Below are positions 1 to 64,000 of a stretch of 64,000 bases of DNA, piece by piece. The first letter of the stretch is position 1, and the number at the start of each line of letters is the position of its first letter. The position numbers were made by a program, and so were the translations under genes. A model generated the notes under the pieces. That model saw nothing but the letters and a program-made list of their open reading frames with translations. It did no database searches and was not told where the DNA came from. This stretch comes from Pelagibius litoralis. Lineage in GTDB: Bacteria; Pseudomonadota; Alphaproteobacteria; Kiloniellales; Kiloniellaceae. The DNA is taken from positions 1 through 64,000 of the forward strand of contig NZ_JAAQPH010000001.1 of NCBI RefSeq assembly GCF_011683915.1. The letters are read 5' to 3'.

Positions 1-1838
1 CGACCGAGGTCCAGGACGATGACGGCCTGGATTTCACGATTGCAGCCGATCAGGTCAATGCTATCAGATGGATGTCGCCGGGGCGGCAGTTGATCCTGGG
101 CACCTCCGGCGGTGAATGGTCGGTCACTTCCGACGGCCCGGTGCTGACCCCCCTCGATCTGGCCGTGCGACGGGAGTCGACCAACGGCAGCGCCAACATC
201 CTGCCTGTGCGAATCAGCTCCATCGTGCTCTTCGTCCAGCGCGCGAAGCGCAAGCTGCGAGAGTTTGTCTTCAGCTTTGAGACCGACGGCTTTCGCACAC
301 CGGACCTGACCATCCTGGCGGATCACATTTCGGAAAGCGGTATCCACGAGGTCATCTATCAGCAGGAGCCGGACAGTCAGGTTCATTGTCTGCGTGAGGA
401 TGGCGTTCTGGCGACTCTGACCTATCGTCGGGAGCAGGATGTCGTCGGTTGGTCCAGGCACATCCTGGGCGGTGGGTATCAGGGTGGCCGCACAGTGATT
501 GAGAGCATTGCGGCGATTCCCGGAAGCGCGGCAGCGGCAAGTGAAAATCTGGATGAGGCCTGGGTCGTGGTGAAGCGCACCGTCGGCGGAGCCACGCGGC
601 GCTACATCGAGGTCTTTGAGCCGGTGTTCAATGCGCCGAATCGAGAGGAGTTCGATATGGAGGTCGAATTCGATGCTGCGGTTCTGACAGCTCAGCAAGA
701 CGCCTTCTATGTCGATAGCGGCTTAGTGCTGGACACCCCGATTAGTATTAACAACGTCGAACTTATTGCCGCCGTTGACAGCTTTGAATCTTGGCCGGAC
801 GGTACGAGCAACCCACCAGAAGGGTGGATCAAGACTGGTGGTGCCGGTGGGCTGGGGCAAGCACCCGGCATTGCCGACGGGCTCTACGCGATCTCACTTG
901 GTGGATCGAGCAACACGATCGAAAAGGATTTCGATTTTACAGAAATCCATTCTCTTGTGTTCGACGTGGCCGCGGCCGGTAAGACGCTTGAGATAAGGAT
1001 TGATGGTGTCGTCGAGTACAGTGAAAGCGAACCGAACGGGCGCTTCTCCATTAATGTGAATGCTTACAGCGGAGTATTGACCGTAGAGGTAGTCCAAGGC
1101 TCCCTTTCGTCTGGGAGCCTTGTTCTCGACAACCTAAGGTTCCTTGGTACAAGTGCCAGCGGTAGCACAGTTGTTATCACAGCCCCAGCGCATGGGTTTG
1201 CTGATGGGAACACGGTCGATATCGCGGATGTCGTCGGTATGGAAGGCTTGAACGGTCGTCGCTTCACGATCTCGAGCGTGACAAGCGACGCCTTCGAGAT
1301 ACTCGATATCGATACCTCAGGGCTTGCTCCCTATAGCGGTGGTGGAGAGGTGCGCAAGGTCGTGTCTTCCATCTCTGGCCTTGAGCACCTGGAGGGCGAG
1401 ACGGTAAAGGTTCTCGGCGACGGCGCGATCATGCCAGACCGGATTGTTTCAGGCGGTCAGATATCACTCGACACGCCTGTTTCACGAGCCGTTGTCGGGT
1501 TGGGATACCGTCATATCTTCAAGAGTCTGAAGCTTGCCTCGGGCGCTGCGGCGGGAACGGCCGTTGCGAAGGTGAAGCGGGTGCATGGCATCGCCCTGGT
1601 CCTGTTGCACAGCCTTGGTATCCGGATCGGTCCATCGATCGACCGGCTGGAGGATGTGCCGCTGCGCGAGGTGAAGGACGCCATGGACAAGGCGGTGCCT
1701 TTGTTCACCGGCGAGCGTTACGTGAGTTTTGACGGTGACTATGAGCGTGACGCCCGGATCGTCATCGCGGGTGATGCGCCCTTACCATTTACGCTTCTGG
1801 CGGCCGCGCCGGAGCTGAAGACCAACGAGCAGATCTGA
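1..1838 (+). CDS. Phage tail (nozzle/stabilisation-type) protein with FCCH domain, 5' partial
   Basis: The reading frame is already open at base 3, so the gene starts left of the window; 611 residues are visible. The early segment with the pattern AIRWMSPGRQLILGTSGGEW and the later LLHSLGIRIGP are hallmarks of tail proteins in T7-like alphaproteobacterial podophages, where the gene precedes the gp13/gp14-like genes as it does here. Visible residues ~386-430 (APAHGFADGNTVDI, then NGRRFTISSV) fit the FCCH domain also found in ubiquitin-activating enzyme E1, which is common in these tail proteins. Residues ~246-385 look like a separate beta-rich domain inserted between the tail core and the FCCH domain, in DNA that is less GC-rich. 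The protein probably belongs to the tail tube or nozzle of the virion. The family assignment is by pattern, not by search. It overlaps the next start by one base (TGATG). Confidence 0.8.
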   Translation, partial: TEVQDDDGLDFTIAADQVNAIRWMSPGRQLILGTSGGEWSVTSDGPVLTPLDLAVRRESTNGSANILPVRISSIVLFVQRAKRKLREFVFSFETDGFRTPDLTILADHISESGIHEVIYQQEPDSQVHCLREDGVLATLTYRREQDVVGWSRHILGGGYQGGRTVIESIAAIPGSAAAASENLDEAWVVVKRTVGGATRRYIEVFEPVFNAPNREEFDMEVEFDAAVLTAQQDAFYVDSGLVLDTPISINNVELIAAVDSFESWPDGTSNPPEGWIKTGGAGGLGQAPGIADGLYAISLGGSSNTIEKDFDFTEIHSLVFDVAAAGKTLEIRIDGVVEYSESEPNGRFSINVNAYSGVLTVEVVQGSLSSGSLVLDNLRFLGTSASGSTVVITAPAHGFADGNTVDIADVVGMEGLNGRRFTISSVTSDAFEILDIDTSGLAPYSGGGEVRKVVSSISGLEHLEGETVKVLGDGAIMPDRIVSGGQISLDTPVSRAVVGLGYRHIFKSLKLASGAAAGTAVAKVKRVHGIALVLLHSLGIRIGPSIDRLEDVPLREVKDAMDKAVPLFTGERYVSFDGDYERDARIVIAGDAPLPFTLLAAAPELKTNEQI

Positions 1839-2269
1839 TGAAGGGACCACAGATCGTTGCCTTCGAGCCGGCGCACCTAATCGATATCGATCCGCCGGTA
1901 CTGCTGAATGGTCAGATGCAGCGTTTTGCGGCCGCCTATCGACCCGCCGGTCCCGCATTCACCCTTGTTGAAAAGGGACGAGCCCTTGGATGCGGTGGCT
2001 TAATTCTGGACGGAAAGCTGGGGCATGCCTGGGCCTTTCTCTCGGATGCCCTGAGACGGAGGCCGCAGCTACTTCACCGCACGGTACGCAGGGCCCTGCC
2101 GGCGCTTATTGAACACTACGAATTGGAGGCGGTGACGGCGGAGGCGCACGTGGACTTTGCCGCGGCACAGCTTTGGTTGAAGCGTCTCGGTTTTGAGTTT
2201 GAGGAAATAGCCCCCCGCTTTGCAGGAACGACGGAAAACTATGTGAGGTATAAAATATGGCTGGAATAA
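1838..2269 (+). CDS. T7 gp13-like / GNAT-fold virion protein
   Basis: This 143-residue protein begins on the last base of the preceding stop codon, so the two are translationally coupled. A central segment (VEKGRALGCGGLILDGKLGHAWAF, given here only as a region at residues ~44-67) and the C-terminal AAQLWLKRLGFEFEE resemble the acetyltransferase-like fold of the small T7 gp13-type proteins that sit between the tail and internal virion genes. Those phage proteins are structural or assembly factors and need not acetylate anything. The gene overlaps the next one by 13 bases. The identification rests on gene order plus the GNAT-like 'RLGF' ending; an actual acetyltransferase cannot be excluded. 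Confidence 0.6.
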   Translation: MKGPQIVAFEPAHLIDIDPPVLLNGQMQRFAAAYRPAGPAFTLVEKGRALGCGGLILDGKLGHAWAFLSDALRRRPQLLHRTVRRALPALIEHYELEAVTAEAHVDFAAAQLWLKRLGFEFEEIAPRFAGTTENYVRYKIWLE

Positions 2270-2736
2270 CAGCAGGCGGCATCATGGCAATTACGGCTAT
2301 TGCCAGTGCTGCAGTTAGTGCCGTCGGTACTATTTCTGCCGGAAAAGCGCAGGCGGATGCCGCCGAATTCAATGCACAGATCGCGCAGCAACAGGCCGAG
2401 CGCGAGCGCCAGATCGCAGAACGTGAGGCTGCAGACTTTCGTCGGCGCGAAGGCCGGGTACTGGCTGCATCGCGGGCACGGCGCGCCGGCTCCGGCGTTA
2501 CATCGCAAGGTTCGCCCTTGTTGGTTGATGAAGTGACAGCTGCGGAGATTGAACTGGGAGCCCAGAACATTCTGGTGGGTGGCGCAACCAGTGCTACGCG
2601 TCTTCAGCAACAGGCAGCTCTGGATCGATCAAGGGCTCGCTCGGCGAAAACCGGTGCCTTTCTCGATGCCGGATCGACGTTGTTGACGACCGCTGGCCAA
2701 ACCAATTTCAACAATTTCTTCGAACCAGAAACGTAG
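2257..2736 (+). CDS. Internal virion protein, T7 gp14-like
   Basis: The protein has 159 residues. It opens with a hydrophobic Ala/Gly-rich segment (residues ~8-30, AITAIASAAVSAVGTISAG), followed by a long charged Gln/Arg/Glu/Ala helix predicted to be coiled coil (~31-75). It then has the AGSGVTSQGSPLLV segment typical of small internal virion proteins of T7-like phages. In T7 the equivalent gp14 is ejected into the host outer membrane to form part of the DNA channel. That function is inferred from the layout (membrane-active N-terminus plus coiled coil) and from its place between the gp13-like and the large internal-protein genes. A GAGG ribosome binding site lies about 10 bases before the ATG. 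Confidence 0.7.
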   Translation: MAGITAGGIMAITAIASAAVSAVGTISAGKAQADAAEFNAQIAQQQAERERQIAEREAADFRRREGRVLAASRARRAGSGVTSQGSPLLVDEVTAAEIELGAQNILVGGATSATRLQQQAALDRSRARSAKTGAFLDAGSTLLTTAGQTNFNNFFEPET

Positions 2737-2790
2737 TCAGCAGGATCAAACGCAAATAACCAATCCAGTCCTACACAATGAGGTCGCTCA

Positions 2791-5316
2791 ATGCCCCGTA
2801 TTCCCTCTGCTTCCGACATACGTTCTGTCTCGGCCGGTGTGACCCGAGATCCAGGTGTTCGCGCGAGCGCCGAGGACTTCGGTCTTGGCGTGGCGCGGGG
2901 TATTTCCAGTCTGAGCGAGGGCATTGCCAATGCTGCGCCGCTATTTGTGAAGCTGAAGGAGATGACCGACAAGTCCGACGCGGCGGAAGAAAAGATTCAG
3001 ACCGAAAAGAACAAGGCCGAAGTGCGTCAAGCCGCGATCCAGATGGTCGATGACCTGGAGTACGACGGCAACGCGCCCCTCGAGGCGGCGGAGCGGTCCG
3101 CGCAAGACCTGGAGGCGATGGAGGAAGAGAAGTTGAGGGCTCTGCCGCCGGAGCGACGGGCCGCTGTGCGCGAAGCAAGCGCGCCGATCCGCCTGGGTCA
3201 TGGACTGCGTGCTGCACAGCGTCTGCAGAACCAGAAGGTCGCCGCGCTGGAGCAGGGGACAGCGGAGACGCTGAAGTTGCTGCAGGCGCAGGCGGCAGCG
3301 GATCCGGGTGCGGCTGCGAAGCTGGCCGCGGACGGCCGGGGCCTCCTGACCGAACTGCACGCGGCGGGTGCCCTGAGCGATGCACAATTGGAACAGCGGA
3401 GCACAACCTTTCAGCGGGAGCTTTACGCCGGAATGCTGCGCGACCAGCCGGCGGGCGACGTGGTGGCAGATCTGGAGGCGGGGATTTACGACGAGGCGCT
3501 GGACGACTCGGATCTGAAGCAGCTGCTGCTGATCGAGAGCCGTTGGCGGATGCAGGGCGAGGAGGCGCAGGGACGGGCCAGTGGCCGGGCTCTGGTGGCG
3601 AGTGCCGCACAGGGCGATGCGGCGGAGCCAAAGCTGAGCGATGCCACGGCAAGACTGCTGGCAGCGGGGGACTTCGCGGACTTCGAGCTTGAGGCCGAGA
3701 AGGCGCGGCGAGTGCGCAGCGGCGTGGAGAGCCTGCGCTTTGCGCCGGAGGCGGAATTCGAGGGAGAGATCGGAAAGCTCGCCCCGGCGGTGGAGGCCCT
3801 GGACAAAGAGGCGCGGCTGGAGATCCAGGAAGCGGTACGCAAGGGCAGCGAACAGTTGCTGGAGGAACGGCGCGCCGATCCGGCGGACTATGCCATGGGC
3901 CTGCCGTCGGTTGCCAAGGCCTTTGCGGCGGCGAAGGGAGACCCCTCGTTGCTGCCGGCGGCGGTCAGCGGGCGCCTGGCGGCGCAGGCGGCTATGGGTA
4001 TCGGCCCCGAGGATCAGCGGGCGCTCAGCAAGGCGGAGGTGGCGGAGATGCTGCAGGGCTATCAGGCGCTGCCGGTGGAAGCACGGGGCGAGGCGGTAAA
4101 GGCGTTGCAGGAAGCCTATGGCGACGGAATCGGCCGGGTGGCCGCAGAACTGGAGGAAGCGGGGCTGCCGGCGCAGATGGTTCAGGCTCTCGATCCGAAC
4201 AGCAAGGGCGCCTCGGCAGGGCCGTCGATCGATGAGGCACAGCCTGCGGCCTCGGGACCGGGAGGGGATATCATTGCAGAAACCGCGGAGCGGCTGCTCA
4301 CCGAAGGGGAGGAGGCACGGTGCGCTAGAGAAGAAGCTGATCCGCCCGAGGACATGAGCCTCGATCGGTTGCCAAGACCGCCATTTCGGAATCCGAGGCG
4401 CGATCCAGAAAACTTGAACCTCTTGGCAAACGATGATCCGGGCGGAGTGGTGGGTGATGAAGGGCCATCGCAGTTGAGCGAGAGCTCCACGGGTGATCGT
4501 GGTAGTGCGGATCAAGTTGTCGCGGGTAGACCGGATGAGGGACCGGGAGTTGATGGGCTTTCGTTGACCGGCGGACCGGACGAAGCCGCAGAAACAGGGA
4601 TGGAAGAAGAAAGTGAGGAGTCCTTCATCGACTCGTTCAGCCTTCGTGCCGCGGTTCGCAATGCGCCGCTCGACCCCACCTTCGACTCTTTCAGAAACCT
4701 GCCGCGATTGTCTGAAAGTCCGAAAGAACAGGCAGAGGCAATCTTCGATACAATGGGATTGACCGTCTATGCGCCGGAAGGTGAAGATGCACTGGTTCTC
4801 CTCGATATTGCGCGCGACCTCTGGTCCTTGCGCCATCGGTTTGAGACGCAGGGCCCATCCGTTTTGACGCAATTTGAAGAGAAGGTCCGCGACTTTTCCA
4901 GAGTCGCCACCGCGAAGCGTTATCACGAGCGGAATCCGAATGCAAAGTATGGAAGCCTTGGAGTTTTCGCCAAGGCAGTATTGAACAAGCCGGAACGCTA
5001 TCTCTGGTCACTCAGCGACAATCAATTGGACCACTTGCATGCGAGGGCACTTGATCTCTCCGATTTCACAGAAGGCGGCGAAATGGCGACCAGTGCGCTG
5101 TCGACTGTCGCCCCTGCTGCAGGCAAGAAATTTGGCAAGCTTGTTGGCGTCGCTGAAGCCGCGAATTTGGCCGTAAGCCTGGTGTCAGGCAACTATGCCG
5201 AGCAACTCAGCCTCACTAAGACTGAGCAGTTCCGGCGCGGGATATTGAAGTACCCGCCTGGGTCCGCATCAGAAAAGATGATGATCGAGCTTACGGGTGT
5301 CACACCAATCCGATAG
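2791..5316 (+). CDS. Large internal virion protein of podovirus type (T7 gp15/gp16 position)
   Basis: This 841-residue protein starts after a GAGG site at 2779. Residues 1 to ~510 are Ala/Glu/Arg-rich and helical (repeated EAAERSAQDLEAMEEEKL-like stretches), written in very GC-rich codons. From about residue 515 (base ~4335) the composition changes to an acidic, Pro/Asp/Gly-rich linker with lower GC. A different globular region follows at ~615-841, rich in Leu, Asp and aromatic residues. In T7-like phages this slot holds the long internal core proteins that form the ejection channel. No lysozyme or transglycosylase motif could be seen. Only one such large gene is present where T7 has two (gp15 and gp16). 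The C-terminal third is not recognised and may be an acquired module. A long opposite-strand open frame here is a composition artefact. Confidence 0.65.
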   Translation: MPRIPSASDIRSVSAGVTRDPGVRASAEDFGLGVARGISSLSEGIANAAPLFVKLKEMTDKSDAAEEKIQTEKNKAEVRQAAIQMVDDLEYDGNAPLEAAERSAQDLEAMEEEKLRALPPERRAAVREASAPIRLGHGLRAAQRLQNQKVAALEQGTAETLKLLQAQAAADPGAAAKLAADGRGLLTELHAAGALSDAQLEQRSTTFQRELYAGMLRDQPAGDVVADLEAGIYDEALDDSDLKQLLLIESRWRMQGEEAQGRASGRALVASAAQGDAAEPKLSDATARLLAAGDFADFELEAEKARRVRSGVESLRFAPEAEFEGEIGKLAPAVEALDKEARLEIQEAVRKGSEQLLEERRADPADYAMGLPSVAKAFAAAKGDPSLLPAAVSGRLAAQAAMGIGPEDQRALSKAEVAEMLQGYQALPVEARGEAVKALQEAYGDGIGRVAAELEEAGLPAQMVQALDPNSKGASAGPSIDEAQPAASGPGGDIIAETAERLLTEGEEARCAREEADPPEDMSLDRLPRPPFRNPRRDPENLNLLANDDPGGVVGDEGPSQLSESSTGDRGSADQVVAGRPDEGPGVDGLSLTGGPDEAAETGMEEESEESFIDSFSLRAAVRNAPLDPTFDSFRNLPRLSESPKEQAEAIFDTMGLTVYAPEGEDALVLLDIARDLWSLRHRFETQGPSVLTQFEEKVRDFSRVATAKRYHERNPNAKYGSLGVFAKAVLNKPERYLWSLSDNQLDHLHARALDLSDFTEGGEMATSALSTVAPAAGKKFGKLVGVAEAANLAVSLVSGNYAEQLSLTKTEQFRRGILKYPPGSASEKMMIELTGVTPIR

Positions 5317-5337
5317 CTGTTGGTCAGTGAAGCCATT

Positions 5338-6057
5338 TTACTCTGGTTCCTGCACCGAAGTATCGGCGAGCGCTTCGGCCTTCCATTGTTTCCATTCCGC
5401 ATAGTGGTCTTTCAGGGGAGGCAGATTGAATTGCCGCTTCAAAATATCGACCTGAGCCGCGAGTTGTCCGCGACGGAAATCATCGGGGTCCTTCGGGCCG
5501 CAGGCACCTTTCTGCCAGACTGGATCGTCAAACTTGAAGCCGTCAAGCGCAATGATTCGCCAAGCATCGGCAATCAGCGCGTCCTGCGGAACGACTCCTA
5601 CAGGCGTGCAATAGTACTGTGATACAAGAACGAGGCCATTGCTCATTCCTAGCTTTGCAGCTTTCAGTGCCCAAAGATATCCATGATCATGGAGTCCGAG
5701 TATAGAGAACTGATATGCTGTTTTGTACATCGCAAGGGGGGAGCCATAGCGAGCTGCTTCTTCATACCAAGTGTAAACATGCTTTATGTCATATTCTAAA
5801 TTCCTTTCATGGATGTATGCCTTTAGATAAAGGGCCTCGCCATTTCTGTCTTCGACTAGCGGTTCCAGAGTCTTCAGTGCGGATTCAAGATCTTTGCGTA
5901 CCATTGCGATGTAAGCGGCTTTGATCTGAGCTTTCGCCTCGTCGTTCTCCGATTCAGCCGCTTGGCTGCTGACCGGCAGGGCAAGCAGCGAAAGCATGGT
6001 CGCCAAGAGCACGCCGACGAAGCGAGCCCTCATGATGAAGCGGCACCTGTACATCAT
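5338..6057 (-). CDS. Exported Sel1/TPR-like repeat protein (prophage cargo, copy 1)
   Basis: The 239-residue protein has an N-terminal signal peptide (Arg-rich start, hydrophobic VGVLLATMLSLLALPV, likely cleavage after SSQAA near residue 34), so it is probably periplasmic. The mature part holds helical repeats of the Sel1/TPR kind (KAQIKAAYIAMVRKDLESAL, then EALYLKAYIHE, AARYGSPLAMYKTA, YLWALKAAKLG). Two cysteines (in YYCTPV and GACGPKDPD) are shared with the neighbouring paralogue. The start at 6057 has a GGAAGGGA site 9 bases upstream. The gene runs against the phage late genes, right after the internal virion gene and before the tail fibre, as expected of a lysogenic cargo ('moron') gene. 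The function is unknown; Sel1 proteins usually act as scaffolds. It and the gene at 6268 are about a third identical by eye. Confidence 0.75.
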   Translation of the reverse strand: MMYRCRFIMRARFVGVLLATMLSLLALPVSSQAAESENDEAKAQIKAAYIAMVRKDLESALKTLEPLVEDRNGEALYLKAYIHERNLEYDIKHVYTWYEEAARYGSPLAMYKTAYQFSILGLHDHGYLWALKAAKLGMSNGLVLVSQYYCTPVGVVPQDALIADAWRIIALDGFKFDDPVWQKGACGPKDPDDFRRGQLAAQVDILKRQFNLPPLKDHYAEWKQWKAEALADTSVQEPE

Positions 6058-6267
6058 GGATGAAATCCCTTCCTATGCTTGTTTGACCGGTCGATCGGTG
6101 GAGGTTGAGGCCTCTTGCCATATGTTCTCTTGCGACACGATCCTTTAGCTCTGATCGGCTTCTGCCCTGGCCGGACGCTTGCCAATACTGCTACGTTGCG
6201 CCGACTGTCATTGTAAAGAGGTCCATTATTGAATTGAACATGGCTTCTTACGCTCGCAGAACCGGTC

Positions 6268-6987
6268 TTACTCGGCAGGTGTATCTACCTCTCTCTCCAG
6301 TGCTTCCAAAGTCCAAGAGTACCAGTCGGCAAGAGGGTCACTGACAGGGGGCAGCCGGAAACGGCTGGTCAGAAACTTGACCTGTGTTTCGAGTTGCCCT
6401 CGCCGAAAGTCGTCTGGTTCCGAAGGGCCGCAAGATCGCGAGACCCATTGTTGATCGTCAGCGTCAAAACTGCCGCCCATGCCAATGATCAACCAGGCGT
6501 CAGCAACCAGTGAATCCGGTAGGATAACGTCCCACGAGTCGCAGTAGAATGCAGAGATGAAGAAGTGGCTCCCGGTTACACCCTCTTTCGCGGCCTTAAG
6601 TGCCCAGGCGAATGCAAGCTCATGATTGCCAAGATTCATGTACCCTCCCGCGGCGGGTAAATAGGCAGCCACAAAACCAAGCCTTGCTGCTTCCGTTTGC
6701 AAGGCAAGCACCTTCTTGCCGTCGGGGCGCTCCATCATGTTAAGGACACCTGCCTTCAGGAAGATGGCCTCACGGTTCTTGGCTTGGACAAGCGGCTCCA
6801 GGATCTGGAGTGCCTCTTTGAGTTCTCCGCGGTGCCAACCTATGTAAGCGGCTTTGATTTGCTCGCGCACCGCATCGGTCTGTGCCTCGGATGCGTGGAT
6901 ATCGTGGAGTGGTGTCAACAAGAGCGCAGCACCAAGAACTACTTGGCAAACTGGCAATACGAGCCGAGACGGAAATCGAATATTCAT
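6268..6987 (-). CDS. Exported Sel1/TPR-like repeat protein (prophage cargo, copy 2)
   Basis: This is a tandem paralogue of the gene at 5338 and has the same length (239 residues). It has a signal peptide (LVLPVCQVVLGAALLL, cleavage likely near HASEA, residue ~33). The helical repeats follow the same spacing: REQIKAAYIGWHRGELKEAL, LEPLVQAKNREAIFLKAG, AARLGFVAAYLPAAG, AFAWALKAAKEG. The shared C-terminal signature CGP-x-x-PDDFRRGQL-x-x-QV, then RFxLPPxxDxxAxWxxW, is the best evidence of common descent. The start has an AGAGGAT site. The gene is probably transcribed ahead of copy 1 from a promoter in 6988-7340; the 210-base spacer between the two (6058-6267) shows no gene. The role is unknown. 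An origin in duplication, followed by considerable divergence, is inferred. Confidence 0.75.
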   Translation of the reverse strand: MNIRFPSRLVLPVCQVVLGAALLLTPLHDIHASEAQTDAVREQIKAAYIGWHRGELKEALQILEPLVQAKNREAIFLKAGVLNMMERPDGKKVLALQTEAARLGFVAAYLPAAGGYMNLGNHELAFAWALKAAKEGVTGSHFFISAFYCDSWDVILPDSLVADAWLIIGMGGSFDADDQQWVSRSCGPSEPDDFRRGQLETQVKFLTSRFRLPPVSDPLADWYSWTLEALEREVDTPAE

Positions 6988-7340
6988 TTAGCAATCCTCT
7001 GAGCCCTGCGGCAGGTAGAGCAGCATGGATTTGATGATAGTCAGTATCTCACTCTACCGCTGATTGCTTTCATGTTCAATCTTTGTTCTTTCTTCCGATT
7101 CCGTGACCTGAAACTGCGCGAAGGCCCGCTCGGCTGACCCGAAACCGAGGCTTTTGACCTGTTACCTTGGAAAACGGGGCCGACAGCCTGTCACCAACAG
7201 GCAACCGATGGACAGAGGCGCACGCCCAAGCCGAGCCCGTTTCTCCTTTCCCAACGAACACTCCGCAAAGTGACCGCGCCCCGGCGCACGTCATCAATTC
7301 AACCTCATCCCCTAGACCAGGAGGCTTGCCAGGAGCACCC
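6988..7340. other. Intergenic region between Sel1 cargo and tail fibre
   Basis: No convincing gene is present. An open frame runs into the tail-fibre gene from 7167, but its first 58 codons do not look like protein and a good ribosome binding site (CAGGAG, 7329-7334) precedes the ATG at 7341. A small perfect inverted repeat, GCCTGT/ACAGGC, lies at 7186-7202. The region must hold the promoter of the leftward Sel1 genes and possibly one for the fibre gene, but no clear -35/-10 pair was found. Confidence 0.4.
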
Positions 7341-9329
7341 ATGACCATTGCAACCACGACAGCCAAGAGCCGCTATGCCGGTGACGGCACCACCACGAGC
7401 TTTCCCACCGGCTTTAAGTTTCTCGACAACGATCATTTGCGCGTGATCCTGCTGCAGAGTGACGGCGGCGAGAGCCTCTGGACCGAAGGCAGCGAATACA
7501 GCCTGAGCGGCGCCGGTGCGCCCGGCGGCGGCACCGTCACCGTGGCGACCAGCCCGAGCGACTACACGCCCCAGGTCGGCGAGACGCTGGTCATCAAGCT
7601 GGGCATCCGCGCCGAACAACAGACCGCCCTGCCGCTGGGCGGCGCCTTTCCCTCCACCGCCGTCGAAGGCATGGCCGACCTGGCCGCCCTGCGCGACCAG
7701 CAGATCGAAGAAGCGCTGAGTCGTGCCGTCAAGTTCAAGGAGACGACAGCGCTGGCGGACGTGGAATTCCCGGAGCCGGAAGCGGGGAAGCCGATTGCTT
7801 GGAACAGTACCGGCGATGGCCTGGAGAACCGGGCGCGGATCGGCAAATGGCAAGGGGATTGGGTGACCGCGACCGACTATGAAGCCCTGGATATCGTGAG
7901 GGTGACGCCCGGCAACGACATCTATGTTTGCGAGGTAGCGCATACCTCAGGCGTCTTTGCGACCGATCTGGCGGCAAATCGTTGGTTCCTGGCAATCAAT
8001 GTCCAGGATGTGGAAACGGCCGCGACCAATGCCTCGGCGTCCGCGAGTGCCGCCGACGCCGCGGCATCCAACGGTGCGAGCAGCGCCGCAGCGGCGGCAG
8101 CTTCCGAAACGGCAGCGGCTACGTCAGAAACCAACGCTGCGAGCAGCGCATCTGCTGCCGGCACCTCTGCCACCAACGCTGTAACTTCTGCAACAAGCGC
8201 CAGTGCTTCGCAGACGGCGGCCAGCACATCTGCCACCTCAGCCACTTCTTCCGCGTCTGCTGCATCAGGTAGCGCAGCTGCTTCAGAAACGGCTAGGGCC
8301 GCGGCAGTTGTTGCTAGGACCGGCGCGGAAACCGCTGAAACTGGCGCTGTAACGGCCAGGAATGCAGCAGAAGCTCTATATGGAAACTTGGCGGCAGTAG
8401 ACGCCGCGCGGGTTGCAGCAGAAGCGGCTCAAACAGCAGCGGCTACGTCAGAGACTAACGCGGCCAGTTCTGAAACTGCTGCCGCAGGGTCGGCAAGCTC
8501 GGCAGGTACATCGTCCACGTCTGCATCTGGTAGTGCCACGGCAGCTAGTAACTCCGCCGCAGCAGCATCCACTTCACAAACCGCAGCTTCGGCAAGCGCC
8601 ACCTCTGCAGGCACCTCGGCAACCAATGCCGCCTCCTCCGCGTCTTCGGCTGGTATCTCCGAGACGAATGCAGCAAATAGTGCCACAGCGGCGGACCTCT
8701 TCGCTATCCTGAACACCACAAGCGCCACGCCTAACGCGGTCGGCCTGGGTTCTAAGGTGTTCACGACGGCCGATGTGCGGTCCTTCGCGGTCGGCGGCTG
8801 GATCATAGTGGCTCAGGCAACGAATGCCGACAATTACATGATCGGTCAGGTGACCGCCTGGAATTCCGGCACGCAGCAGTTGACGGTCAACGTCACAAAC
8901 ATTGGTGGCACCGGAACCATTTCGAACTGGAATATTCAGGGTACCGGAATTCCAGGTATCCAGGGTGCTGCCGGCGACCAAGCCGTCATGTTTGCCGTAG
9001 GCGACGAAGTCACAGCGATCACAGCGGGAACGGGCAAGATCAGTTTTCGAATGCCGTTCGCCTACACTGTATCCGCGGTGCGGGCCAGCCTAAAAACCGC
9101 CTCGTCATCCGGCGTGGTGACAGTCGATATCAACGAGGCTGGCGTTTCAATTTTTGGTGCGCAAAAGCTCCAGATCGATCAGGACGAAACCACGAGCGTA
9201 ACGGCGGCGCTATCTCCGACAATCAATGATGCGACCCTAGCCGACGATGCCGAGATCACGGTTGATATCGATGCTGCCGGAACGGGCGCGGTCGGGCTGA
9301 AGGTGTCTCTGGTGGGGAGTCCGACCTGA
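7341..9329 (+). CDS. Phage tail fibre protein, T7 gp17-like N-terminus
   Basis: The protein has 662 residues from the ATG at 7341, which is preceded by CAGGAG. The N-terminal ~150 residues (SRYAGDGTTTSFPTGFKF, TVATSPSDYTP, GMADLAALRDQQIEEALSRA) match the virion-attachment domain of T7-type tail fibres. Residues ~225-455 are almost entirely Ala, Ser and Thr with AATSETNAASS-like heptads, the trimeric helical shaft seen in lambda Stf and related fibres. A collagen-like GTGIPGIQGAAGDQ stretch (~535) leads to a C-terminal beta-rich domain of ~110 residues that may be the trimerisation or receptor-binding tip. The last base of the stop codon is the first base of the next gene. The fibre would determine host range. 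Confidence 0.85.
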   Translation: MTIATTTAKSRYAGDGTTTSFPTGFKFLDNDHLRVILLQSDGGESLWTEGSEYSLSGAGAPGGGTVTVATSPSDYTPQVGETLVIKLGIRAEQQTALPLGGAFPSTAVEGMADLAALRDQQIEEALSRAVKFKETTALADVEFPEPEAGKPIAWNSTGDGLENRARIGKWQGDWVTATDYEALDIVRVTPGNDIYVCEVAHTSGVFATDLAANRWFLAINVQDVETAATNASASASAADAAASNGASSAAAAAASETAAATSETNAASSASAAGTSATNAVTSATSASASQTAASTSATSATSSASAASGSAAASETARAAAVVARTGAETAETGAVTARNAAEALYGNLAAVDAARVAAEAAQTAAATSETNAASSETAAAGSASSAGTSSTSASGSATAASNSAAAASTSQTAASASATSAGTSATNAASSASSAGISETNAANSATAADLFAILNTTSATPNAVGLGSKVFTTADVRSFAVGGWIIVAQATNADNYMIGQVTAWNSGTQQLTVNVTNIGGTGTISNWNIQGTGIPGIQGAAGDQAVMFAVGDEVTAITAGTGKISFRMPFAYTVSAVRASLKTASSSGVVTVDINEAGVSIFGAQKLQIDQDETTSVTAALSPTINDATLADDAEITVDIDAAGTGAVGLKVSLVGSPT

Positions 9330-10003
9330 TGCCGACATTGTTGAACCCGTCGCGGCTCCTTCCGCCAGCGCCTTTTCCCATCGTTGAGTCTGTGACGCCC
9401 ACCCAGTTTTCCAGCAACGCAAACAGTTTCAATGTCAATCTGCCGGAGATAGTCAACGCCGGAAACCTGTTGTGGCTTCACTTGACGGTTCTGAACACCG
9501 GGACGATTAGCGGACCGCTTGGTTGGAGCAACCTTCGAACGCCGTCGTCGATTAACATCTTCTCCGGTAAGGTTGCTGATGGGACCGAAGGCGGAACATC
9601 GGTAACTGTCAATAAAACTGGCACGGCGGACACCGCTGTTGCACAAGTTATTCAGGTTTCCAACTGGTCTGGAAACCTCTCGGACGTAGAGAGTGTTGCT
9701 GGCTCCACCTTGTTTAACACATCGTCATTCAATCCACCTAACTTAGTGCCAACATGGGGCGCGGCCAACACGCTTTGGATAGCGGCCTATTGGGCACAAT
9801 TTCAGGTGACATCCATCACTTCCTACCCGTCCGACACGATCAATCAAAACTACCAGAATGACGGAAGCGGAGGCGGTAGATGTGAGATTGCCAGCGCCAC
9901 AAGGGCGCTGAATGCGTCATCCTGGGACCCAGGGGCTTTCGTAGTATCAGGCCTCCAGAATTTCGCGGCAGCCTACACCTTTGCAATCAGGCCATTTATT
10001 TAG
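9329..10003 (+). CDS. Fibre-associated phage protein, putative receptor-binding or tip subunit
   Basis: This 224-residue protein is translationally coupled (TGATG) to the tail fibre. It is beta-rich with many Asn, Ser, Thr and aromatic residues (NANSFNVNLPEIVNAGNLLW, VIQVSNWSGNLSD, WGAANTLWIAAYWAQ, AAAYTFAIRPFI). This pattern occurs in phage tail-tip and receptor-binding jelly-roll domains from many tailed phages. Its base composition is lower in GC than the fibre gene's, as is usual for exchangeable host-range modules. The function is inferred from position and composition only; no catalytic motif was seen. Confidence 0.6.
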   Translation: MPTLLNPSRLLPPAPFPIVESVTPTQFSSNANSFNVNLPEIVNAGNLLWLHLTVLNTGTISGPLGWSNLRTPSSINIFSGKVADGTEGGTSVTVNKTGTADTAVAQVIQVSNWSGNLSDVESVAGSTLFNTSSFNPPNLVPTWGAANTLWIAAYWAQFQVTSITSYPSDTINQNYQNDGSGGGRCEIASATRALNASSWDPGAFVVSGLQNFAAAYTFAIRPFI

Positions 10004-10030
10004 TGGTCTTTCGTTGACCCACCACAAAAA

Positions 10031-10966
10031 TCATGCGGTTGCATAACCGAAGGCGCGCCTAATATCTGTACAAATCTGATCGATCTTCTCAGCCTCGTCG
10101 CCGGTCAACACTTGGCGGTAGCGTCCAATGCTGGACGCCGAGATCGGACCGCCGCTTAAGTCGGTTAGATAAGCGTTCCAACGTGTATGCTGAAAGATGC
10201 CATCATTTTCAGGATCGATGCGGCTCCGCCATCCCTCTTTGTCTCCTGGCTTCCCTGGCGGAAATGACAGATCACAGAACGCCGAAAGCTGATTGAGGAC
10301 GTTCTCGGTATCGCCGATCAACGCCTCATAGGATACAAAGAAAACACGATTTCTTAGATCGTGGCGATCTTCCTTTAAAGACCGCAGTACCGGCAGGTAA
10401 AACTGACGATAAGACGCACAAAGCCTCTCGATATCCCGGCCAACATCGGCCAAGAAACTGCGTTCGCCAGCTTGCCGATGCTTCTCACCCACTCTGATCA
10501 TTGACGCAATGGTGTCTTTCGGATCGCGGACAGAGATAACGAAGCGCGCGTTTGGCAAAAGGGTGGCGGCGTGTTGAAAATAGCTCGATAGTTCGGGGTT
10601 TTTCAAAACGAGGCAGGCAGGTCGGTCCAATCTGCGATGGGTTTCCGCGAGCAGGCGATCGATTATGTCTCTGGTAAAGGCAAGAAGCTCCTGCTGGCCA
10701 CCAAGGTAGTCATTGATGAATAGTTGGTCGCTTCCGGCGTACTGCGCATAGACGCCGATATGGCTGGTCAGATAGCGGCAGCCATGTACGAACGGGTTGG
10801 CTTGAGGGGAACTGCAAAGGATGTGCTGCAGCAGCGAAGTGCCGCTGCGCATAGCTCCTGCGACGAAGACGAGTTTGAAAGGCCCTGTGCTCACGCAGAG
10901 ATACTGCCGCCCGCTTATGGTTACCCGCAACCGGAAAAAGAACCAAATCTTTCCGAACTCCAGCAT
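10031..10966 (-). CDS. PAPS-dependent sulfotransferase (prophage cargo)
   Basis: The protein has 311 residues from the only early ATG (10966); the frame is open up to 11056 with TTG/GTG alternatives. The 5'-phosphosulfate loop is clear at residues ~36-44 (AGAMRSGTS). The 3'-phosphate-binding motif follows at ~141-155 (RFVISVRDPKDTIAS), with the Arg and Ser in the expected places. These define the sulfotransferase family, which transfers sulfate from PAPS to hydroxyl or amino groups; the acceptor cannot be told from sequence. It sits on the minus strand between the fibre genes and the lysis-type cassette, with AT-richer codons than the host genes. An inferred role would be modification of a surface polymer by the lysogen. 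Confidence 0.85.
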   Translation of the reverse strand: MLEFGKIWFFFRLRVTISGRQYLCVSTGPFKLVFVAGAMRSGTSLLQHILCSSPQANPFVHGCRYLTSHIGVYAQYAGSDQLFINDYLGGQQELLAFTRDIIDRLLAETHRRLDRPACLVLKNPELSSYFQHAATLLPNARFVISVRDPKDTIASMIRVGEKHRQAGERSFLADVGRDIERLCASYRQFYLPVLRSLKEDRHDLRNRVFFVSYEALIGDTENVLNQLSAFCDLSFPPGKPGDKEGWRSRIDPENDGIFQHTRWNAYLTDLSGGPISASSIGRYRQVLTGDEAEKIDQICTDIRRAFGYATA

Positions 10967-11039
10967 ATAGCGAACCGGCGCCACAGAAGCGGCGGGTATC
11001 CGGGCTTTTCGGCCTGATCCCTGAACCAAGGATTTCACT

Positions 11040-11363
11040 ATGTCAACCTTCACCAAGGCGGCGCTGCTGGCGCTTGCCTGCTTCGTCGTGTCCGGGGCCT
11101 GGATGCCGGACCCGGCTCTCGCCCAGGGGTCTCACTGCGGCCCTCGGGACGCACTGGTCGATGCCCTGAGTGAGGGCTACCAGGAAAGTCCGGTCAGCCG
11201 GGGCGTGACCTCCACCGGGGCGCTGCTGGAGATCTTCGCCGGGCCATCCGGATCCTGGTCGATCCTGGTGACGGTGCCGGGTGGTCCGACCTGTCTGGTT
11301 TCTTCGGGGGAGGGGTGGCGCCGCCTGCCGTTGGCCGGCGAAGACCATGATCCGGCAGTGTGA
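11040..11363 (+). CDS. Small exported protein of unknown function
   Basis: The 107-residue protein has a classic signal peptide (KAALLALACFVVSGAW, cleavage after ALA near residue 29) and a well-placed AAGGA site. The mature part contains two cysteines (HCGPRDAL and PTCLV) that could form a disulfide, and a compact LLEIFAGPSGSWSILVTVPGG core. Similar small periplasmic proteins occur both in alphaproteobacterial chromosomes and in their prophages, and I do not know a function. It is coupled by TGATG to the coiled-coil membrane protein downstream, so it may belong to the lysis cassette. Confidence 0.65.
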   Translation: MSTFTKAALLALACFVVSGAWMPDPALAQGSHCGPRDALVDALSEGYQESPVSRGVTSTGALLEIFAGPSGSWSILVTVPGGPTCLVSSGEGWRRLPLAGEDHDPAV

Positions 11364-11626
11364 TGGCCTGGATGGATCGTATGGCCGAAGACCGCATCGC
11401 CCGCGAGCAGGCCAGCGCGGCGAACCACAAGATCGATGCGCATGAGGATCGTTGCAGCGAGCGCTGGCGCGAGGCGCGCGACGAGATGAAGGATCTGCGC
11501 CAGCGCATCTTCGACACCCGTGTCTCCATGGAGCAGGGGCATCGCCGCCTGACCGGCTGGATCATTGGCGGGCAGGGCAGCGTGATTCTGCTGCTCGGCG
11601 GCTTTCTGATCTCCAAACTGATTTAG
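11363..11626 (+). CDS. XhlA-like coiled-coil membrane protein (lysis cassette)
   Basis: The protein has 87 residues from the ATG overlapping the previous stop. Residues 1-60 are a charged amphipathic helix (HEDRCSERWREARDEMKDLR, then QRIFDTRVSMEQGHRR), and residues 62-85 form a single transmembrane segment (LTGWIIGGQGSVILLLGGFL). An N-terminal coiled coil followed by one C-terminal membrane span is the layout of haemolysin XhlA-type phage proteins, which help holins. It lies directly before a holin-like peptide, in keeping with host lysis. The assignment is by architecture. Confidence 0.6.
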   Translation: MAWMDRMAEDRIAREQASAANHKIDAHEDRCSERWREARDEMKDLRQRIFDTRVSMEQGHRRLTGWIIGGQGSVILLLGGFLISKLI

Positions 11627-11672
11627 CAGACTCCTTCCTCCATCCCCTTTCAAAATACTTCAGGAGACAAGC

Positions 11673-11834
11673 ATGTTCACTGCCTATGACAAGGCGGCGG
11701 CGGCGGCTATTGGTGCGGCCGTTACCTCTGTTATCGCTGCCGTTACGACACTCGACCCCGATGTGGTCGGTGCCGCCGGTACCCTGGTCACCGCCGGGCT
11801 GGTCTGGCTCGTCCCCAACAAGACTGCGGAGTAG
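11673..11834 (+). CDS. Small holin-like membrane protein
   Basis: A 53-residue open frame begins at an ATG with an AGGAG site 6 bases upstream. It reads MFTAYDKAAAAAIGAAVTSV, continues with a short LDPDVVGAAG turn, and has a second hydrophobic segment (TLVTAGLVWLVPNK). Two short membrane helices, small size and position between the XhlA-like protein and a lipoprotein fit a phage holin that permits endolysin escape. Proteins with this start pattern are frequent in alphaproteobacterial prophages. No endolysin gene is visible next to it. Confidence 0.7.
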   Translation: MFTAYDKAAAAAIGAAVTSVIAAVTTLDPDVVGAAGTLVTAGLVWLVPNKTAE

Positions 11835-11839
11835 CGCTC

Positions 11840-12304
11840 ATGCGATCTGTTCTCCCCATGGCCGGCCTGCTAGCGGTACTTCTGCTTTCTGCCTGCTCGA
11901 CCTTCGGCCCGACCGGCCAGCAATCGCTTGAACCGGAAGCGCGGCCGTCAGGGACCGAGGCTTCCTATTCGCCTTTCAACTGGTCGCCGCCGAATTATGC
12001 CGGCATGACGGCCGGACGCATTATCTATCCGGGCCGGGACGGCGGGGCACCAGTGGTGGCGGAGTGGATTTCCGGTAAGGAAGCGGAAGGCGCTAGCATC
12101 ACCTTCACCACGCCGAATGGAAATGTTATCAGCTACAGTGCTCAGGGTCTGAGAGGTTTCGAGGGGCAGCTGGCGCGAGCCCAGGTGGAGAGCGACCTAG
12201 CGGCACAGCTTTCGGATCTCTGGGCGAATGTGACACCGGAAATCAAGTCCGGCCTGGTGGATGCCGTCTGCCTTTATGTGACCAAAGCGCCCTGCGGCGG
12301 TTAG
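11840..12304 (+). CDS. Prophage-encoded lipoprotein
   Basis: This 154-residue protein has a lipoprotein signal (MAGLLAVLLLSAC; lipobox LSAC with Cys near residue 19), so it is predicted to be acylated and membrane-anchored. The mature part is beta-rich in the middle (GRIIYPGRDGGAPVVAEW, ITFTTPNGNVISY) and ends with a helical region and two further cysteines (DAVCLYV, APCGG). It starts 6 bases after the holin-like gene. A role as outer-membrane partner in lysis (spanin-like) or as a surface exclusion lipoprotein is possible, but neither is shown by the sequence. Confidence 0.65.
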   Translation: MRSVLPMAGLLAVLLLSACSTFGPTGQQSLEPEARPSGTEASYSPFNWSPPNYAGMTAGRIIYPGRDGGAPVVAEWISGKEAEGASITFTTPNGNVISYSAQGLRGFEGQLARAQVESDLAAQLSDLWANVTPEIKSGLVDAVCLYVTKAPCGG

Positions 12305-12501
12305 CGCTGGGGCTGTCAGTCCTGACCTTGGAGAACTGCGATGGTTTGGCTGTCGGGGGTGTGGTCGAACAGATGCACTATATGGTTTGTTTCTCGTCTG
12401 GTTCACCATGGGTTAGGATGCCACCCAATTTAAAACTCGCAATGCGTTTTGCTTAGCGGGCGACAAGGTACATTCCAACTGCAAAAGACCGGTTCATAGG
12501 C

Positions 12502-13030
12502 GTGATCATTTCACACAGTCACCGCTTCATTTTTCTCAAGACACGAAAGACTGCAGGCACAAGCGTCGAGCTATCTCTCAGCCGCTATTGCGATGGTCTG
12601 GACATTATCACGCCAGTGACGGCAGAGGATGAAGCCAGCCGTTTAGCCGCTGGGTGAGGGGTGGCGCGCAACTTTGCTCTGGCGCAAGAGTGATGGCCGA
12701 AGGAGCGGAAACTTCGAAGCGTTCCTTGACAGCGGTATTCCTCAGGCCGATCGGAACGCTAATGTGTACATGGACGGCCAGGAGCTTGCGGTGGATGTTG
12801 TCATCGACCATGCGCGACTGGCGACCAATCTTGCTGAGGTCTGCAAGACGCTCTCGATACCCTTCGATGGCTGGTTGCCAAGAGCGAAAGGGGGAGTTCC
12901 ACGCGACGAAGAGATCAACATGACAGACGCGCTGCGGAATCGGATTGAGACTACCTTCGATCTGGAACTGCGGACCTATAACCGTGCCGCCTCGGGAGAG
13001 TTCCTGAAGCTGCTCCAAGAGCCCAGATGA
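12502..13030 (+). pseudogene. Degenerate sulfotransferase family gene
   Basis: An N-terminal fragment begins at a GTG at 12502 and reads VIISHSHRFIFLKTRKTAGT, then SVELSLSRYC; this is the PAPS-loop start of the Sulfotransfer_2-type family. It stops at 12655. A second frame from about 12674 to 13030 carries the family's C-terminal part (IPFDGWLPRAKGG, then a helical tail to LLQEPR). The two parts are in different frames and the usual middle of roughly 100 or more residues is missing, so a deletion with frameshift has inactivated the gene. The 197 bases before it (12305-12501) hold nothing recognisable. It belongs to a different sulfotransferase subfamily from the intact gene at 10031. Confidence 0.7.
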
Positions 13031-13122
13031 AGATTTCGGACACACACAAAACGTGAATATACAGCGTGGGGTTTGTGCCGTTCTCGCGGTGCTTCTCCAG
13101 GTTTTCTTCCTGAGACCCCACT

Positions 13123-13150
13123 TTGCGCTTGCGCTGGTCCACTGTAAGAC
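13123..13150 (+). promoter_or_regulatory. Possible promoter of tRNA-Ser
   Basis: TTGCGC (13123-13128) and TAAGAC (13145-13150), separated by 16 bases, lie 28 bases before the mature tRNA start. The fit to sigma-70 boxes is moderate. Confidence 0.35.
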
Positions 13151-13178
13151 GTTAGGAAATCAGCCGCTTTCCCGGTAC

Positions 13179-13271
13179 GGACAGGTGGCCGAGTGGCTGA
13201 AGGCGCTCCCCTGCTAAGGGAGTATGTGGTGATGAGCTGCATCGAGGGTTCGAATCCCTCCCTGTCCGCCA
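13179..13271 (+). tRNA. tRNA-Ser (anticodon GCU)
   Basis: The acceptor stem GGACAGG/CCTGTCC pairs perfectly (13179-13185 with 13261-13267) and the CCA end is encoded (13269-13271). The anticodon arm CTCCC-CTGCTAA-GGGAG gives anticodon GCT, read as GCU, which decodes AGC/AGU. The T arm (GAGGG-TTCGAAT-CCCTC) is canonical, and a long variable arm of the class II type lies between, as expected for serine. It lies immediately right of the prophage remnants. A weak hairpin with four T residues at 13325-13346 may end the transcript. Confidence 0.97.
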
Positions 13272-13767
13272 ATTCTCCTTAACGGGGAACCCGATGATGG
13301 ACACCCGGCGTGTTTTGAACCCTGGGCTCCGGGGAGCCGCCGGTTTTCTCCGATAAAGTGCAAGTGACAGTCATCCAATGATATCGCCGGTTTGGTGAAA
13401 TCTTCATGCCCTTAACCGTTGATTAACCTTGATCCGGCTTGATTGGCGGAGGTTTCGGGCCGTTTCACGATGTCTTAGGACTCGGCGTTCATACTTGTCG
13501 AAACCTTGCGGTGCGGATAGCTTACCTTTGCTGTTTCAGATGCACAGTTCTGCGCCTTCCCGGCGCGAATTGGGGGAACTCGGTAAGTAATCAAGAGAGT
13601 TTGTTCGCAACCGCTTTTAGCAGATGCGGCGACGGCATTGATGATGCTGGGATTTCCGCCTGTGGTGGCTGAGCATGAGCTTTGCCAGAATGGGTGCCCT
13701 GTAGCCGATGTCACCGTCAATCGCCCGGATTATGCGGGCAGAATGATAGGGGAGGACGGTCCACAGT
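13272..13767. other. Long intergenic region before the M23 peptidase gene
   Basis: No supported gene is present; short frames here lack family-like sequence. The recognisable items are a possible tRNA terminator hairpin (GGCTC/GAGCC, 13325-13338, then TTTT) and a CtrA-type site at 13412-13427. The remaining ~340 bases are probably leader and promoter DNA for the peptidase-bactofilin pair. Confidence 0.4.
13412..13427 (+). promoter_or_regulatory. Candidate CtrA binding site
   Basis: TTAA-N7-TTAAC is matched exactly: TTAA at 13412-13415, seven bases (CCGTTGA), TTAAC at 13423-13427. CtrA is the alphaproteobacterial cell-cycle and motility regulator. The only genes downstream on this strand are the M23 peptidase and bactofilin, 340 bases away. 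A chance match is possible. Confidence 0.45.
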
Positions 13768-15372
13768 ATGTGGAAGGACTTGAAAGGCCGGATCACCAAC
13801 CGACTGGATCAAGTATTCGTCGCCCGCGAGCTGATTCTCCGGGCGAACGACCGTGTGACCGTTCTGCGATTGCCAGTTCGGGCTCAGAAATTATGCCTTC
13901 TCGGTGCTTCCTTTTTATTCGGCTGGACGGTTCTCGCAAGTGGCGGGGTCGTTGTTCAAGAGTGGATTATTTCTGGCAAGGATCGCGAGATTGAGCAGCA
14001 CAAGCTTGATTACTTTGATCTATTGAGCGAAGTCACCGAGTACCATGAGCAGTTTGCTCAGATCACACGCAATCTGGAAGACAACCAGGCCTTCTTGTTA
14101 TCGGTGTTGAAAGACGGGGCAGAGGCCGACGTCGAGATTTCCGCTATCGAAGATCAGTTGAAAGGTAGCGAAACTGAGCAGGAAAGGGTCGTGGTTGCGA
14201 GCGACGGCCTGAGGACCAAGTTGAAGCGCTTTGAGAGCGATCTCCAGGAGATCGTGGGCCGCAACATGGAACTCCGCGATCAGGTCCAGAGCATGCGGAC
14301 GGTCCTTTCAGACGCCCAGGCAGAAAAGGTGAGGGTTGCAGAGGCCCGCATAAAACTCGGCCAGAAACTTCAGCAGATTGAGACAGAACTCGCCGCGATG
14401 GCTGCTGCGAAGCGGCAATTGGAGATCACAGTCACTGATCTGCAGACCGATATTGCCACCGCGCGCGAAAGATGGGCTGCTTCGGAGACCGTCGGTCAGG
14501 ATCTGCGCCAGGAAGTTCTCGTCCTCGAGTCCCAGTTGGAGCAGACCGCCGGCCGGCGAAACGATCTGCAAAGGCAGATTGCTGCTCTTGAAGAATCATT
14601 GGGCAACGCGATGCATCGCGGGGACGGATTGCAGACCGACAAGCAGGGGCTGCAGGCTGAGGTCACCGGAATGCGTCAACGCATGACCGACATGAGAATG
14701 GCCCAGCGTAACATCGTGCAGAGACTGCGCGAGCGCACAGAGTTGAGCGTCGACAGCATTGAGCGGACCGTCGCAATGACCGGACTCAAGCTGGACGATT
14801 TGCTGGCGGGTATTGAAGAAAGCGGCGTCGCTCAGGGCGGTCCCTTTGTCGCCGGCGACTATACCGGCGATTTCAACGGTGATTCGGAGCTGGAGATCGC
14901 ACTGTCATTGCTGGATCTCAGGCTAAGCCGCTGGAACGCTTTGCAGAAAGTCATGCGCACGCTGCCGTTGACGGTTCCTTTGGAGCAGTACTCGCTCAGC
15001 AGCAAGTACGGAAAGCGCAAGGATCCGCTTAACGGCCGTATTGCCAACCATCGTGGGCTCGACTTTCGTGCGCCCATGAAGACGCCGGTTTTTGCGACCG
15101 CACCCGGAACTGTGACCTATGCCGGTTGGAGCGGACCCTTTGGCCGGATGGTCGAAATCGACCATGGCCACGGCATCCGCACCCGCTATGCGCACCTTAA
15201 AAAGATCCTTGTCAAATCCGGACAGTCGGTAGCTAATCGCGAGAAGATTGGGCAGGTAGGTTCTTCCGGACGCAGTACCGGCCCTCATTTGCACTACGAA
15301 GTGCGTTATAACGGTGTTCCACTCAATCCCATGAAGTTCTTGACGGCAGGCAAGCATGTTTTCAAAGACTAA
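13768..15372 (+). CDS. Membrane-anchored M23 (LytM-type) peptidoglycan endopeptidase
   Basis: This 534-residue protein has a short cytoplasmic part, one membrane span (~41-63) and a very long periplasmic coiled coil (~70-330). A C-terminal M23 domain carries all zinc ligands: His428 and Asp432 in NHRGLDF, and the HxH of GPHLHYEV (His507, His509). DHGHGIRTRYAH is also present. The enzyme should cut peptide cross-links in peptidoglycan. The coiled coil resembles that of MepM/EnvC-type regulators and could place or activate the enzyme. The gene overlaps the bactofilin gene by 17 bases, so the two are coupled. Bactofilin-M23 pairs are known to shape cells, stalks and buds in several bacteria. An exact CtrA-type site lies upstream. 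Confidence 0.9.
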   Translation: MWKDLKGRITNRLDQVFVARELILRANDRVTVLRLPVRAQKLCLLGASFLFGWTVLASGGVVVQEWIISGKDREIEQHKLDYFDLLSEVTEYHEQFAQITRNLEDNQAFLLSVLKDGAEADVEISAIEDQLKGSETEQERVVVASDGLRTKLKRFESDLQEIVGRNMELRDQVQSMRTVLSDAQAEKVRVAEARIKLGQKLQQIETELAAMAAAKRQLEITVTDLQTDIATARERWAASETVGQDLRQEVLVLESQLEQTAGRRNDLQRQIAALEESLGNAMHRGDGLQTDKQGLQAEVTGMRQRMTDMRMAQRNIVQRLRERTELSVDSIERTVAMTGLKLDDLLAGIEESGVAQGGPFVAGDYTGDFNGDSELEIALSLLDLRLSRWNALQKVMRTLPLTVPLEQYSLSSKYGKRKDPLNGRIANHRGLDFRAPMKTPVFATAPGTVTYAGWSGPFGRMVEIDHGHGIRTRYAHLKKILVKSGQSVANREKIGQVGSSGRSTGPHLHYEVRYNGVPLNPMKFLTAGKHVFKD

Positions 15373-15853
15373 AGAGACCAATGGCAGCCCCGAAGCGGTG
15401 ACTTCGACCAGCACAGAACCCAAACGAAACACTGGGAGCACCAGTGTTCCGTCGATCATCAGCGCGGATCTAAAAATTACCGGCAATCTGAAAAGTGACG
15501 GTGATATTCAGGTTGATGGTTATGTCGAGGGCGATATCGACAGTGCGACACTGACGGTGGGTGAAGGCGCCCAGGTCAAAGGGCACATCAGCTGTGATGC
15601 TGTGCGCATTTGCGGCACCATCGATGGGGCCGTAAAGGCCAAGTCTGTGGTTATGGCGAAATCCGCCCGAGTGATCGGCGATATCATCCATGACAGTCTG
15701 GCTATAGAAGCCGGCGCTTTCATCGAGGGCAACATCAAGCGCCTCGAAGGGGCCAGCCGTCCTTCTTCCGGCTCAAGCACGAGCAACGTTTCGCCGGTTT
15801 CGACCGCTTCAACGGGCTCAACGGCACCGGCTGGTAAACCGTTAGCCAGCTAG
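15356..15853 (+). CDS. Bactofilin (polymer-forming cytoskeletal protein)
   Basis: The 165-residue protein has a disordered Ser/Thr/Asn-rich N-terminus (1-35), a right-handed beta-helix core (~36-125) and a Ser/Thr-rich tail. The core shows the repeated pattern of the bactofilin domain: ISADLKITGNLKSDGDIQVD, GYVEGDID, GAQVKGHI, VRICGTIDG, SARVIGDI, GAFIEGNI. Bactofilins form membrane-associated filaments without nucleotide and recruit cell-wall enzymes. The partner here is almost certainly the M23 peptidase encoded just upstream with overlapping frames. Confidence 0.92.
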   Translation: MFSKTKETNGSPEAVTSTSTEPKRNTGSTSVPSIISADLKITGNLKSDGDIQVDGYVEGDIDSATLTVGEGAQVKGHISCDAVRICGTIDGAVKAKSVVMAKSARVIGDIIHDSLAIEAGAFIEGNIKRLEGASRPSSGSSTSNVSPVSTASTGSTAPAGKPLAS

Positions 15854-15861
15854 CTTTGTAG

Positions 15862-16878
15862 TCAATCGTGCTCGGCTAGGACGGTGCGATAGAGTTCAGC
15901 GTCGACATTGCCGCCGGACAGGGTCAGTGCCACTGTCCGGCCGGCACAGTCGAATTTGCCGGATAGCACCGCCGCCAAGCAGACTGCGCCGCCTGGTTCG
16001 ACGACAAGCTTTAGGTTGCGGAATGCAAAGGCCATCGCGGCTTTTACTTCGGTATCAGTGACTGAGAGCCCCCGGCTGATCCGTTTCCGGTTGATGGAAA
16101 ACGTAAGCATGCCAGGCTGTGGGGCCAGCAAGGCATCGCAGATCGATGCCTCGTGTCCGCTATTCGCGACGATCTCACCGGCTGTTATGGATCGCTTGGT
16201 ATCGTCGAACGCAGAGGGCTCGACCGTCAAGACTTCGGTCTCAGGCGATAACTCCTCCAAAGCTATGGCGCAACCAGCCGTCAAACCACCGCCGCCACAG
16301 CAAACCAGCAAGCTATCAAGCTTTGCATCTATTGCCCTTGCCTGACTAACGATCTCCATGCCGCATGTGCCTTGCCCGGCGATGATGCCGGGATCGTCGT
16401 AAGGTCGCACCAAGGTCGCGCGCCGCTGCTCCGTAAGTTCTCGACCAATTTCCTCCCGCGAGTCATGCCGTCGGTCATAAAGAACCACCTCTGCACCGAA
16501 AGAACGCGTGTTTTCAACCTTAATCGCCGGCGCGTCTGCCGGCATCACAATCACCGCGGGAATGCCAGTGATTGCGGCGGCTGCGGCAACCCCTTGCGCA
16601 TGGTTGCCAGAAGAATAGGCGACGACACCGTTTTCTCTTTTCGCTTCTGGAATTTGACTAATGCGGTTGAAAGCACCGCGGAACTTGAAGGATCCAGTTC
16701 TCTGAAAGGTCTCCGCCTTTAAGAGAACCCGGCCCTTCACGACCTCGTTTATCATTGATGATTCGAGAAGCGGTGTTTCGACGGCCCAGCCACGCAGGCG
16801 CTGCGCGGCCAAGTTTATGTCGTCAAATGTCGGTGCTTTATCAAAGTTCTCGGTATTCAAAGCTTCCACTCTGGTCAT
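15862..16878 (-). CDS. Threonine/serine dehydratase (PLP fold type II)
   Basis: The protein has 338 residues from the ATG at 16878 (a GTG at 16917 extends the frame). The PLP lysine is Lys65 in TGSFKFRGA; SSGNHAQGVA binds the substrate carboxylate and CCGGGGLTAG the cofactor phosphate. It lacks an ACT domain, so it is the short catabolic or racemase-like type that deaminates threonine or serine to 2-oxobutyrate or pyruvate. A second, ACT-bearing threonine dehydratase is at 47638. It follows a HAD hydrolase gene on the same strand with 47 bases between, and converges with bactofilin at its 3' end. Confidence 0.88.
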   Translation of the reverse strand: MTRVEALNTENFDKAPTFDDINLAAQRLRGWAVETPLLESSMINEVVKGRVLLKAETFQRTGSFKFRGAFNRISQIPEAKRENGVVAYSSGNHAQGVAAAAAITGIPAVIVMPADAPAIKVENTRSFGAEVVLYDRRHDSREEIGRELTEQRRATLVRPYDDPGIIAGQGTCGMEIVSQARAIDAKLDSLLVCCGGGGLTAGCAIALEELSPETEVLTVEPSAFDDTKRSITAGEIVANSGHEASICDALLAPQPGMLTFSINRKRISRGLSVTDTEVKAAMAFAFRNLKLVVEPGGAVCLAAVLSGKFDCAGRTVALTLSGGNVDAELYRTVLAEHD

Positions 16879-16925
16879 CTGCTGTTTTTTGTTTCGTGTG
16901 CTTAATACCAGCGTCACCGGCCAAT

Positions 16926-17624
16926 TTATTTCAGGCCGAGCAATGGCGGGAGTTCATCAAGCCTTCGAATGGTGGCCTTTATATCACCGGGGATGCGGTC
17001 TGGTTCTCGATTGAACCTGTTGATCCAGGCCACCGTGAAGCCAAAGTGGGCGGCGCCGCGCGCGTCCCACCCATTGCTTGATAGGAAGCAAATCATCGCC
17101 TTTGGTATAGCCAATCTGTCGACAGCAAGCTGGTAGACTCTGGCGTCGGGCTTATAGATACCGACGTCTTCGACCGACAGAACCTGATCAAGCACAGCGT
17201 CAAGACCGGCAGATGTGACGGCGGCTTCCAGCATGCCCGGGTTGCCATTTGAGAGGATCGCCGTTGTCAGGCCGGCCATTTTCAGTTTTTTCAGGGTCTC
17301 TTTGACTTCAGGATAGGCATCCAAGGTCAGATAGAGCTCCATAAGCTTACGATGAAGGGCAGCGTTGTTTGTGCCGGAGGCCGACAGGGCGAAATCAAGA
17401 CTATCGGATGTGACTTGCCAGAAGTCCACATGCGCGCTCATCAGGCTGCGCAACCAGGTGTACTCAAGCTGCTTTTGACGCCAAAGCTCGGACACGATCT
17501 CGGCCTTCTCGCCAAGTTCTTCACCGCCGCGCCGTATTGCCGAGTGAACGTCGAAAAGCGTGCCGTAAGCGTCGAAAACACAGGCTTTGGCAGATGTGAA
17601 AGGAGAGGGGGCGTCGGTGGCCAA
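16926..17624 (-). CDS. Haloacid dehalogenase, type II (HAD superfamily)
   Basis: The protein has 232 residues from a TTG start with a strong GGAGGAT site 8 bases upstream; no earlier ATG exists. Motif I is VFDAYGTLFD with nucleophile Asp18. Motif II is ILSNGNPGM, motif III the Lys in IYKPDARVY, and the acidic region is SSNGWDARGAAHFGF. The SNGN and SSNxWD forms are the signature of L-2-haloacid dehalogenases, which swap a halogen for hydroxyl on short acids, although many relatives have other small phosphate or acid substrates. It is probably co-transcribed with the dehydratase at 15862. Confidence 0.85.
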   Translation of the reverse strand: MATDAPSPFTSAKACVFDAYGTLFDVHSAIRRGGEELGEKAEIVSELWRQKQLEYTWLRSLMSAHVDFWQVTSDSLDFALSASGTNNAALHRKLMELYLTLDAYPEVKETLKKLKMAGLTTAILSNGNPGMLEAAVTSAGLDAVLDQVLSVEDVGIYKPDARVYQLAVDRLAIPKAMICFLSSNGWDARGAAHFGFTVAWINRFNREPDRIPGDIKATIRRLDELPPLLGLK

Positions 17625-17685
17625 GTTTACGATCCTCCGGCTTGTTGCTGCACGATCTTGGGAACTGAATGATGCGGAACCTGCG

Positions 17686-19683
17686 TCATCTCGAACTCAG
17701 TGGCGATACAGAGAGCGACCAGGAGGGGCGGGCGAGATTCGGGTTCATTTGACGGTACACCATCAGCGACTCAAGAATGCGCTGTACGTAGTTGCGCGTT
17801 TCATCAAAAGGAATCTTCTCGATCCATATGATCGGGTCGACGGAGGGTGTGCGCGGATCGCCGAACTCCTTCACCCAGCGATTTGCGCGGGTTGGTCCAG
17901 CATTATATGCGGCAAGCGCCAGTATGTAGGAGCCGTCGAACTGCGCCAGCAACTCCATGAGGTAGGCCTGTCCGAGGCGAAGATTGTAGTCCGGATCGCT
18001 CGTGAGGCGACCCCGATCATAAGATAGTCCGGTGCCGCGCGCCGTTTGTCGGGCGGTTGCGGGCATCAATTGCATAAGTCCAAGGGCGCCTACCGGACTT
18101 CTCGCCCCTGGGTAAAACTCACTTTCCTGCCGCATGAGCGCAAGGACCAACGCCGGCTCCGGCCCGCTCGCTTTAGGGAGCGGGCGCTGCGGATAAAGCA
18201 AGGGGCCTAAATCGATATCCAATCGACGGGCGGCCTTTGCGGCACGCAAAGCCAAGTCCTGGCGATCCATGGCATTGGCCAGCTCGATAACCAACTGAAA
18301 ATCAGTCTTGGTTTTGGCATCTTGGCGCAGTCGTGCAAAAAAGGTTTGCTGCAGCCTGGGCTGATTGACTTGGCCGAGAATCTTGGAAGCGCCGACGACC
18401 TCTTCGCCCAGGAACGCTGTTACAGCGGCTTTCGGCGTTTCTGCCAGGCCCTCCAGATTCAGAAGGGGTTTTGCACCAATTCTCTGTGCCGCAAGTTGCC
18501 CATAAAACGTGGCGGGAAAAACTGCGGCCAGCGCGTACCATCGCCGAGCATCGGTAGCGTTCCCTAGCTTGGCGTGGGCTTCACCGGCCCAGAAGGCACC
18601 TCTTGATTTGCTGATTGGTGAGGTGACACCATCGTAAAGCGTGGTGAAGTGTTTCAAAGCCTCTTCAGGGCGCTTTAGGAAGATTAGCGAAATCCACCCA
18701 GCCAACCATTCCCCTTCTGCAAAACCCAACCCTTGGGTCAACCCATGGCGCCGGCTGACTTGGTACGCCAGGATCTCTTCAGAGCGGTTAAGCGCCCGCC
18801 GAGCGGCCCACTTTCGCAATCGCCACCAACTATCCAGATGCTCACCTTTTGTGGGTGCGTTGTTGAGGATCTCTATCACACCCTCAAATCGGTTTCGACG
18901 TTGGCGCCAGGCGGTGCGCTCGTAAAGTAAGCCCTCATCAGCTTGCAAGCTTTTAGGCACCTTACGGATGGCGACATCGACCCCGGGTTTATCTCCATAG
19001 AGGGCGAGCCGTGCGCGTGCGATGGCAGCAAGGTCGGGGCCAACCCGTCGTAGTTGGCGCCGCGCCGCGGATGTCCGCCGGTCCCAAAGCAAGCGGGTGA
19101 GGCGCTTTTGCTCGTGTTCGGCAGACAAGTGGCGACCAAATTGGCGACGAAACTGCGCTTCGTCTTTGCTGTCGAAGTCGAGCGAAACCCAAAGGAGCGG
19201 GACCCACTTCTGAAGCCCGTCTGTATCGCCCTGCTGATTCAGTGCATTGCAAAACACGAGAGCACCGACCCCTGTGATGGGAGGGCGGTTGCCGAACCAA
19301 CGGATCACTCTTTCAGGGCTCCAGCTTGCCGGCAGCAACAGCTCTGCGTTTCGGTAGAGCTGATAGCGCCTCGGCCACTGTGGATTGGATCGTAGAAATG
19401 CGTCAATCTCGGCGAACTCCCGCCCAGAGTTGCGATCGCTGAGGTCGACCCAGTCTGCGATTTTCGTAGCCAGTGCATCACCGCCCTGCCGGGCTAGTTC
19501 AAGGCCACGCTTCCGCTCGCCATTTTCCATTAATTCAAAGGCTGAAGCATAGAGCCGCTGATCTTTATCGCTGAGCACCATTTCGGGCGCGGTGGCTATG
19601 GCCTTCGTTGTCAGAAGAAGAGGCCACAACACGACCAGCCCGAGGGTGTAGGCAGGCAATCTGACCAACTGGTACGGCTTCAT
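17686..19683 (-). CDS. Soluble lytic murein transglycosylase (Slt70-like)
   Basis: The protein has 665 residues from the ATG at 19683, with a signal peptide (YTLGLVVLWPLLLTTKAIATA). About 480 residues of helical superhelix follow (PEEALKHFTTLYDGV, SRGAFWAGEAHAKLG and similar repeats), then the SLT domain near residues 505-640. The catalytic acid is Glu520 in LMRQESEF, followed by GALGLMQLMPATA and LALAAYNAGP, all canonical for family 1 lytic transglycosylases. It cleaves glycan strands to 1,6-anhydro-muropeptides in the periplasm. It diverges from dapA, which makes the lysine/mDAP precursor of the wall. Confidence 0.93.
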   Translation of the reverse strand: MKPYQLVRLPAYTLGLVVLWPLLLTTKAIATAPEMVLSDKDQRLYASAFELMENGERKRGLELARQGGDALATKIADWVDLSDRNSGREFAEIDAFLRSNPQWPRRYQLYRNAELLLPASWSPERVIRWFGNRPPITGVGALVFCNALNQQGDTDGLQKWVPLLWVSLDFDSKDEAQFRRQFGRHLSAEHEQKRLTRLLWDRRTSAARRQLRRVGPDLAAIARARLALYGDKPGVDVAIRKVPKSLQADEGLLYERTAWRQRRNRFEGVIEILNNAPTKGEHLDSWWRLRKWAARRALNRSEEILAYQVSRRHGLTQGLGFAEGEWLAGWISLIFLKRPEEALKHFTTLYDGVTSPISKSRGAFWAGEAHAKLGNATDARRWYALAAVFPATFYGQLAAQRIGAKPLLNLEGLAETPKAAVTAFLGEEVVGASKILGQVNQPRLQQTFFARLRQDAKTKTDFQLVIELANAMDRQDLALRAAKAARRLDIDLGPLLYPQRPLPKASGPEPALVLALMRQESEFYPGARSPVGALGLMQLMPATARQTARGTGLSYDRGRLTSDPDYNLRLGQAYLMELLAQFDGSYILALAAYNAGPTRANRWVKEFGDPRTPSVDPIIWIEKIPFDETRNYVQRILESLMVYRQMNPNLARPSWSLSVSPLSSR

Positions 19684-19853
19684 GGTGGACCCCAACAACT
19701 CCCTGATGATGTTAGAAACTAAAGGTCTGGGAAAGCAGACTGCAAGCTCCGACTGCTCCTTCCTCAGCTTGCTCCTGACCCGGGCAGCCGCTATGTTCCC
19801 GCTTTAGAGTGGACGCGGCGGCTTGTCGGCGTCGGAAATCGAGGAATGCCAAC

Positions 19854-20741
19854 ATGTCGGGCCCAATGTTTTCTGGATCCATTACTGCTCTGATCACGCC
19901 CTTCAGCGACGGGCGGCTGGATGAGGCTGCTTTCCAGAAATTCGTTGAATGGCAGATTGGCGAAGGTACAGACGCGCTGGTGCCCTGTGGGACGACCGGG
20001 GAATCGCCGACCTTGACCCATGAGGAAGATATGCGAGTAACGGCCCTCTGCGTCGAGGTTGCCAAAGGCAGAGTGCCAGTCATCGCAGGAACAGGATCCA
20101 ACTCCACGGATGAAGCGATCCAATTGACCCAGCATGCCAAGGATGCCGGTGCAGATGCAGCGTTGGTCGTTACGCCTTATTACAATAAGCCGACACAAGA
20201 AGGCCTTTATCAGCACTTTCGCGCTATTCACGATTCAGTAGAATTGCCGATTGTAATATACAACATACCCGGGCGCTGTATTGTCGATATGTCGGTGGGT
20301 ACTATGGCGCGCTTGGCAGAACTTCCAAACATTATTGGCGTGAAGGACGCAACGGCCGATCTGGTGCGCCCGGCCTTGACGAGAATGGCGATCGGTAGCG
20401 GCTTCGCACAACTCTCCGGGGAAGATGCGACGATCGTGCCGTTCCTCGCCCAAGGTGGACATGGTTGTATCTCGGTGACATCCAACATAGCACCGCGTCT
20501 TTGTGCCGATCTGCATGCAGCATGGAAGCGCCGTGATCTTGATCGTGTCGCTGAAGTTAATAGTCGCCTCATGCCACTTCATCAGGCGCTTTTCGTTGAA
20601 TCCAACCCCGCGCCGGTGAAGTTTGCAGCCAGTTTGCTGGGGCACTGCAAAAACGAAGTCCGATTGCCAATGATCACAATACAGCGGGAGACCGAAGCCA
20701 AGGTGCAGGATGCCATGGTTTATGCGGGCCTGTTGAACTAG
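19854..20741 (+). CDS. dapA: 4-hydroxy-tetrahydrodipicolinate synthase
   Basis: The protein has 295 residues, the normal length for DapA; the ATG at 19854 was chosen because the family begins with [10 protein letters not shown] a few residues later. It has the pyruvate-binding loop [11 protein letters not shown], the catalytic Tyr in IVIYNIPGR, and the Schiff-base Lys in [10 protein letters not shown]. The enzyme condenses pyruvate with aspartate semialdehyde, the first committed step to lysine and diaminopimelate. It is followed 20 bases later by smpB. Confidence 0.97.
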
Positions 20742-20761
20742 GTCAAAGTGGCCAATGTGTT

Positions 20762-21226
20762 ATGAAAACGGGGGCGAAGAAAGTCGCAGCCCAGAACCGG
20801 AGGGCACGGCACGACTTCCTGATAGAGGAAAGCTTCGAGGCGGGGCTGGTTCTGACGGGAAGTGAGGTAAAATCGTTGCGGGCTGGCCGAGCCTCGATTG
20901 CCGAAGCCTATGTTGGCGAGCGATCCGGAGAGTTATTCCTCCAAGGCGCGCACATACCAGAGTATGCCGCTGCCACGCGTAACAATCATCCGCCTAGGCG
21001 GCTTCGCAAGCTTTTGGTTCATCGCCGCGAGCTTGGAAAGCTTGTGGGCCAGATTCGGCGACAGGGTTACACCCTTGTGCCTCTCTCTATCTATTTCAAT
21101 GAGCGAGGACGCGCAAAGCTTGAGGTCGGTCTCGCAAAGGGGCGGCGAAAAGCGGATAAAAGAGAAAACATAAAGGCGCGCGATTGGGACCGCCGAAAAT
21201 CAAGACTGCTTCGGGACCGTGATTAA
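20762..21226 (+). CDS. smpB: SsrA-binding protein SmpB
   Basis: The 154-residue protein shows the oligonucleotide-binding core ([20 protein letters not shown], then [10 protein letters not shown]), the [20 protein letters not shown] segment and the basic C-terminal tail with [10 protein letters not shown] that enters the decoding centre. It brings tmRNA to stalled ribosomes in trans-translation. No tmRNA gene was found in this window. The dapA-smpB order is common in alphaproteobacteria. The last 27 bases overlap the convergent UDG gene. Confidence 0.97.
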
Positions 21227-21850
21227 GAGCTGGCGAATGGCGCCGAAAACCTCTTCGAACATCCCTACGGTCAGGCGACCGGTATTCGTATTGTAGCGGG
21301 AGCAATGATAGCTGTCGGCGATCGTGACCCTGTCAAATCGATGCAGTCGTCCATGGCCAAAGGGATAGAGCACTTTGCGTGCTGACAGGGTCGTCAGCAC
21401 AGCAGCATGTGACAACCCGCCCAGGCACAAAATGACCTGAAGGCGGTCCATTTGCTCAATCTCAGTTGCCAAGAACGGTCGACAGTTTTGGCCCTCCGAT
21501 CCAATTGGCTTGTTCTCCGGCGGGACACAGCGAACAGCATTGGTTATCCGGCAGTCTTTCAGAACAAGCCCGTCATCAGCTGTGCGTCCATAAGTACCTT
21601 CGGCGAAGCCGAACTTGCCAAGCGTCTGATAGAGAAGGTCGCCGGCGTAGTCTCCGGTAAACGGCCTTCCGGTCTGGTTTGCACCCTTCAGGCCAGGCGC
21701 AAGTCCGACGATCAGAAGCCGTGAGTCAAGCGGGCCAAACGCTCTAACAGGTCCGTTGTGGAAAGCCGGAAAAGCTTGCCGATTGGCCGATCTAAACTCA
21801 ACCAGTCTAGGGCAGAGAGCACAGTCTGATGGTGGTTCTATCGAACTCAT
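21200..21850 (-). CDS. Uracil-DNA glycosylase, family 5 (UdgB-type, Fe-S)
   Basis: The protein has 216 residues from the ATG at 21850. It has the active-site motif [20 protein letters not shown] and the C-terminal motif [16 protein letters not shown], both diagnostic of the family 4/5 uracil-DNA glycosylases. The GLAPG form without the acidic residue points to family 5. Cysteines in CALCPRL, AVRCVPP and QNCRPF are placed to hold an Fe-S cluster. It removes uracil, and in this family other deaminated bases, from DNA. Convergent with smpB. Confidence 0.9.
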
Positions 21851-21870
21851 AACATGAACCAATCCAGGCT

Positions 21871-22506
21871 TTAGACTGCTTCATCCTCGTAATAGTCATC
21901 GTCCTCGTTATTGGGGTAGTGATCGTCCTCATAGCCGTCTTGGCGAAGGCGCTCGCCGGCCCTGGATCGATCGGCGGGCAGTTGCCGGGCAATCTTAGAT
22001 TGCATCTCAAAGAGATCCACAAAAGTGTCAGCCTGCCGTCGCAATTCATCGGCAATCATGGGCGGTTGAGATCTGAGGGTTGATACAACTGTGACCCTGC
22101 AGCCCCGTCTCTGCACCGCCTCAACAAGACGCCGAAAGTCACCATCGCCTGAGAAAAGAACGATATGGTCAAGGCGATCGACCATCTCGATCACATCAAC
22201 CGCCAGCTCAATGTCCATATTGCCTTTGACTTTTCGCCGACCGGTGGCGTCGGTGAATTCCTTCGTTGGCTTGGTGACCATGGTGTAGCCATTGTAATCA
22301 AGCCAATCGACGAGAGGACGAATGGGTGAGTATTCCTGGTCTTCGATCAGTGCAGTATAGTAAAGGGCGCGCACAAGATTACATTTGCTGCTAAAAACAT
22401 CCAGCAACCTTTTGTAATCTATGTCAAACCCTAGTGACCTAGCTGTCGCATAAAGGTTTGCGCCGTCAATGAATAGAGCGACCCGTTCCTGGTCGTAGAA
22501 GTTCAT
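21871..22506 (-). CDS. NYN-domain ribonuclease-like protein (LabA/DUF88)
   Basis: The protein has 211 residues from the ATG at 22506, which has an AAGGA site. The PIN-like fold of NYN proteins shows in its acidic residues: ALFIDGANLYATA (Asp near residue 12), VKGNMDIELAVD, and LFSGDGDFRRLVEAV. A strikingly acidic, Tyr/Asp/Glu-rich tail follows (NNEDDDYYEDEAV). The family is predicted to cleave RNA. It lies next to folK, rpoZ and rel, an arrangement repeated in many alphaproteobacteria, but its cellular target is not known. Confidence 0.9.
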   Translation of the reverse strand: MNFYDQERVALFIDGANLYATARSLGFDIDYKRLLDVFSSKCNLVRALYYTALIEDQEYSPIRPLVDWLDYNGYTMVTKPTKEFTDATGRRKVKGNMDIELAVDVIEMVDRLDHIVLFSGDGDFRRLVEAVQRRGCRVTVVSTLRSQPPMIADELRRQADTFVDLFEMQSKIARQLPADRSRAGERLRQDGYEDDHYPNNEDDDYYEDEAV

Positions 22507-22690
22507 AGGTATCCTTCCGAACGAATAGTAAACCGCCAGATCTGCACGGCTCTGTTTACAACTTCGCGAATTCAATAACAATCTACACACGCAAAAAGGC
22601 GAACTGAAGAAATCTATCGCCATTTCGTTGATATAGATTTATGCCGTCTTTTTGATCTCGCAAGATAGGCTACGAAAGGGTCACGACACG

Positions 22691-23194
22691 GTGATTCTCG
22701 TTGCATTGGGTTCGAACCTAGAAAGCGCAGGATTTGGCGGACCTCGGCAAACGCTGGAAGCTGCTCTTGACGTCATGCCCAGCTATGGCATTGCGGTCAT
22801 TCGAAAAAGTTCTTGGTACAGCAGCGCTCCGGTTCCTACGTCAAGCCAACCCTGGTTTGTAAACGGTGTTATTTGCGTTGAGACCTCGGTTGGCCCATCG
22901 GATTTACTGGCCAAACTGCATGCCATTGAGGAGCGGTTTGGCCGAAAGAGGATTCGTAAGAACGAATGCAGAACGTTGGACCTCGATCTTTTGGCGTTCG
23001 GCGAGAGCCGGCTTGCGGTTCAACAGGGGTTGATGTTGCCACATCCCAGGATTGCTGAGCGTGCCTTTGTATTGCAGCCAATAGATGAAATTGCGCCTGC
23101 CTGGCGACATCCGGTGACCGGCGAAACGGCGGCTGACATGCTTTCTCGCCTGCCAGGACAGCAGCGGATCAGGCGCCTGGGCACAACGTCATAG
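22691..23194 (+). CDS. folK: 2-amino-4-hydroxy-6-hydroxymethyldihydropteridine pyrophosphokinase
   Basis: The protein has 167 residues from a GTG at 22691, with GAAAGGG just upstream; the longer frame from 22652 would start with TTG and has no family match. The typical LVALGSNL start, [16 protein letters not shown] loop, [19 protein letters not shown] and [16 protein letters not shown] match FolK closely. The enzyme transfers pyrophosphate from ATP to the pterin in folate synthesis. It diverges from the NYN gene with a shared 180-base regulatory gap. Confidence 0.95.
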
Positions 23195-23315
23195 TCCGCT
23201 AGGCCTTGCAATTTTTCCGGTGTTTGACGCTTGCCAATCAGTTGCTCGGCCCATATATTCCGCGGCTCTGGGCTTAGCAGGTCCAGCGCTCACACATGTT
23301 TGGAAGGCTGCCATA

Positions 23316-23681
23316 ATGGCTCGGGTAACTGTCGAAGACTGTGTCCTGCAGGTGCCAAATCGTTTTGATTTGGTTATGAGAGCTGCGCAGCGTGCGCGCG
23401 ACATATCTGCGGGCGCTCCGCTCACGCTCGAACGAGATGACGACAAGAATCCGGTTGTCGCGTTGAGGGAGATCGCCGATCAGACGGTCGATCTGGAAGC
23501 ACTTGGTGATGCGATCGTTACAGGCCTCCAAAAGCAAAGCGAGCAGGATGAGCCCGAGGATGATGTCGTCGAGTACGATGCGCCTATGATGCCGACGGCT
23601 ACGGAAGAAGGCATAGGGCCCGACTCTCTTTTGGGAACCCAAGAGCAGGTGCCCCCCGTTATTGCTGACAAGCAGGAATAG
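23316..23681 (+). CDS. rpoZ: RNA polymerase omega subunit
   Basis: The 121-residue protein starts with [10 protein letters not shown] at an ATG preceded by GGAAGG. The omega core [17 protein letters not shown] and [11 protein letters not shown] is clear; the C-terminal half is acidic and variable as in other alphaproteobacteria. Omega stabilises the beta' subunit and helps form the ppGpp binding site, which fits its position 135 bases before rel. Confidence 0.97.
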
Positions 23682-23816
23682 GGGCGGCCGGCACGGATAT
23701 CTGTCTTGCGCCACCACCGGCGTGGTTGTGTAAAGAAGAACTTGGCTACCAGTGGGCTAGCGCATATGCTAGAATCGTTTTAATTCGTTGATAGCAAAGG
23801 CGCGGTCGGACAACAC

Positions 23817-25961
23817 ATGATCCGGCAGTTTGAACTGGTCGAACGGGTCAAATCATACGATCCGGGCGCGGATGAGGATGCCCTCAACCGCGCCTATGTT
23901 TATGCGATGAAGGCACACGGGGCTCAGACCCGGGCTTCCGGTGACCCGTATTTCTCTCATCCCATTGAAGTTGCAGGCATACTCACCGAGCTAAAGCTCG
24001 ATGACTCCTCGATTATTACTGCTCTGCTTCACGACGTCGTTGAAGATACGGATGCCTCCCTCGAGGATCTGGAAGCGAAGTTTGGGGCTGAGATCGCCAG
24101 ACTTGTCGACGGTGTCACCAAGCTTGGGCGGCTTGAACTACAATCCGAAGAAACAAAGCACGCTGAGAACTTCCGCAAGCTGCTTGTTGCGATGTCTGAA
24201 GACATTCGTGTTCTGCTCGTTAAGCTCGCCGACAGGCTGCACAACATGCGCACGCTGCATTTTATCGGCTCCGAGGAGAAACGTCGCCGGATAGCGCGTG
24301 AGACTATGGACATTTATGCACCGCTGGCCGAGCGCATCGGGATGCACGGATTTAAAGATCAGCTCGAAGATCTGGCCTTTGCCGAGCTCAACAGAGACGG
24401 TCGGGAGTCTGTGCTTGCGCGCCTGGATTTCCTACGTGGGCAAGGACAGGATCTGTCAGACCGCATCATCGGTGAGCTGTGCGAGACTCTGAGTGCCGAG
24501 GGAATAGAGGTTTCCGTTTCGGGCCGAATGAAGTCGCCCTATTCGGTCTGGCGAAAAATGCAACGCAAGAACATTACCTTCGAGCAGCTTTCCGATATTA
24601 TGGCGTTTCGCATTGTCGTCGATAACACGGGTGACTGCTACCACGCCCTTGGTTTACTTCACAGCCATTACCCTGTCGTACCGGGACGCTTCAAGGACTA
24701 CATATCGACGCCGAAACCTAATGGCTACAGCTCCCTCCACACGACGATCATCGGACCCGAGCGGCATAGAATTGAAGTGCAAATCCGGACGCACCAGATG
24801 CACGAGATTGCCGAGTATGGTGTGGCAGCACATTGGCAATACAAGCAAGACAGCCCGCAAGTGGAAGGGCGGCAGTACCGCTGGATGCGCGAGCTATTGG
24901 ATATTTTGGAGCATGCGGACAACCCCGAGGAGTTTCTTGAGCATACGAAGCTTGAGATGTTTCAAGATCAGGTCTTCTGCTTCACACCAAAGGGAGCGGT
25001 CATAGCGCTGCCCAGTGGTGCCACACCAGTAGACTTTGCCTATGCTGTTCATTCGGAAGTCGGCGATACTTGTGTCGGCTCGAAGGTGAACGGAAGGATG
25101 GTTCAGCTCAGAGCACCACTGCAGAACGGTGACCAGGTCGAGATCATCACATCAAGGGCTCAGACTCCCTCACCGGACTGGGAGCAGTTCGTTGTAAGCG
25201 GCAAGGCCAAGGCCCGGGTGCGCCGGTTCGTACGTCTCAAGCAGCTTGAACAGTATACCGAACTGGGTCGGCAGATTCTGCAGAAGTCGTTTCGCCAGGA
25301 AGGGTATGACTTCTCTGAGAAGGGGCTTGCGTCAGTTCTTAAGCGCTTCAAGAGCGAATCCCTCGGCGAGCTTTTTGCCGCTGTGGGGCAAGGTCACCTT
25401 ACGGGCCGGGAAGTCGTTATGGCCGTGTTCCCGGGGGCGCGAGACGATGCTGCTGCCCCGAAAGTGGTGCCCTTGGCGCGGGCGCGCGCACGGCATGGAA
25501 AGGGCCGCGAAACATCCGTCCCGATTAAGGGGTTGATTCCCGGCATGGCCGTTCACTATGCGCACTGTTGTCATCCGCTTCCCGGCGATCGAATTGTCGG
25601 TATTGTGACCACCGGCAAAGGTGTCACAGTGCATACGATCGACTGCGATACGCTGGAGAGCTTTCATGCCACGCCTGAGCGGTGGGTTGATCTCTCGTGG
25701 GATGTTGATGACGGTGTCGAGCAGAGAATAGGGCGACTGCATGTGATCGTGGCAAACGAGCCTGGGAGTCTGGGCGGTTTGTCTACGATTATTGGTAAGA
25801 GTGGTGGAAATATAAATAATCTGAAGATCACCAACAGATCGGTAGATTTCTTTGAGATTCTTATAGATGTTGAAGTTGGTAACGTTAAGCATTTGACAAA
25901 CATAATTGCAGCACTCAGGGCGATGCCGGTGATCACATCGGTTGAGCGCGCGCGCGGTTAA
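23817..25961 (+). CDS. rel: Bifunctional (p)ppGpp synthetase/hydrolase
   Basis: This 714-residue RelA/SpoT homologue has every domain in order: HD hydrolase (~25-180, with SHPIEVA His48 and LLHDVVEDT His72-Asp73 intact), synthetase (~240-350, with KDYISTPKPNGYSSLHTTII), TGS (~385-445, FTPKGAVIALPSG), and a C-terminal ACT domain (~640-710). The HD residues are complete, so hydrolysis should be active, as expected for the single Rel of alphaproteobacteria. It makes and degrades the stringent-response alarmone. Confidence 0.96.
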   Translation: MIRQFELVERVKSYDPGADEDALNRAYVYAMKAHGAQTRASGDPYFSHPIEVAGILTELKLDDSSIITALLHDVVEDTDASLEDLEAKFGAEIARLVDGVTKLGRLELQSEETKHAENFRKLLVAMSEDIRVLLVKLADRLHNMRTLHFIGSEEKRRRIARETMDIYAPLAERIGMHGFKDQLEDLAFAELNRDGRESVLARLDFLRGQGQDLSDRIIGELCETLSAEGIEVSVSGRMKSPYSVWRKMQRKNITFEQLSDIMAFRIVVDNTGDCYHALGLLHSHYPVVPGRFKDYISTPKPNGYSSLHTTIIGPERHRIEVQIRTHQMHEIAEYGVAAHWQYKQDSPQVEGRQYRWMRELLDILEHADNPEEFLEHTKLEMFQDQVFCFTPKGAVIALPSGATPVDFAYAVHSEVGDTCVGSKVNGRMVQLRAPLQNGDQVEIITSRAQTPSPDWEQFVVSGKAKARVRRFVRLKQLEQYTELGRQILQKSFRQEGYDFSEKGLASVLKRFKSESLGELFAAVGQGHLTGREVVMAVFPGARDDAAAPKVVPLARARARHGKGRETSVPIKGLIPGMAVHYAHCCHPLPGDRIVGIVTTGKGVTVHTIDCDTLESFHATPERWVDLSWDVDDGVEQRIGRLHVIVANEPGSLGGLSTIIGKSGGNINNLKITNRSVDFFEILIDVEVGNVKHLTNIIAALRAMPVITSVERARG

Positions 25962-25995
25962 GGCCACGGCTATTTTTTTGGCTTAGGATTGAGGA

Positions 25996-26610
25996 ATGTT
26001 CAAACGCCGTCAGCCTCTACCGATCCTAAAGCGCGCCTTTGAGATCCTCTGGCCGAAAGGGGGGTGGCGGCGCTCGGGCGCCTATGTTGCGCATCGTCTG
26101 AGGCGTTTGCCCGGAACGCCTTATCGGATTGCCGCGGGCTTCGCCTCTGGTGCAGCGATCTCGTTCACCCCATTTATTGGGCTCCACTTCATCCTGGCGG
26201 CGGTTATAGCAATTGCGCTTCGCGGGAATTTGCTGGCCGCCGCTATCGGCACGGTTGTTGGCAATCCCTGGACATTTCCCTTCATTTGGTTATGGATTTA
26301 CAGCCTGGGAACGTGGCTTATTGGTAGCGATGACTTGACGGCGCTCCCGCAAAGTCTTTCATTTGAGTACATATTTGAGAATCCGCTGAAGGTCTTGCTG
26401 CCGATGACGGTGGGCGGCGTGCCTACAGCGATTTTCGCCTGGTTCGTGTTTTTCTGGCCTATTCAGCGGACGGTGGACCAGTACCAGAAGGCAAGACGAC
26501 GACGCACGCGGCGGAAGCTTAGACGGTTGAAGAATGCGGATCTGGGCCGCGAACGGCCCGGGCATCGGGGAGCTTTGACGGGGGCGACAAACTACAAGAG
26601 GCAGCGATGA
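25996..26610 (+). CDS. DUF2062 inner-membrane protein
   Basis: The 204-residue protein has three hydrophobic segments ([40 protein letters not shown], and [18 protein letters not shown]) and the FTPFIGLH plus GNPWTFP motifs that define DUF2062. The C-terminal tail is strongly basic ([15 protein letters not shown]). The function is unknown. It is a constant neighbour of rel and pdxJ in alphaproteobacteria and overlaps pdxJ by 4 bases (ATGA). Confidence 0.9.
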
Positions 26611-27377
26611 AGCGGCACCTACGACTTGGCGTCAATATTGATCATGTTGCGACGATTAGAAACGCTCGTGGCGGCATGCACCCCGATCCTGTTCGCGCAG
26701 CGCGGATGGCAGCGGCAGCAGGCGCCGATGGGATTACCGCCCATCTGCGCGAAGATCGACGACATATCTCGGACAAGGATATAGAGCGCCTGACAGAGGA
26801 GCTTGAAATTCCTCTTAATCTGGAGATGGCCGCAACCGAGGAAATGCTTGATATCGCTCTGCGCCATCGACCGCATGCTGCCTGCCTTGTGCCCGAGCGG
26901 CGGCAAGAAAGAACGACAGAAGGCGGGTTAGATGCCGCAGGGGGGCAAAATCATCTGAAGCGCTACGTCACAAGCCTACGTGAAGCAGGGTCCCGTGTTT
27001 CTCTGTTTATTGAAGCTGATGCCGTGCAGCTTGAGGCGGCTGTGTCGTTGGGTGCTCCGGTAGTTGAGTTGCATACCGGCGCTTACTGTGATGCCTTCCT
27101 TGAGGACCCAATTGGAGAACGGACGAAAGACTGTCTCAAAAGGCTTAAGGATGCTGCCTCGCGGGCCGAAGAACTGGGCTTGGAGTGTCATGCCGGACAT
27201 GGTTTGACCTTCGATACAGTCGTTGCTGTGTCGGCAATTCCCGCGATTGCGGAGTTGAATATCGGACACTTTCTTGTGGGGGAAGCGATATTCGGCGGGT
27301 TTGATAGCTCGATCCGTCGCATGCGCGCCCTGATGGATAAGGCGCGAGCGGAGGCCGGGGGTGCGCGTTCGGCATAG
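26607..27377 (+). CDS. pdxJ: Pyridoxine 5'-phosphate synthase
   Basis: The 256-residue TIM-barrel protein carries the family's signatures: [18 protein letters not shown] at the N-terminus, [48 protein letters not shown] and the phosphate-binding HAGHGL plus [14 protein letters not shown]. It condenses 1-deoxyxylulose 5-phosphate with 3-amino-2-oxopropyl phosphate to form pyridoxine 5'-phosphate. The PLP so made serves several enzymes encoded elsewhere in this window. Confidence 0.97.
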
Positions 27378-27401
27378 GCTGCAGGCAGGAAGTGTGTCGA
27401 A

Positions 27402-27809
27402 ATGATACTGGGGCTGGGAAGCGACCTGATCGACATAAGGCGGGTCGAAAAGACGCTGGAACGCTTTGGAGAGCGGTTTATTCAGCGTTGTTTTACCGAT
27501 ACTGAGCGCCGCAAGTCCGATCGGCGTGCGCAGCGGGCGGCCAGCTACGCAAAGAGATTTGCAGCGAAGGAAGCCTGCGCAAAAGCACTGGGCACGGGTG
27601 TTCCCAGAAGAGGTGTTCACTGGAAAGACTTGGGTGTCGTCAATCTGCCCAGCGGAAAGCCGACGATGGCGCTGACGAGAGGGGCGGCGCTACGTCTTGA
27701 AGAACTGACGCCAACTGGGATGAAAGCACAGATTGACATTACCATCACAGATGACTATCCGCTGGCCCAGGTAGTTGTAATCATTTCTGCTCTTCCGGAC
27801 GATACCTGA
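27402..27809 (+). CDS. acpS: Holo-[acyl-carrier-protein] synthase
   Basis: The 135-residue protein shows the AcpS signature [20 protein letters not shown] with the magnesium-binding Asp, and [16 protein letters not shown] with the catalytic Glu/Lys. It transfers 4'-phosphopantetheine from CoA to acyl carrier protein. The pdxJ-acpS-lepB order is the usual one in alphaproteobacteria. Confidence 0.96.
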
Positions 27810-27855
27810 ATGATCAGGACGCCGGGCATGGCGGAATCTTGTAAGTAGAGAGGCA

Positions 27856-28650
27856 ATGGATAAGTTCATGCGCAATAGAGGCTCGGATACCGAACCGGAC
27901 AAGAGTATCGAGGAGGGGCCGACTTCGGTCGGCGCCTTTCTTGAGACCCTTCGCACCGTCGTAATTGCGGTTCTGATCGCCTTGGGCGTTCGTACCTTTG
28001 CCTACGAGCCGTTCAATATTCCCTCCGGCTCCATGGAGCCGACATTGTTGATCGGGGATTACCTGTTCGTTTCAAAACTGTCTTACGGATATAGCCGCTA
28101 TTCGATCCCTTTCAGTCCCAATTTGTTTGATGGAAGGGTTTTCTTCACGGAGCCGGAGGTTGGTGACGTTGCCGTTTTCCGCACACCGCTGGATGTCAAA
28201 ACAGATTACATAAAGCGTATTGTCGGACTTCCTGGAGATCGGATCGAGGTTCGGGAGGGAGTGCTTCATATCAATGGAGAGCCTGTAAAACGCGAGCGGT
28301 TGCTGCCGTCGGAATTGAATGAAATCGATTATCCCTCGGCCTCCGGTGCTGTCTACATTGAGACGCTCCCAAATGGACGAACGCATCTCATCCACGAGCA
28401 GCTCCTCGACCGGGGTCCTCTTGATGATTGGGGTCCGAAGACTGTCTTGCCGGGTCATTTGTTTGCGATGGGTGACAACCGCGATAACAGCCAGGACAGC
28501 CGTTCCAACGTGGGACAGATACCTTTCGAAAACCTCGTCGGCCGCGCTGACGTTCTGTTCTTCTCTCATGATGGCGGCTCGGCCTGGTGGGAGTTCTGGC
28601 GTTGGCCCGGCGCCATACGCTTTGGCCGGATCGGCGATGTCATCGAATGA
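27856..28650 (+). CDS. lepB: Signal peptidase I
   Basis: The 264-residue protein has one N-terminal membrane span (~32-48) and the catalytic Ser59 in NIPSGSMEPTLLIGD. The general-base Lys is in TDYIKRIVGLPGDRI, and box E is MGDNRDNSQDSR. It removes signal peptides from exported proteins at the outer face of the inner membrane. The 3' end overlaps rnc by 14 bases. Confidence 0.97.
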   Translation: MDKFMRNRGSDTEPDKSIEEGPTSVGAFLETLRTVVIAVLIALGVRTFAYEPFNIPSGSMEPTLLIGDYLFVSKLSYGYSRYSIPFSPNLFDGRVFFTEPEVGDVAVFRTPLDVKTDYIKRIVGLPGDRIEVREGVLHINGEPVKRERLLPSELNEIDYPSASGAVYIETLPNGRTHLIHEQLLDRGPLDDWGPKTVLPGHLFAMGDNRDNSQDSRSNVGQIPFENLVGRADVLFFSHDGGSAWWEFWRWPGAIRFGRIGDVIE

Positions 28651-29374
28651 TCAAGATGAATCCGGCGGTAGGGCTGGAACTGAAGGGTATTTCCTGAAAG
28701 TTCTGGAAAACCGACTTGAACACCAGTTTCAGAAGCCCGGGCTTCTGGCCCTTGCCCTGACACATCCGAGTGTTTCCGCTGATCCTTCGCACATGGGCGG
28801 CGACTATGAGCGTTTGGAATTTCTCGGCGATCGTGTCCTGGGTTTGGTTGTTGCTGAGATGCTTTTTGCAAGATTTCCGAAGGAAGCTGAGGGAAAACTG
28901 GCGCGTCGTCACGCCCAGCTTGTCCGGAAGGAGACGTTGGCCTCTGTGGCCAGAGACCTGGACCTTGGATGCTTCATGCGACTGGAAATGGGTGAGGGCG
29001 AATCAAGCGGCCGCAACAACCCGAGCCTCCTCTCAGATACCTGCGAAGCGGTCATTGCCGCGCTTTATCTGGACGGAGGTCTCGACGTCGCCCAGCGGTT
29101 CATCGCTACCAACTGGTTTGAGCGGATAGAGGCCGATATTGCGCCCCCCTCGGACTCAAAAACCAGGCTGCAAGAATGGGCGCAAGGCCGTGGTTTGCCG
29201 CTGCCAAACTATGCTGAAGTAGCCCGCAGCGGGCCGGCGCATGCGCCTATGTTCACAATTAGTGTCGAGGTTCAGGGCTATACACCGCTCGAAGGAGAGG
29301 GGCCGTCGAAAAGGATCGCCGAGCAAGATGCAGCGACGAAACTGCTTTCCTTGTTGGAGGGGGCGCAGCTATGA
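28637..29374 (+). CDS. rnc: Ribonuclease III
   Basis: The protein has 245 residues from the ATG at 28637, the start that gives the usual family length; the frame is open further upstream inside lepB. The RNase III signature ERLEFLGDRVLGLV lies at ~58-71 and the second acidic motif in LLSDTCEAVIAALYLDGG. A double-stranded RNA-binding domain (~160-240) ends with EGPSKRIAEQDAATKLL. It processes rRNA and structured mRNAs. It overlaps era by ATGA. Confidence 0.96.
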   Translation: MSSNDQDESGGRAGTEGYFLKVLENRLEHQFQKPGLLALALTHPSVSADPSHMGGDYERLEFLGDRVLGLVVAEMLFARFPKEAEGKLARRHAQLVRKETLASVARDLDLGCFMRLEMGEGESSGRNNPSLLSDTCEAVIAALYLDGGLDVAQRFIATNWFERIEADIAPPSDSKTRLQEWAQGRGLPLPNYAEVARSGPAHAPMFTISVEVQGYTPLEGEGPSKRIAEQDAATKLLSLLEGAQL

Positions 29375-30285
29375 GCGAGGTGCCAGCAGGTAAGCAGAGA
29401 TGCGGCTTCGTCGCTGTAGTGGGTGCGCCCAATGCCGGCAAGTCGACCTTGGTGAACCGTTTGGTCGGCGCCAAGGTCTCGATTGTCACCCACAAAGTGC
29501 AGACCACGAGAACAAGGGTTCGCGGCATCGCGATTTCCGGCGATAGCCAGATTATCTTTGTCGATACGCCGGGCATCTTTGGTGCGAAGCGCCGATTTGA
29601 ACGCGCAATGGTGCAGGCGGCCTGGGCGGGGGTTGAGGATGCTGATGCCGTGCTCGTGGTGCATGACGCCGGTCGGAAAAACATTTCAGACGAAGCGCGC
29701 ATGGTGATTGATGGGCTTGCTGGGAAACCTTGTGAACTTATTCTGGTGCTCAACAAAATCGACCTCGTAAAGAGAGAACGCTTGCTCGAGCTCACGGCGC
29801 AACTCTCTCAAGCAGGCAATTTTGCGAAGGTATTCATGATTTCCGCGCTCAACGGTGACGGCGTCGCGGATCTCATCGACTTTCTGGCTTTGCGCATGCC
29901 GCTGGGGCCCTGGCATTTCCCGGAAGATCAGCTTTCCGATATTACGCTGCGGCTGATGGCCTCTGAACTTACCCGAGAGAAGCTGTTTTTGAATCTGCAT
30001 CAGGAACTGCCTTACGCCCTGACTGTTGAATCCGAAAGTTGGGAAGAGTTCAAGGATGGGTCAGTGCGCATTGAACAGACGGTTTATGTGACGCGCGACC
30101 AACACAAGGCCATGTGTCTGGGGAAAGGCGGTCGGACAATTCGCGCAGTTCGAGAGGCAGCTCAGGCCGAATTGAAAGAGGCGTTGGGTCAACCTGTCCA
30201 TCTGTTTATCTTTGTCAAGGTCAGAGAGAACTGGGCCAACGATCCGGAGCGCTATCGAATGTTAGGGCTTGAGTTCGATGCCTAG
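29371..30285 (+). CDS. era: GTPase Era
   Basis: The 304-residue protein has G1 GAPNAGKSTLVNRL, G3 DTPGIFGAK, G4 VLNKIDLV and the Era-specific TRTRVRG segment. It ends in a KH domain with MCLGKGGRTIRAVREAAQ. It binds the 3' end of 16S rRNA during small-subunit assembly. Translational coupling to rnc and closeness to recO are typical. Confidence 0.97.
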   Translation: MSEVPAGKQRCGFVAVVGAPNAGKSTLVNRLVGAKVSIVTHKVQTTRTRVRGIAISGDSQIIFVDTPGIFGAKRRFERAMVQAAWAGVEDADAVLVVHDAGRKNISDEARMVIDGLAGKPCELILVLNKIDLVKRERLLELTAQLSQAGNFAKVFMISALNGDGVADLIDFLALRMPLGPWHFPEDQLSDITLRLMASELTREKLFLNLHQELPYALTVESESWEEFKDGSVRIEQTVYVTRDQHKAMCLGKGGRTIRAVREAAQAELKEALGQPVHLFIFVKVRENWANDPERYRMLGLEFDA

Positions 30286-30327
30286 CTCTATGCGCTCTGA
30301 CCGGTCGCCGAAACGAGCTACTCCACG

Positions 30328-31095
30328 ATGAAGTGGGAAGACGAAGCTGTTGTGCTGGCGGCTCGCCCCCATGGAGAAACATCGACTGTCGTACAGCTTT
30401 TAACGCGCTTTCATGGCCGGCATGCGGGGCTGGTTCGAGGTGGCCAAGGCGCACGTCTGAGGGGGCTCTACCAGGCCGGCAACCTGGTGACAGCGGTCTG
30501 GAGCGGCCGTCTAGCAGAGCATCTCGGAAACTTCGAGTGCGAGTTGGCCCGTTCTTATGCCGCTGAAGTGATGGATGACCCGGATAGGCTGGCGGCGTTG
30601 GTCGCGGCGGCGGCAGTTTGTGAGGGCGCGATGCCGGAGCGTGAGCCGCACCCAGCTTGTTATGTAGGGCTATTGGCGCTGCTCGACGCCCTTGAGGGCG
30701 ACCACTGGGCTGAAGTCTATGTGCGTTGGGAGACCGGACTACTGGCCGAGCTCGGCTTCGGACTTGATCTTAGCCGATGTGCCGGCGGTGGCGATAACGA
30801 CCAGCTAAGTTATGTCAGTCCGAAATCAGGACGCGCCGTATCCCTGTCTGCCGGGGCGCCATTCAAAGAGAGACTGTTGTCTTTGCCCGGGTTCCTGCTT
30901 GGTCGCGGTGAGGGGGGCGCGCGGGAGGTTGCTGAAGGCCTTGAACTGACCGGTTTTTTTCTTGAACGCCACCTGTTCCACTCACACGATAAGCCATTGC
31001 CTAAGGCAAGACAGCGCCTCGCTCAGCGGTTCGCCAAGGATGAGCTTGTATCCGTGCACGATCGCCGAGCAATTTCCTCAGAGCAAGACCCATGA
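30328..31095 (+). CDS. recO: DNA repair protein RecO
   Basis: The 255-residue protein has an N-terminal OB fold (DEAVVLAARPHGETSTVVQL, HGRHAGLVRGGQG) and the helical C-terminal region (YVRWETGLLAELGFGLDLSR, then CAGGG and YVSPKSGRAVS). RecO loads RecA on single-stranded DNA coated with SSB, in the RecFOR pathway. It ends in an ATGA overlap with the next gene. Confidence 0.95.
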   Translation: MKWEDEAVVLAARPHGETSTVVQLLTRFHGRHAGLVRGGQGARLRGLYQAGNLVTAVWSGRLAEHLGNFECELARSYAAEVMDDPDRLAALVAAAAVCEGAMPEREPHPACYVGLLALLDALEGDHWAEVYVRWETGLLAELGFGLDLSRCAGGGDNDQLSYVSPKSGRAVSLSAGAPFKERLLSLPGFLLGRGEGGAREVAEGLELTGFFLERHLFHSHDKPLPKARQRLAQRFAKDELVSVHDRRAISSEQDP

Positions 31096-32348
31096 GCGAC
31101 GACCTCAACGAAACGGGCCCGATAGTTGTCGTGGGGGCGGGTATTGTCGGTGTTTGCTGCGCGCTCTATCTCTTGCGTGATGGCCATCAGGTGACGCTGT
31201 TGGATCGTGGCGCGCCTGGCGAGGGTACATCGTTCGGAAACGGGTCGATCATTACCGAGGAAGCGGTTGTACCAGTACAAACGCCGGGCATCGCCAGGAA
31301 GGTGCCCGGCATGTTGATGGACCCTTTAGGCCCACTTGCGATCCGCTGGCGATACCTCCCAAAACTTGCGCCTTGGTTGCTCCAGTTTGTTCGGGCAAGC
31401 AGTCCGGATCGTGTGGAAGAGGTATCCATAGCGCTGCAAGCGCTGTTGAGTGGGGCCCGGACAGCCTATGACCCGCTTGTTGGTATGGGCGGGCTGCAGG
31501 ATATGATCCAACGCTCCGGCTGGCTTTCGGTATACGAGACGGAGGCTGGATTCCAGTCCTATGAACCCCTGCTGGAACTACAGCGGCGGCGCGGCGTCGA
31601 ATTCGATGTTCTGCCGGCGGAAGAGCTTCGGCAACTGGAGCCAAGCCTGGCGCCGATATTTGAGCGCGGCGTGTTCTATCCGAATGTGTCGCACACAGTG
31701 GACAATTTTCGTTTTGTACAAGAGTTGGCGACAACCTTTGCCAGATCGGGTGGGCAAATTCGAAGAGAGCGGGTGGTGGGTTTTGACCAGGTTGAAGGCT
31801 CGGTCACGGCAGTCCTCACCGAGGCGGGGCGGGTCGACTGTCGCGCGGTTGTAATCGCCGCCGGTGCTTGGTCCAAGAACTTGACGGCTATGCTCGGCAG
31901 CCGCCCGCCCCTGGACACAGAGCGCGGGTACCACCTTACGCTGCCGCATCCAGGTGTCAGTCCGCGCCTGCCGATTTACTCAACAGAGCGCGGATTCGTC
32001 TGCACGCCACTGGAACAGGGGCTTCGCATCGCCGGCACCGTTGAACTGGGAGGCCTGAACGCCGCGCCGAATTGGCGGCGGGCGGAGGTGTTGTATGAAA
32101 ACGCGAACCGCTGGTTTCCCGGCCTTGATCGCCGGGAGGAAACCCGCTGGATGGGTTTCAGGCCCTCGATGCCGGATTCCTTGCCTGTAATCGGCCCCGC
32201 GCCGCACCACAAAAATGCCCTGTTTGCCTTTGGTCATGGGCATTGCGGGCTTAGTCTTGCCGCCCGTACCGGCGCGCTGATCGCCGCTCTTGTTGAGGGC
32301 CGGGATCCGGGCGTAGACATGGCACCCTACAGAGCCGATCGCTTCTGA
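31092..32348 (+). CDS. FAD-dependent D-amino acid dehydrogenase-like oxidoreductase (DadA-like)
   Basis: The 418-residue DAO-family protein has an N-terminal FAD site IVVVGAGIVGVCCALYLLRD with the GxGxxG pattern and a following acidic residue (VTLLDR). A second FAD contact is ERGVFYPNVSHTVDN, and the C-terminal part has GLRIAGTVELGG, RWMGFRPSMPDSLPVIGPAP and FGHGHCGLSLAA. These are hallmarks of DadA-type enzymes that oxidise D-amino acids to 2-oxo acids in the electron transport chain. The exact substrate is unproven. It is translationally coupled to recO, which is likely a matter of position only. Confidence 0.88.
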   Translation: MSDDLNETGPIVVVGAGIVGVCCALYLLRDGHQVTLLDRGAPGEGTSFGNGSIITEEAVVPVQTPGIARKVPGMLMDPLGPLAIRWRYLPKLAPWLLQFVRASSPDRVEEVSIALQALLSGARTAYDPLVGMGGLQDMIQRSGWLSVYETEAGFQSYEPLLELQRRRGVEFDVLPAEELRQLEPSLAPIFERGVFYPNVSHTVDNFRFVQELATTFARSGGQIRRERVVGFDQVEGSVTAVLTEAGRVDCRAVVIAAGAWSKNLTAMLGSRPPLDTERGYHLTLPHPGVSPRLPIYSTERGFVCTPLEQGLRIAGTVELGGLNAAPNWRRAEVLYENANRWFPGLDRREETRWMGFRPSMPDSLPVIGPAPHHKNALFAFGHGHCGLSLAARTGALIAALVEGRDPGVDMAPYRADRF

Positions 32349-32427
32349 CCCCGGCTCCAGGCTCAGGATGTATTGATATCGGGGCCATGTTGGCTACTGT
32401 AACGGGTAGTTCAACTGTCGATTCGCA

Positions 32428-34659
32428 ATGAGTGCTATGGCTTCCTCTGCTGCCGGTGAGATTCGCGACGTCAAGCTTTCCGATGCCCTGTCGGAGCGCT
32501 ATCTGTCATATGCCCTGTCTACTATTATGGCACGTTCGCTGCCTGATGTGCGAGACGGCCTGAAGCCGGTTCACCGGCGTCTGCTCTATGCCATGCGCCA
32601 GTTGAAGCTTGACCCAAGCTCTGGTTTCAAGAAGTCCGCTCGCGTGGTCGGTGACGTAATCGGCAAATTTCACCCGCATGGCGACCAGGCGATCTATGAC
32701 GCCTTGGTTCGGCTGGCCCAGGACTTCTCGCTACGGTTTCCTCTGATCGACGGCCAGGGCAACTTTGGCAATGTCGACGGCGACAACGCCGCAGCGATGC
32801 GGTACACGGAGGCGCGGCTGACTGAGGTTGCCGCGGCCCTTCTGAACGGGATCGATGAGGACGCGGTCGACTTCCGTCCGACGTATGATGGGGAAGCAGA
32901 GGAGCCGGCGGTCTTGCCGGCTGCCTTCCCCAACTTGCTGGCAAATGGAGCCCAGGGCATCGCCGTGGGGATGGCGACTTCAATTCCACCTCACAATGTT
33001 GGCGAGATCTGTGACGCTCTTCTTCATGTCATAAAGACACCCAACGCGACCGTTGAGAAGCTCGTCGATTTGATGCCGGGCCCCGACTTTCCGACCGGGG
33101 GGATCTTGGTTGAGGCGCGGGAGAACATTCTCGAGGCCTACAAAACCGGTAAGGGAAGTTTCCGCCTGAGAGCGCGTTGGGAGAGCGAAAAGATAAAAGG
33201 CGGTGGCTATCAGATCGTGGTGACCGAGATACCTTTCCAGGTTCAGAAGTCACGGCTGATTGAGAAGATCGCGGAACTTCTCATTGCCAAGAAGCTGGCG
33301 ATGTTGGCTGACATACGCGACGAGTCCACCGATGAGATTCGTCTTGTCTTGGAGCCCAAGAGCCGGAATGTCGACCCCGATGTCCTGATGGAATCGCTCT
33401 TTCGGCAGACTGATTTGGAGACTCGCGCCAGCCTCAACATGAATGTGCTGAACGCTGACAACACACCGAAAGTCATGAATCTTCGTGAGGTTCTGCGCGC
33501 TTTCTTGGATCATCGTCACGATGTCTTGAAGCGGCAAACGCTGTTTCGCCTCGGCAAGATCGAACATCGCCTTGAGGTGCTTGAAGGCTATCTGATCGCG
33601 TATCTCAACATTGATGAGGTCATCCGTATCATTCGTGAGGAAGACGATCCCAAGGCACGGATGATAAAGCGCTGGAAGCTTAGCGACATACAGGCAGAAG
33701 CAATTCTTAATATGCGGCTGCGTGCTTTGCGCAAACTCGAAGAGATCTCGATCCGCGAGGAACACACCGCGCTGACCAAGGAGCAGAAGGACCTCAAGGG
33801 CTTGATGAAAAATGAAGGCCGCCGATGGTCTATCATTGGTGATCAGGTTAAGGAGATCAGATCGCAGTTCGGGTCGAAGACCGATCTTGGGGCGCGGCGT
33901 ACGGAGATTGGCGCACCTCCGTCCGGGGTCATTGTTCCCCTCGAAGCTGTTGTTGAGCGTGAACCCGTAACGGTGCTTTGCTCCGGTATGGGGTGGGTCA
34001 GGTCTTTGAAGGGACATCAGGAAGACGTCACAGACGCCAAATACAAAGAGGGTGATCGAGAGCGCTTTGTGGTCCATGCGCAGACGACGGATAAGCTTCT
34101 CGTATTTGCCACCAATGGCCGTTTTTACACACTGGGCGTTGATAAGCTTCCTGGCGGACGCGGCTTCGGTGAACCACTGCGTCTGATGACGGGCCTACCC
34201 AATGATCAGGACATTGTCGGTCTGCTTGTGCATGAGCCGGGCCGCAGGCTCATGGTCGCCTCATCGGATGGCCGGGGGTTCATCGTCCCGGAGGACGAGG
34301 TCATTGCCCAGACCAAGAATGGGAAGCAGATCTTGAACCTGGCGCAGGGCGCCGAAGCGGCTGTTTGCTCTGCAGTTGACGGAGACCACGTCGCTGTAAT
34401 TGGCGAAAATCGTAAGCTGATCATTTTCCCGTTGGAAGAACTGCCGGAGATGACGAGAGGAAGAGGGGTCATCCTGCAGAAATACAAAGACGGCGGCTTG
34501 TCCGATGCGAAGACGTTCTACTTGGCTGATGGCTTGTCCTGGGCAGCGGGGGCTGGGCGTACACGAACAGAGACGGACCTGTCGGCTTGGGTGGGCAAGC
34601 GATCTCAGGCCGGTCGCTTGCCACCGAACGGTTTTGCCCGGTCGAACAAATTCAGCTGA
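32428..34659 (+). CDS. parC: DNA topoisomerase IV subunit A
   Basis: This 743-residue protein matches the ParC breakage-rejoining domain: [39 protein letters not shown] and the active-site Tyr126 in [12 protein letters not shown]. The C-terminal half (from ~500) is the beta-pinwheel, with repeats such as [20 protein letters not shown] and [13 protein letters not shown] short, atypical tail ([13 protein letters not shown]) ends the protein. The position equal to E. coli Ser80 holds Gln87 and that of Glu84 holds Asp91. It decatenates daughter chromosomes together with ParE, which is not in the window. Confidence 0.95.
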
Positions 34660-34675
34660 GTACTATGATTTTCCG

Positions 34676-34704
34676 TTGTTATCCGGGCTTTTGCGGCCTA
34701 TAAG
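34676..34704 (+). promoter_or_regulatory. Candidate promoter of the TRAP permease operon
   Basis: TTGTTA (34676-34681) and TATAAG (34699-34704) are separated by exactly 17 bases, 92 bases before the dctQ start. The -35 box is average and the -10 box good. An imperfect inverted repeat (CCGGGCTT.../AAGCCGG) overlaps the -10 region and could be an operator or the end of the parC transcript. Confidence 0.45.
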
Positions 34705-34795
34705 CCGGGGTAATTAAAGAAATAAAGAGTACTGAACAGGGGTTGATGTTGCCCGTTATCCTATCGGGCCATTCCAGGGGGGCTCAGCGGTTCTC

Positions 34796-35341
34796 GTGAA
34801 GGCGCTGGCAGTTTTTGTCAATCTCGTTGATTCCATCAATGAGTATGTCGGTCGGGGCGTCGCCTGGATGACGCTGCTGATGGTCCTTATTACCTTTGCC
34901 GTTGTGATTCTGCGCTACGTCTATGCCGTTGGCTGGGTGTGGCTGCAGGAGTCCTATGTGTGGCTTCATGGCATGGTTTTCATGTTCGGTGCGGGCTACA
35001 CATTGCTTCACAACGGCCATGTGCGCGTCGATATATTCTATCGTCCCAACGATACCCGCTATAAGGCCTGGGTCGATCTGGTCGGATCGCTTCTGCTCAT
35101 CATGCCTTTGATTGTGATCGTTTTTCTTGTGAGCTTCGACTACGTCGCTGCATCTTGGATGCGGTTGGAGGAGTCGAGAGAGGCCGGAGGTCTTCCCGGC
35201 CTTTTTCTGCTGAAAAGTGTGATTCTGGCCTTCTGCGTTTTGACAGGTCTGCAGGGCCTCTCTCTAGCAGGCCGAAGTATCTTGGTTCTGGCAGGTCATC
35301 CAGAGTTCAAGCCCGACGATCAGGAAACGGAGCCTATCTAG
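34796..35341 (+). CDS. dctQ: TRAP transporter small permease (DctQ family)
   Basis: The protein has 181 residues from a GTG start (an AGGGGGG run lies 14 bases upstream). Four membrane segments are seen (~22-42 WMTLLMVLITFAVVILRYVY, ~55-72, ~95-115 LLLIMPLIVIVFLVSFDYVA, ~140-160 LLKSVILAFCVLTGLQGLSL). The WLHGMVFMFGAGYTLLHNGHVRVD segment is typical of the small TRAP subunit. It joins the DctM-type channel encoded 5 bases downstream; together they import organic acids driven by a sodium gradient. Confidence 0.93.
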   Translation: MKALAVFVNLVDSINEYVGRGVAWMTLLMVLITFAVVILRYVYAVGWVWLQESYVWLHGMVFMFGAGYTLLHNGHVRVDIFYRPNDTRYKAWVDLVGSLLLIMPLIVIVFLVSFDYVAASWMRLEESREAGGLPGLFLLKSVILAFCVLTGLQGLSLAGRSILVLAGHPEFKPDDQETEPI

Positions 35342-35345
35342 TCTC

Positions 35346-36923
35346 ATGGATCCTGTACTCCTCGGGGAGATTCTCTCACTTGTTATGTTTGCGACGGCCT
35401 GTGCAGTTCTGCTGCTTGGGTTCCCGGTCGCTTTTACGCTTGCCGGTGTTGCCCTTGCCTTTGCCTTTCTCGGCTTTGGCTTTGGCATTTTCGACATGCG
35501 TCTTCTGGGCGGTCTGGCGTCGCGCTACTTCGGCGTGATGGTGAACGAGCTGCTGGTGGCCGTCCCGCTCTTTGTCTTTATGGGCGTGATGCTGGAGAGA
35601 TCGAAGATCGCCGAGCAACTGCTGGAAACAATGGGACTGATGTTCGGGCGCCTGCGTGGCGGCCTGGGCCTCTCGGTTATTTTTGTGGGCATGCTGCTTG
35701 CGGCTTCGACCGGAATCGTCGGTGCGACCGTTGTCACCATGGGCCTGCTTTCGCTGCCCTCGATGCTGAAGGCCGGTTACGATCCGCGGATCGCGTGTGG
35801 CACTATCTGCGCCTCAGGCACCTTGGGGCAGATTATTCCGCCTTCCATCGTATTGGTGCTTCTTGGCGATATTCTTCAAGGGGCCAATACGGAGGCGCAG
35901 TTGGCGCTGGGCAACTTTGCGCCGGATCCGGTCTCTGTGGTTGATCTCTTTGCCGGCGCCTTTCTTCCGGGAATGATGCTGGTCGGGCTCTATATGCTTT
36001 GGATCCTCTTTTCCGCCTGGAGGCGCCCAGAGGCCTGCCCGCCGCTAACCCGCGCTGAGGGGGACGACGAGGATATCGGTCCCAGAATTCTGCGCGTACT
36101 CATCCCGCCGGCGTCACTCATCGTTCTGGTACTTGGATCGATACTGCTGGGTGTAGCCACGCCGACAGAGGCGGCGGCTATGGGCTGCGTCGGTTCACTT
36201 CTTCTCGGGGGCAGGGCGGTCGTCCGGGAAAAGCCCTGGCCGGTCTATATAGCGGCATTTTGTCTGATAGCACTGGTTCCCCTGGTTACGTCATTTGATC
36301 TGCGAATGCAGCGTGATGTAGTGCCAACTGGCGATCTTGTGGCGGCGATTGCCGCCGGCGCCTGCATCTTTGCACTCTCGTTCGGGTTGGTGATCTCTAT
36401 CGGCCGCGTTCATCGCAGCGGAATCCTGATCGATGTCATGCGGACGACCGTCAAGATCTCCGCGATGGTTTTCGTCATCCTTTTGGGAGCATCCGTATTC
36501 AGTTTGGTTTTCCGTGGACTAGGTGGTGAAGAGATCGTCTCTGACGTCCTGAATGCCATGCCCGGTGGAGCTTTTGGTGCCATGCTGGTCGTGATGGCGC
36601 TCATGTTTGTCATGGGCTTCTTTCTGGATTTCATTGAGATCGTCTTTGTGGTGGTCCCGATCGTCGGGCCTATCCTGCTTACTATGGGCCTCAACCCGGT
36701 CTGGCTGGGTGTTATGATCGCGGTCAATCTGCAGACATCTTTCCTGACACCCCCCTTTGGGTTTGCGCTTTTCTATCTGCGCGGGGTGGCGCCGCCGAGT
36801 ATCACGACAATGGACATCTACCGCGGCGTTCTGCCTTTTGTGGTGATACAGATCTTCGGTCTCGCCCTGATCGCGGCCTTTCCGGCGATGGCGACATGGC
36901 TGCCATCAGTGCTGTTTAGATAA
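35346..36923 (+). CDS. dctM: TRAP transporter large permease (DctM family)
   Basis: The 525-residue protein has about 12-13 membrane segments. Family marks include GFPVAFTLAGVALAFAFLG, LLVAVPLFVFMGVMLERSKI, LAASTGIVGATVVTMGLLSL, CASGTLGQIIPPSIVLVLLG, VATPTEAAAMGCVGSLLLGG and LQTSFLTPPFGFALFYLRGV. It carries the solute and ion path of the transporter. A loop near residues 230-245 (EACPPLTRAEGDDED) is hydrophilic and longer than usual, as in the larger DctM subunits that accompany keto-acid TRAP systems. Transcription ends at the terminator at 36964. Confidence 0.95.
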   Translation: MDPVLLGEILSLVMFATACAVLLLGFPVAFTLAGVALAFAFLGFGFGIFDMRLLGGLASRYFGVMVNELLVAVPLFVFMGVMLERSKIAEQLLETMGLMFGRLRGGLGLSVIFVGMLLAASTGIVGATVVTMGLLSLPSMLKAGYDPRIACGTICASGTLGQIIPPSIVLVLLGDILQGANTEAQLALGNFAPDPVSVVDLFAGAFLPGMMLVGLYMLWILFSAWRRPEACPPLTRAEGDDEDIGPRILRVLIPPASLIVLVLGSILLGVATPTEAAAMGCVGSLLLGGRAVVREKPWPVYIAAFCLIALVPLVTSFDLRMQRDVVPTGDLVAAIAAGACIFALSFGLVISIGRVHRSGILIDVMRTTVKISAMVFVILLGASVFSLVFRGLGGEEIVSDVLNAMPGGAFGAMLVVMALMFVMGFFLDFIEIVFVVVPIVGPILLTMGLNPVWLGVMIAVNLQTSFLTPPFGFALFYLRGVAPPSITTMDIYRGVLPFVVIQIFGLALIAAFPAMATWLPSVLFR

Positions 36924-36963
36924 AAAGCAGGGTTATCATGGCTCGTTACGAATACATAAAGAA

Positions 36964-36997
36964 GAGGCCGGCGGGTTAACCGCCGGCCTCTTTTTTT
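36964..36997 (+). terminator. Rho-independent terminator of the TRAP permease operon
   Basis: A perfect 11-bp stem (GAGGCCGGCGG, 36964-36974, with CCGCCGGCCTC, 36980-36990), a 5-base loop and seven T residues follow dctM by 40 bases. It also separates dctM from the convergent binding-protein gene. Confidence 0.93.
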
Positions 36998-37040
36998 GTG
37001 TCCGGATTTCAGGGCCAACTGTTGGCCCGATCAGAAACCG

Positions 37041-38147
37041 TCAATCAGCCCATTTGAAGGGCAGGCCACGTGCGTTGTAAAAGGCCTGCTCAGAGACCTT
37101 GGCATAGGCGATGGCCTGCTTGCGGAAGGTGACGATTGAATCCATGACTTCCCGGCTCAGGGAATCTGCCGAAGCGAGGTCGCCGATGACCGTGCCGGCG
37201 AGTGTTCCAAGCGCGTTCAGCACGTCGTCAGGGAACTTCTTCAGGATAACCCCGTGTTCACTGACCAGCGTATTGAGCGCCCCGTTGTTCTTGGCGACAA
37301 ACTCATTCAGCACGTAGCTGTTGGCGTAGGCATTCGCTGCGGTAACGACGGCTTTCAGGTCGTCGGACAACGCCTCCCAGGTCTCCAGATTGACGAAGTT
37401 GTCCAGTAGGGTCGCGGGCTCATGCCAGCCGGGATAGTAGTAGAATTTAGCACTCTTATAGAGGCCGAATGCCAGATCGTTGTAAGGTCCGACCCATTCG
37501 GTGGCGTCGATCGCGCCGGATTGCAGTGCGGGCGGGATTTCACCACCAGGCAGGTTCACCACATTGCCGCCTGCAGCCTTCACGACTTCGCCGCCGAGGC
37601 CGGGAATGCGCATTTTGAGGCCCTTATAGTCCTCAAGGGAGTTGATCTCCTTATTGAACCAGCCACCAGCCTGTACGCCGGTGTTGCCTGAAGCGAAGAA
37701 CTTGCAGCCCAGTTCCTTGTAAACCTTGTCGGCGAGTTCCTGACCTCCGCCGAACTGGATCCAGGCATTCTGCTCCTGGGCATTCAGCCCGAAGGGAATG
37801 GAAGCGATAAACTGGGTGGCCGGGATCTTGCCCTTCCAATAATAGGGTGCCCCATGGCCCATCTCGATGGTCCCGCTGGCAACCGCGTCCATGGTCTCAA
37901 AGGGGGGAACGATCTCACCACCGCCGAATACCTCGACTGTCAGCTTGCCACCTGAAGCGCGGCTGATGAATTCGGCCAGCTTGTTGGCGCCAGTGCCAAG
38001 TCCGGGAAAATTCTTCGGCCACGTCGTTTGCATACGCCACTTCATCAGGCCTTGCGAAATCGCCGGTGCTGGAAGGCTTGAAGCGGTTACCGCACCCGTG
38101 GCGGCAGCAACGGTCGCGGCCCTTTTTATGAATTGACGACGTTTCAT
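37041..38147 (-). CDS. dctP: TRAP transporter substrate-binding protein (DctP family, TakP-like), Tat-exported
   Basis: The protein has 368 residues from the ATG at 38147 (AAGGAA site). A twin-arginine signal RRQFIKRAATVAAATGAV precedes the mature start at about residue 32. The ligand-site pattern ATEWVGPYNDLAFGLYKSA and YYYPGWHEPATLLDNFVN is the one of TakP-type proteins that bind 2-oxo acids with a cation, and MRIPGLGGEVVKAAGG is also characteristic. It delivers the solute to the DctQM permease. Unusually for TRAP operons, this gene is on the opposite strand and converges on dctM, so the two parts must be separately expressed. Confidence 0.93.
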   Translation of the reverse strand: MKRRQFIKRAATVAAATGAVTASSLPAPAISQGLMKWRMQTTWPKNFPGLGTGANKLAEFISRASGGKLTVEVFGGGEIVPPFETMDAVASGTIEMGHGAPYYWKGKIPATQFIASIPFGLNAQEQNAWIQFGGGQELADKVYKELGCKFFASGNTGVQAGGWFNKEINSLEDYKGLKMRIPGLGGEVVKAAGGNVVNLPGGEIPPALQSGAIDATEWVGPYNDLAFGLYKSAKFYYYPGWHEPATLLDNFVNLETWEALSDDLKAVVTAANAYANSYVLNEFVAKNNGALNTLVSEHGVILKKFPDDVLNALGTLAGTVIGDLASADSLSREVMDSIVTFRKQAIAYAKVSEQAFYNARGLPFKWAD

Positions 38148-38368
38148 TTCCTTACTCCCCCAAGTAGAAGACATGGTCCGTAGCGTAGCTTTGATATCAC
38201 GCTTCCAGGACCCAAAAGCGACACCCTGCCCCTAACCCAGAAAGAGGGACAAGGCAACAAACTGTAAAGCCCTGCGACAATAAGTGCCTGTGCAGGCCTG
38301 CGCAACCAGGGCGTCCATTCCCGCACCGGAATATGTGTTGCCCGTTGTCGGCACAATGGAAAACGAAC

Positions 38369-39127
38369 TCATTCGACGATCAATTCCCAGCCGTGAGTAC
38401 CAAGGCCCTCAAGCGGACGAAACCGGGTCTTGTAGGCCATTTTGCGGCTTTGGTTGATCCAGTATCCCAGATAAACATGCGGTTTCGAGCGCCTGCCGGC
38501 TTCGTCGATAAGCCAGAGAACGACATAGGTCCCTAAAGAACGGCCAGACTCCCCTGGCTCGAAGAAGCTGTACACGGCAGAAGGACCGTCACGTAACCAG
38601 TCCAGCAGGCAGACCGCTATCAAACGTCCTGATGCGTCACGGAATTCAGCCAGTAGCGTGTCTACGTCGCTCGACTCGACCATAGATTGATATTCCTGCA
38701 GGCTCATCCCCGCCATCTCACCATCGCCGTGTCGTGATGCGATGTAGCGGCGGAATAAGTCGAACTGCTCCTGGTTTGCCTTGGCGGCAACCAATTCGAC
38801 GGAAAGGTCCGCATTTGCCCGCGCAATGCGTCGCAGTGATTTTCCTGGTTTAAATTCGGAAACCACCACGCGCACCGGTACACAAGCGTTACAGTCCGCG
38901 CATGCCGGCCGGTAGGCAAAACGGTGGCTACGCCTGAAACCCGCAGGGGCAAGGTGATCGTAACCCGACCGGGCTTGTGGGCCGTGTATCTCCGTCAGCA
39001 GCTTGCGCTCCAAGCGATTTGGCAGGTAGGGGCAGGGGGTCGGCTCCAGGACATAGAAGTGCTGGAGAGGACCAAAGCTTTCTTGCTCTCTCGAGAACGA
39101 AGCGCGTGTTGAACGGTCTTGCTCCAT
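38369..39127 (-). CDS. bpt: Aspartate/glutamate leucyltransferase (Bpt-type, N-degron pathway)
   Basis: The protein has 252 residues from the ATG at 39127 (a TTG at 39139 also fits). It carries the ATE-family N-terminal domain with ACADCNACVPVRV, preceded by GFRRSHRFAYRP. The C-terminal GNAT-like domain has AVYSFFEPGESGRSLGTYV, VYLGYWINQSRKMAYK and RFRPLEGLG. It transfers leucine from Leu-tRNA to N-terminal Asp or Glu, marking proteins for ClpS/ClpAP. Not obviously in an operon. Confidence 0.93.
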   Translation of the reverse strand: MEQDRSTRASFSREQESFGPLQHFYVLEPTPCPYLPNRLERKLLTEIHGPQARSGYDHLAPAGFRRSHRFAYRPACADCNACVPVRVVVSEFKPGKSLRRIARANADLSVELVAAKANQEQFDLFRRYIASRHGDGEMAGMSLQEYQSMVESSDVDTLLAEFRDASGRLIAVCLLDWLRDGPSAVYSFFEPGESGRSLGTYVVLWLIDEAGRRSKPHVYLGYWINQSRKMAYKTRFRPLEGLGTHGWELIVE

Positions 39128-39240
39128 ATCTTCAATCAATCGGCTCTTGGCTCGGCAGCTTCACAATGCCGGGTCCGCTATAGTATTTCAGTCTGGCGCA
39201 GATATCTGCCGCTTTTGGCCACTCTTCGTCAGTCCTCATG

Positions 39241-40218
39241 CTACTGCGCCGCGTCGCTCTCCAGGAATGGTGGATCCCCGAAATAAGCGGTTCCAAGCTC
39301 GGAGTGGATGTTGATCAACTTTATCTGAATCCAATCGATGAACTCGTGGAGGCCTTTATTGACGACTTCCTGTACCGTCATATCATCCAACACAGCACAG
39401 AGCTCGTCCAGTTCCTCCAGCGCGCGGCCACCCCCTCTCAGCCGGTATGTGGAGCGTAACTCTGTAAGGCGATCATCGATTTCGCGAATGCAGGCCTTAA
39501 CAGAGCGCGGAAACTGCGAATGAAACAGCAGAAAGCCGGCCACCTCGGTCTGACTGAGGCCACTTGGATAGACCCGACGGAAGGCGTGATAGCCTGCTGC
39601 AGAGCGCAACACGGCGTTCCACTGACTGACGTCAAAGGGCGATCCGACGGTTTCGTCGTTTGGCAGGAGCAGGTGATATTTAACATCCAGCAATCGGGTC
39701 GTCTGGTCGGCGCGTTCTATGCATCGCCCGATCTGATAAAAGAACCAACCTTCATCTCGGTAGAAAGTACCCTCCGTGATCCCTGTGTGGGTTTGGCAGG
39801 TTTCCTTGACGGTGTTACAGAATCGAGCCAGACGGGGCTCAGTCAATTCCTCGCGTTTGAGACTCTTCAAAGTATTTGAGAAGATGTTGAGTTGAATCCA
39901 CATCTCCGTGGAGATGAGCGGCCGCAAGGTCCGCGCGTTGGCGCGTGCTGCATTGACTACGGAGATGATCGAAGTCGGGTTGGTTTGATCGAGTGTGTAA
40001 AAGTACAACACACTATCCGCGTCGGCTCTCTCGTTGTTCTTGAAGAACCGCTCTTCGTCTCTGTAGAGCTGAAGAATCGATTGCCAGTTCTGCCAGCCTC
40101 TGGAATCTCGGCTGAACGTCTCATTGACGTCCAAGACGCGCGCCAGGTTCTCGGCTCTTTCTATGTAGCGTGCCATCCAATAGATGGCCTCGGCGTAGCG
40201 GGAGAGCAGTCTACTCAA
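39241..40218 (-). CDS. Alpha-E domain protein
   Basis: The 325-residue all-helical protein begins LLSRYAEAIYWMARYIERAE, the DUF403/alpha-E signature. Further marks are WFFYQIGRCIERADQTTRLLDVKYH and SEVAGFLLF-like helices. The start is a TTG at 40218, inside the last 8 bases of the ATP-grasp gene upstream, so the pair is coupled. These two families are nearly always found together and are thought to form or modify a peptide. The usual transglutaminase-like and Anbu-proteasome partners are not adjacent here. The biochemical role is unknown. Confidence 0.9.
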   Translation of the reverse strand: MSRLLSRYAEAIYWMARYIERAENLARVLDVNETFSRDSRGWQNWQSILQLYRDEERFFKNNERADADSVLYFYTLDQTNPTSIISVVNAARANARTLRPLISTEMWIQLNIFSNTLKSLKREELTEPRLARFCNTVKETCQTHTGITEGTFYRDEGWFFYQIGRCIERADQTTRLLDVKYHLLLPNDETVGSPFDVSQWNAVLRSAAGYHAFRRVYPSGLSQTEVAGFLLFHSQFPRSVKACIREIDDRLTELRSTYRLRGGGRALEELDELCAVLDDMTVQEVVNKGLHEFIDWIQIKLINIHSELGTAYFGDPPFLESDAAQ

Positions 40219-41668
40219 GGACCCAGGTATCCTTAGAGCCCCCGCCTTGGGAGGAATTGACGATGATCGAACCCTTTGTCAGGGCCACGCGCGATAGACC
40301 ACCGGGAAGAACCCAGGTGGACCTCCCGGTGACGGCGAAAGGCCGAAGGTCGACATGCCGTGCCCCTACACCGTCGTCGGTCAAGGTCGGGCAGACTGAA
40401 AGATTGACCATCGGCTGGGCAATGTAGTTACCCGGGTCGGCCAGAATTTCGGCCCTGCACTTTTCCAGTTCTTCCCGGCTGGCCCGCGGACCGATGGTGA
40501 TCCCGTAGCCGCCGGCTTCGCCGACGGGCTTTACCACGAGGCTTGCCAGGTTATCGAGCGTGTAGGCAAGGCCTTCGGCTTCTCGACAAATGTGTGTTTC
40601 AACGTTGGAGAGGATTGCTTCTTCATCAAGGTAGTAGCGGATGAGCCGCGGCATATAGGCGTAGACGGCTTTATCGTCGGCCACGCCGGTACCGACTGCA
40701 TTTGCCAGCGCAACATTTCCCTTTCGATAGGCCGCCATCAACCCCTTCGCACCAAGTACGCTCTCCGGATTGAAGACGTCCGGATCAAGAAAGTCGTCGC
40801 CGATCCGGCGATAGATGACATGCACCGGGTGCAGACCGTCGATACTTTTCATGAAGACACGATCGTTCTCGACGACCAGGTCGCTGCCCTCGACGAGTGG
40901 AACCCCCATCTCACGCGCCAGAAAGATATGCTCGAAGTACGCGGAGTTGTAGGTGCCAGGTGAAAGTAGGACGACCTGGGGCGACGGGATGCCTTGTGGG
41001 GCAACGTCGACCAATGCTTCATGCAGTTTCTGGCCATAATTTGAGACCGGGCGAATACCGATGTTGGCCATCAGGTCGGGAAAGCTGCGCTGCATAAGGT
41101 GGCGGTTCTCGACGACGTAGGATACTCCTGACGGGCATCGTGCGTTGTCCTCCAGGACAACGAAGTGGCCATCGTCACCTCTGACCAGATCGGTGCCGTT
41201 GATGTGCACATAAGTACCGTTGGGAACATCTACTCCGCACATCTCCGAACAGTAGTTCGCATTGCCTTCGACAAGGTCGCGCGGAATGACACCGTCCTTC
41301 AGGACCTTTTGGTCATGATAGATGTCCCAGAGGAAGAGGTTCAGGGCACGAACCCTCTGGGTAACGCCAGCTTCTATGGTATTCCAGTCCTCTGAGGAGA
41401 TGACCCTTGGGATTACATCAAAAGGAAGAATTCGGTCGATGGCGTCCTTTTGCGTATAGACGGTAAAGGTGATCCCGAAACTGTAGAGTTCCAGCTCTGC
41501 GTCGCGGGCCCGACCGCGCAGGTCACCCAAATCGAGAGCACTCAAACGATCCTGTATGCGCAGAGTGTGCTCCGCCGGCGCATGCTGGCCTCCCAGCATC
41601 TCGCAGAAGAAGCCCTCAGAATGATAGGCGGACAAAGGGCCAGAGGCCGCCGCGCCTGTGGTTTCCAA
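40211..41668 (-). CDS. Circularly permuted ATP-grasp protein (DUF404/407 type)
   Basis: The protein has 485 residues from a TTG start preceded by GGGAG at a 6-base spacing; an in-frame TAG lies immediately before the TTG and the first ATG (41599) would cut off conserved residues. Motifs of the family are present: DIYHDQKVLKDGVIPRDLV, GTYVHINGTDLVRGDDGHFV, LEDNARCPSGVSYVVENR, YIAQPMVNLSVCPTL and HVDLRPFAV. ATP-grasp enzymes ligate carboxylates to amines; the substrate of this group is not known. It is coupled with the alpha-E gene. Confidence 0.93.
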   Translation of the reverse strand: METTGAAASGPLSAYHSEGFFCEMLGGQHAPAEHTLRIQDRLSALDLGDLRGRARDAELELYSFGITFTVYTQKDAIDRILPFDVIPRVISSEDWNTIEAGVTQRVRALNLFLWDIYHDQKVLKDGVIPRDLVEGNANYCSEMCGVDVPNGTYVHINGTDLVRGDDGHFVVLEDNARCPSGVSYVVENRHLMQRSFPDLMANIGIRPVSNYGQKLHEALVDVAPQGIPSPQVVLLSPGTYNSAYFEHIFLAREMGVPLVEGSDLVVENDRVFMKSIDGLHPVHVIYRRIGDDFLDPDVFNPESVLGAKGLMAAYRKGNVALANAVGTGVADDKAVYAYMPRLIRYYLDEEAILSNVETHICREAEGLAYTLDNLASLVVKPVGEAGGYGITIGPRASREELEKCRAEILADPGNYIAQPMVNLSVCPTLTDDGVGARHVDLRPFAVTGRSTWVLPGGLSRVALTKGSIIVNSSQGGGSKDTWVLE

Positions 41669-41835
41669 ACTACTGCTCCCTGCTGTTCTCCAGGCCCGTC
41701 CCCAAAACGCGCCCTGCCGGAATACACCGGATCGTTGTGTTGATGGAATTATTGCAGGGATTGCCTAGGCGAAGCCAGCATTCTGTGCCGATATCTGGCT
41801 TGGGTGTTCGAATTCGAATGTGCAGGGCCGAGCAA

Positions 41836-42309
41836 TCACCCGGGTGAACGGACAACCAGCGTGTTCGCCAGAATGTCGTGCAGGGTCCGGCCCCGCTCGT
41901 TGAAAAGGGCCATCAGCAAGACCAGCCAGGCGGTCAGGCTGACCGAGACATAGAACAGGATCGTGACGATGACGGCCTGAAGAAGGCTGAGACGCTGACC
42001 ATCCCAGCTTCGCGCTTCCACGCCGAACAGGCGCATTCCGGGGGTCGCCCCGCGACCGGCCAGGAAAAGGCTGTGATAGGTGAGGGGCCAGAGGGCCAGG
42101 ATGAGCGCAGCAACGGGGCTGAGCAAGCCCAGTGTCAGGAGGCCCATGATCGCCAGGACAACGCCAAGGCAGAGGCCGATTATGGCAATGATTGTGACGT
42201 CAACCAGATAGGCAAGACAGCGTCGGGGTAGCAGACCGGTATAGAGTCCCGGAATGGTCGAAAAGGGCGGTGGTGTCCCGACCCAAGGCGGCTCTGGCAG
42301 ACTGCGCAT
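41836..42309 (-). CDS. RDD family membrane protein
   Basis: The 157-residue protein has the Arg and Asp residues that name the family in LLPRRCLAYLVDVTIIAIIG and the second pair in GMRLFGVEARSWDGQRLS. Membrane segments are seen at ~35-55, ~60-80 and ~115-138. The function of RDD proteins is uncertain; some move ions. It lies 66 bases beyond motB on the same strand and may be a read-through partner. Confidence 0.85.
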   Translation of the reverse strand: MRSLPEPPWVGTPPPFSTIPGLYTGLLPRRCLAYLVDVTIIAIIGLCLGVVLAIMGLLTLGLLSPVAALILALWPLTYHSLFLAGRGATPGMRLFGVEARSWDGQRLSLLQAVIVTILFYVSVSLTAWLVLLMALFNERGRTLHDILANTLVVRSPG

Positions 42310-42375
42310 GGGGTGAATCTAGGGATGCCGACAGGACGCCGCAAGTCCGCAGCCGTTCTTGGTCCGATCGTTCGG

Positions 42376-43380
42376 TCAGCCGTCCGACTCGTAGACCGGC
42401 TCGTTGCCAACGGGTGCCTGACGCAGAAGAACGATGGAGATCCGTCGGTTGCGCGGCGAGAACGGATCTTCCTTTATGAAATGCTCCTGATCGGCGCGCC
42501 CTACGACCGACGCAATTCGACTTGCGGGCAGGCCGGCGGCGATCAACGCGCGCCGGCTTGAGTTTGCGCGGTCAGTTGACAGTTCCCAGTTCGAATAGCC
42601 GTTGTCTGATGAATAGGGGGTGGCGTCGGTGTGGCCCTTGATGGCAACCGGGTTGTCCAGCTGATCGATGGCATTGGTGACCAATGCCAGGAGGCGTTGC
42701 GTGTGCGGATACATCGATGCCGAGCCGGAAGCGAACATCGATTTGCCTTCCTGATCGATGATCTGAATTCGCAGCCCTTCGGGGGTCTGATCGACGACGA
42801 GATTTTTGGCAAAGTCAGCGAGGTCAGGGACCGCGGCGATTGCCTGCTGCAGCTCGGCCTCGGCCGCATCAAAGCGCTCCTGCTCCAGTTCCTGGGCAAG
42901 GCGATCGACCTCAGTCGGATCTACCGACTGAGGGCTGCCGCCCGGATTCTCCGCCATGTTCTGGCGCTGACCCGGCTTGCTTCCTTCGGTCGGGTCTTCG
43001 ACCGGATCTTTGCTGTCGTCATCCTTTTCCTGGCTTGCGCCCGGAAGCGACACCGTGACCCCGACCGGCGAGGTATCGTTGGACAGCGAACCTTCCGAGG
43101 TCATCGTCTGGCCACCCAAGACACCGTTGGAGCCGCTTGTGCTTTGGGAAACGCTCTCAGGAGCGAAGGCCGTCACCGGTGTGAAGTATTCGGCGATACC
43201 GCGTTTCTGTTCCTCTGTCGTGGCGTTCAGCAGCCAAAGCAGCAGGAAGAAGGCCATCATGGCCGTAACGAAGTCAGCGTAGGCAACCTTCCAGGCGCCG
43301 CCGTGGTGACCACCGCCGCCCTTCTTGACCTTCTTGATAATGATAATCGGGCGTTCGGCGTCGTTCGCTCCCGCTGCCAT
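42376..43380 (-). CDS. motB: Flagellar motor stator protein MotB
   Basis: The 334-residue protein has the basic start and glycine run, then one membrane segment VAYADFVTAMMAFFLLLWLL with the proton-channel Asp36. A Ser/Thr/Pro-rich periplasmic linker (~75-150) precedes the OmpA-like peptidoglycan-binding domain (~190-320) with VAIKGHTDATPYS and NWELSTDRANSSRRALIAAG. It anchors the stator to the wall. It starts 19 bases after motA. Confidence 0.95.
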   Translation of the reverse strand: MAAGANDAERPIIIIKKVKKGGGGHHGGAWKVAYADFVTAMMAFFLLLWLLNATTEEQKRGIAEYFTPVTAFAPESVSQSTSGSNGVLGGQTMTSEGSLSNDTSPVGVTVSLPGASQEKDDDSKDPVEDPTEGSKPGQRQNMAENPGGSPQSVDPTEVDRLAQELEQERFDAAEAELQQAIAAVPDLADFAKNLVVDQTPEGLRIQIIDQEGKSMFASGSASMYPHTQRLLALVTNAIDQLDNPVAIKGHTDATPYSSDNGYSNWELSTDRANSSRRALIAAGLPASRIASVVGRADQEHFIKEDPFSPRNRRISIVLLRQAPVGNEPVYESDG

Positions 43381-43399
43381 ATCGGACTACCCCGCGCCC

Positions 43400-44263
43400 C
43401 TAGCTGACCGGGGGAAGGGCGCCGACAGCCTCTTCAACCTCATAGAACGTCGGGCGCTCATGGCCGACCAGGGCCTTGCGGGCAAACTCCACGGAAACGG
43501 CGGGTGCAGACCCATGCATATGGGCCAAAAGCGCAGCCTTGATGACGTGAAGGAACTTGATCTCCGCGTTATAGACGGACTGTGCCTTCGAGGCGATGGG
43601 GCCGAGAAAGCCGTAGGAAACCCAAACGCCAAGGAAGGTTCCGACCAGGGCGCCGCCAATCAGCTTACCAAGGATCTCCGGCGGTTCGCTGATCGAGCCC
43701 ATGGTCTTGATGACGCCCAGCACGGCAGCCACGATCCCCAGAGCCGGCATGCCGTCGGACATCTGGGTCAGGGCATGGGCCACTTCGGAATGCTCGTGAT
43801 GGACCAGCTCAAGCTCTTCATCCATCAGCGCTTCCATCTCGTGCGGATCCTCTGACCCGAGCGTCAGCATCCGCAGATAGTCGCAGATAAAGGTCGTCGC
43901 AGTGTCGTTTGCCAGGACACCGGGGAATTGTTGAAAAAGGGCCGACTCTTGTGGTTTTTCGATGTGTTGCTCCAACCCCAGGTTGCCTTTGGTCTTGGCG
44001 ACCTTAAGGATCTGGTAGAGCAGCTGAAGCAGCTCAAGATAGTGCTCCTTCTTGAACTGGGAGCCTTTCATGGACTTGCCGAGGGCGCCGCCGGTCGCTT
44101 TGATAACGTTTGCGGGATTACCGATGACATAGGCGCCGATGGCCGAGCCAACGATGATCACCACCTCGAAAGGCTGCCACAACACGCCAAGCTTTCCGCC
44201 CATGGCCATGTAGCCGCCGAGCGTACAGCCGATGACGATCAAAATGCCGACAATGAGCCCCAT
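43400..44263 (-). CDS. motA: Flagellar motor stator protein MotA
   Basis: The 287-residue protein has four membrane segments. Marks include GGYMAMGGKLGVLWQPFEVV, VIVGSAIGAYVIGNP, MSDGMPALGIVAAVLGVIKT with the two conserved prolines (in DGMPALG and the SEPPEILG loop), and GGALVGTFLGVWVSYGFLGP. The cytoplasmic loop carries the charged residues that touch FliG. With MotB it forms the proton-driven stator, so the organism is probably flagellated although no other flagellar gene is present here. Confidence 0.96.
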   Translation of the reverse strand: MGLIVGILIVIGCTLGGYMAMGGKLGVLWQPFEVVIIVGSAIGAYVIGNPANVIKATGGALGKSMKGSQFKKEHYLELLQLLYQILKVAKTKGNLGLEQHIEKPQESALFQQFPGVLANDTATTFICDYLRMLTLGSEDPHEMEALMDEELELVHHEHSEVAHALTQMSDGMPALGIVAAVLGVIKTMGSISEPPEILGKLIGGALVGTFLGVWVSYGFLGPIASKAQSVYNAEIKFLHVIKAALLAHMHGSAPAVSVEFARKALVGHERPTFYEVEEAVGALPPVS

Positions 44264-44325
44264 GAAGCCCCAATCCGTGATCTATGGCTATCCAGTAAAG
44301 AAGCTCAGAAGGTCGCGGATTTGGG

Positions 44326-44340
44326 TTAAGAAGTGGTTTA
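44326..44340. promoter_or_regulatory. Imperfect CtrA-like site upstream of motA
   Basis: TTAA (44326-44329), seven bases, then TTTA (44337-44340) departs at one position of the second half-site from TTAA-N7-TTAA. It lies 63 bases before the motA start. Flagellar genes are often CtrA targets in this class, but the match is weak. Confidence 0.25.
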
Positions 44341-44448
44341 GTTCACCATTCAAACCGCTGCTAAGGGCCGGATTGCAGTGGCTTTTGTGCAGGAGATCGC
44401 ATTAAGATCCGCCGCGCCAGCCAGTTGTGTTATTTACCGGATGCTGAA

Positions 44449-44934
44449 ATGAGCTTTGATTCCCTCGCCTTTCGCCAGGTACTGGGCCGATTCGCCACGG
44501 GTGTGACCGTTGTAACCACGCGCGATTCCGTGGGGGCGAACTGCGGTGTGACCGTCAATTCGTTCGCCTCCGTGTCGCTGGATCCGCCCCTCGTGCTGTT
44601 CTGCCTGGATAAGGCGGCGATGAGCTTTGAGGCCTTCAGCCGGACGGGGCAGTTCGCCGTTAACTTCCTCTCGGCCGATCAGCATGACTTGTCGATCCGT
44701 TTTGCGACGGCTGCGACGGACAAGTGGGATGGCATTGCTTACGACCTCTGGCCGTCAGAGATCCCGGTCCTGAAGGATTGTCTGGCGAACCTCGGCTGCC
44801 GTAAGGAAGCGGTGCACGAGGGGGGGGATCACGTCATCATCGTTGGCCGCGTGGAAATCCTAAGCCTGGATGACGACAAGGGACCGCTTGTCTACTACCA
44901 GAGCGGCTACCGGGAGCTCGGCCGCTCTATCTAA
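44449..44934 (+). CDS. Flavin reductase domain protein (flavin:NAD(P)H reductase type)
   Basis: The protein has 161 residues from the ATG at 44449. It has the family pattern FRQVLGRFATGVTVVTTRD, VTVNSFASVSLDPPLVLFCL, FAVNFLSADQH and HVIIVGRVEILSL, matching the short-chain flavin reductases (HpaC/DIM6-like) that feed FMNH2 or FADH2 to monooxygenases. No monooxygenase gene is adjacent, so the partner is unknown. Confidence 0.9.
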   Translation: MSFDSLAFRQVLGRFATGVTVVTTRDSVGANCGVTVNSFASVSLDPPLVLFCLDKAAMSFEAFSRTGQFAVNFLSADQHDLSIRFATAATDKWDGIAYDLWPSEIPVLKDCLANLGCRKEAVHEGGDHVIIVGRVEILSLDDDKGPLVYYQSGYRELGRSI

Positions 44935-44960
44935 GCTGCGTTGTTGCGTTAAGCCCGCAG

Positions 44961-46133
44961 TCAAGCCAAAGCGTTTTGTATGTCGGCAACCAGGTCGTCT
45001 TCGCTCTCGATGCCAACGGAGAGGCGGACCAGTCCATCGCTGATTCCCAGATCCGCACGGATCGATTCGGGAATCGAAGCATGGGTCATGATCGCCGGAT
45101 GCTCAATCAGGCTTTCGACGCCGCCAAGGCTTTCTGCCAGGGCGAACACCTGTACACGCTCGAGAAACCGGCGTGCGGTATCCAGCCCACCTTTCAGCAC
45201 GGCGGTAACCATGCCGCCCGGTGCATCCATCTGCTGCTGTGCCAGATTGTATTGCGGGTGACTTTCGAGGCCGGGGTAGTACACCTTTTCGACTTTGGGG
45301 TGGGCCTCCAGAAAGTCGGCGACGGTCTGTGCGTTGCTGCAATGACGTTCCATGCGCAGCGCCAGTGTCTTAAGGCCCCGTAAGGCCAGGAAGCTGTCGA
45401 ACGGCCCCTGCACGGCGCCGACCGCATTGTGGAGGAAGGTCAGTTGTTCGGCGAGCTCGGCATTCTCACCAACCACCAGAACGCCGCCGACCATGTCTGA
45501 GTGACCGTTCAGGTACTTGGTTGCCGAGTGCATAACCAGGTCAAAGCCCAGTTCAAGAGGGCGCTGTACCCAGGGCGATGCGAAGGTGTTGTCGCAGGCG
45601 CAGATGAGGCCATGCTTTTTACCTAAGGCGGCAATGGCTTCGAGATCCACGAGCTTCAGGAGCGGGTTTGTCGGCGTCTCCACCCAGATCAGTTTGGTCT
45701 CAGGCCGGATGGCGGCCTCCAAGTCTTCGGTCTTGGAAAGATCGACGAAGGAGAAGGAGAGTCCTGCCGAGCGCTTTCGGACGTTCTCAAACAGGCGATA
45801 GCTGCCGCCATAGAGATCATCCATCGCGATAATGTGGCTGCCGCTGTCCAGGCAGTCGAGGGCTGTGGCGATGGCGGAAAGACCGGACGCGAAGGCGAAG
45901 CCCTGTTGACCGCTCTCAAGGTCTGCAATGCAGCGTTCATAGGCCATGCGTGTTGGGTTTTGTGAACGGCTGTATTCATAGCCCTTGTGAACGCCCGGAC
46001 TTTCCTGAACGTAGGTCGAGGTGGCGTAGATCGGCGGCATGATGGCCCCTGTCGAGGGGTCGGGGGATTGGCCGGCGTGGATCACACGAGTCGCAAAAGC
46101 GGGGCGGTTCCGGCTTCTTGTGGAATCTGGCAT
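44961..46133 (-). CDS. Cystathionine gamma-lyase / gamma-synthase family enzyme
   Basis: The 390-residue PLP enzyme of the Cys/Met metabolism family shows the PLP lysine Lys206 in SATKYLNGHSD and the cofactor site YEYSRSQNPTRMAYE. Other marks are DDLYGGSYRLFENV, VETPTNPLL and the late SLGGVESLIEHPAIMTHAS. It lies 5 bases after a cystathionine beta-synthase gene, which argues for cystathionine gamma-lyase (cystathionine to cysteine, 2-oxobutyrate and ammonia) rather than gamma-synthase, though sequence alone cannot separate them. Confidence 0.9.
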   Translation of the reverse strand: MPDSTRSRNRPAFATRVIHAGQSPDPSTGAIMPPIYATSTYVQESPGVHKGYEYSRSQNPTRMAYERCIADLESGQQGFAFASGLSAIATALDCLDSGSHIIAMDDLYGGSYRLFENVRKRSAGLSFSFVDLSKTEDLEAAIRPETKLIWVETPTNPLLKLVDLEAIAALGKKHGLICACDNTFASPWVQRPLELGFDLVMHSATKYLNGHSDMVGGVLVVGENAELAEQLTFLHNAVGAVQGPFDSFLALRGLKTLALRMERHCSNAQTVADFLEAHPKVEKVYYPGLESHPQYNLAQQQMDAPGGMVTAVLKGGLDTARRFLERVQVFALAESLGGVESLIEHPAIMTHASIPESIRADLGISDGLVRLSVGIESEDDLVADIQNALA

Positions 46134-46138
46134 AGCGG

Positions 46139-47521
46139 CTATTTCATCCGTCTGCGGAGGTGGTTTAGCAGGTCGATCCTTGTGATCAAACCGAGGAAAT
46201 CGCGCCCGTCGAACACGATCGCCACCCTGCCTTGCTCAAAGATCGGCAGCAATGTGTCGATCGACTGATCTGCGCCGATAGTCTCGAGCTTCGATGTCAT
46301 GGCGCTGGAGACCGGGTCTTTGAACCGCTCATCGTCCCCGAAAACCCTCAGTAGAATATCGCTCTCGTCGATGATGCCGGCGATCTGACCGTCCTCGCTC
46401 AGGACAGGAAGCTGAGAGATCTCATAGAGCTTCATGCGGCCATAGGCGACCAGCAGGTCATCGCTTGGGGCAACGGTGACAGTACCATGCTCATCATGGC
46501 GACGGCTGATCAGATCGCGAAGATCGCCTTTCTGCGGCCTTTCAATGAAGCCTTGGTCGATCATCCAGTAGTCGTTGAACATCTTTGAGAGATACTTGTT
46601 GCCGCTGTCGCAGACGAAAGTCACAACCCGTTTCGGTTCGTTCTGCTCGCGGCAGTAGCGCAGCGCGGCGGCGATCAGCGTACCGGAAGACGAACCCGCC
46701 AGAATGCCCTCGATGCTCAAAAGATCTCGGGCTGTCGTCAGCGACTCGCTGTCGGGGATCACATAGGCCTTTTTGACGTTGGACAGGTCGCAGTTGTCGG
46801 GCAGGAAATCCTCGCCAATACCTTCGACGATCCAGCTGCCGACTTCATCTTTCAAAACGCCGGTCTTCACATAGTCGGCCAGGATCGAGCCTTCCGGGTC
46901 GGCAAGGACCATTTCGGTCTTGTCGGACACTGAAGCGAAGAACCGAGAGAGGCCGGTGATGGTTCCACCCGAACCGACACCGCAGACCATGGCATCCAGG
47001 TCGTGATCCATCTGCTCCCATATTTCCGGGCCCGTCGAGGTAAAGTGAGCCTGCGGGTTCGACGGGTTGGAAAACTGATCCACGAAGAAGGCACCGGTCT
47101 CGCCGGCGATGCGGGCGGCGATATCCTGATAGTATTCCGGATGGCCTTTTCCGACATCGGATCGGGTCAAGATAACTTCGACCCCCAAGGCACGCAGGTG
47201 GAAGATCTTTTCCTGGGCCATTTTGTCCGGAACGACAAGGGTCAGGTGATATCCTTTTTGGGCGGCGACCAGGGCTAGCCCAAGGCCGGTGTTGCCGGCG
47301 GTGGCTTCGATCAGTTTCCCGCCTGGCTTCAGGGTGCCGTCCTGTTCTGCCGCTTCGATCATGGACTTGCCGATACGGTCCTTGATCGAGCCGCCCGGGT
47401 TCTCGCTTTCGAGCTTGAGAAAGAGGCGACAGGGGCCGGTGTCGGTTTTCGTCACCTCCATCATCGGCGTATTTCCGATGCGGTCCATGACACTGTGAAA
47501 GACGGCGCCTTTTTGGGCCAT
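46139..47521 (-). CDS. Cystathionine beta-synthase with C-terminal CBS domains
   Basis: The protein has 460 residues from the ATG at 47521, which has a GGGAGGAA site; the frame extends further but without support. The PLP lysine is Lys47 in NPGGSIKDRIGKSMIEAA, with EATAGNTGLGLALVAA and VCGVGSGGTITGLSRF as substrate and phosphate sites. From about residue 335 a pair of CBS domains follows (VTVAPSDDLLVAYGRMKLYE, then SSAMTSKLETIGADQSIDTL, LGLITRIDLLNHL). No haem-binding N-terminal extension is present. It joins homocysteine and serine into cystathionine in reverse transsulfuration. Confidence 0.93.
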   Translation of the reverse strand: MAQKGAVFHSVMDRIGNTPMMEVTKTDTGPCRLFLKLESENPGGSIKDRIGKSMIEAAEQDGTLKPGGKLIEATAGNTGLGLALVAAQKGYHLTLVVPDKMAQEKIFHLRALGVEVILTRSDVGKGHPEYYQDIAARIAGETGAFFVDQFSNPSNPQAHFTSTGPEIWEQMDHDLDAMVCGVGSGGTITGLSRFFASVSDKTEMVLADPEGSILADYVKTGVLKDEVGSWIVEGIGEDFLPDNCDLSNVKKAYVIPDSESLTTARDLLSIEGILAGSSSGTLIAAALRYCREQNEPKRVVTFVCDSGNKYLSKMFNDYWMIDQGFIERPQKGDLRDLISRRHDEHGTVTVAPSDDLLVAYGRMKLYEISQLPVLSEDGQIAGIIDESDILLRVFGDDERFKDPVSSAMTSKLETIGADQSIDTLLPIFEQGRVAIVFDGRDFLGLITRIDLLNHLRRRMK

Positions 47522-47637
47522 TGTCGGTTCCTCCCAGGCTGAGCAGCGACGACTCTTGGGCATGTTGGACCTATCCCCTACGGGATTAGGCGCCGGCCCG
47601 CAAGGTCCGGTATCCAGGTGTCGCTGTCAAAGAACGG

Positions 47638-48867
47638 TCAGAGGGTCCCCTGGGCCGAATGATCGGAGAGAATCCGGGCCGGAAAGCCATCGGCCTGGAG
47701 GCTGGCCACCACTTCTTTGACGTGTTCGGAGTTCCGCGTCTCCAGGACGACATCGACGTCCGCCTGTTTTGCCGGCACATCATAAAACAGCCTTTGATGA
47801 TATACCTCGATGATATTGCCGCCGGTCTTGCCTATCAGGCTGGCAATACGGGCAAGAACGCCGGGCTGATCGATAATACCGATACGAAGGCGCACCATAC
47901 GCCCGTCGCGGATGAGGCCGCGGGTCAGGATGCCGGAAAGCAGTTTCAGGTCGATGTTGCCGCCACAGATGACGACCGCGACTTTACGGCCCGCAAAGCG
48001 CTCCGGATTGGCCAGAATGGCGGCTATGCCCGCCGCGCCGGCGCCCTCGGCGACGAGCTTTTGCTCTTCCGCGAGCCGTTGGATGGCGTTCTCGATGTCG
48101 CTTTCTGCAACGACAACGATATCGTCGACAAGTTTCTCGATGATTGGCCGTGTTAACTTACCGGGAACCTTGACGGCGATTCCGTCGGCCAGGCTATGGC
48201 CGCCCTTCATCGTGTTTCTGCCCTTGATGGAATCGGACATGGAGGGAAAGAGTTCGCTCTCCACGCCGATCAGCTGTATTGCGGGATTGGCGTCTTTGGC
48301 CACGGTTGCAATAGCCGACATCAAGCCGCCCCCGCCGATGGGCACGACAATCGCTTCTATGTCCGGGCTGTCCTCCAGGATTTCCAGGCCCACGGTTCCC
48401 TGTCCCGCGATCACATCGGAATCATCGAAGGGATGTACGAAGGTCAGGTTCTCATCCTCGGCGATCTGATAAGCCGCCTGTGCCGAGGCGTCCAGGGTAT
48501 CGCCGGTTAGCACGATGCGGGCGCCAAAAGCACGCGTCCGCTCAACCTTGGAAAAGGGCGCAAATTCCGGCATCACGATGGTTGCGGGGATGCCGAGACG
48601 TTGGGCGTGGTAAGCGACCCCCTGGGCATGGTTGCCGGCGGACATCGCGATCACGCCGCGTTGGGCCTCGTCTTTAGAAAGGTTGCTCAGCCGAATGTAT
48701 GAACCGCGGTCCTTGAAGGAGCCGGTGTGCTGCAGATTCTCCAGCTTCAGAAAGAGTTCACAGCCCAGGCGCTCGGAGAGCCTGCCGGCGCGAACCAATG
48801 GTGTCCGAATGACCTGTCCGCGCAGCCGCTCGGCCGCGTCGCGAATGTGTTCCAGGGTCGTTGTCAT
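47638..48867 (-). CDS. ilvA: Threonine ammonia-lyase with ACT domain
   Basis: The 409-residue protein has its PLP lysine at Lys52 in HTGSFKDRGSYIRL. SAGNHAQGVAYHAQ and PIGGGGLMSAIATVA complete the active site, and an ACT-like regulatory domain (~325-405, LRIGIIDQPGVLARIASLIG) follows. It converts threonine to 2-oxobutyrate, the isoleucine precursor, which is also released by the cystathionine lyase encoded in the same direction 1.5 kb away. A shorter relative is at 15862. The symbol follows the short ACT-containing enzymes often annotated IlvA or TdcB. Confidence 0.88.
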   Translation of the reverse strand: MTTTLEHIRDAAERLRGQVIRTPLVRAGRLSERLGCELFLKLENLQHTGSFKDRGSYIRLSNLSKDEAQRGVIAMSAGNHAQGVAYHAQRLGIPATIVMPEFAPFSKVERTRAFGARIVLTGDTLDASAQAAYQIAEDENLTFVHPFDDSDVIAGQGTVGLEILEDSPDIEAIVVPIGGGGLMSAIATVAKDANPAIQLIGVESELFPSMSDSIKGRNTMKGGHSLADGIAVKVPGKLTRPIIEKLVDDIVVVAESDIENAIQRLAEEQKLVAEGAGAAGIAAILANPERFAGRKVAVVICGGNIDLKLLSGILTRGLIRDGRMVRLRIGIIDQPGVLARIASLIGKTGGNIIEVYHQRLFYDVPAKQADVDVVLETRNSEHVKEVVASLQADGFPARILSDHSAQGTL

Positions 48868-48945
48868 TCCTGCCTTCCCATTATCGGCTGGCCGTCTTGG
48901 TTATATGTCGGGCAGCGGGGCCTTCGCCGGTCCGATCTGCAATCC

Positions 48946-51324
48946 TCATTCTCGCTTTGGCAGGAGCTTAAGCTGTTCTGCGACCGCCCAGGTTTCGGGG
49001 GCCAGCGACACATTAAGGCCATCGCGCCAGCGATAGGAAAGGCTTCCATAAAGGCTGGAGAGTGGATTGCCGGATTGACCGGTCGCGATCATGAAGCGCG
49101 AGAGGTCGAGATCTGCCAGGTCGTAGACCGCCCGGAATCCGGCCCCATGGACGTTTTCAAAGAGGCTGTCTTCCGGGCCGCCAAGCCGGGCCGAGGCGCG
49201 GTTTACCGTATCGTCACCGCCGTCGCTCTCTACGTTTTGCGCAAACAGCCGGTTGATCACTGGGATGCGGCTTAAGACCGGATGGGAGAATTTCGTTGCA
49301 TGGGCTTCGCCCCAACGCCAGTGGTTCATGTCATCGCCAAAGCGGTCGGACAGAAGGTCCAGGGCGATGTCGAGTGAAGCGGCGATCTGAGCATCGCAGG
49401 TCTCTACGGGCTCCGTATCTGTGTTGTCGCACCATGAACTCTCTTCGTCGATCAACCGCTCGACGGTGTAAAGCCCGCCGTTCAGAAAGTCGCGGTAGTT
49501 GCCACCCAGTTCGTCAGCCAGTATTTCCCGTCCCAGTGCCCAAACCCAGGCTTGGATGATCAGCGGTTCCGGCGCGTTGCGGTGCATGCGCAGATCCCAG
49601 GAACGCAGCATGGAAATTGCCATAACGCCACGCGCAGAGTTGGGCGGGACCGACAGCAGACGTGGCAGGATTTTTTTTGCACCGCTGGCGACAATGTCCT
49701 GCTGCAGTATGACGGACGCGGTTACATCGTGGTGTGGACCTCTTCCGGCCAGGGCAGCGGCGATCCGCTCCGCGCGATAGGGCGGTGGCCAGTCGACGGC
49801 AATGAGGTGAGGGTAGCTGTCGGGCACCATTTTGTTGTTCGCGTTGATCACTAGATCGCTCCTCGGATTGATCACCGAGGGTAGCTCGTCAAAAGGGACA
49901 AAGCCGATCCAGTCGAATTCGCCGTTCCATCCCGGTACCGGATGTTGCCCGTTGCCCGCACGGCGGATGGGTACGCGCGCCGGTGCAACAAAACCGATGT
50001 TTCCATCGACATCGGCATAGAGGATGTTCTGTTGTGGAGAGTGGAACTGACGCAGGGCTGCGCGGAACTCCCCCCAGTTGCGCGCGTGGTTGATGCCATA
50101 GAGGGCATCTGCCGTACGGTCATCTTCGCGCAGGGCCGGCCAGGAAAGGGCGAGTACGGCACCGGTTTCGGCGGAGCTTGCCGGGATTACATCGCTCATT
50201 ACCGGTCCGTGACGGGTACTGCGGACGATCAGGCGGACTGCGTCTCCGTCGCGGACCCGGATCACTTCGTCACGGCTTCCAAAGGCCAGGGGGCCTTCCG
50301 GTGACTCATAGCGGTCTGGATCGTCAGCCATAAGCCTTTCGATGAAGAAATCCTGGGTGTCGCTTTGGGTGGTCGTGAAACCCCAGGCCAGGCGCTCGTT
50401 GTGGCCGAGAACGAGAAAAGGAACGCCTGGTGCGGTGGCTCCGGCCAGCGTGATGCCCGGGGCTTCAAGCCGGGCCAACATCCAGACGCCCGGCGATTCG
50501 AGCGAAAGATGAGGGTCGTTCGCCAGAATTGGCTTGCCGCTGGTGGTCCGTGATCCACCCAGCGTCCAGGCATTGGACGCGCCGGTTGGCTCAAGCCAGG
50601 GCGGCAGCAAGGTCGACAGGCGTTCCGCAACGCCCTTGTCGACGAGGCTGGCACGGCCTCTCAGGGTAACGGGGCCGTCGTCGGGATAGCTGGGCCAGAG
50701 GGCGGAGATCTTTTCCGGGCTGAAACGGCCGGCCAAACGTGCCCGGCTAAGCTCCGAGCGCCAGTTGTCCGAGAGGCGCAGTGCCATGAGGCGGCCCCAG
50801 AGAAGGGAGTCTGCGGCGGTCCAGGGTTCGGGGCTGTAGCGCAGGATCTGGAATTCCAGGGGCAGGGGGCCGGTGCGGTTCTCCAGGAAAGCGTTCACTC
50901 CCTGCGCATAGGCTTCCAGCGTGGCGCGGGTTGCTGCCGACAGATGATCAAGATTTGCTTCCGCAAGCTGGCGGAAGCCCAGAGTGCGAAAGAAGCGGTC
51001 GAGGTCCAGGGTCGTCTCCCCGATCACCTCGGACAGGCGACCGCTGGCGGTGCGGCGCATGAAATCCATTTGCCAGAGGCGCTCCTGGGCGTGGACGAAA
51101 CCAAGTCCGCGATAGAGATCCAACTCGTTCTCCGCCCGGATGTTGACCAGGCCATCGCGATCCCTGAGGATCTTGACTTCGCCTTGAAGGCCGGCAAGCG
51201 TGAGTTCGCCCTTGGTTGTCGGCAGCGATCCGAGAAGCCAGAGATAAACGCCGAGTCCGGCTATCAGAGTGAGGCCGGCGACACCGCCTAAAGCCCATGG
51301 TAAGATCCTTAAGAGTTTCCGCAT
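48946..51324 (-). CDS. Penicillin acylase family protein (Ntn-hydrolase)
   Basis: The 792-residue protein has an N-terminal signal anchor (LLRILPWALGGVAGLTLIAG, continuing to residue ~32) and the alpha-chain motif GLGFVHAQERLWQMDFMRR. The self-cleavage site lies before Ser250 in TGASNAWTLGGSRTTSGKPI, which becomes the N-terminal nucleophile, followed by LANDPHLSL and AWGFTTTQSDTQDFF. The beta chain would be ~540 residues. Members cleave acyl amides such as penicillins or acyl-homoserine lactones; the natural substrate here is not known. A GGAG site precedes the ATG. Confidence 0.93.
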   Translation of the reverse strand: MRKLLRILPWALGGVAGLTLIAGLGVYLWLLGSLPTTKGELTLAGLQGEVKILRDRDGLVNIRAENELDLYRGLGFVHAQERLWQMDFMRRTASGRLSEVIGETTLDLDRFFRTLGFRQLAEANLDHLSAATRATLEAYAQGVNAFLENRTGPLPLEFQILRYSPEPWTAADSLLWGRLMALRLSDNWRSELSRARLAGRFSPEKISALWPSYPDDGPVTLRGRASLVDKGVAERLSTLLPPWLEPTGASNAWTLGGSRTTSGKPILANDPHLSLESPGVWMLARLEAPGITLAGATAPGVPFLVLGHNERLAWGFTTTQSDTQDFFIERLMADDPDRYESPEGPLAFGSRDEVIRVRDGDAVRLIVRSTRHGPVMSDVIPASSAETGAVLALSWPALREDDRTADALYGINHARNWGEFRAALRQFHSPQQNILYADVDGNIGFVAPARVPIRRAGNGQHPVPGWNGEFDWIGFVPFDELPSVINPRSDLVINANNKMVPDSYPHLIAVDWPPPYRAERIAAALAGRGPHHDVTASVILQQDIVASGAKKILPRLLSVPPNSARGVMAISMLRSWDLRMHRNAPEPLIIQAWVWALGREILADELGGNYRDFLNGGLYTVERLIDEESSWCDNTDTEPVETCDAQIAASLDIALDLLSDRFGDDMNHWRWGEAHATKFSHPVLSRIPVINRLFAQNVESDGGDDTVNRASARLGGPEDSLFENVHGAGFRAVYDLADLDLSRFMIATGQSGNPLSSLYGSLSYRWRDGLNVSLAPETWAVAEQLKLLPKRE

Positions 51325-51657
51325 CTTGCTCCGATCGGCTGTGAGTGACCAAAAGTCACGAAAGCTCGTTTCTCAAGGTTTTTACGCGCCACCATGGTCT
51401 CGTGGATTCCATTGATTGCCATGGGATGACTCTGCGGGGCAAACGGTTAAGGTATTCATGCAAAAGGGGCAAGGCTATCGGCAGTCAGGCCCGGCGGCTG
51501 CAAGGATCACGGTGGGCGATTCTGCCCGGTGGACGACCGTAATCCTGTCGTTTACCTCCGCCTGCGTCAGGTTGAAGCATATTTGAGCTGAATCATTCCT
51601 CTTGTCGTGACCGGCTGGTAAGCATGAAATAATCAGGATTTAATCAGGTTGAACAAA
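51325..51657. other. Divergent regulatory region between the acylase and ftsH genes
   Basis: No gene is supported. A perfect short inverted repeat, GTGAC-N5-GTCAC (51345-51359), lies 21 bases before the acylase start and could be an operator. The ftsH ribosome binding site (AGG, 51646-51648) is at the right end. No convincing heat-shock promoter was found. Confidence 0.35.
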
Positions 51658-53511
51658 ATGCTGAAGGGACTAGCAAAATGGTTGCCGGCACTCCTGGTTG
51701 GCTTGATTTTGCTTGGATTCTTCGCAAACCTTCAACAGCCCGTTCCGCTTCAGGAGCGCGCGACTGAGATCGCTTACAGCGAGTTCAAGAAGCTGTTGAA
51801 AGAGCGGCGTGTTGCCGAAGTGGTGATGCAGGGCCAGAAAGTCACTGCGACCCTTCGCGCGGCTGCGGGCGTGGAAGCGGGGTCTTCCGTTGTCGCCAAC
51901 CTTCCGGAGATTCAGGATCCGAACCTGTTTTCCCTGATCGATGACAGCCAGGCGATATTGGTTATCCAACCCAGCGAAGAGGAGAACAGCAACTGGGTTT
52001 TCAGCCTGCTTCCCTGGCTGGTGTTCCTGGGGCTTTATTTCTGGTTCTGGCAGAAGATGCAGAGCAACCTTGTCGGCCGTTTTGGGGGGCGGGATCCTTC
52101 GGACTTTCTCACCGGCTCCAGCAAAAAGGAAACCAAGGCCGTTCGGCGGATTACTTTTGACGATGTCGCCGGCCAGGAGGCTGCGAAACGCGAGGTTGGC
52201 GAACTTGTGGACTTTCTCAAAGACCCGGAAAGATACAGCCGCCTGGGGGCGGAGGCGCCGCGCGGTGTTCTGCTCATGGGGCCGCCGGGCACCGGCAAGA
52301 CTCTGCTGGCCCGGGCTTTGGCTGGGGAAGCCGGCGTCGCCTTCTACCATACCTCCGCTTCTGAGTTCATCGAGATGTTTGTCGGCGTCGGTGCCTCGCG
52401 GGTCCGCAAGATGTTCGATGAAGCCAAGGAGCGGGCGCCCAGTATTATCTTCATTGATGAGCTCGATGCTGTCGGCCGTGTTCGCGGCACCGGTCTGGGG
52501 GGTGGCAACGATGAACGTGAGCAGACACTGAACCAGATTCTCTCGGAGATGGATGGATTTTCCGGACACGAGGCAGTCATCGTACTGGCGGCGACCAACC
52601 GGCCCGATGTTCTCGACCCGGCTTTACTCAGGCCGGGCCGCTTTGATCGTCATGTCACCCTGGAGCTTCCCGATCGCAAGGCGCGTGAGGCGATCCTGAA
52701 GGTCCATACGCGCAAGATACCGCTTGCCGAGGACGTCGACTTGTCGTTGCTTGCTGCTTCGACGCCGGGGTTTTCGGGGGCAGATCTCAAGAACCTGGTG
52801 AACGAAGCCGCGATGGCGGCAGCCCGGGCGGATGAGAACGCCATCCGGATGGGGCATTTTGATGAGATGCGGGACAAGGTGATGATGGGGTCGGTTCGCA
52901 GCCTTGCGATACGGCCGGATGAGCGTCACCGCCTGGCGGTGCATGAAGCCGGGCACACGGTCACCGCGCACTTCCTGCCGCTGGCCGATCCGATCTACAA
53001 AGTGACGATCATCCCGCGCGGCCGGGCCCTGGGGGGCACCCATATGCTGCCGGAAGAGGAGCGCCATACCCTCCCCGTCGACTACCTGAAGGACCGGCTG
53101 ACCGTTCTTCTGGGCGGACGCACAGCCGAGCAGGAACTGCTCGGCGAAGTCAGCTCCGGCGCAGATGATGACATCCAGAAGGCTACCCAGCTGGCGCGGG
53201 CCATGGTGTCACGCTGGGGCATGTCGGAGGAGGTCGGGCCCGTCGATCTGCGCCAGAGTGACGAGCACCCGTTCCTGGGACGGGAGATAGCCCAACCGCG
53301 TCGTTTCAGCGAGACGACGGCGCATGAGGTGGATCGAGCGGTTGCCGTGCTTCTGCAGGAGGCCACTGCGCGGGCAACCGCGATCATTGGCGCCAATCGT
53401 CAGGCCATGGAGCATCTGGTGCGCCGTCTGGAGGAACGCGAGAGCCTGTCCGCCGACGAAATCGATGCCTGTTTGGGGGGGCCTGCGCAGAATCGCGGCT
53501 CCGCCGCCTAA
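51658..53511 (+). CDS. ftsH: ATP-dependent zinc metalloprotease FtsH
   Basis: The protein has 617 residues from the ATG at 51658 (a TTG lies 9 bases earlier). Two membrane segments (~8-25 and ~115-135) flank a periplasmic domain. Then come the AAA+ module with Walker A GPPGTGKT (208-215), Walker [13 protein letters not shown] and the second region of homology [20 protein letters not shown], and the protease site HEAGH (429-433). It extracts and degrades membrane and regulatory proteins. The C-terminus is short. Its neighbours differ from the common tilS-ftsH context of alphaproteobacteria, so this may be a second, specialised FtsH. Confidence 0.95.
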
Positions 53512-53731
53512 AACCCCGTCATTGCCATGATAAGGCCGCTCTCTCGGCCTGTTCAGATATGCCAACACGGGATTGTTTCTTGCGGCCGCTGAGACAGCTT
53601 CCTATAGATGGTGGGTTGGCTCTCCTTGCGAGAGCGCGTGGTCTCGATAGGTTGTGGAGCTTGAGGATGGCAGGTGATGTAGGTCGGTTCCCTGATGTGT
53701 TTTCCATGGCTCCGGCGGTTGCCTGACCGAC

Positions 53732-54586
53732 ATGACAGAGGCACACGAGGACCATCTGCTTTGCCTGTCAAAGACAGGCTTTCACAAGCTGTCATACCGC
53801 GTCTACGGACTGGATCATCCGCGCCCGATTGTCTGTGTCCACGGTCTGGGCCGAAACGCCAGGGACTTTGACACCCTGGCCGGGATTCTCGCGGCTGGCG
53901 GGCGCCGGGTCATTTGCGCCGACGTCGTCGGTCGCGGCGCGAGTGGCTGGCTGAATGACCCCATGGATTATGGCTACCCGCAATACCTGGCGGATATGAG
54001 CAGCCTCATCGCAAGGCTCGACTGCCAGGCAGTGGATTGGGTCGGAACCTCCATGGGCGGCTTGATCGGCATGATGTTGGCCGCGATGCCAGGAAACCCG
54101 ATCCGGCGTCTGGTCGTTAATGATGTCGGCGCGTTCATTCCCAAGAACGCCTTGCTGCGCATCTTCGAGTACTTCGGCAAGGATCCTTACTTTCCCGATC
54201 TTGCGGCTGCCGAGGTCTATCTCCGAGAGATTTATCGAAGCTTTGGCGATCTGATGGATGAGCAGTGGTGCCATCTGACCGAAACGTCGCTGCGCCGGGA
54301 CGGGGCAGGGTGGCGTCTTCACTATGATCCGCAGATTGCTGCCCCATTGGAGGCGCTGGAGGTTGATGACCTTGATCTCTGGTCCTTCTGGGATGCGATT
54401 ACCTGTCCGGTATTGTTGCTGCGTGGCGCTGAGTCTGACCTTCTGTTGAGAGAGACTGCCGAGGAGATGACCAGGCGCGGCCCTAAGGCGACGCTGCGGG
54501 AGTTTCCCGGCTGCGGGCATGCGCCGGCTCTCCTCGATCGGCAACAGACGGAACCGGTCGTCACTTGGCTCGCTTCGGAATCCTGA
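53732..54586 (+). CDS. Alpha/beta hydrolase
   Basis: The 284-residue protein has the oxyanion segment CVHGLGRNARDFDTL, the nucleophile Ser107 in WVGTSMGGLIGMM and the catalytic His in FPGCGHAPALL near the C-terminus; a candidate acid is in LLRGAESDLLL. This is the general esterase/lipase fold and no substrate can be assigned. The 3' end overlaps the open frame of the following hydrolase gene, so the two are likely co-transcribed. Confidence 0.88.
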   Translation: MTEAHEDHLLCLSKTGFHKLSYRVYGLDHPRPIVCVHGLGRNARDFDTLAGILAAGGRRVICADVVGRGASGWLNDPMDYGYPQYLADMSSLIARLDCQAVDWVGTSMGGLIGMMLAAMPGNPIRRLVVNDVGAFIPKNALLRIFEYFGKDPYFPDLAAAEVYLREIYRSFGDLMDEQWCHLTETSLRRDGAGWRLHYDPQIAAPLEALEVDDLDLWSFWDAITCPVLLLRGAESDLLLRETAEEMTRRGPKATLREFPGCGHAPALLDRQQTEPVVTWLASES

Positions 54587-54597
54587 GCCGGGCTTCG

Positions 54598-55632
54598 ATG
54601 TCGAAGAAGGTAGACGAGGCCCCCAACCAGTCCGCGGCCGCGACGGTCTTCGCTCCATCCCGGTTCCGGGTGCGGGCACCCTGGTACGGCGGTGACCTCC
54701 AGACATTGTACAATTTTCTGCGCCGGCCCGCGATTGACCTGGGCCGCTGGCCGGAACGCCGCCTGGAACTGGCGATGCGGGACGGCAGCGGCGATCGCCT
54801 TGTCGCCAAATTGCATGAGCCTGCTGAGCCGCGGCGTGGCTTGGTTGTTTTGGTGCATGGCCTGACGGGCTGTGAAGACAGCTTCTACATCAGGGTATCG
54901 ACGCAGTACTGGTTGTCTTCCGGTTACGCAGTATTGCGGCTGAATCTGCGCGGTGCCGGACCTTCGCGACCTCTTTGTCGTCTGCACTATCATGCCGGGC
55001 GCAGCGCCGACCTGCGCGATGCTTTGGAGTCTCTCCGCGCCCTGGCCCCGCAACTTTTAAATCGGGGGATTTTTCTGGTCGGCTACTCCCTGGGCGCCAA
55101 TCTGCTGATACGTTTTCTGGCCGAAGAAGCGTCCGCATTTCCGGTGGTCGCAGGTGCGTGTGTTTCCGCGCCGATCGATCTCAAGGCGGCGCAGCGACGG
55201 ATCATGGACAGCCGTAACTGGATCTATCATCGCTACCTTCTGGCCAGAATGCGCGAGGAGGCCTTGGCTGCTCCTGTTCCCCTCAGCGAGGACGAAAGAA
55301 ACGCGATTTACAGCGCTGCTTCAGTCTATGATTTCGATGATCAGGTGGTGGCACCGGCCAACGGTTTTACGGGCGCGGATGACTACTATGCCAGATGCTC
55401 CGGTCTGCGCTTTCTTTCCAAGATCGTCTGCCCGACGCTTGCCGTTCATGCTGAAAACGACCCTTGGATCCCCGCTGAATCCTACCGGCATTTTGACTGG
55501 ACGGCGAACCCGGCGCTTTCATTGGCAATGCCACGCGCGGGCGGCCACGTCGGTTTTCACGCCCAAGGCAGCGACTTTACCTGGCATGACCAGGAGATCG
55601 GCCGTTTCTTCGCCCTGGCTGCGGCACAGTAA
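54598..55632 (+). CDS. YheT-type alpha/beta hydrolase
   Basis: The protein has 344 residues from the ATG at 54598; the frame is open back to a TTG at 54565 inside the previous gene. Marks of the YheT/ABHD1-3 group are APWYGGDLQTLYNFLRRP, VVLVHGLTGCEDSFYIR, LRLNLRGAGPS, the nucleophile Ser164 in LVGYSLGANLLIRFL, HAENDPWIP with the acid, and GGHVGFH with the His. Members are carboxylesterases or phospholipase-like; the bacterial substrate is unclear. Confidence 0.9.
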   Translation: MSKKVDEAPNQSAAATVFAPSRFRVRAPWYGGDLQTLYNFLRRPAIDLGRWPERRLELAMRDGSGDRLVAKLHEPAEPRRGLVVLVHGLTGCEDSFYIRVSTQYWLSSGYAVLRLNLRGAGPSRPLCRLHYHAGRSADLRDALESLRALAPQLLNRGIFLVGYSLGANLLIRFLAEEASAFPVVAGACVSAPIDLKAAQRRIMDSRNWIYHRYLLARMREEALAAPVPLSEDERNAIYSAASVYDFDDQVVAPANGFTGADDYYARCSGLRFLSKIVCPTLAVHAENDPWIPAESYRHFDWTANPALSLAMPRAGGHVGFHAQGSDFTWHDQEIGRFFALAAAQ

Positions 55633-55645
55633 GGCGTGACAAAGC

Positions 55646-55670
55646 GGCCGGCGAGCTTCTGTCGCCGGCC
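55646..55670. terminator. Hairpin between convergent hydrolase and peroxiredoxin genes
   Basis: A perfect 9-bp inverted repeat, GGCCGGCGA/TCGCCGGCC, with a 7-base loop lies 13 bases after the YheT-type gene and 24 bases from the end of the peroxiredoxin gene. It could serve both directions, but neither side has a good T tract. Confidence 0.5.
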
Positions 55671-55693
55671 AGCCGTCTCAATTCTCTCGGTTT

Positions 55694-56359
55694 CTATGAG
55701 GCCTTGGGCTGCTTGACGACCCGCAGGTAGGGTTTCACTTCCTTCCAGCCATCCGGGAACAGTTCCTTTGCCGCATCGTCCTTCACTGCCGGGACAATGA
55801 TAACGTCTTCGCCCTGCTGCCAGTTCACCGGGGTGGCGACTTTATGCTCTGCCGTCAGTTGCAGCGAGTCGATAACCCGAAGCACCTCGTCGAAGTTACG
55901 CCCCGTGCTCATCGGATAGGTAATCATCAGTTTGACGGTCTTGTCCGGGCCGATCACGTAGACATTGCGAACCGTCGCATTGTCCACCGCGGTTCGCCCG
56001 CTTGCGCTGTCGCCGGCGCTTGCCGGCAGCATGCCATAGAGCTTGGCGACCGCCAGATCCGAGTCACCGATCATCGGATAGTTCGGGGCGGTGCCCTGCG
56101 TCTCCTCGATATCCTTGGCCCAACGCTTGTGGTCATCGACGGAGTCCACGCTCAGGCCGATGATCTTCACATTGCGTTTGTCGAATTCCGGTTTCATCTT
56201 TGCGACATAGCCGAGCTCCGTCGTGCAGACCGGTGTAAAGTCTTTCGGATGGGAGAAAAAGACAGCCCAGCTGTCGCCAATCCAGTCGTGAAAACTGATC
56301 GTTCCTTCGGTCGTGTCGGCCGTAAAGTCGGGTGCGGTATTGCCCAGTTGCAACGCCAT
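55694..56359 (-). CDS. 1-Cys peroxiredoxin (Prdx6/AhpC-TSA family)
   Basis: The protein has 221 residues from the ATG at 56359, with a GGAGGAA site. The peroxidatic Cys45 lies in SHPKDFTPVCTTELG. No other cysteine is present, so it is a true 1-Cys enzyme that needs an external reductant. The C-terminal domain (ATPVNWQQGEDVIIVPAV, then LRVVKQPKAS) is typical of the Prdx6 branch. It reduces hydroperoxides in the cytoplasm. An inverted repeat TGTTGT-N9-ACAACA (56399-56419) lies 40 bases upstream. Confidence 0.94.
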   Translation of the reverse strand: MALQLGNTAPDFTADTTEGTISFHDWIGDSWAVFFSHPKDFTPVCTTELGYVAKMKPEFDKRNVKIIGLSVDSVDDHKRWAKDIEETQGTAPNYPMIGDSDLAVAKLYGMLPASAGDSASGRTAVDNATVRNVYVIGPDKTVKLMITYPMSTGRNFDEVLRVIDSLQLTAEHKVATPVNWQQGEDVIIVPAVKDDAAKELFPDGWKEVKPYLRVVKQPKAS

Positions 56360-56479
56360 GATTCGTTCCTCCATCTGAGAGATTGCTTTATCAGCGATTG
56401 TTGTAGCGCGAAGACAACACAAGCGCTCACAAGTTAACCACTACGAATTCTGGTTACTTTGCTGACTGTTTCGTGATCT

Positions 56480-57553
56480 TCAACGCTGTTTAAGCAGCGT
56501 CGCGATCTCCGGGGCGGCATAGGTCAGAACCGCATCGGCCCCGGCACGCTTGAAGGACAAGAGGCTTTCCATGATCGCCTTGTCATTATCCAACCAACCG
56601 TTCTGTGCGGCGGCTTTGATCATTGCGTACTCGCCGCTGACCTGATAGGCCGCCGTGGGTACGCCGAAGCGGTCCTTTATCCGGCGTATGATATCAAGGT
56701 AAGGCATGCCCGGCTTGATCATGACCATATCGGCGCCCTCCTGAAGGTCCAGGGCAACTTCCCGCAGGGCTTCGTCACTGTTCGCAGGGTCCAACTGGTA
56801 GGTTTTCTTGTCACCGGTGAGGTTCGAACCTGACCCGACGGCATCGCGGAAGGGGCCGTAGAAACAGCTGGCGTACTTGGCGGCGTAGGCAATGATATTC
56901 ACGTTAGCGAAGCCCTTGACGTCCAATGCCTCGCGCAGGGCGCCGATACGCCCATCCATCATGTCGGACGGCGCGACGACGTCGCAGCCGGCCTGCGCCT
57001 GGGCCAGGGCTTGCTGACAGAGTAGTTCGATGGTCTCGTCATTGAGAATTTCGCCGTCGCGGACCAGGCCGTCGTGTCCGTCGGCGTTGTAGGGGTCCAG
57101 GGCGACATCGCAGATCAGGCCAATGTCGGGAAAGGCCTGTTTGATGCGGCGGACGGCACGGCAGACCAGGTTGTCGGGATTGATCGCTTCCCGGCAGTCC
57201 GATGTCTTCAGTGCATCGTCGGTGTAGGGAAAGATGGCGACAGCCGAGAGGCCGAGGTCGCTGCCACTACCCACGGCATCCACCAGGCAGTCCAATCCCA
57301 AGCGGTCGATTCCCGGCATTGACGCGACCGGCAGGCGGCCGTCACCGTCATGAACGAAGATCGGCCAAATCAGATCGTCGGTCTCGACCCTGTTTTCGGC
57401 GACCATACGCCGGACCCAGTTCGCCCGGCGATTTCGCCGCATACGCAGCTGGGGGAAGGCGCCCAGGCTTTCAGGTTGGCGCTGTGGGGCCGCCTGTTCC
57501 GGCTCCGGCACGGCCCGAAGGGCTGGTGTCTCGTTCTTTGGCAAGTCGCTCAT
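56480..57553 (-). CDS. hemB: Porphobilinogen synthase (delta-aminolevulinate dehydratase)
   Basis: The 357-residue protein shows the two Schiff-base lysine motifs, YAAKYASCFYGPFRDAVGS and MVMIKPGMPYLDIIRR. The metal-binding stretch reads DVALDPYNADGHDG: the three cysteines of zinc-type enzymes are replaced by Ala/Asp, so this is the magnesium-type HemB known from alphaproteobacteria and Pseudomonas. It joins two aminolevulinate molecules in haem and corrinoid synthesis. The first ~40 residues are Pro/Gln-rich and variable. Confidence 0.96.
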   Translation of the reverse strand: MSDLPKNETPALRAVPEPEQAAPQRQPESLGAFPQLRMRRNRRANWVRRMVAENRVETDDLIWPIFVHDGDGRLPVASMPGIDRLGLDCLVDAVGSGSDLGLSAVAIFPYTDDALKTSDCREAINPDNLVCRAVRRIKQAFPDIGLICDVALDPYNADGHDGLVRDGEILNDETIELLCQQALAQAQAGCDVVAPSDMMDGRIGALREALDVKGFANVNIIAYAAKYASCFYGPFRDAVGSGSNLTGDKKTYQLDPANSDEALREVALDLQEGADMVMIKPGMPYLDIIRRIKDRFGVPTAAYQVSGEYAMIKAAAQNGWLDNDKAIMESLLSFKRAGADAVLTYAAPEIATLLKQR

Positions 57554-57615
57554 AACTTCTCCCGGATGCTCCCTTTGGCTGGGTTCGATCCCGGCTGGGG
57601 TGCATTCATTACAGT

Positions 57616-58209
57616 CTAAGCGCCCGGCTGAGCGGCAACAAGCGTCTGTAGCGAGGCGATGAGGGGGCTTGTCCGCACCACCGTGGCGTATTCACCATTC
57701 AACTGGGCCAGGCTGACCGCGTGCACGTCATCCGGGGACCAAAGGCGGCCCGTCATGTCGCGCAGTTCGCTGCTCGACGTCGCATCTTCGGCAATCCATG
57801 TGCGAAACCCTAGGTTTGCAGCCATACGCACGGTCGCATCGACCGAGTTGTGCAGCAGAACCCCGACAATGATGAGTTCTGTGATGCCGCGGTCGTGAAG
57901 CGATGCCTGCAACCCGGTTTCAATAAATGCGTTGTTGGTCTTCTTCTGGATAACGATTTCACCGGGCCCGGGCGCAAGGCTGTCTTTGAAATCACAACCC
58001 GGCTGACCCGGTCGGTAAGGGGAGCCTGGCTCGGTCGAAAGATGCTGCACGTGAACGACCGGACGCCCCAGATGGCGCCACAATGCCAATAGGTCGCCCA
58101 CGCGCTGTTCGGCATCCGGGTTGTTGCGGCGTCCCCACTTCGGGTCGTCTATGGCCTTCTGGAAGTCGACGATTACCAGAGCCGCGTTATCTGCAATCTG
58201 GTCGGGCAT
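57616..58209 (-). CDS. Isochorismatase-fold hydrolase homologue with Ser in place of the catalytic Cys
   Basis: The 197-residue protein has the cysteine-hydrolase fold: ALVIVDFQKAI with Asp15, a lysine at EIVIQKKTNNAFIETGL (Lys89), and IIVGVLLHNSVDATVRMAAN. In active relatives the position of Ser122 (TCG codon) is the nucleophilic cysteine of the GVxTxxCVxxTxRxA motif. The rest of the fold is intact and the gene has no frameshift, so the protein is probably expressed but either inactive as a cysteine hydrolase, altered in chemistry, or a binding protein. It lies on the same strand as metY and hemB. Confidence 0.85.
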   Translation of the reverse strand: MPDQIADNAALVIVDFQKAIDDPKWGRRNNPDAEQRVGDLLALWRHLGRPVVHVQHLSTEPGSPYRPGQPGCDFKDSLAPGPGEIVIQKKTNNAFIETGLQASLHDRGITELIIVGVLLHNSVDATVRMAANLGFRTWIAEDATSSSELRDMTGRLWSPDDVHAVSLAQLNGEYATVVRTSPLIASLQTLVAAQPGA

Positions 58210-58251
58210 ATTCAGTACTCGATTGGTGGTCAGGCAAACGGCTTTCGTGTT

Positions 58252-58293
58252 GCCGAAGGTCGGCCGGCTCGTTGGGCGCGGCCGACCTTCGGC
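58252..58293. repeat. Perfect 14-bp inverted repeat between metY and the isochorismatase-like gene
   Basis: GCCGAAGGTCGGCC (58252-58265) and GGCCGACCTTCGGC (58280-58293) pair completely around a 14-base loop. The stem follows the end of metY by about ten bases and could stop or stabilise its transcript, but no T tract is present in either direction. Confidence 0.7.
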
Positions 58294-58302
58294 TTGAACA
58301 CT

Positions 58303-59628
58303 TTACTCTGCCGCTGCCGCAGTTCCCCTGGATGCCGCCAGCGCCTGGTCGAGATCGGCCAGTATGTCGTCGATATGCTCGATCCCGATTGAGAGGCGGA
58401 CATAGCCTGCCGTAACGCCCGTTGCGGCCTGCTCCTCCGCCCCTAACTGCGAGTGGGTGGTCGATGCCGGGTGAATGGCAAGGCTGCGCGCATCGCCGAT
58501 GTTTGCCACGTGATAAAACAGCTTCAGCGAATCAATAAAGCGTCGACCGGCTTCGCTGCCTCCGGCCAGCTCGAAACCGACCAGCCCGCCAAAGCCGCCG
58601 GTTAAATAGGCATCCGCCCTGCGCCGGGTTTCGCCTTCCTGCAGCGAGGGATGGATGACCTTTGTCACATCAGGCTGGTTGAGCAGGAACTCGGCCACCG
58701 CAGTTGCATTACGGCTATGCTCGCGAATGCGCAGCGGCAGTGTTTCCAGGCCCTGAATGAACTGAAAGGCATTGAACGGGCTCATGGCATAACCAAGATC
58801 CCTCTGCAGCGTAACCCTTGCTTTCAGGATATAGGCGATAGGCCCCAATGGCTTGGCGGCTTCTGTCCAAACCGCACCATGGTAACTCGGGTCCGGCTGA
58901 TTCAGCAGGGGGAAGCGGTCCGCGTGTTTGGCCCAGTCGAAGGTTCCGCCGTCTACCAGGATGCCGCCGATCGAGGTGCCATGGCCGCCAATGTATTTGG
59001 TCGTCGAGTAGATGACGATATGGGCACCATGCTTCAGCGGCTGACAGATGATTGGCGCTGCGGTGTTATCGACGATCAGCGGAACGCCGATGTCGTTGCC
59101 GATGGCGGCAACCTCGCCGATGGGGAAGACGGCAAGCTTGGGATTGGGCAGGGTCTCGGCATAGTAGGCCCGGGTCCGCTCGTCGGTTGCGCGGCGGAAG
59201 TTTTCCGGGTCGCTCGGGTCGACGAAGCGGACCTCGATACCGAAGTTGTTCAGGGTGTTCGCGAACAGGTTCCAGGTGCCGCCATAGAGGTCGGTCGAGC
59301 TGACGATATTGTCCCCGGAGCGGGCGATATTCTGAATGGCGATGGCGGAGGCCGCCTGACCGGAGGAGACGGCGAGGGCGGCTGCGCCCCCTTCAATTGC
59401 CGTTATGCGCTGCTCCAGGACGTCGCAGGTCGGATTCATGATCCGCGTATAGATGTTACCAAGCTCTTTTAAGGCAAAGAGGTTCGCTGCGTGGCCGGTG
59501 TCCTGAAACTCGTAGGATGTCGTCTGATAGATCGGAACGGCAACGGCACCGGTGTGCGGATCGCTGCGATACCCGGCATGCAGTGCCAGGGTTTCCGGGT
59601 TTGTGCTGGTCTTCGCGGACTCTGTCAT
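58303..59628 (-). CDS. metY: O-acetylhomoserine sulfhydrylase (aminocarboxypropyltransferase)
   Basis: The 441-residue PLP enzyme begins with LALHAGYRSDPHTGAVAVPI and has the PLP lysine Lys211 in IVIYSTTKYIGGHGTSIGG. The longer size and the insert GTFDWAKHADRFPLLNQPD, then YHGAVWTEA mark it as MetY rather than MetB/MetC. It makes homocysteine from O-acetylhomoserine and sulfide (or methionine from methanethiol). The SD sequence AAGGG sits 7 bases before the ATG. Its leader carries two SAM-II-like aptamers and a terminator, so expression should fall when S-adenosylmethionine is high. Confidence 0.95.
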   Translation of the reverse strand: MTESAKTSTNPETLALHAGYRSDPHTGAVAVPIYQTTSYEFQDTGHAANLFALKELGNIYTRIMNPTCDVLEQRITAIEGGAAALAVSSGQAASAIAIQNIARSGDNIVSSTDLYGGTWNLFANTLNNFGIEVRFVDPSDPENFRRATDERTRAYYAETLPNPKLAVFPIGEVAAIGNDIGVPLIVDNTAAPIICQPLKHGAHIVIYSTTKYIGGHGTSIGGILVDGGTFDWAKHADRFPLLNQPDPSYHGAVWTEAAKPLGPIAYILKARVTLQRDLGYAMSPFNAFQFIQGLETLPLRIREHSRNATAVAEFLLNQPDVTKVIHPSLQEGETRRRADAYLTGGFGGLVGFELAGGSEAGRRFIDSLKLFYHVANIGDARSLAIHPASTTHSQLGAEEQAATGVTAGYVRLSIGIEHIDDILADLDQALAASRGTAAAAE

Positions 59629-59689
59629 CTCTGGGCCCTTTCAATTCAAGTTCATTGCGTTGTCATCTCCCCGAGGGGCCCACCTAGAT

Positions 59690-59743
59690 GTGGACTTTTA
59701 GCTTTTGGTCACGCGGAGCAAGCTACCCCTCAAATCACCGCGA
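59690..59743 (-). promoter_or_regulatory. SAM-II riboswitch, proximal aptamer of metY
   Basis: Read on the minus strand, the segment has the SAM-II conserved elements in order: P1 strand CGCGG, TGATTTG, a short loop, GCTTGC, P1 partner CCGCG, an A-rich linker and GCTAAAAG. TAGCTT in the loop can pair with AAGCTA downstream, forming the pseudoknot. SAM-II riboswitches occur almost only in alphaproteobacteria before methionine-synthesis genes. The aptamer ends about 50 bases before the SD; TGGGCCC just after it is complementary to GGGCCCA overlapping the SD, suggesting translational control. Confidence 0.85.
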
Positions 59744-59789
59744 ACCCCTTGGGGGGTCAGGCCGAATGCCGTCGGAAAAAACGGCAAAC

Positions 59790-59819
59790 AAAAAAACCGC
59801 CACGGCTATTCCGGGCGGT
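59790..59819 (-). terminator. Intrinsic terminator within the metY leader
   Basis: On the minus strand, ACCGCC-CGG pairs with CCG-(T)-GGCGGT around loop AATAG and is followed by seven T residues (59796-59790). No gene ends here on this strand; it lies between the two SAM-II-like aptamers, so it is best read as the expression platform of the distal one. Confidence 0.8.
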
Positions 59820-59830
59820 TGTGACCACTC

Positions 59831-59880
59831 GTTTAGCCGCATTTTTTAAGCGCCCGCAAGCTGAGATCAAATCGGCGCTC
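59831..59880 (-). promoter_or_regulatory. SAM-II-like riboswitch, distal aptamer of metY leader
   Basis: On the minus strand the elements are P1 AGCGCC (59879-59874), GATTTG, a 6-base spacer, GCTTGC, P1 partner GGCGCT (59854-59849), an A-rich linker and GGCTAAAC. Order and spacing match the proximal aptamer, with C in place of T before GATTTG, where the base is part of P1 and pairs with G. A TTGACA at 59919-59914 would place a transcription start just before the aptamer, though its -10 box is poor. The 457-base gap 59629-60085 holds only this leader and the promoter of the PAS gene. Confidence 0.65.
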
Positions 59881-60085
59881 TATGTATGAAAAAAAACGCC
59901 TAGCCAGCCGTTTTGTCAAGGATATTATCCGGCGTGTTGCCCGCCCTGTATTTCAATCTAAAGGTGGATTGTCCGGTTGACCACTAAACGAAAATAGTCG
60001 ACAACTATCACGATTTCCGAGCAATTGATTTGTCAACTAATAAGAGAAAATCGCCTCAGGTAGGGGTACTACCGATAGGAATATA

Positions 60086-60619
60086 ATGCCTGAAGATAGC
60101 AAAGAGGCGAAGCTAACTGTCTTTCGGTTGCATGAGGATGGTTATGCGGATGCGGAGGGAGAGCCGCTTGCTGATTGCCCAGAGGTTCTTCTGAAGTTGC
60201 ACGATTACTGGCAGTCGCGCCGCGGCGAGCATGCATTTCCTGCCCGCGCGGATATCGATCCGGTCGATATTCCGGCGCTATTGGAACACCTCCTCCTGGT
60301 TGATGTGCTTGAGGACCCGTTGGACTTTCGCTACCGCCTCGTTGGCGGCCACATCGTCCACCATGCCGGGCATAACATTCAGGGGAAAACGGTGCGGGGG
60401 TTGCTGACAGACGGCAATTCGCCGGAACAGGTGCTGCAGGCCAAGGCGATGGACCTGGGTAAGATGGTTTCGGATTTGAAAGAACCGATCTTTGCCCAGC
60501 TTCGCTATCACTCGGTCTCATCGGATGCTGAGAAGTTTCTTCAGATGGTGCTGTTGCCGTTGGGAGACCGAGGCCGCAACATCAACATGCTTCTTGCCGG
60601 GCTCAATTACTCCTACTAG
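60086..60619 (+). CDS. PAS-domain protein (PAS_5/DUF type)
   Basis: The 177-residue protein has the alphaproteobacterial PAS_5 pattern: LHDYWQSRRGEHAFPARADI, DPVDIPALLEHLLLVDVL, FRYRLVGGHIVHHAGHNIQG and the beta-rich end FLQMVLLPLGDRGRNINMLL. It has no output domain, so it probably senses a small molecule or acts through a partner. Nothing in the neighbourhood indicates the signal. A long perfect hairpin follows 20 bases after the stop codon. Confidence 0.85.
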   Translation: MPEDSKEAKLTVFRLHEDGYADAEGEPLADCPEVLLKLHDYWQSRRGEHAFPARADIDPVDIPALLEHLLLVDVLEDPLDFRYRLVGGHIVHHAGHNIQGKTVRGLLTDGNSPEQVLQAKAMDLGKMVSDLKEPIFAQLRYHSVSSDAEKFLQMVLLPLGDRGRNINMLLAGLNYSY

Positions 60620-60638
60620 CACCCGGTGGCCTGATCCG

Positions 60639-60688
60639 TCCCGCAGGATCATCCCCGGCGCTTCTTTGCGGCGGATGATCCTGCGGGA
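60639..60688. repeat. Perfect 16-bp inverted repeat downstream of the PAS gene
   Basis: TCCCGCAGGATCATCC (60639-60654) is exactly complementary to GGATGATCCTGCGGGA (60673-60688), around an 18-base spacer that can form a further 3-bp CGC/GCG tip. There is no T tract. It may be a transcript-end hairpin for the PAS gene, a repetitive extragenic element, or a regulator site for the valine operon 130 bases downstream. Confidence 0.8.
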
Positions 60689-60819
60689 CCACGCCAGGTT
60701 TGCCGCGGTGGGGCTGCAGGGTAGGGCTGGGCCGTTCGCGCAGATTGACAGGCCGAAGACCGGCTCTATCATCGCCGCTGGACCCGCCCACTTCTTGAAA
60801 CCGGTTTACCAATCCGCCT

Positions 60820-61959
60820 ATGTCATTTGAACTGAACGACGAACAGCGCGCGTTTCAGGATATGGCGCGCCAATTCGCCACCCAGGAGATGGCGCCTCTG
60901 GCTGCCTCATGGGACGAGAACTGCGAGTTCCCGGTCGATACGCTGCGCCAGGCCGCGGCCTTGGGACTGGCGGGAATTTATGTCCGCGATCAATCCGGCG
61001 GATCCGGGCTGACGCGGCTTGATGCGGCGGTCATCTTCGAAGAACTGGCGGCGGCCTGTGTTTCCACGGCGGCTTACATTTCGATCCACAATATGGTCGC
61101 CTGGATGATCGACAGCTTTGCAGAAGATGCGCTGCGTGAGCGATATCTGCCGAAGTTGCTGACAATGGAACACTTCGGCAGCTATTGCCTGACCGAACCG
61201 GGCTCAGGCTCCGATGCGGCTTCCTTAAAAACAACGGCCGTCAGAGATGGCGACGATTACGTCCTGAATGGGTCGAAGGCCTTCATCTCCGGCGGCGGAA
61301 CAAGTGACGTGTACCTGGTGATGTGCCGCACCGGCGGGGCTGGTGCGGAAGGGATCTCGGCTCTGGTGATGCCCAAGGGGATCGAGGGTCTCTCTTTTGG
61401 GAAAAGAGAAAAGAAGCTGGGTTGGAACAGCCAACCAACCGCTGCGGTGATTTTCGAGAATGCGAGGGTGCCGGCGACCAATCTGCTCGGGCGCGAAGGC
61501 GAGGGCTTCAAGTTTGCCATGATGGGCCTTGATGGCGGGCGCGTGAACATTGCCGCCTGTTCTCTGGGCGGCGCCCGGGCTTGCCTTGAGGCGGCGCACG
61601 AGCACATGGGGGTTCGCCAACAGTTTGGTAAGAACCTCGGAAAATTTCAGGCACTTCAGTTCAAGTACGCGGACATGGCCACGGAGCTTGAGGCCGCACG
61701 CCTCATGGTCTGGCGTAGCGCAACCATGCTGGACGACAAAGCGCCGGACAGAACTCTTTACTGTGCGATGGCCAAGCGCTTTGCGACGGATGCAGCCTTT
61801 CACATCTGCAATGAGGCCCTGCAGCTGCACGGCGGCTACGGCTACATCCGCGAGTACCCGGTCGAGCGTTTTCTGCGCGATGTGAGGGTGCATCAGATAC
61901 TCGAAGGTACAAACGAAATCATGCGGGTCATTATCGCTCGCAAGCTACTTGGTGAATGA
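60820..61959 (+). CDS. Acyl-CoA dehydrogenase, isobutyryl-CoA type (ACAD8-like)
   Basis: The 379-residue flavoprotein has the FAD/substrate signatures [20 protein letters not shown] and [14 protein letters not shown], and the C-terminal [20 protein letters not shown] with the catalytic Glu in [18 protein letters not shown]. The next two genes encode the following steps of valine breakdown, so isobutyryl-CoA to methacrylyl-CoA is the likely reaction, though related short/branched acyl-CoAs are possible. It passes electrons to ETF. Confidence 0.92.
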
Positions 61960-61985
61960 CAGCCCTGCGGGAGACGGCAAGCTGA

Positions 61986-63050
61986 ATGTCTGATACGGAT
62001 GAGATAGAATTTGAGGAACGGGGCGGTGTCGGTTTCATCACCTTGAACCGGCCCAAGGCGCTCAATGCGCTGACACTTGATATGATACAGGCAATGATGC
62101 CCAAGCTGCAGGATTGGCGGGAAGACCCGGTCATCAAGGCTGTCGTCATTGCCGGTGCCGGCGACCGCGCGTTCTGCGCCGGCGGCGATGTCCGTGCCGT
62201 CTATGAGGCGGGCCGGAACGGAGGTTCTCTGACCAAAGAGTTTTTCCGCGACGAGTACCGGCTGAATCGGATGATCCACGTTTTCCCCAAGCCCTATGTT
62301 GCTTTGATTGACGGAATCACTATGGGCGGCGGGGTTGGTCTTTCCGTGCATGGAAGCCATCGGGTTGCAACCGAGAAGACAATGCTGGCGATGCCGGAAA
62401 CGGGGATCGGTTTGTTTCCGGATGTCGGCGGCTCGTTCTTTCTGCCCCGCTTGCCGGGTAAACTTGGCTTGTTCCTCGCATTGACCGGCTGGCGCCTGGG
62501 CGCCGCAGACGCAGTGTACTCTGGGTTGGCGACGGACTTTGTGCCCAGCGACAAGATCCCTCAGCTTGTCGATGCCTTTGCTGGCGCGGACTGGAACACC
62601 GCCGCTGCGGACGCCGTCGTCGATCAGATCATCGATGCCGCCACGGAGCCGCCGGAACCATCGGCGCTGGCGCAGCAGCGGGACGCTATAGACCGCTGTT
62701 TTTCGGCGCCCTCAGTGGAAGCAATCCTGGAGGCCCTGGACGCCGAGCCGGGCGACTGGGCGGCAAAGATCGCCAAGATAATCCGCAAGCAATCGCCGAC
62801 CAGCCTGAAAGTGACTTTTGAGCAGGTGCACCGGGGCGCAACAATGGACTTCGACAGCGCCATGGTAGAAGAATTCCGCCTGAGCCAGGCCTTCATGGCC
62901 GGCAAGGATTTCTATGAAGGCATCAGGGCCGTTCTTGTCGACAAGGACCAAAAGCCAAATTGGCAGCCAGGCGACTTGCAGTCGGTGACGCCGGGAATCG
63001 TCGAGGCCCATTTCCGTCCCTTGGGCGACGGTGACCTGACCTTTTCCTGA
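61986..63050 (+). CDS. 3-hydroxyisobutyryl-CoA hydrolase (enoyl-CoA hydratase superfamily)
   Basis: The 354-residue crotonase-fold protein shows the oxyanion-hole segment GAGDRAFCAGGDVRAVYEAG and IDGITMGGGVGLSVHGSHRV. AMPETGIGLFPDVGGSFFLP carries the Glu and Asp positions of the HIBCH branch. The length and the C-terminal part (RKQSPTSLKVTFEQVHRGA) are those of the hydrolase rather than a hydratase. It releases 3-hydroxyisobutyrate from its CoA ester in valine catabolism, between the dehydrogenase upstream and MmsB downstream. Confidence 0.92.
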   Translation: MSDTDEIEFEERGGVGFITLNRPKALNALTLDMIQAMMPKLQDWREDPVIKAVVIAGAGDRAFCAGGDVRAVYEAGRNGGSLTKEFFRDEYRLNRMIHVFPKPYVALIDGITMGGGVGLSVHGSHRVATEKTMLAMPETGIGLFPDVGGSFFLPRLPGKLGLFLALTGWRLGAADAVYSGLATDFVPSDKIPQLVDAFAGADWNTAAADAVVDQIIDAATEPPEPSALAQQRDAIDRCFSAPSVEAILEALDAEPGDWAAKIAKIIRKQSPTSLKVTFEQVHRGATMDFDSAMVEEFRLSQAFMAGKDFYEGIRAVLVDKDQKPNWQPGDLQSVTPGIVEAHFRPLGDGDLTFS

Positions 63051-63128
63051 CGGTTCTCAGGCGCTGTGGCGGCGCGTGTTGGCGGAACCGGACGATATGA
63101 ATCAAAGATAATCGAGTGGGAGGAAAAT

Positions 63129-64000
63129 ATGGCGCGCATTGGATTTCTTGGGCTTGGCAACATGGGGTTGCCCATGGCCAGGAACCTTTTGAATGTCGGC
63201 CACAGCCTGGCCGGCTTCGATCTCGTCCCTGCCGCTCAAGAAGCCGCCGCCGCCGCAGGCGTGTCGGTTGTCGCGGCGCCGGCCGATGTACTTTCCGATG
63301 CTGAAGCCGTGGTCACCATGCTGCCGGCCGGTGAGCACGTGAGATCGGTCTATGCGGGTGACGGTGGGCTTCTGGCCCAGGCGGCACCGGGGACGCTGTT
63401 TCTCGACTGCTCGACCATCGATGTCGCGACTTCGCGCGACGTTCATGGCGAAGCCGCGGCCCGCGGCCATGACATGATCGATGCGCCGGTGTCGGGGGGC
63501 GTTGCCGGGGCCGAAGCGGGAACGCTGACCTTCATGGTGGGGGGCGAGGGTAAGGCGTTCGAACGGGCCAAGCCGCTCCTGGAGATCATGGGCCGTAACA
63601 TCGTGCACGCTGGCGGCGCCGGCAACGGCCAGGCGGCGAAGATCTGCAACAACATGATCCTCGGCATCTCGATGATCGCAGTCTCCGAGGCTTTCGCGCT
63701 TGGCCAGAAGCTTGGGCTCGACCCCAAGGCCTTTTTCGATATCAGCTCGGCCGCATCCGGGTCCTGCTGGGCCATGCTGAACCACAACCCCGTGCCGGGT
63801 ATCGTCGAGACCTCGGCAGCCAACCGGGACTATCAGCCAGGCTTTGCCGCGGCGATGATGCATAAGGACCTCAAGCTTTCACAAGCCGCGGCCAGCCATG
63901 CGGGGGCCGCCACGCCGCTGGGTGCGGAGGCTGCCGCGCTCTACACCATCTTCGTCAATGCCGGAAACGGCGGCCTCGACTATTCCGCTATCATCAAGAT
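63129..64000 (+). CDS. mmsB: 3-hydroxyisobutyrate dehydrogenase, 3' partial
   Basis: The frame opens at an ATG with an AGGA site and is still open at the window end; 290 residues are visible of about 295 expected. It starts with the dinucleotide-binding motif ARIGFLGLGNMGLPMARNL. It then shows the substrate motif DAPVSGGVAGAEAGTLTFMV, GGAGNGQAAKICNNMILGIS with the catalytic Lys, and MMHKDLKLS, all typical of MmsB. It oxidises 3-hydroxyisobutyrate to methylmalonate semialdehyde with NAD+. It is the third gene of the valine operon, 78 bases after the hydrolase gene. Confidence 0.95.
   Translation, partial: MARIGFLGLGNMGLPMARNLLNVGHSLAGFDLVPAAQEAAAAAGVSVVAAPADVLSDAEAVVTMLPAGEHVRSVYAGDGGLLAQAAPGTLFLDCSTIDVATSRDVHGEAAARGHDMIDAPVSGGVAGAEAGTLTFMVGGEGKAFERAKPLLEIMGRNIVHAGGAGNGQAAKICNNMILGISMIAVSEAFALGQKLGLDPKAFFDISSAASGSCWAMLNHNPVPGIVETSAANRDYQPGFAAAMMHKDLKLSQAAASHAGAATPLGAEAAALYTIFVNAGNGGLDYSAIIK

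Follow-up and report, generated by a model that had tools for sequence, protein, structure and literature searches.

Tandem arrangements of SAM-II riboswitches have been described before. A survey counted 44 of them, including some in which the first aptamer is followed by a terminator while the second apparently controls the ribosome binding site (RBS), and termed this arrangement bi-mechanism (PMC9481103). SAM-II itself is described as an OFF switch, with the start site near P1 and with P2 required for binding (PMC1273637). In alphaproteobacteria, metY is the core target of this motif under its other name, SAM_alpha, which was reported only from Rhizobiales and Rhodobacterales in a survey that examined nine Rhodospirillales genomes (PMC4239095). 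The passages of a further paper that deal with contiguous riboswitches (PMC12452182) contain no discussion of SAM-II pairs. The leader described below belongs to the tandem kind, and its second half departs from the SAM-II consensus in a way that recurs across many relatives.

Two SAM-II-type elements before metY

The DNA analysed is a stretch of 64,000 nt (64 kb) from Pelagibius litoralis, referred to here as the window. On its minus strand the leader of metY contains two SAM-II cores, with GATTTG at 59873 and 59736, 137 nt apart, and in each copy GATTTG is followed by GCTTGC and then by GCTAAA. These three motifs in this order and at SAM-II spacing occur exactly twice in the 64-kb window, both times in the metY leader. 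The features of the leader and the gene are as follows (SD, Shine-Dalgarno).

59914-59919, minus strand: TTGACA, probable -35 box of the metY promoter (from the sequence)
59848-59880, minus strand: distal SAM-II aptamer, P1 strands GAGCGCC (59880-59874) and GGCGCUU (59854-59848) around GATTTG and GCTTGC (RF00521)
59828-59837, minus strand: distal GCTAAA-C-GAG, comprising GCTAAA and GAG, the 3′ strand of P2, whose partner is loop CTC at 59865-59863 (SAM-II consensus position)
59790-59820, minus strand: intrinsic terminator of the distal switch, hairpin and seven U (by folding)
59744-59757, minus strand: P0 hairpin ACCCC/GGGGT directly upstream of proximal P1 (by eye in relatives)
59697-59742, minus strand: proximal SAM-II-type aptamer, P1 CGCGG (59742-59738)/CCGCG (59716-59712), GATTTG, loop GAGGGG(T), GCTTGC and GCTAAA (59702-59697)
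59692-59695, minus strand: GTCC, canonical P2 3′ strand of the proposed SAM-bound state, pairing with GGGT at 59728-59725 and overlapping P3
59678-59695, minus strand: P3 switch hairpin GTCCAC (59695-59690)/GTGGGC (59683-59678), proposed SAM-free state (permutation test)
59673-59678, minus strand: CCCCTC, P2′ strand, pairing with loop GAGGGG (59731-59726) in competition with P2
59676-59690, minus strand: anti-SD strand CATCT...TGGGCCC, duplex with 59638-59626 of -20.7 kcal/mol
59626-59641, minus strand: SD AAAGGG, GGGCCCA and the metY start codon ATG, the region proposed to be masked (from the sequence)
58303-59628, minus strand: metY, O-acetylhomoserine aminocarboxypropyltransferase, 441 aa, the putatively regulated gene (TIGR01326, 608 bits against a cut-off of 495)

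The initial annotation had proposed two SAM-II element orders 137 bases apart on this strand, and both the motif search and covariance matches to RF00521 (SAM_alpha, i.e. SAM-II) confirm them. The gathering score of this model is 36 bits, and both matches fall below it, having been obtained by E-value reporting: 33.5 bits (E 7e-6) over 59888-59813 for the distal copy and 17.9 bits (E 0.12) for the proximal copy. Both copies are thus scored by the SAM-II model without reaching its cut-off, and an Rfam gathering search of the 64-kb window calls neither, a tRNA being its sole entry. SAM-V, the other family suggested for comparison, is absent among the eight Rfam matches up to E 10 in 59600-60100, and a SAM-V identity for the proximal copy was ruled out on the lack of a covariance match in the leader. 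Matches to Bp2_287, RcsR1, DUF3577, sR17 and RAGATH-25 in the leader lie far under their cut-offs and were taken as chance.

Downstream of metY an ORF at 57616-58209 (minus strand) encodes an isochorismatase-family hydrolase (PF00857); at one related locus (L163) the ORF after the proximal element starts with a stretch that by eye resembles it. The divergent neighbour of the leader, at 60086-60619 (plus strand), encodes a PAS_5/MopJ-like protein, the MopJ model scoring under its cut-off. Outside the window the same genome carries a second metY-like gene (G000:C6:72702-74009), whose protein is 72% identical to that of the window, and second copies that are 71-73% identical are also found in the six other genus members having metY. 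A metY 77% identical to that of the window occurs in a record titled as a Caldilineaceae MAG (L015), on a contig that may be misbinned.

In the distal half, no clear -10 box was found for the metY promoter. In 36 of the 37 tandem leaders (defined below), the 60 nt that precede the distal core include a TTGAC. The distal copy has P1, GATTTG, GCTTGC and GCTAAA in order, with a P2 of just 3 bp (CUC/GAG); the core is kept in relatives, and the P2 loop and 3′ strand vary among them. P1 is present in the minimum free energy (MFE) fold of 59886-59790, and the MFE structure of the stretch starting at 59879 contains the terminator without P1. The expression platform of this copy is an intrinsic terminator, a common though not universal platform of SAM-II, and it is conserved in relatives. 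It had been annotated as a 9-bp hairpin with seven U. The U run lies at 59796-59790, and the stem (AACCGCCCGG/CCG-U-GGCGGUU) has 10 bp and a single bulge, with the first U residues of the run supplying two of its bases. The terminator folds at -16.4 kcal/mol (z -1.95), and 10 of 200 shuffles fold equally well. Its 5′ strand (CGCCCG, 59817-59812) can pair with CGGGCG (59856-59851) at the 3′ strand of distal P1, which would make a candidate antiterminator, and this alternative pairing is present in the genus. Just past the terminator, a small hairpin with a T-rich loop (GCCGT/ACGGC, 59768-59785, minus strand) was noted by eye.

Conservation of the arrangement and its wider distribution

A close metY was found in seven of the eight genus genomes searched, that of the window included; the eighth (G021) gave no metY match at E <= 1e-150. 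All seven leaders contain the distal aptamer, the terminator, the proximal aptamer and a GGGCCC at the SD, before the start codon, the last being found also in G005, G035 and G036. In the six other genus members the distal element scores 26.5 to 37.4 bits against RF00521, and up to 38.7 bits elsewhere in the family, so that the scores straddle 36 bits and the cut-off splits the element; an RF00521 match over the cut-off is present in 12 of the 23 genomes of the family. The halves are also found apart. In G005, from a sister genus, they are located on separate contigs, both close to an end. A single SAM-II was seen in each metY leader read from two further genera of the family (three from g2, three from g5), and in the three g2 leaders this is of the distal type with a terminator. 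In G006 a distal-type element occupies the metY leader, and an isolated element of the proximal type lies elsewhere in the genome.

For the wider search a covariance model (R1) was built from nine proximal sequences (seven genus members, G005 and G006). It matches the proximal copies of the six other genus members at E 3e-28 to 7e-25, partly by construction as all six are among the nine rows of the model. In the order, R1 gave 60 matches in 39 of 61 genomes (E <= 0.001). In the class, 38 of 240 genomes drawn had matches (E <= 1e-6), among them the genome of the window and two more from its order; the 27 loci of this search (L208-L234) comprise two in which no core was found by regex. At 80 named metY loci, R1 matched nine below E 1e-10. 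A regex survey of 1100 nt upstream of these 80 metY loci gave a pair at seven, a single core at 10 and none at 63, one locus being almost without upstream sequence. For six of these seven pairs, about 600-870 nt separate the cores from metY downstream, and another ORF lies between; by eye this ORF was taken for an OsmC-like gene, and a Pfam search of two 60-aa fragments of this kind gave no match.

Sixty six of 69 loci were kept and parsed as proximal-type elements, 58 from the order search and eight from the named loci; those dropped were of the distal or another SAM-II type (L206, L207) or a repeat (L010, of L169). Five elements (L189, L199, L200, L201, L205) were placed by hand, as the core regex misses variants. 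An upstream SAM-II core within 300 nt was found for 37 of the 66. A terminator is called between the two cores in every one of these 37 tandem leaders, compared with 8/65 and 10/252 control windows. Three of the 37 calls are near the -8 threshold (L009, L036, L190), and since L009 is a repeat of L190, the 37 include one tandem pair two times. Comparison of leaders, which the initial annotation had proposed as a check, therefore shows the distal copy, terminator and proximal copy kept together in the genus and beyond it.

In another reading, the proximal switch alone would be regulatory and the terminator of the distal SAM-II constitutive, serving as an attenuator or a source of sRNA. Precedents exist in Sinorhizobium meliloti, where SAM-II termination before metZ is predicted to release an sRNA and the terminator of the metA leader is not predicted to be SAM-dependent (PMC9373788). 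However, the three g2 leaders, in which a distal-type SAM-II and terminator stand alone before metY, suggest that this half is able to act by itself, and the alternative CGGGCG/CGCCCG pairing is present in the genus. We regard a constitutive terminator as highly improbable.

A recognised distal core is lacking for 28 of the 66 proximal elements, which mostly stand before other genes. One element of G005 (L155) is at a contig end, where tandem status is not judgeable. The regex found no distal core for 29 elements; upstream sequence was examined for 12 of these, and by eye a degenerate core is present in seven of the 29 (L170, L174, L176, L186, L193, L197, L204). These seven were not counted in the 37. 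Six of the seven (L170, L174, L186, L193, L197, L204) have GCTAAG in place of GCTAAA in the distal SAM-II, followed by a terminator, and by eye five of these six pairs precede siroheme-synthase-like genes (PF13241 on an L174 fragment). It is possible that they represent a variant tandem switch on sulfate assimilation genes.

Competing helices in the proximal element

The proximal copy carries P1 together with GATTTG, GCTTGC and GCTAAA, which are kept with few exceptions across the 66 elements. The general order of the element is P0 - P1 - GATTTGA..GGGC-AGC-TTGC - P1′ - GCTAA-AGC-GCC..., then CCACGG..CCGTGG (P3), then GCCC. Three pairings compete within it: P2 (loop GGC with GCC), P3, into which the CC of the same GCC is drawn, and P2′ (loop GGGC with the GCCC that follows P3). 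To compare them, strands were permuted among 55 representatives of the 66 elements, collapsed at 0.85 similarity, by which relatedness is not fully removed from these tests. The matched mean was reached in 0 of 20000 permutations for the P1 strands, and likewise in 0 of 20000 for P3 and for P2′ (55 representatives each). Compensation in P2′ can be read directly, GAGGGG/CCCCTC in the window being replaced by GAGGGA/TCCCTC in L012 and GAGC/GCTC in L043. For canonical P2, which competes with the better supported P2′, four of 20000 permutations reach the mean. At SAM-II spacing P2 has at least three contiguous pairs in 49 of 55 representatives and at least 2 bp in 54; it is just 3-4 bp in most, fails in L012 (1 bp) and in the window consists of four pairs, two of them G-U. 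Hairpins of GACC..GGTC type but of differing sequence occupy the P0 site in relatives by eye. P0 was dropped as a strong element on its weak permutation support (47/20000, 54 sequences), a test in which fixed-offset strand boundaries fit some rows badly. The MFE fold of the proximal leader is no better than shuffles (z 0.37) and pairs P0/P1 with the P3/P2′ strands.

The view of this copy as SAM-II in type holds for its core. As a description of the whole element a plain SAM-II proved incomplete, since P3 and P2′ are better supported; what is present is a variant with an extra switching hairpin. R1 scores the window's proximal copy, itself in the model, at 100.3 bits. Recent local duplication of one aptamer is not favoured as the origin of the pair, as R1 gives the window's distal copy just 9.3 bits and proximal-type elements occur singly elsewhere.

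That the pair is a chance resemblance could be argued from both copies being under the Rfam gathering score. Order, spacing and flanking elements are nevertheless kept in all seven genus leaders and in other families, and the permutation tests point the same way; given these comparative data, chance is so very unlikely as to be close to negligible.

The 3′ strand of P3 can also pair with the region of the start site. In the window TGGGCCC (59682-59676) matches, as its complement, GGGCCCA (59638-59632) at the metY SD; the start codon lies at 59628-59626, where AGATG is opposed by CATCT. Among relatives this strand is complementary to the leader's own SD in lineage-specific letters: GATTGCTCC/GGAGCAATC in L196, GATGCTCC/GGAGCATC in L187, GGTCTCC/GGAGACC in L177 and GGGCCC/GGGCCC in the window's genus, G005, G035 and G036. 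Over the 55 representatives, anti-SD/SD duplexes with the own partner average -18.5 kcal/mol against -16.8 kcal/mol when swapped (0/20000 permutations). This effect is one of the mean, the median own partner ranking behind 17 of 55, probably because SD strands and GC-rich strands are alike. The masking of the SD by TGGGCCC, as originally suggested, is thus supported both by complementarity and by letters that differ between lineages. P3 and P2′ together can hold the anti-SD strand, and its release would be expected to mask the start site.

Accessibility of the SD was calculated for 24 of the 66 elements, those with the start codon set by hand. It is lower with P2 imposed than with P2′ imposed in 18 of the 24 leaders, higher in two and within 0.02 in four, with means of 0.26 (P2 proxy), 0.47 (P2′ proxy) and 0.30 (unconstrained). 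The corresponding values for the window are 0.59 with P2, 0.71 with P2′ and 0.59 free. In the unconstrained fold the SD is already masked to much the same degree as with the P2 proxy, so the equilibrium calculation by itself shows no switch, and actual switching would require P2′ or folding during transcription.

The low RF00521 score in the proximal half would fit a reading in which the distal SAM-II alone works, with the second copy being either a conserved hairpin for translation control or a relic no longer binding SAM. This sits poorly with the retention of GATTTG, GCTTGC and GCTAAA, which are largely kept across families while the surrounding helices change. Moreover, the 28 elements without a recognised distal core are hardly expected of a relic, and we consider this reading quite unlikely.

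Downstream of the proximal-type elements elsewhere lie metY, genes resembling siroheme synthase (PF13241 on two fragments), an ABC transporter, and several ORFs that were left unassigned. The proximal copies of relatives score up to 28.8 bits against RF00521 (12 loci), and at these 12 loci all 17 RF00521 matches at E <= 0.05 are under the cut-off, the best at 34.5 bits. The proximal copy probably belongs to a coherent and widespread SAM-II subclass, below the Rfam cut-off where scored, in which a P0-flanked core is joined to a built-in three-state switch and which stands by itself before transporter and siroheme-synthase-like genes but forms the second member of the metY tandems. The three states would be canonical P2, P3 with P2′, and the P3 3′ strand with the SD. 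In five lone elements (L183, L184, L194, L199, L200) the masked SD seems by eye to be that of a short ORF preceding the siroheme-synthase-like gene, which suggests translational coupling through a leader peptide.

Proposed mechanism and comparison with known systems

We put at roughly 0.7 the probability that a bi-mechanism tandem SAM riboswitch controls metY. Sequence and comparison point to a 5′ leader in which one SAM-II aptamer is followed by a terminator and another by RBS control, with neither copy at the Rfam cut-off. Comparison supports both cores, the terminator, P1, P3, P2′ and the anti-SD pairing, together with their joint conservation. We infer that SAM is the ligand of both copies and that P2 rather than P2′ forms in the bound state, and likewise the antiterminator, the dose response and the direction in which each switch acts. 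The dual switch of the initial annotation, with distal termination and proximal control of translation, remains the best reading on the covariance and joint conservation.

In the proposed scheme, SAM bound to the distal aptamer would leave CGGGCG held by P1/P2 and away from the terminator, which would then form and stop transcription. Without SAM, CGGGCG would pair with the terminator 5′ strand and polymerase would read on. In read-through transcripts without SAM, P3 and P2′ would hold the anti-SD strand and the start site would be open. With SAM, canonical P2 would take one P3 strand, and the loop from P2′; the anti-SD strand so freed would pair with GGGCCC and the start codon, blocking translation. 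During transcription P3 and P2′ would presumably form first, and SAM, by fixing P2, would prevent this. At high SAM both steps would reduce the synthesis of homocysteine and methionine, and the OFF response would be steeper or double-checked. The OFF direction is favoured as metY is a biosynthetic gene, expected to be repressed by SAM.

The same helices could be read in the opposite sense. Were P2′ the SAM-bound pseudoknot, it would together with P3 sequester the anti-SD strand and open the start site, making the proximal element an ON switch and, with the distal OFF switch, the pair a band-pass. P2′ is statistically the better supported helix, as no permutation reaches its mean, against four for canonical P2; it is longer in the window (6 bp against 4), and its proxy leaves the SD more open than that of P2 in the 18 of 24 leaders noted above. 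On the other side, canonical P2 occurs at the known SAM-II spacing in 49 of 55 representatives, SAM-II is described as an OFF switch for biosynthetic genes such as metY (PMC1273637), and two successive switches answering one ligand in opposite senses, OFF and then ON, would be self-opposing. Since metY is biosynthetic and canonical P2 is placed where SAM-II requires it, the ON reading is rated below the OFF model and is considered unlikely.

This leader offers a clean, conserved natural case for a question left by work on tandem riboswitches, namely whether termination followed by translational control for one ligand gives a steeper or a later-acting OFF response. The halves are separable, each being found singly in relatives (the distal before metY, the proximal before other genes), and so natural single-switch controls exist.

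The initial annotation had held a SAM-II pair on metY not to be a standard arrangement. The kind is in fact already known from the 44 tandems of PMC9481103, among which two SAM-II aptamers with a terminator first and RBS control second are described as in the metY leader; unlike here, the passages describing them give no gene, lineage or P3/P2′ switch. The window's group may be among those 44. No description of the P0/P3/P2′ architecture was found in the literature searched, a search that did not take in the supplement of PMC9481103, and the shared P3/anti-SD architecture, rather than the tandem arrangement itself, may be the new part. Many of the relatives here are Rhodospirillales-type by record title, in contrast to the survey that reported SAM_alpha only from two other orders (PMC4239095). 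Scores below the Rfam cut-off may explain that absence, but 12 of the 23 family genomes do exceed it.

As in SAM-II proper (RF00521, the metA motif; PMC1273637), P1, a pseudoknot P2 and three motifs lie upstream of a methionine gene, the distal copy with a terminator. Unlike it, both copies in the window are under the cut-off, and the proximal one adds P0, P3 and a pyrimidine-rich anti-SD strand. A compact SAM-II from the Sargasso Sea holds the SD itself in the pseudoknot (PMC9373788), whereas the window uses a separate anti-SD strand. The tandem of Pelagibacter (PMC11508383, PMC2704228) likewise has SAM-II first and a second SAM pseudoknot switch after it, acting by termination and then on translation (the terminator as stated in PMC9481103); there the likeness stops, since the second aptamer in the window is SAM-II-type, with GCTTGC/GCTAAA and P3, and has no SAM-V match. 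Taken together, the metY leader appears to be a well conserved further example of a known tandem kind, whose second half would represent a conserved SAM-II subclass lying below the Rfam cut-off wherever it was scored.
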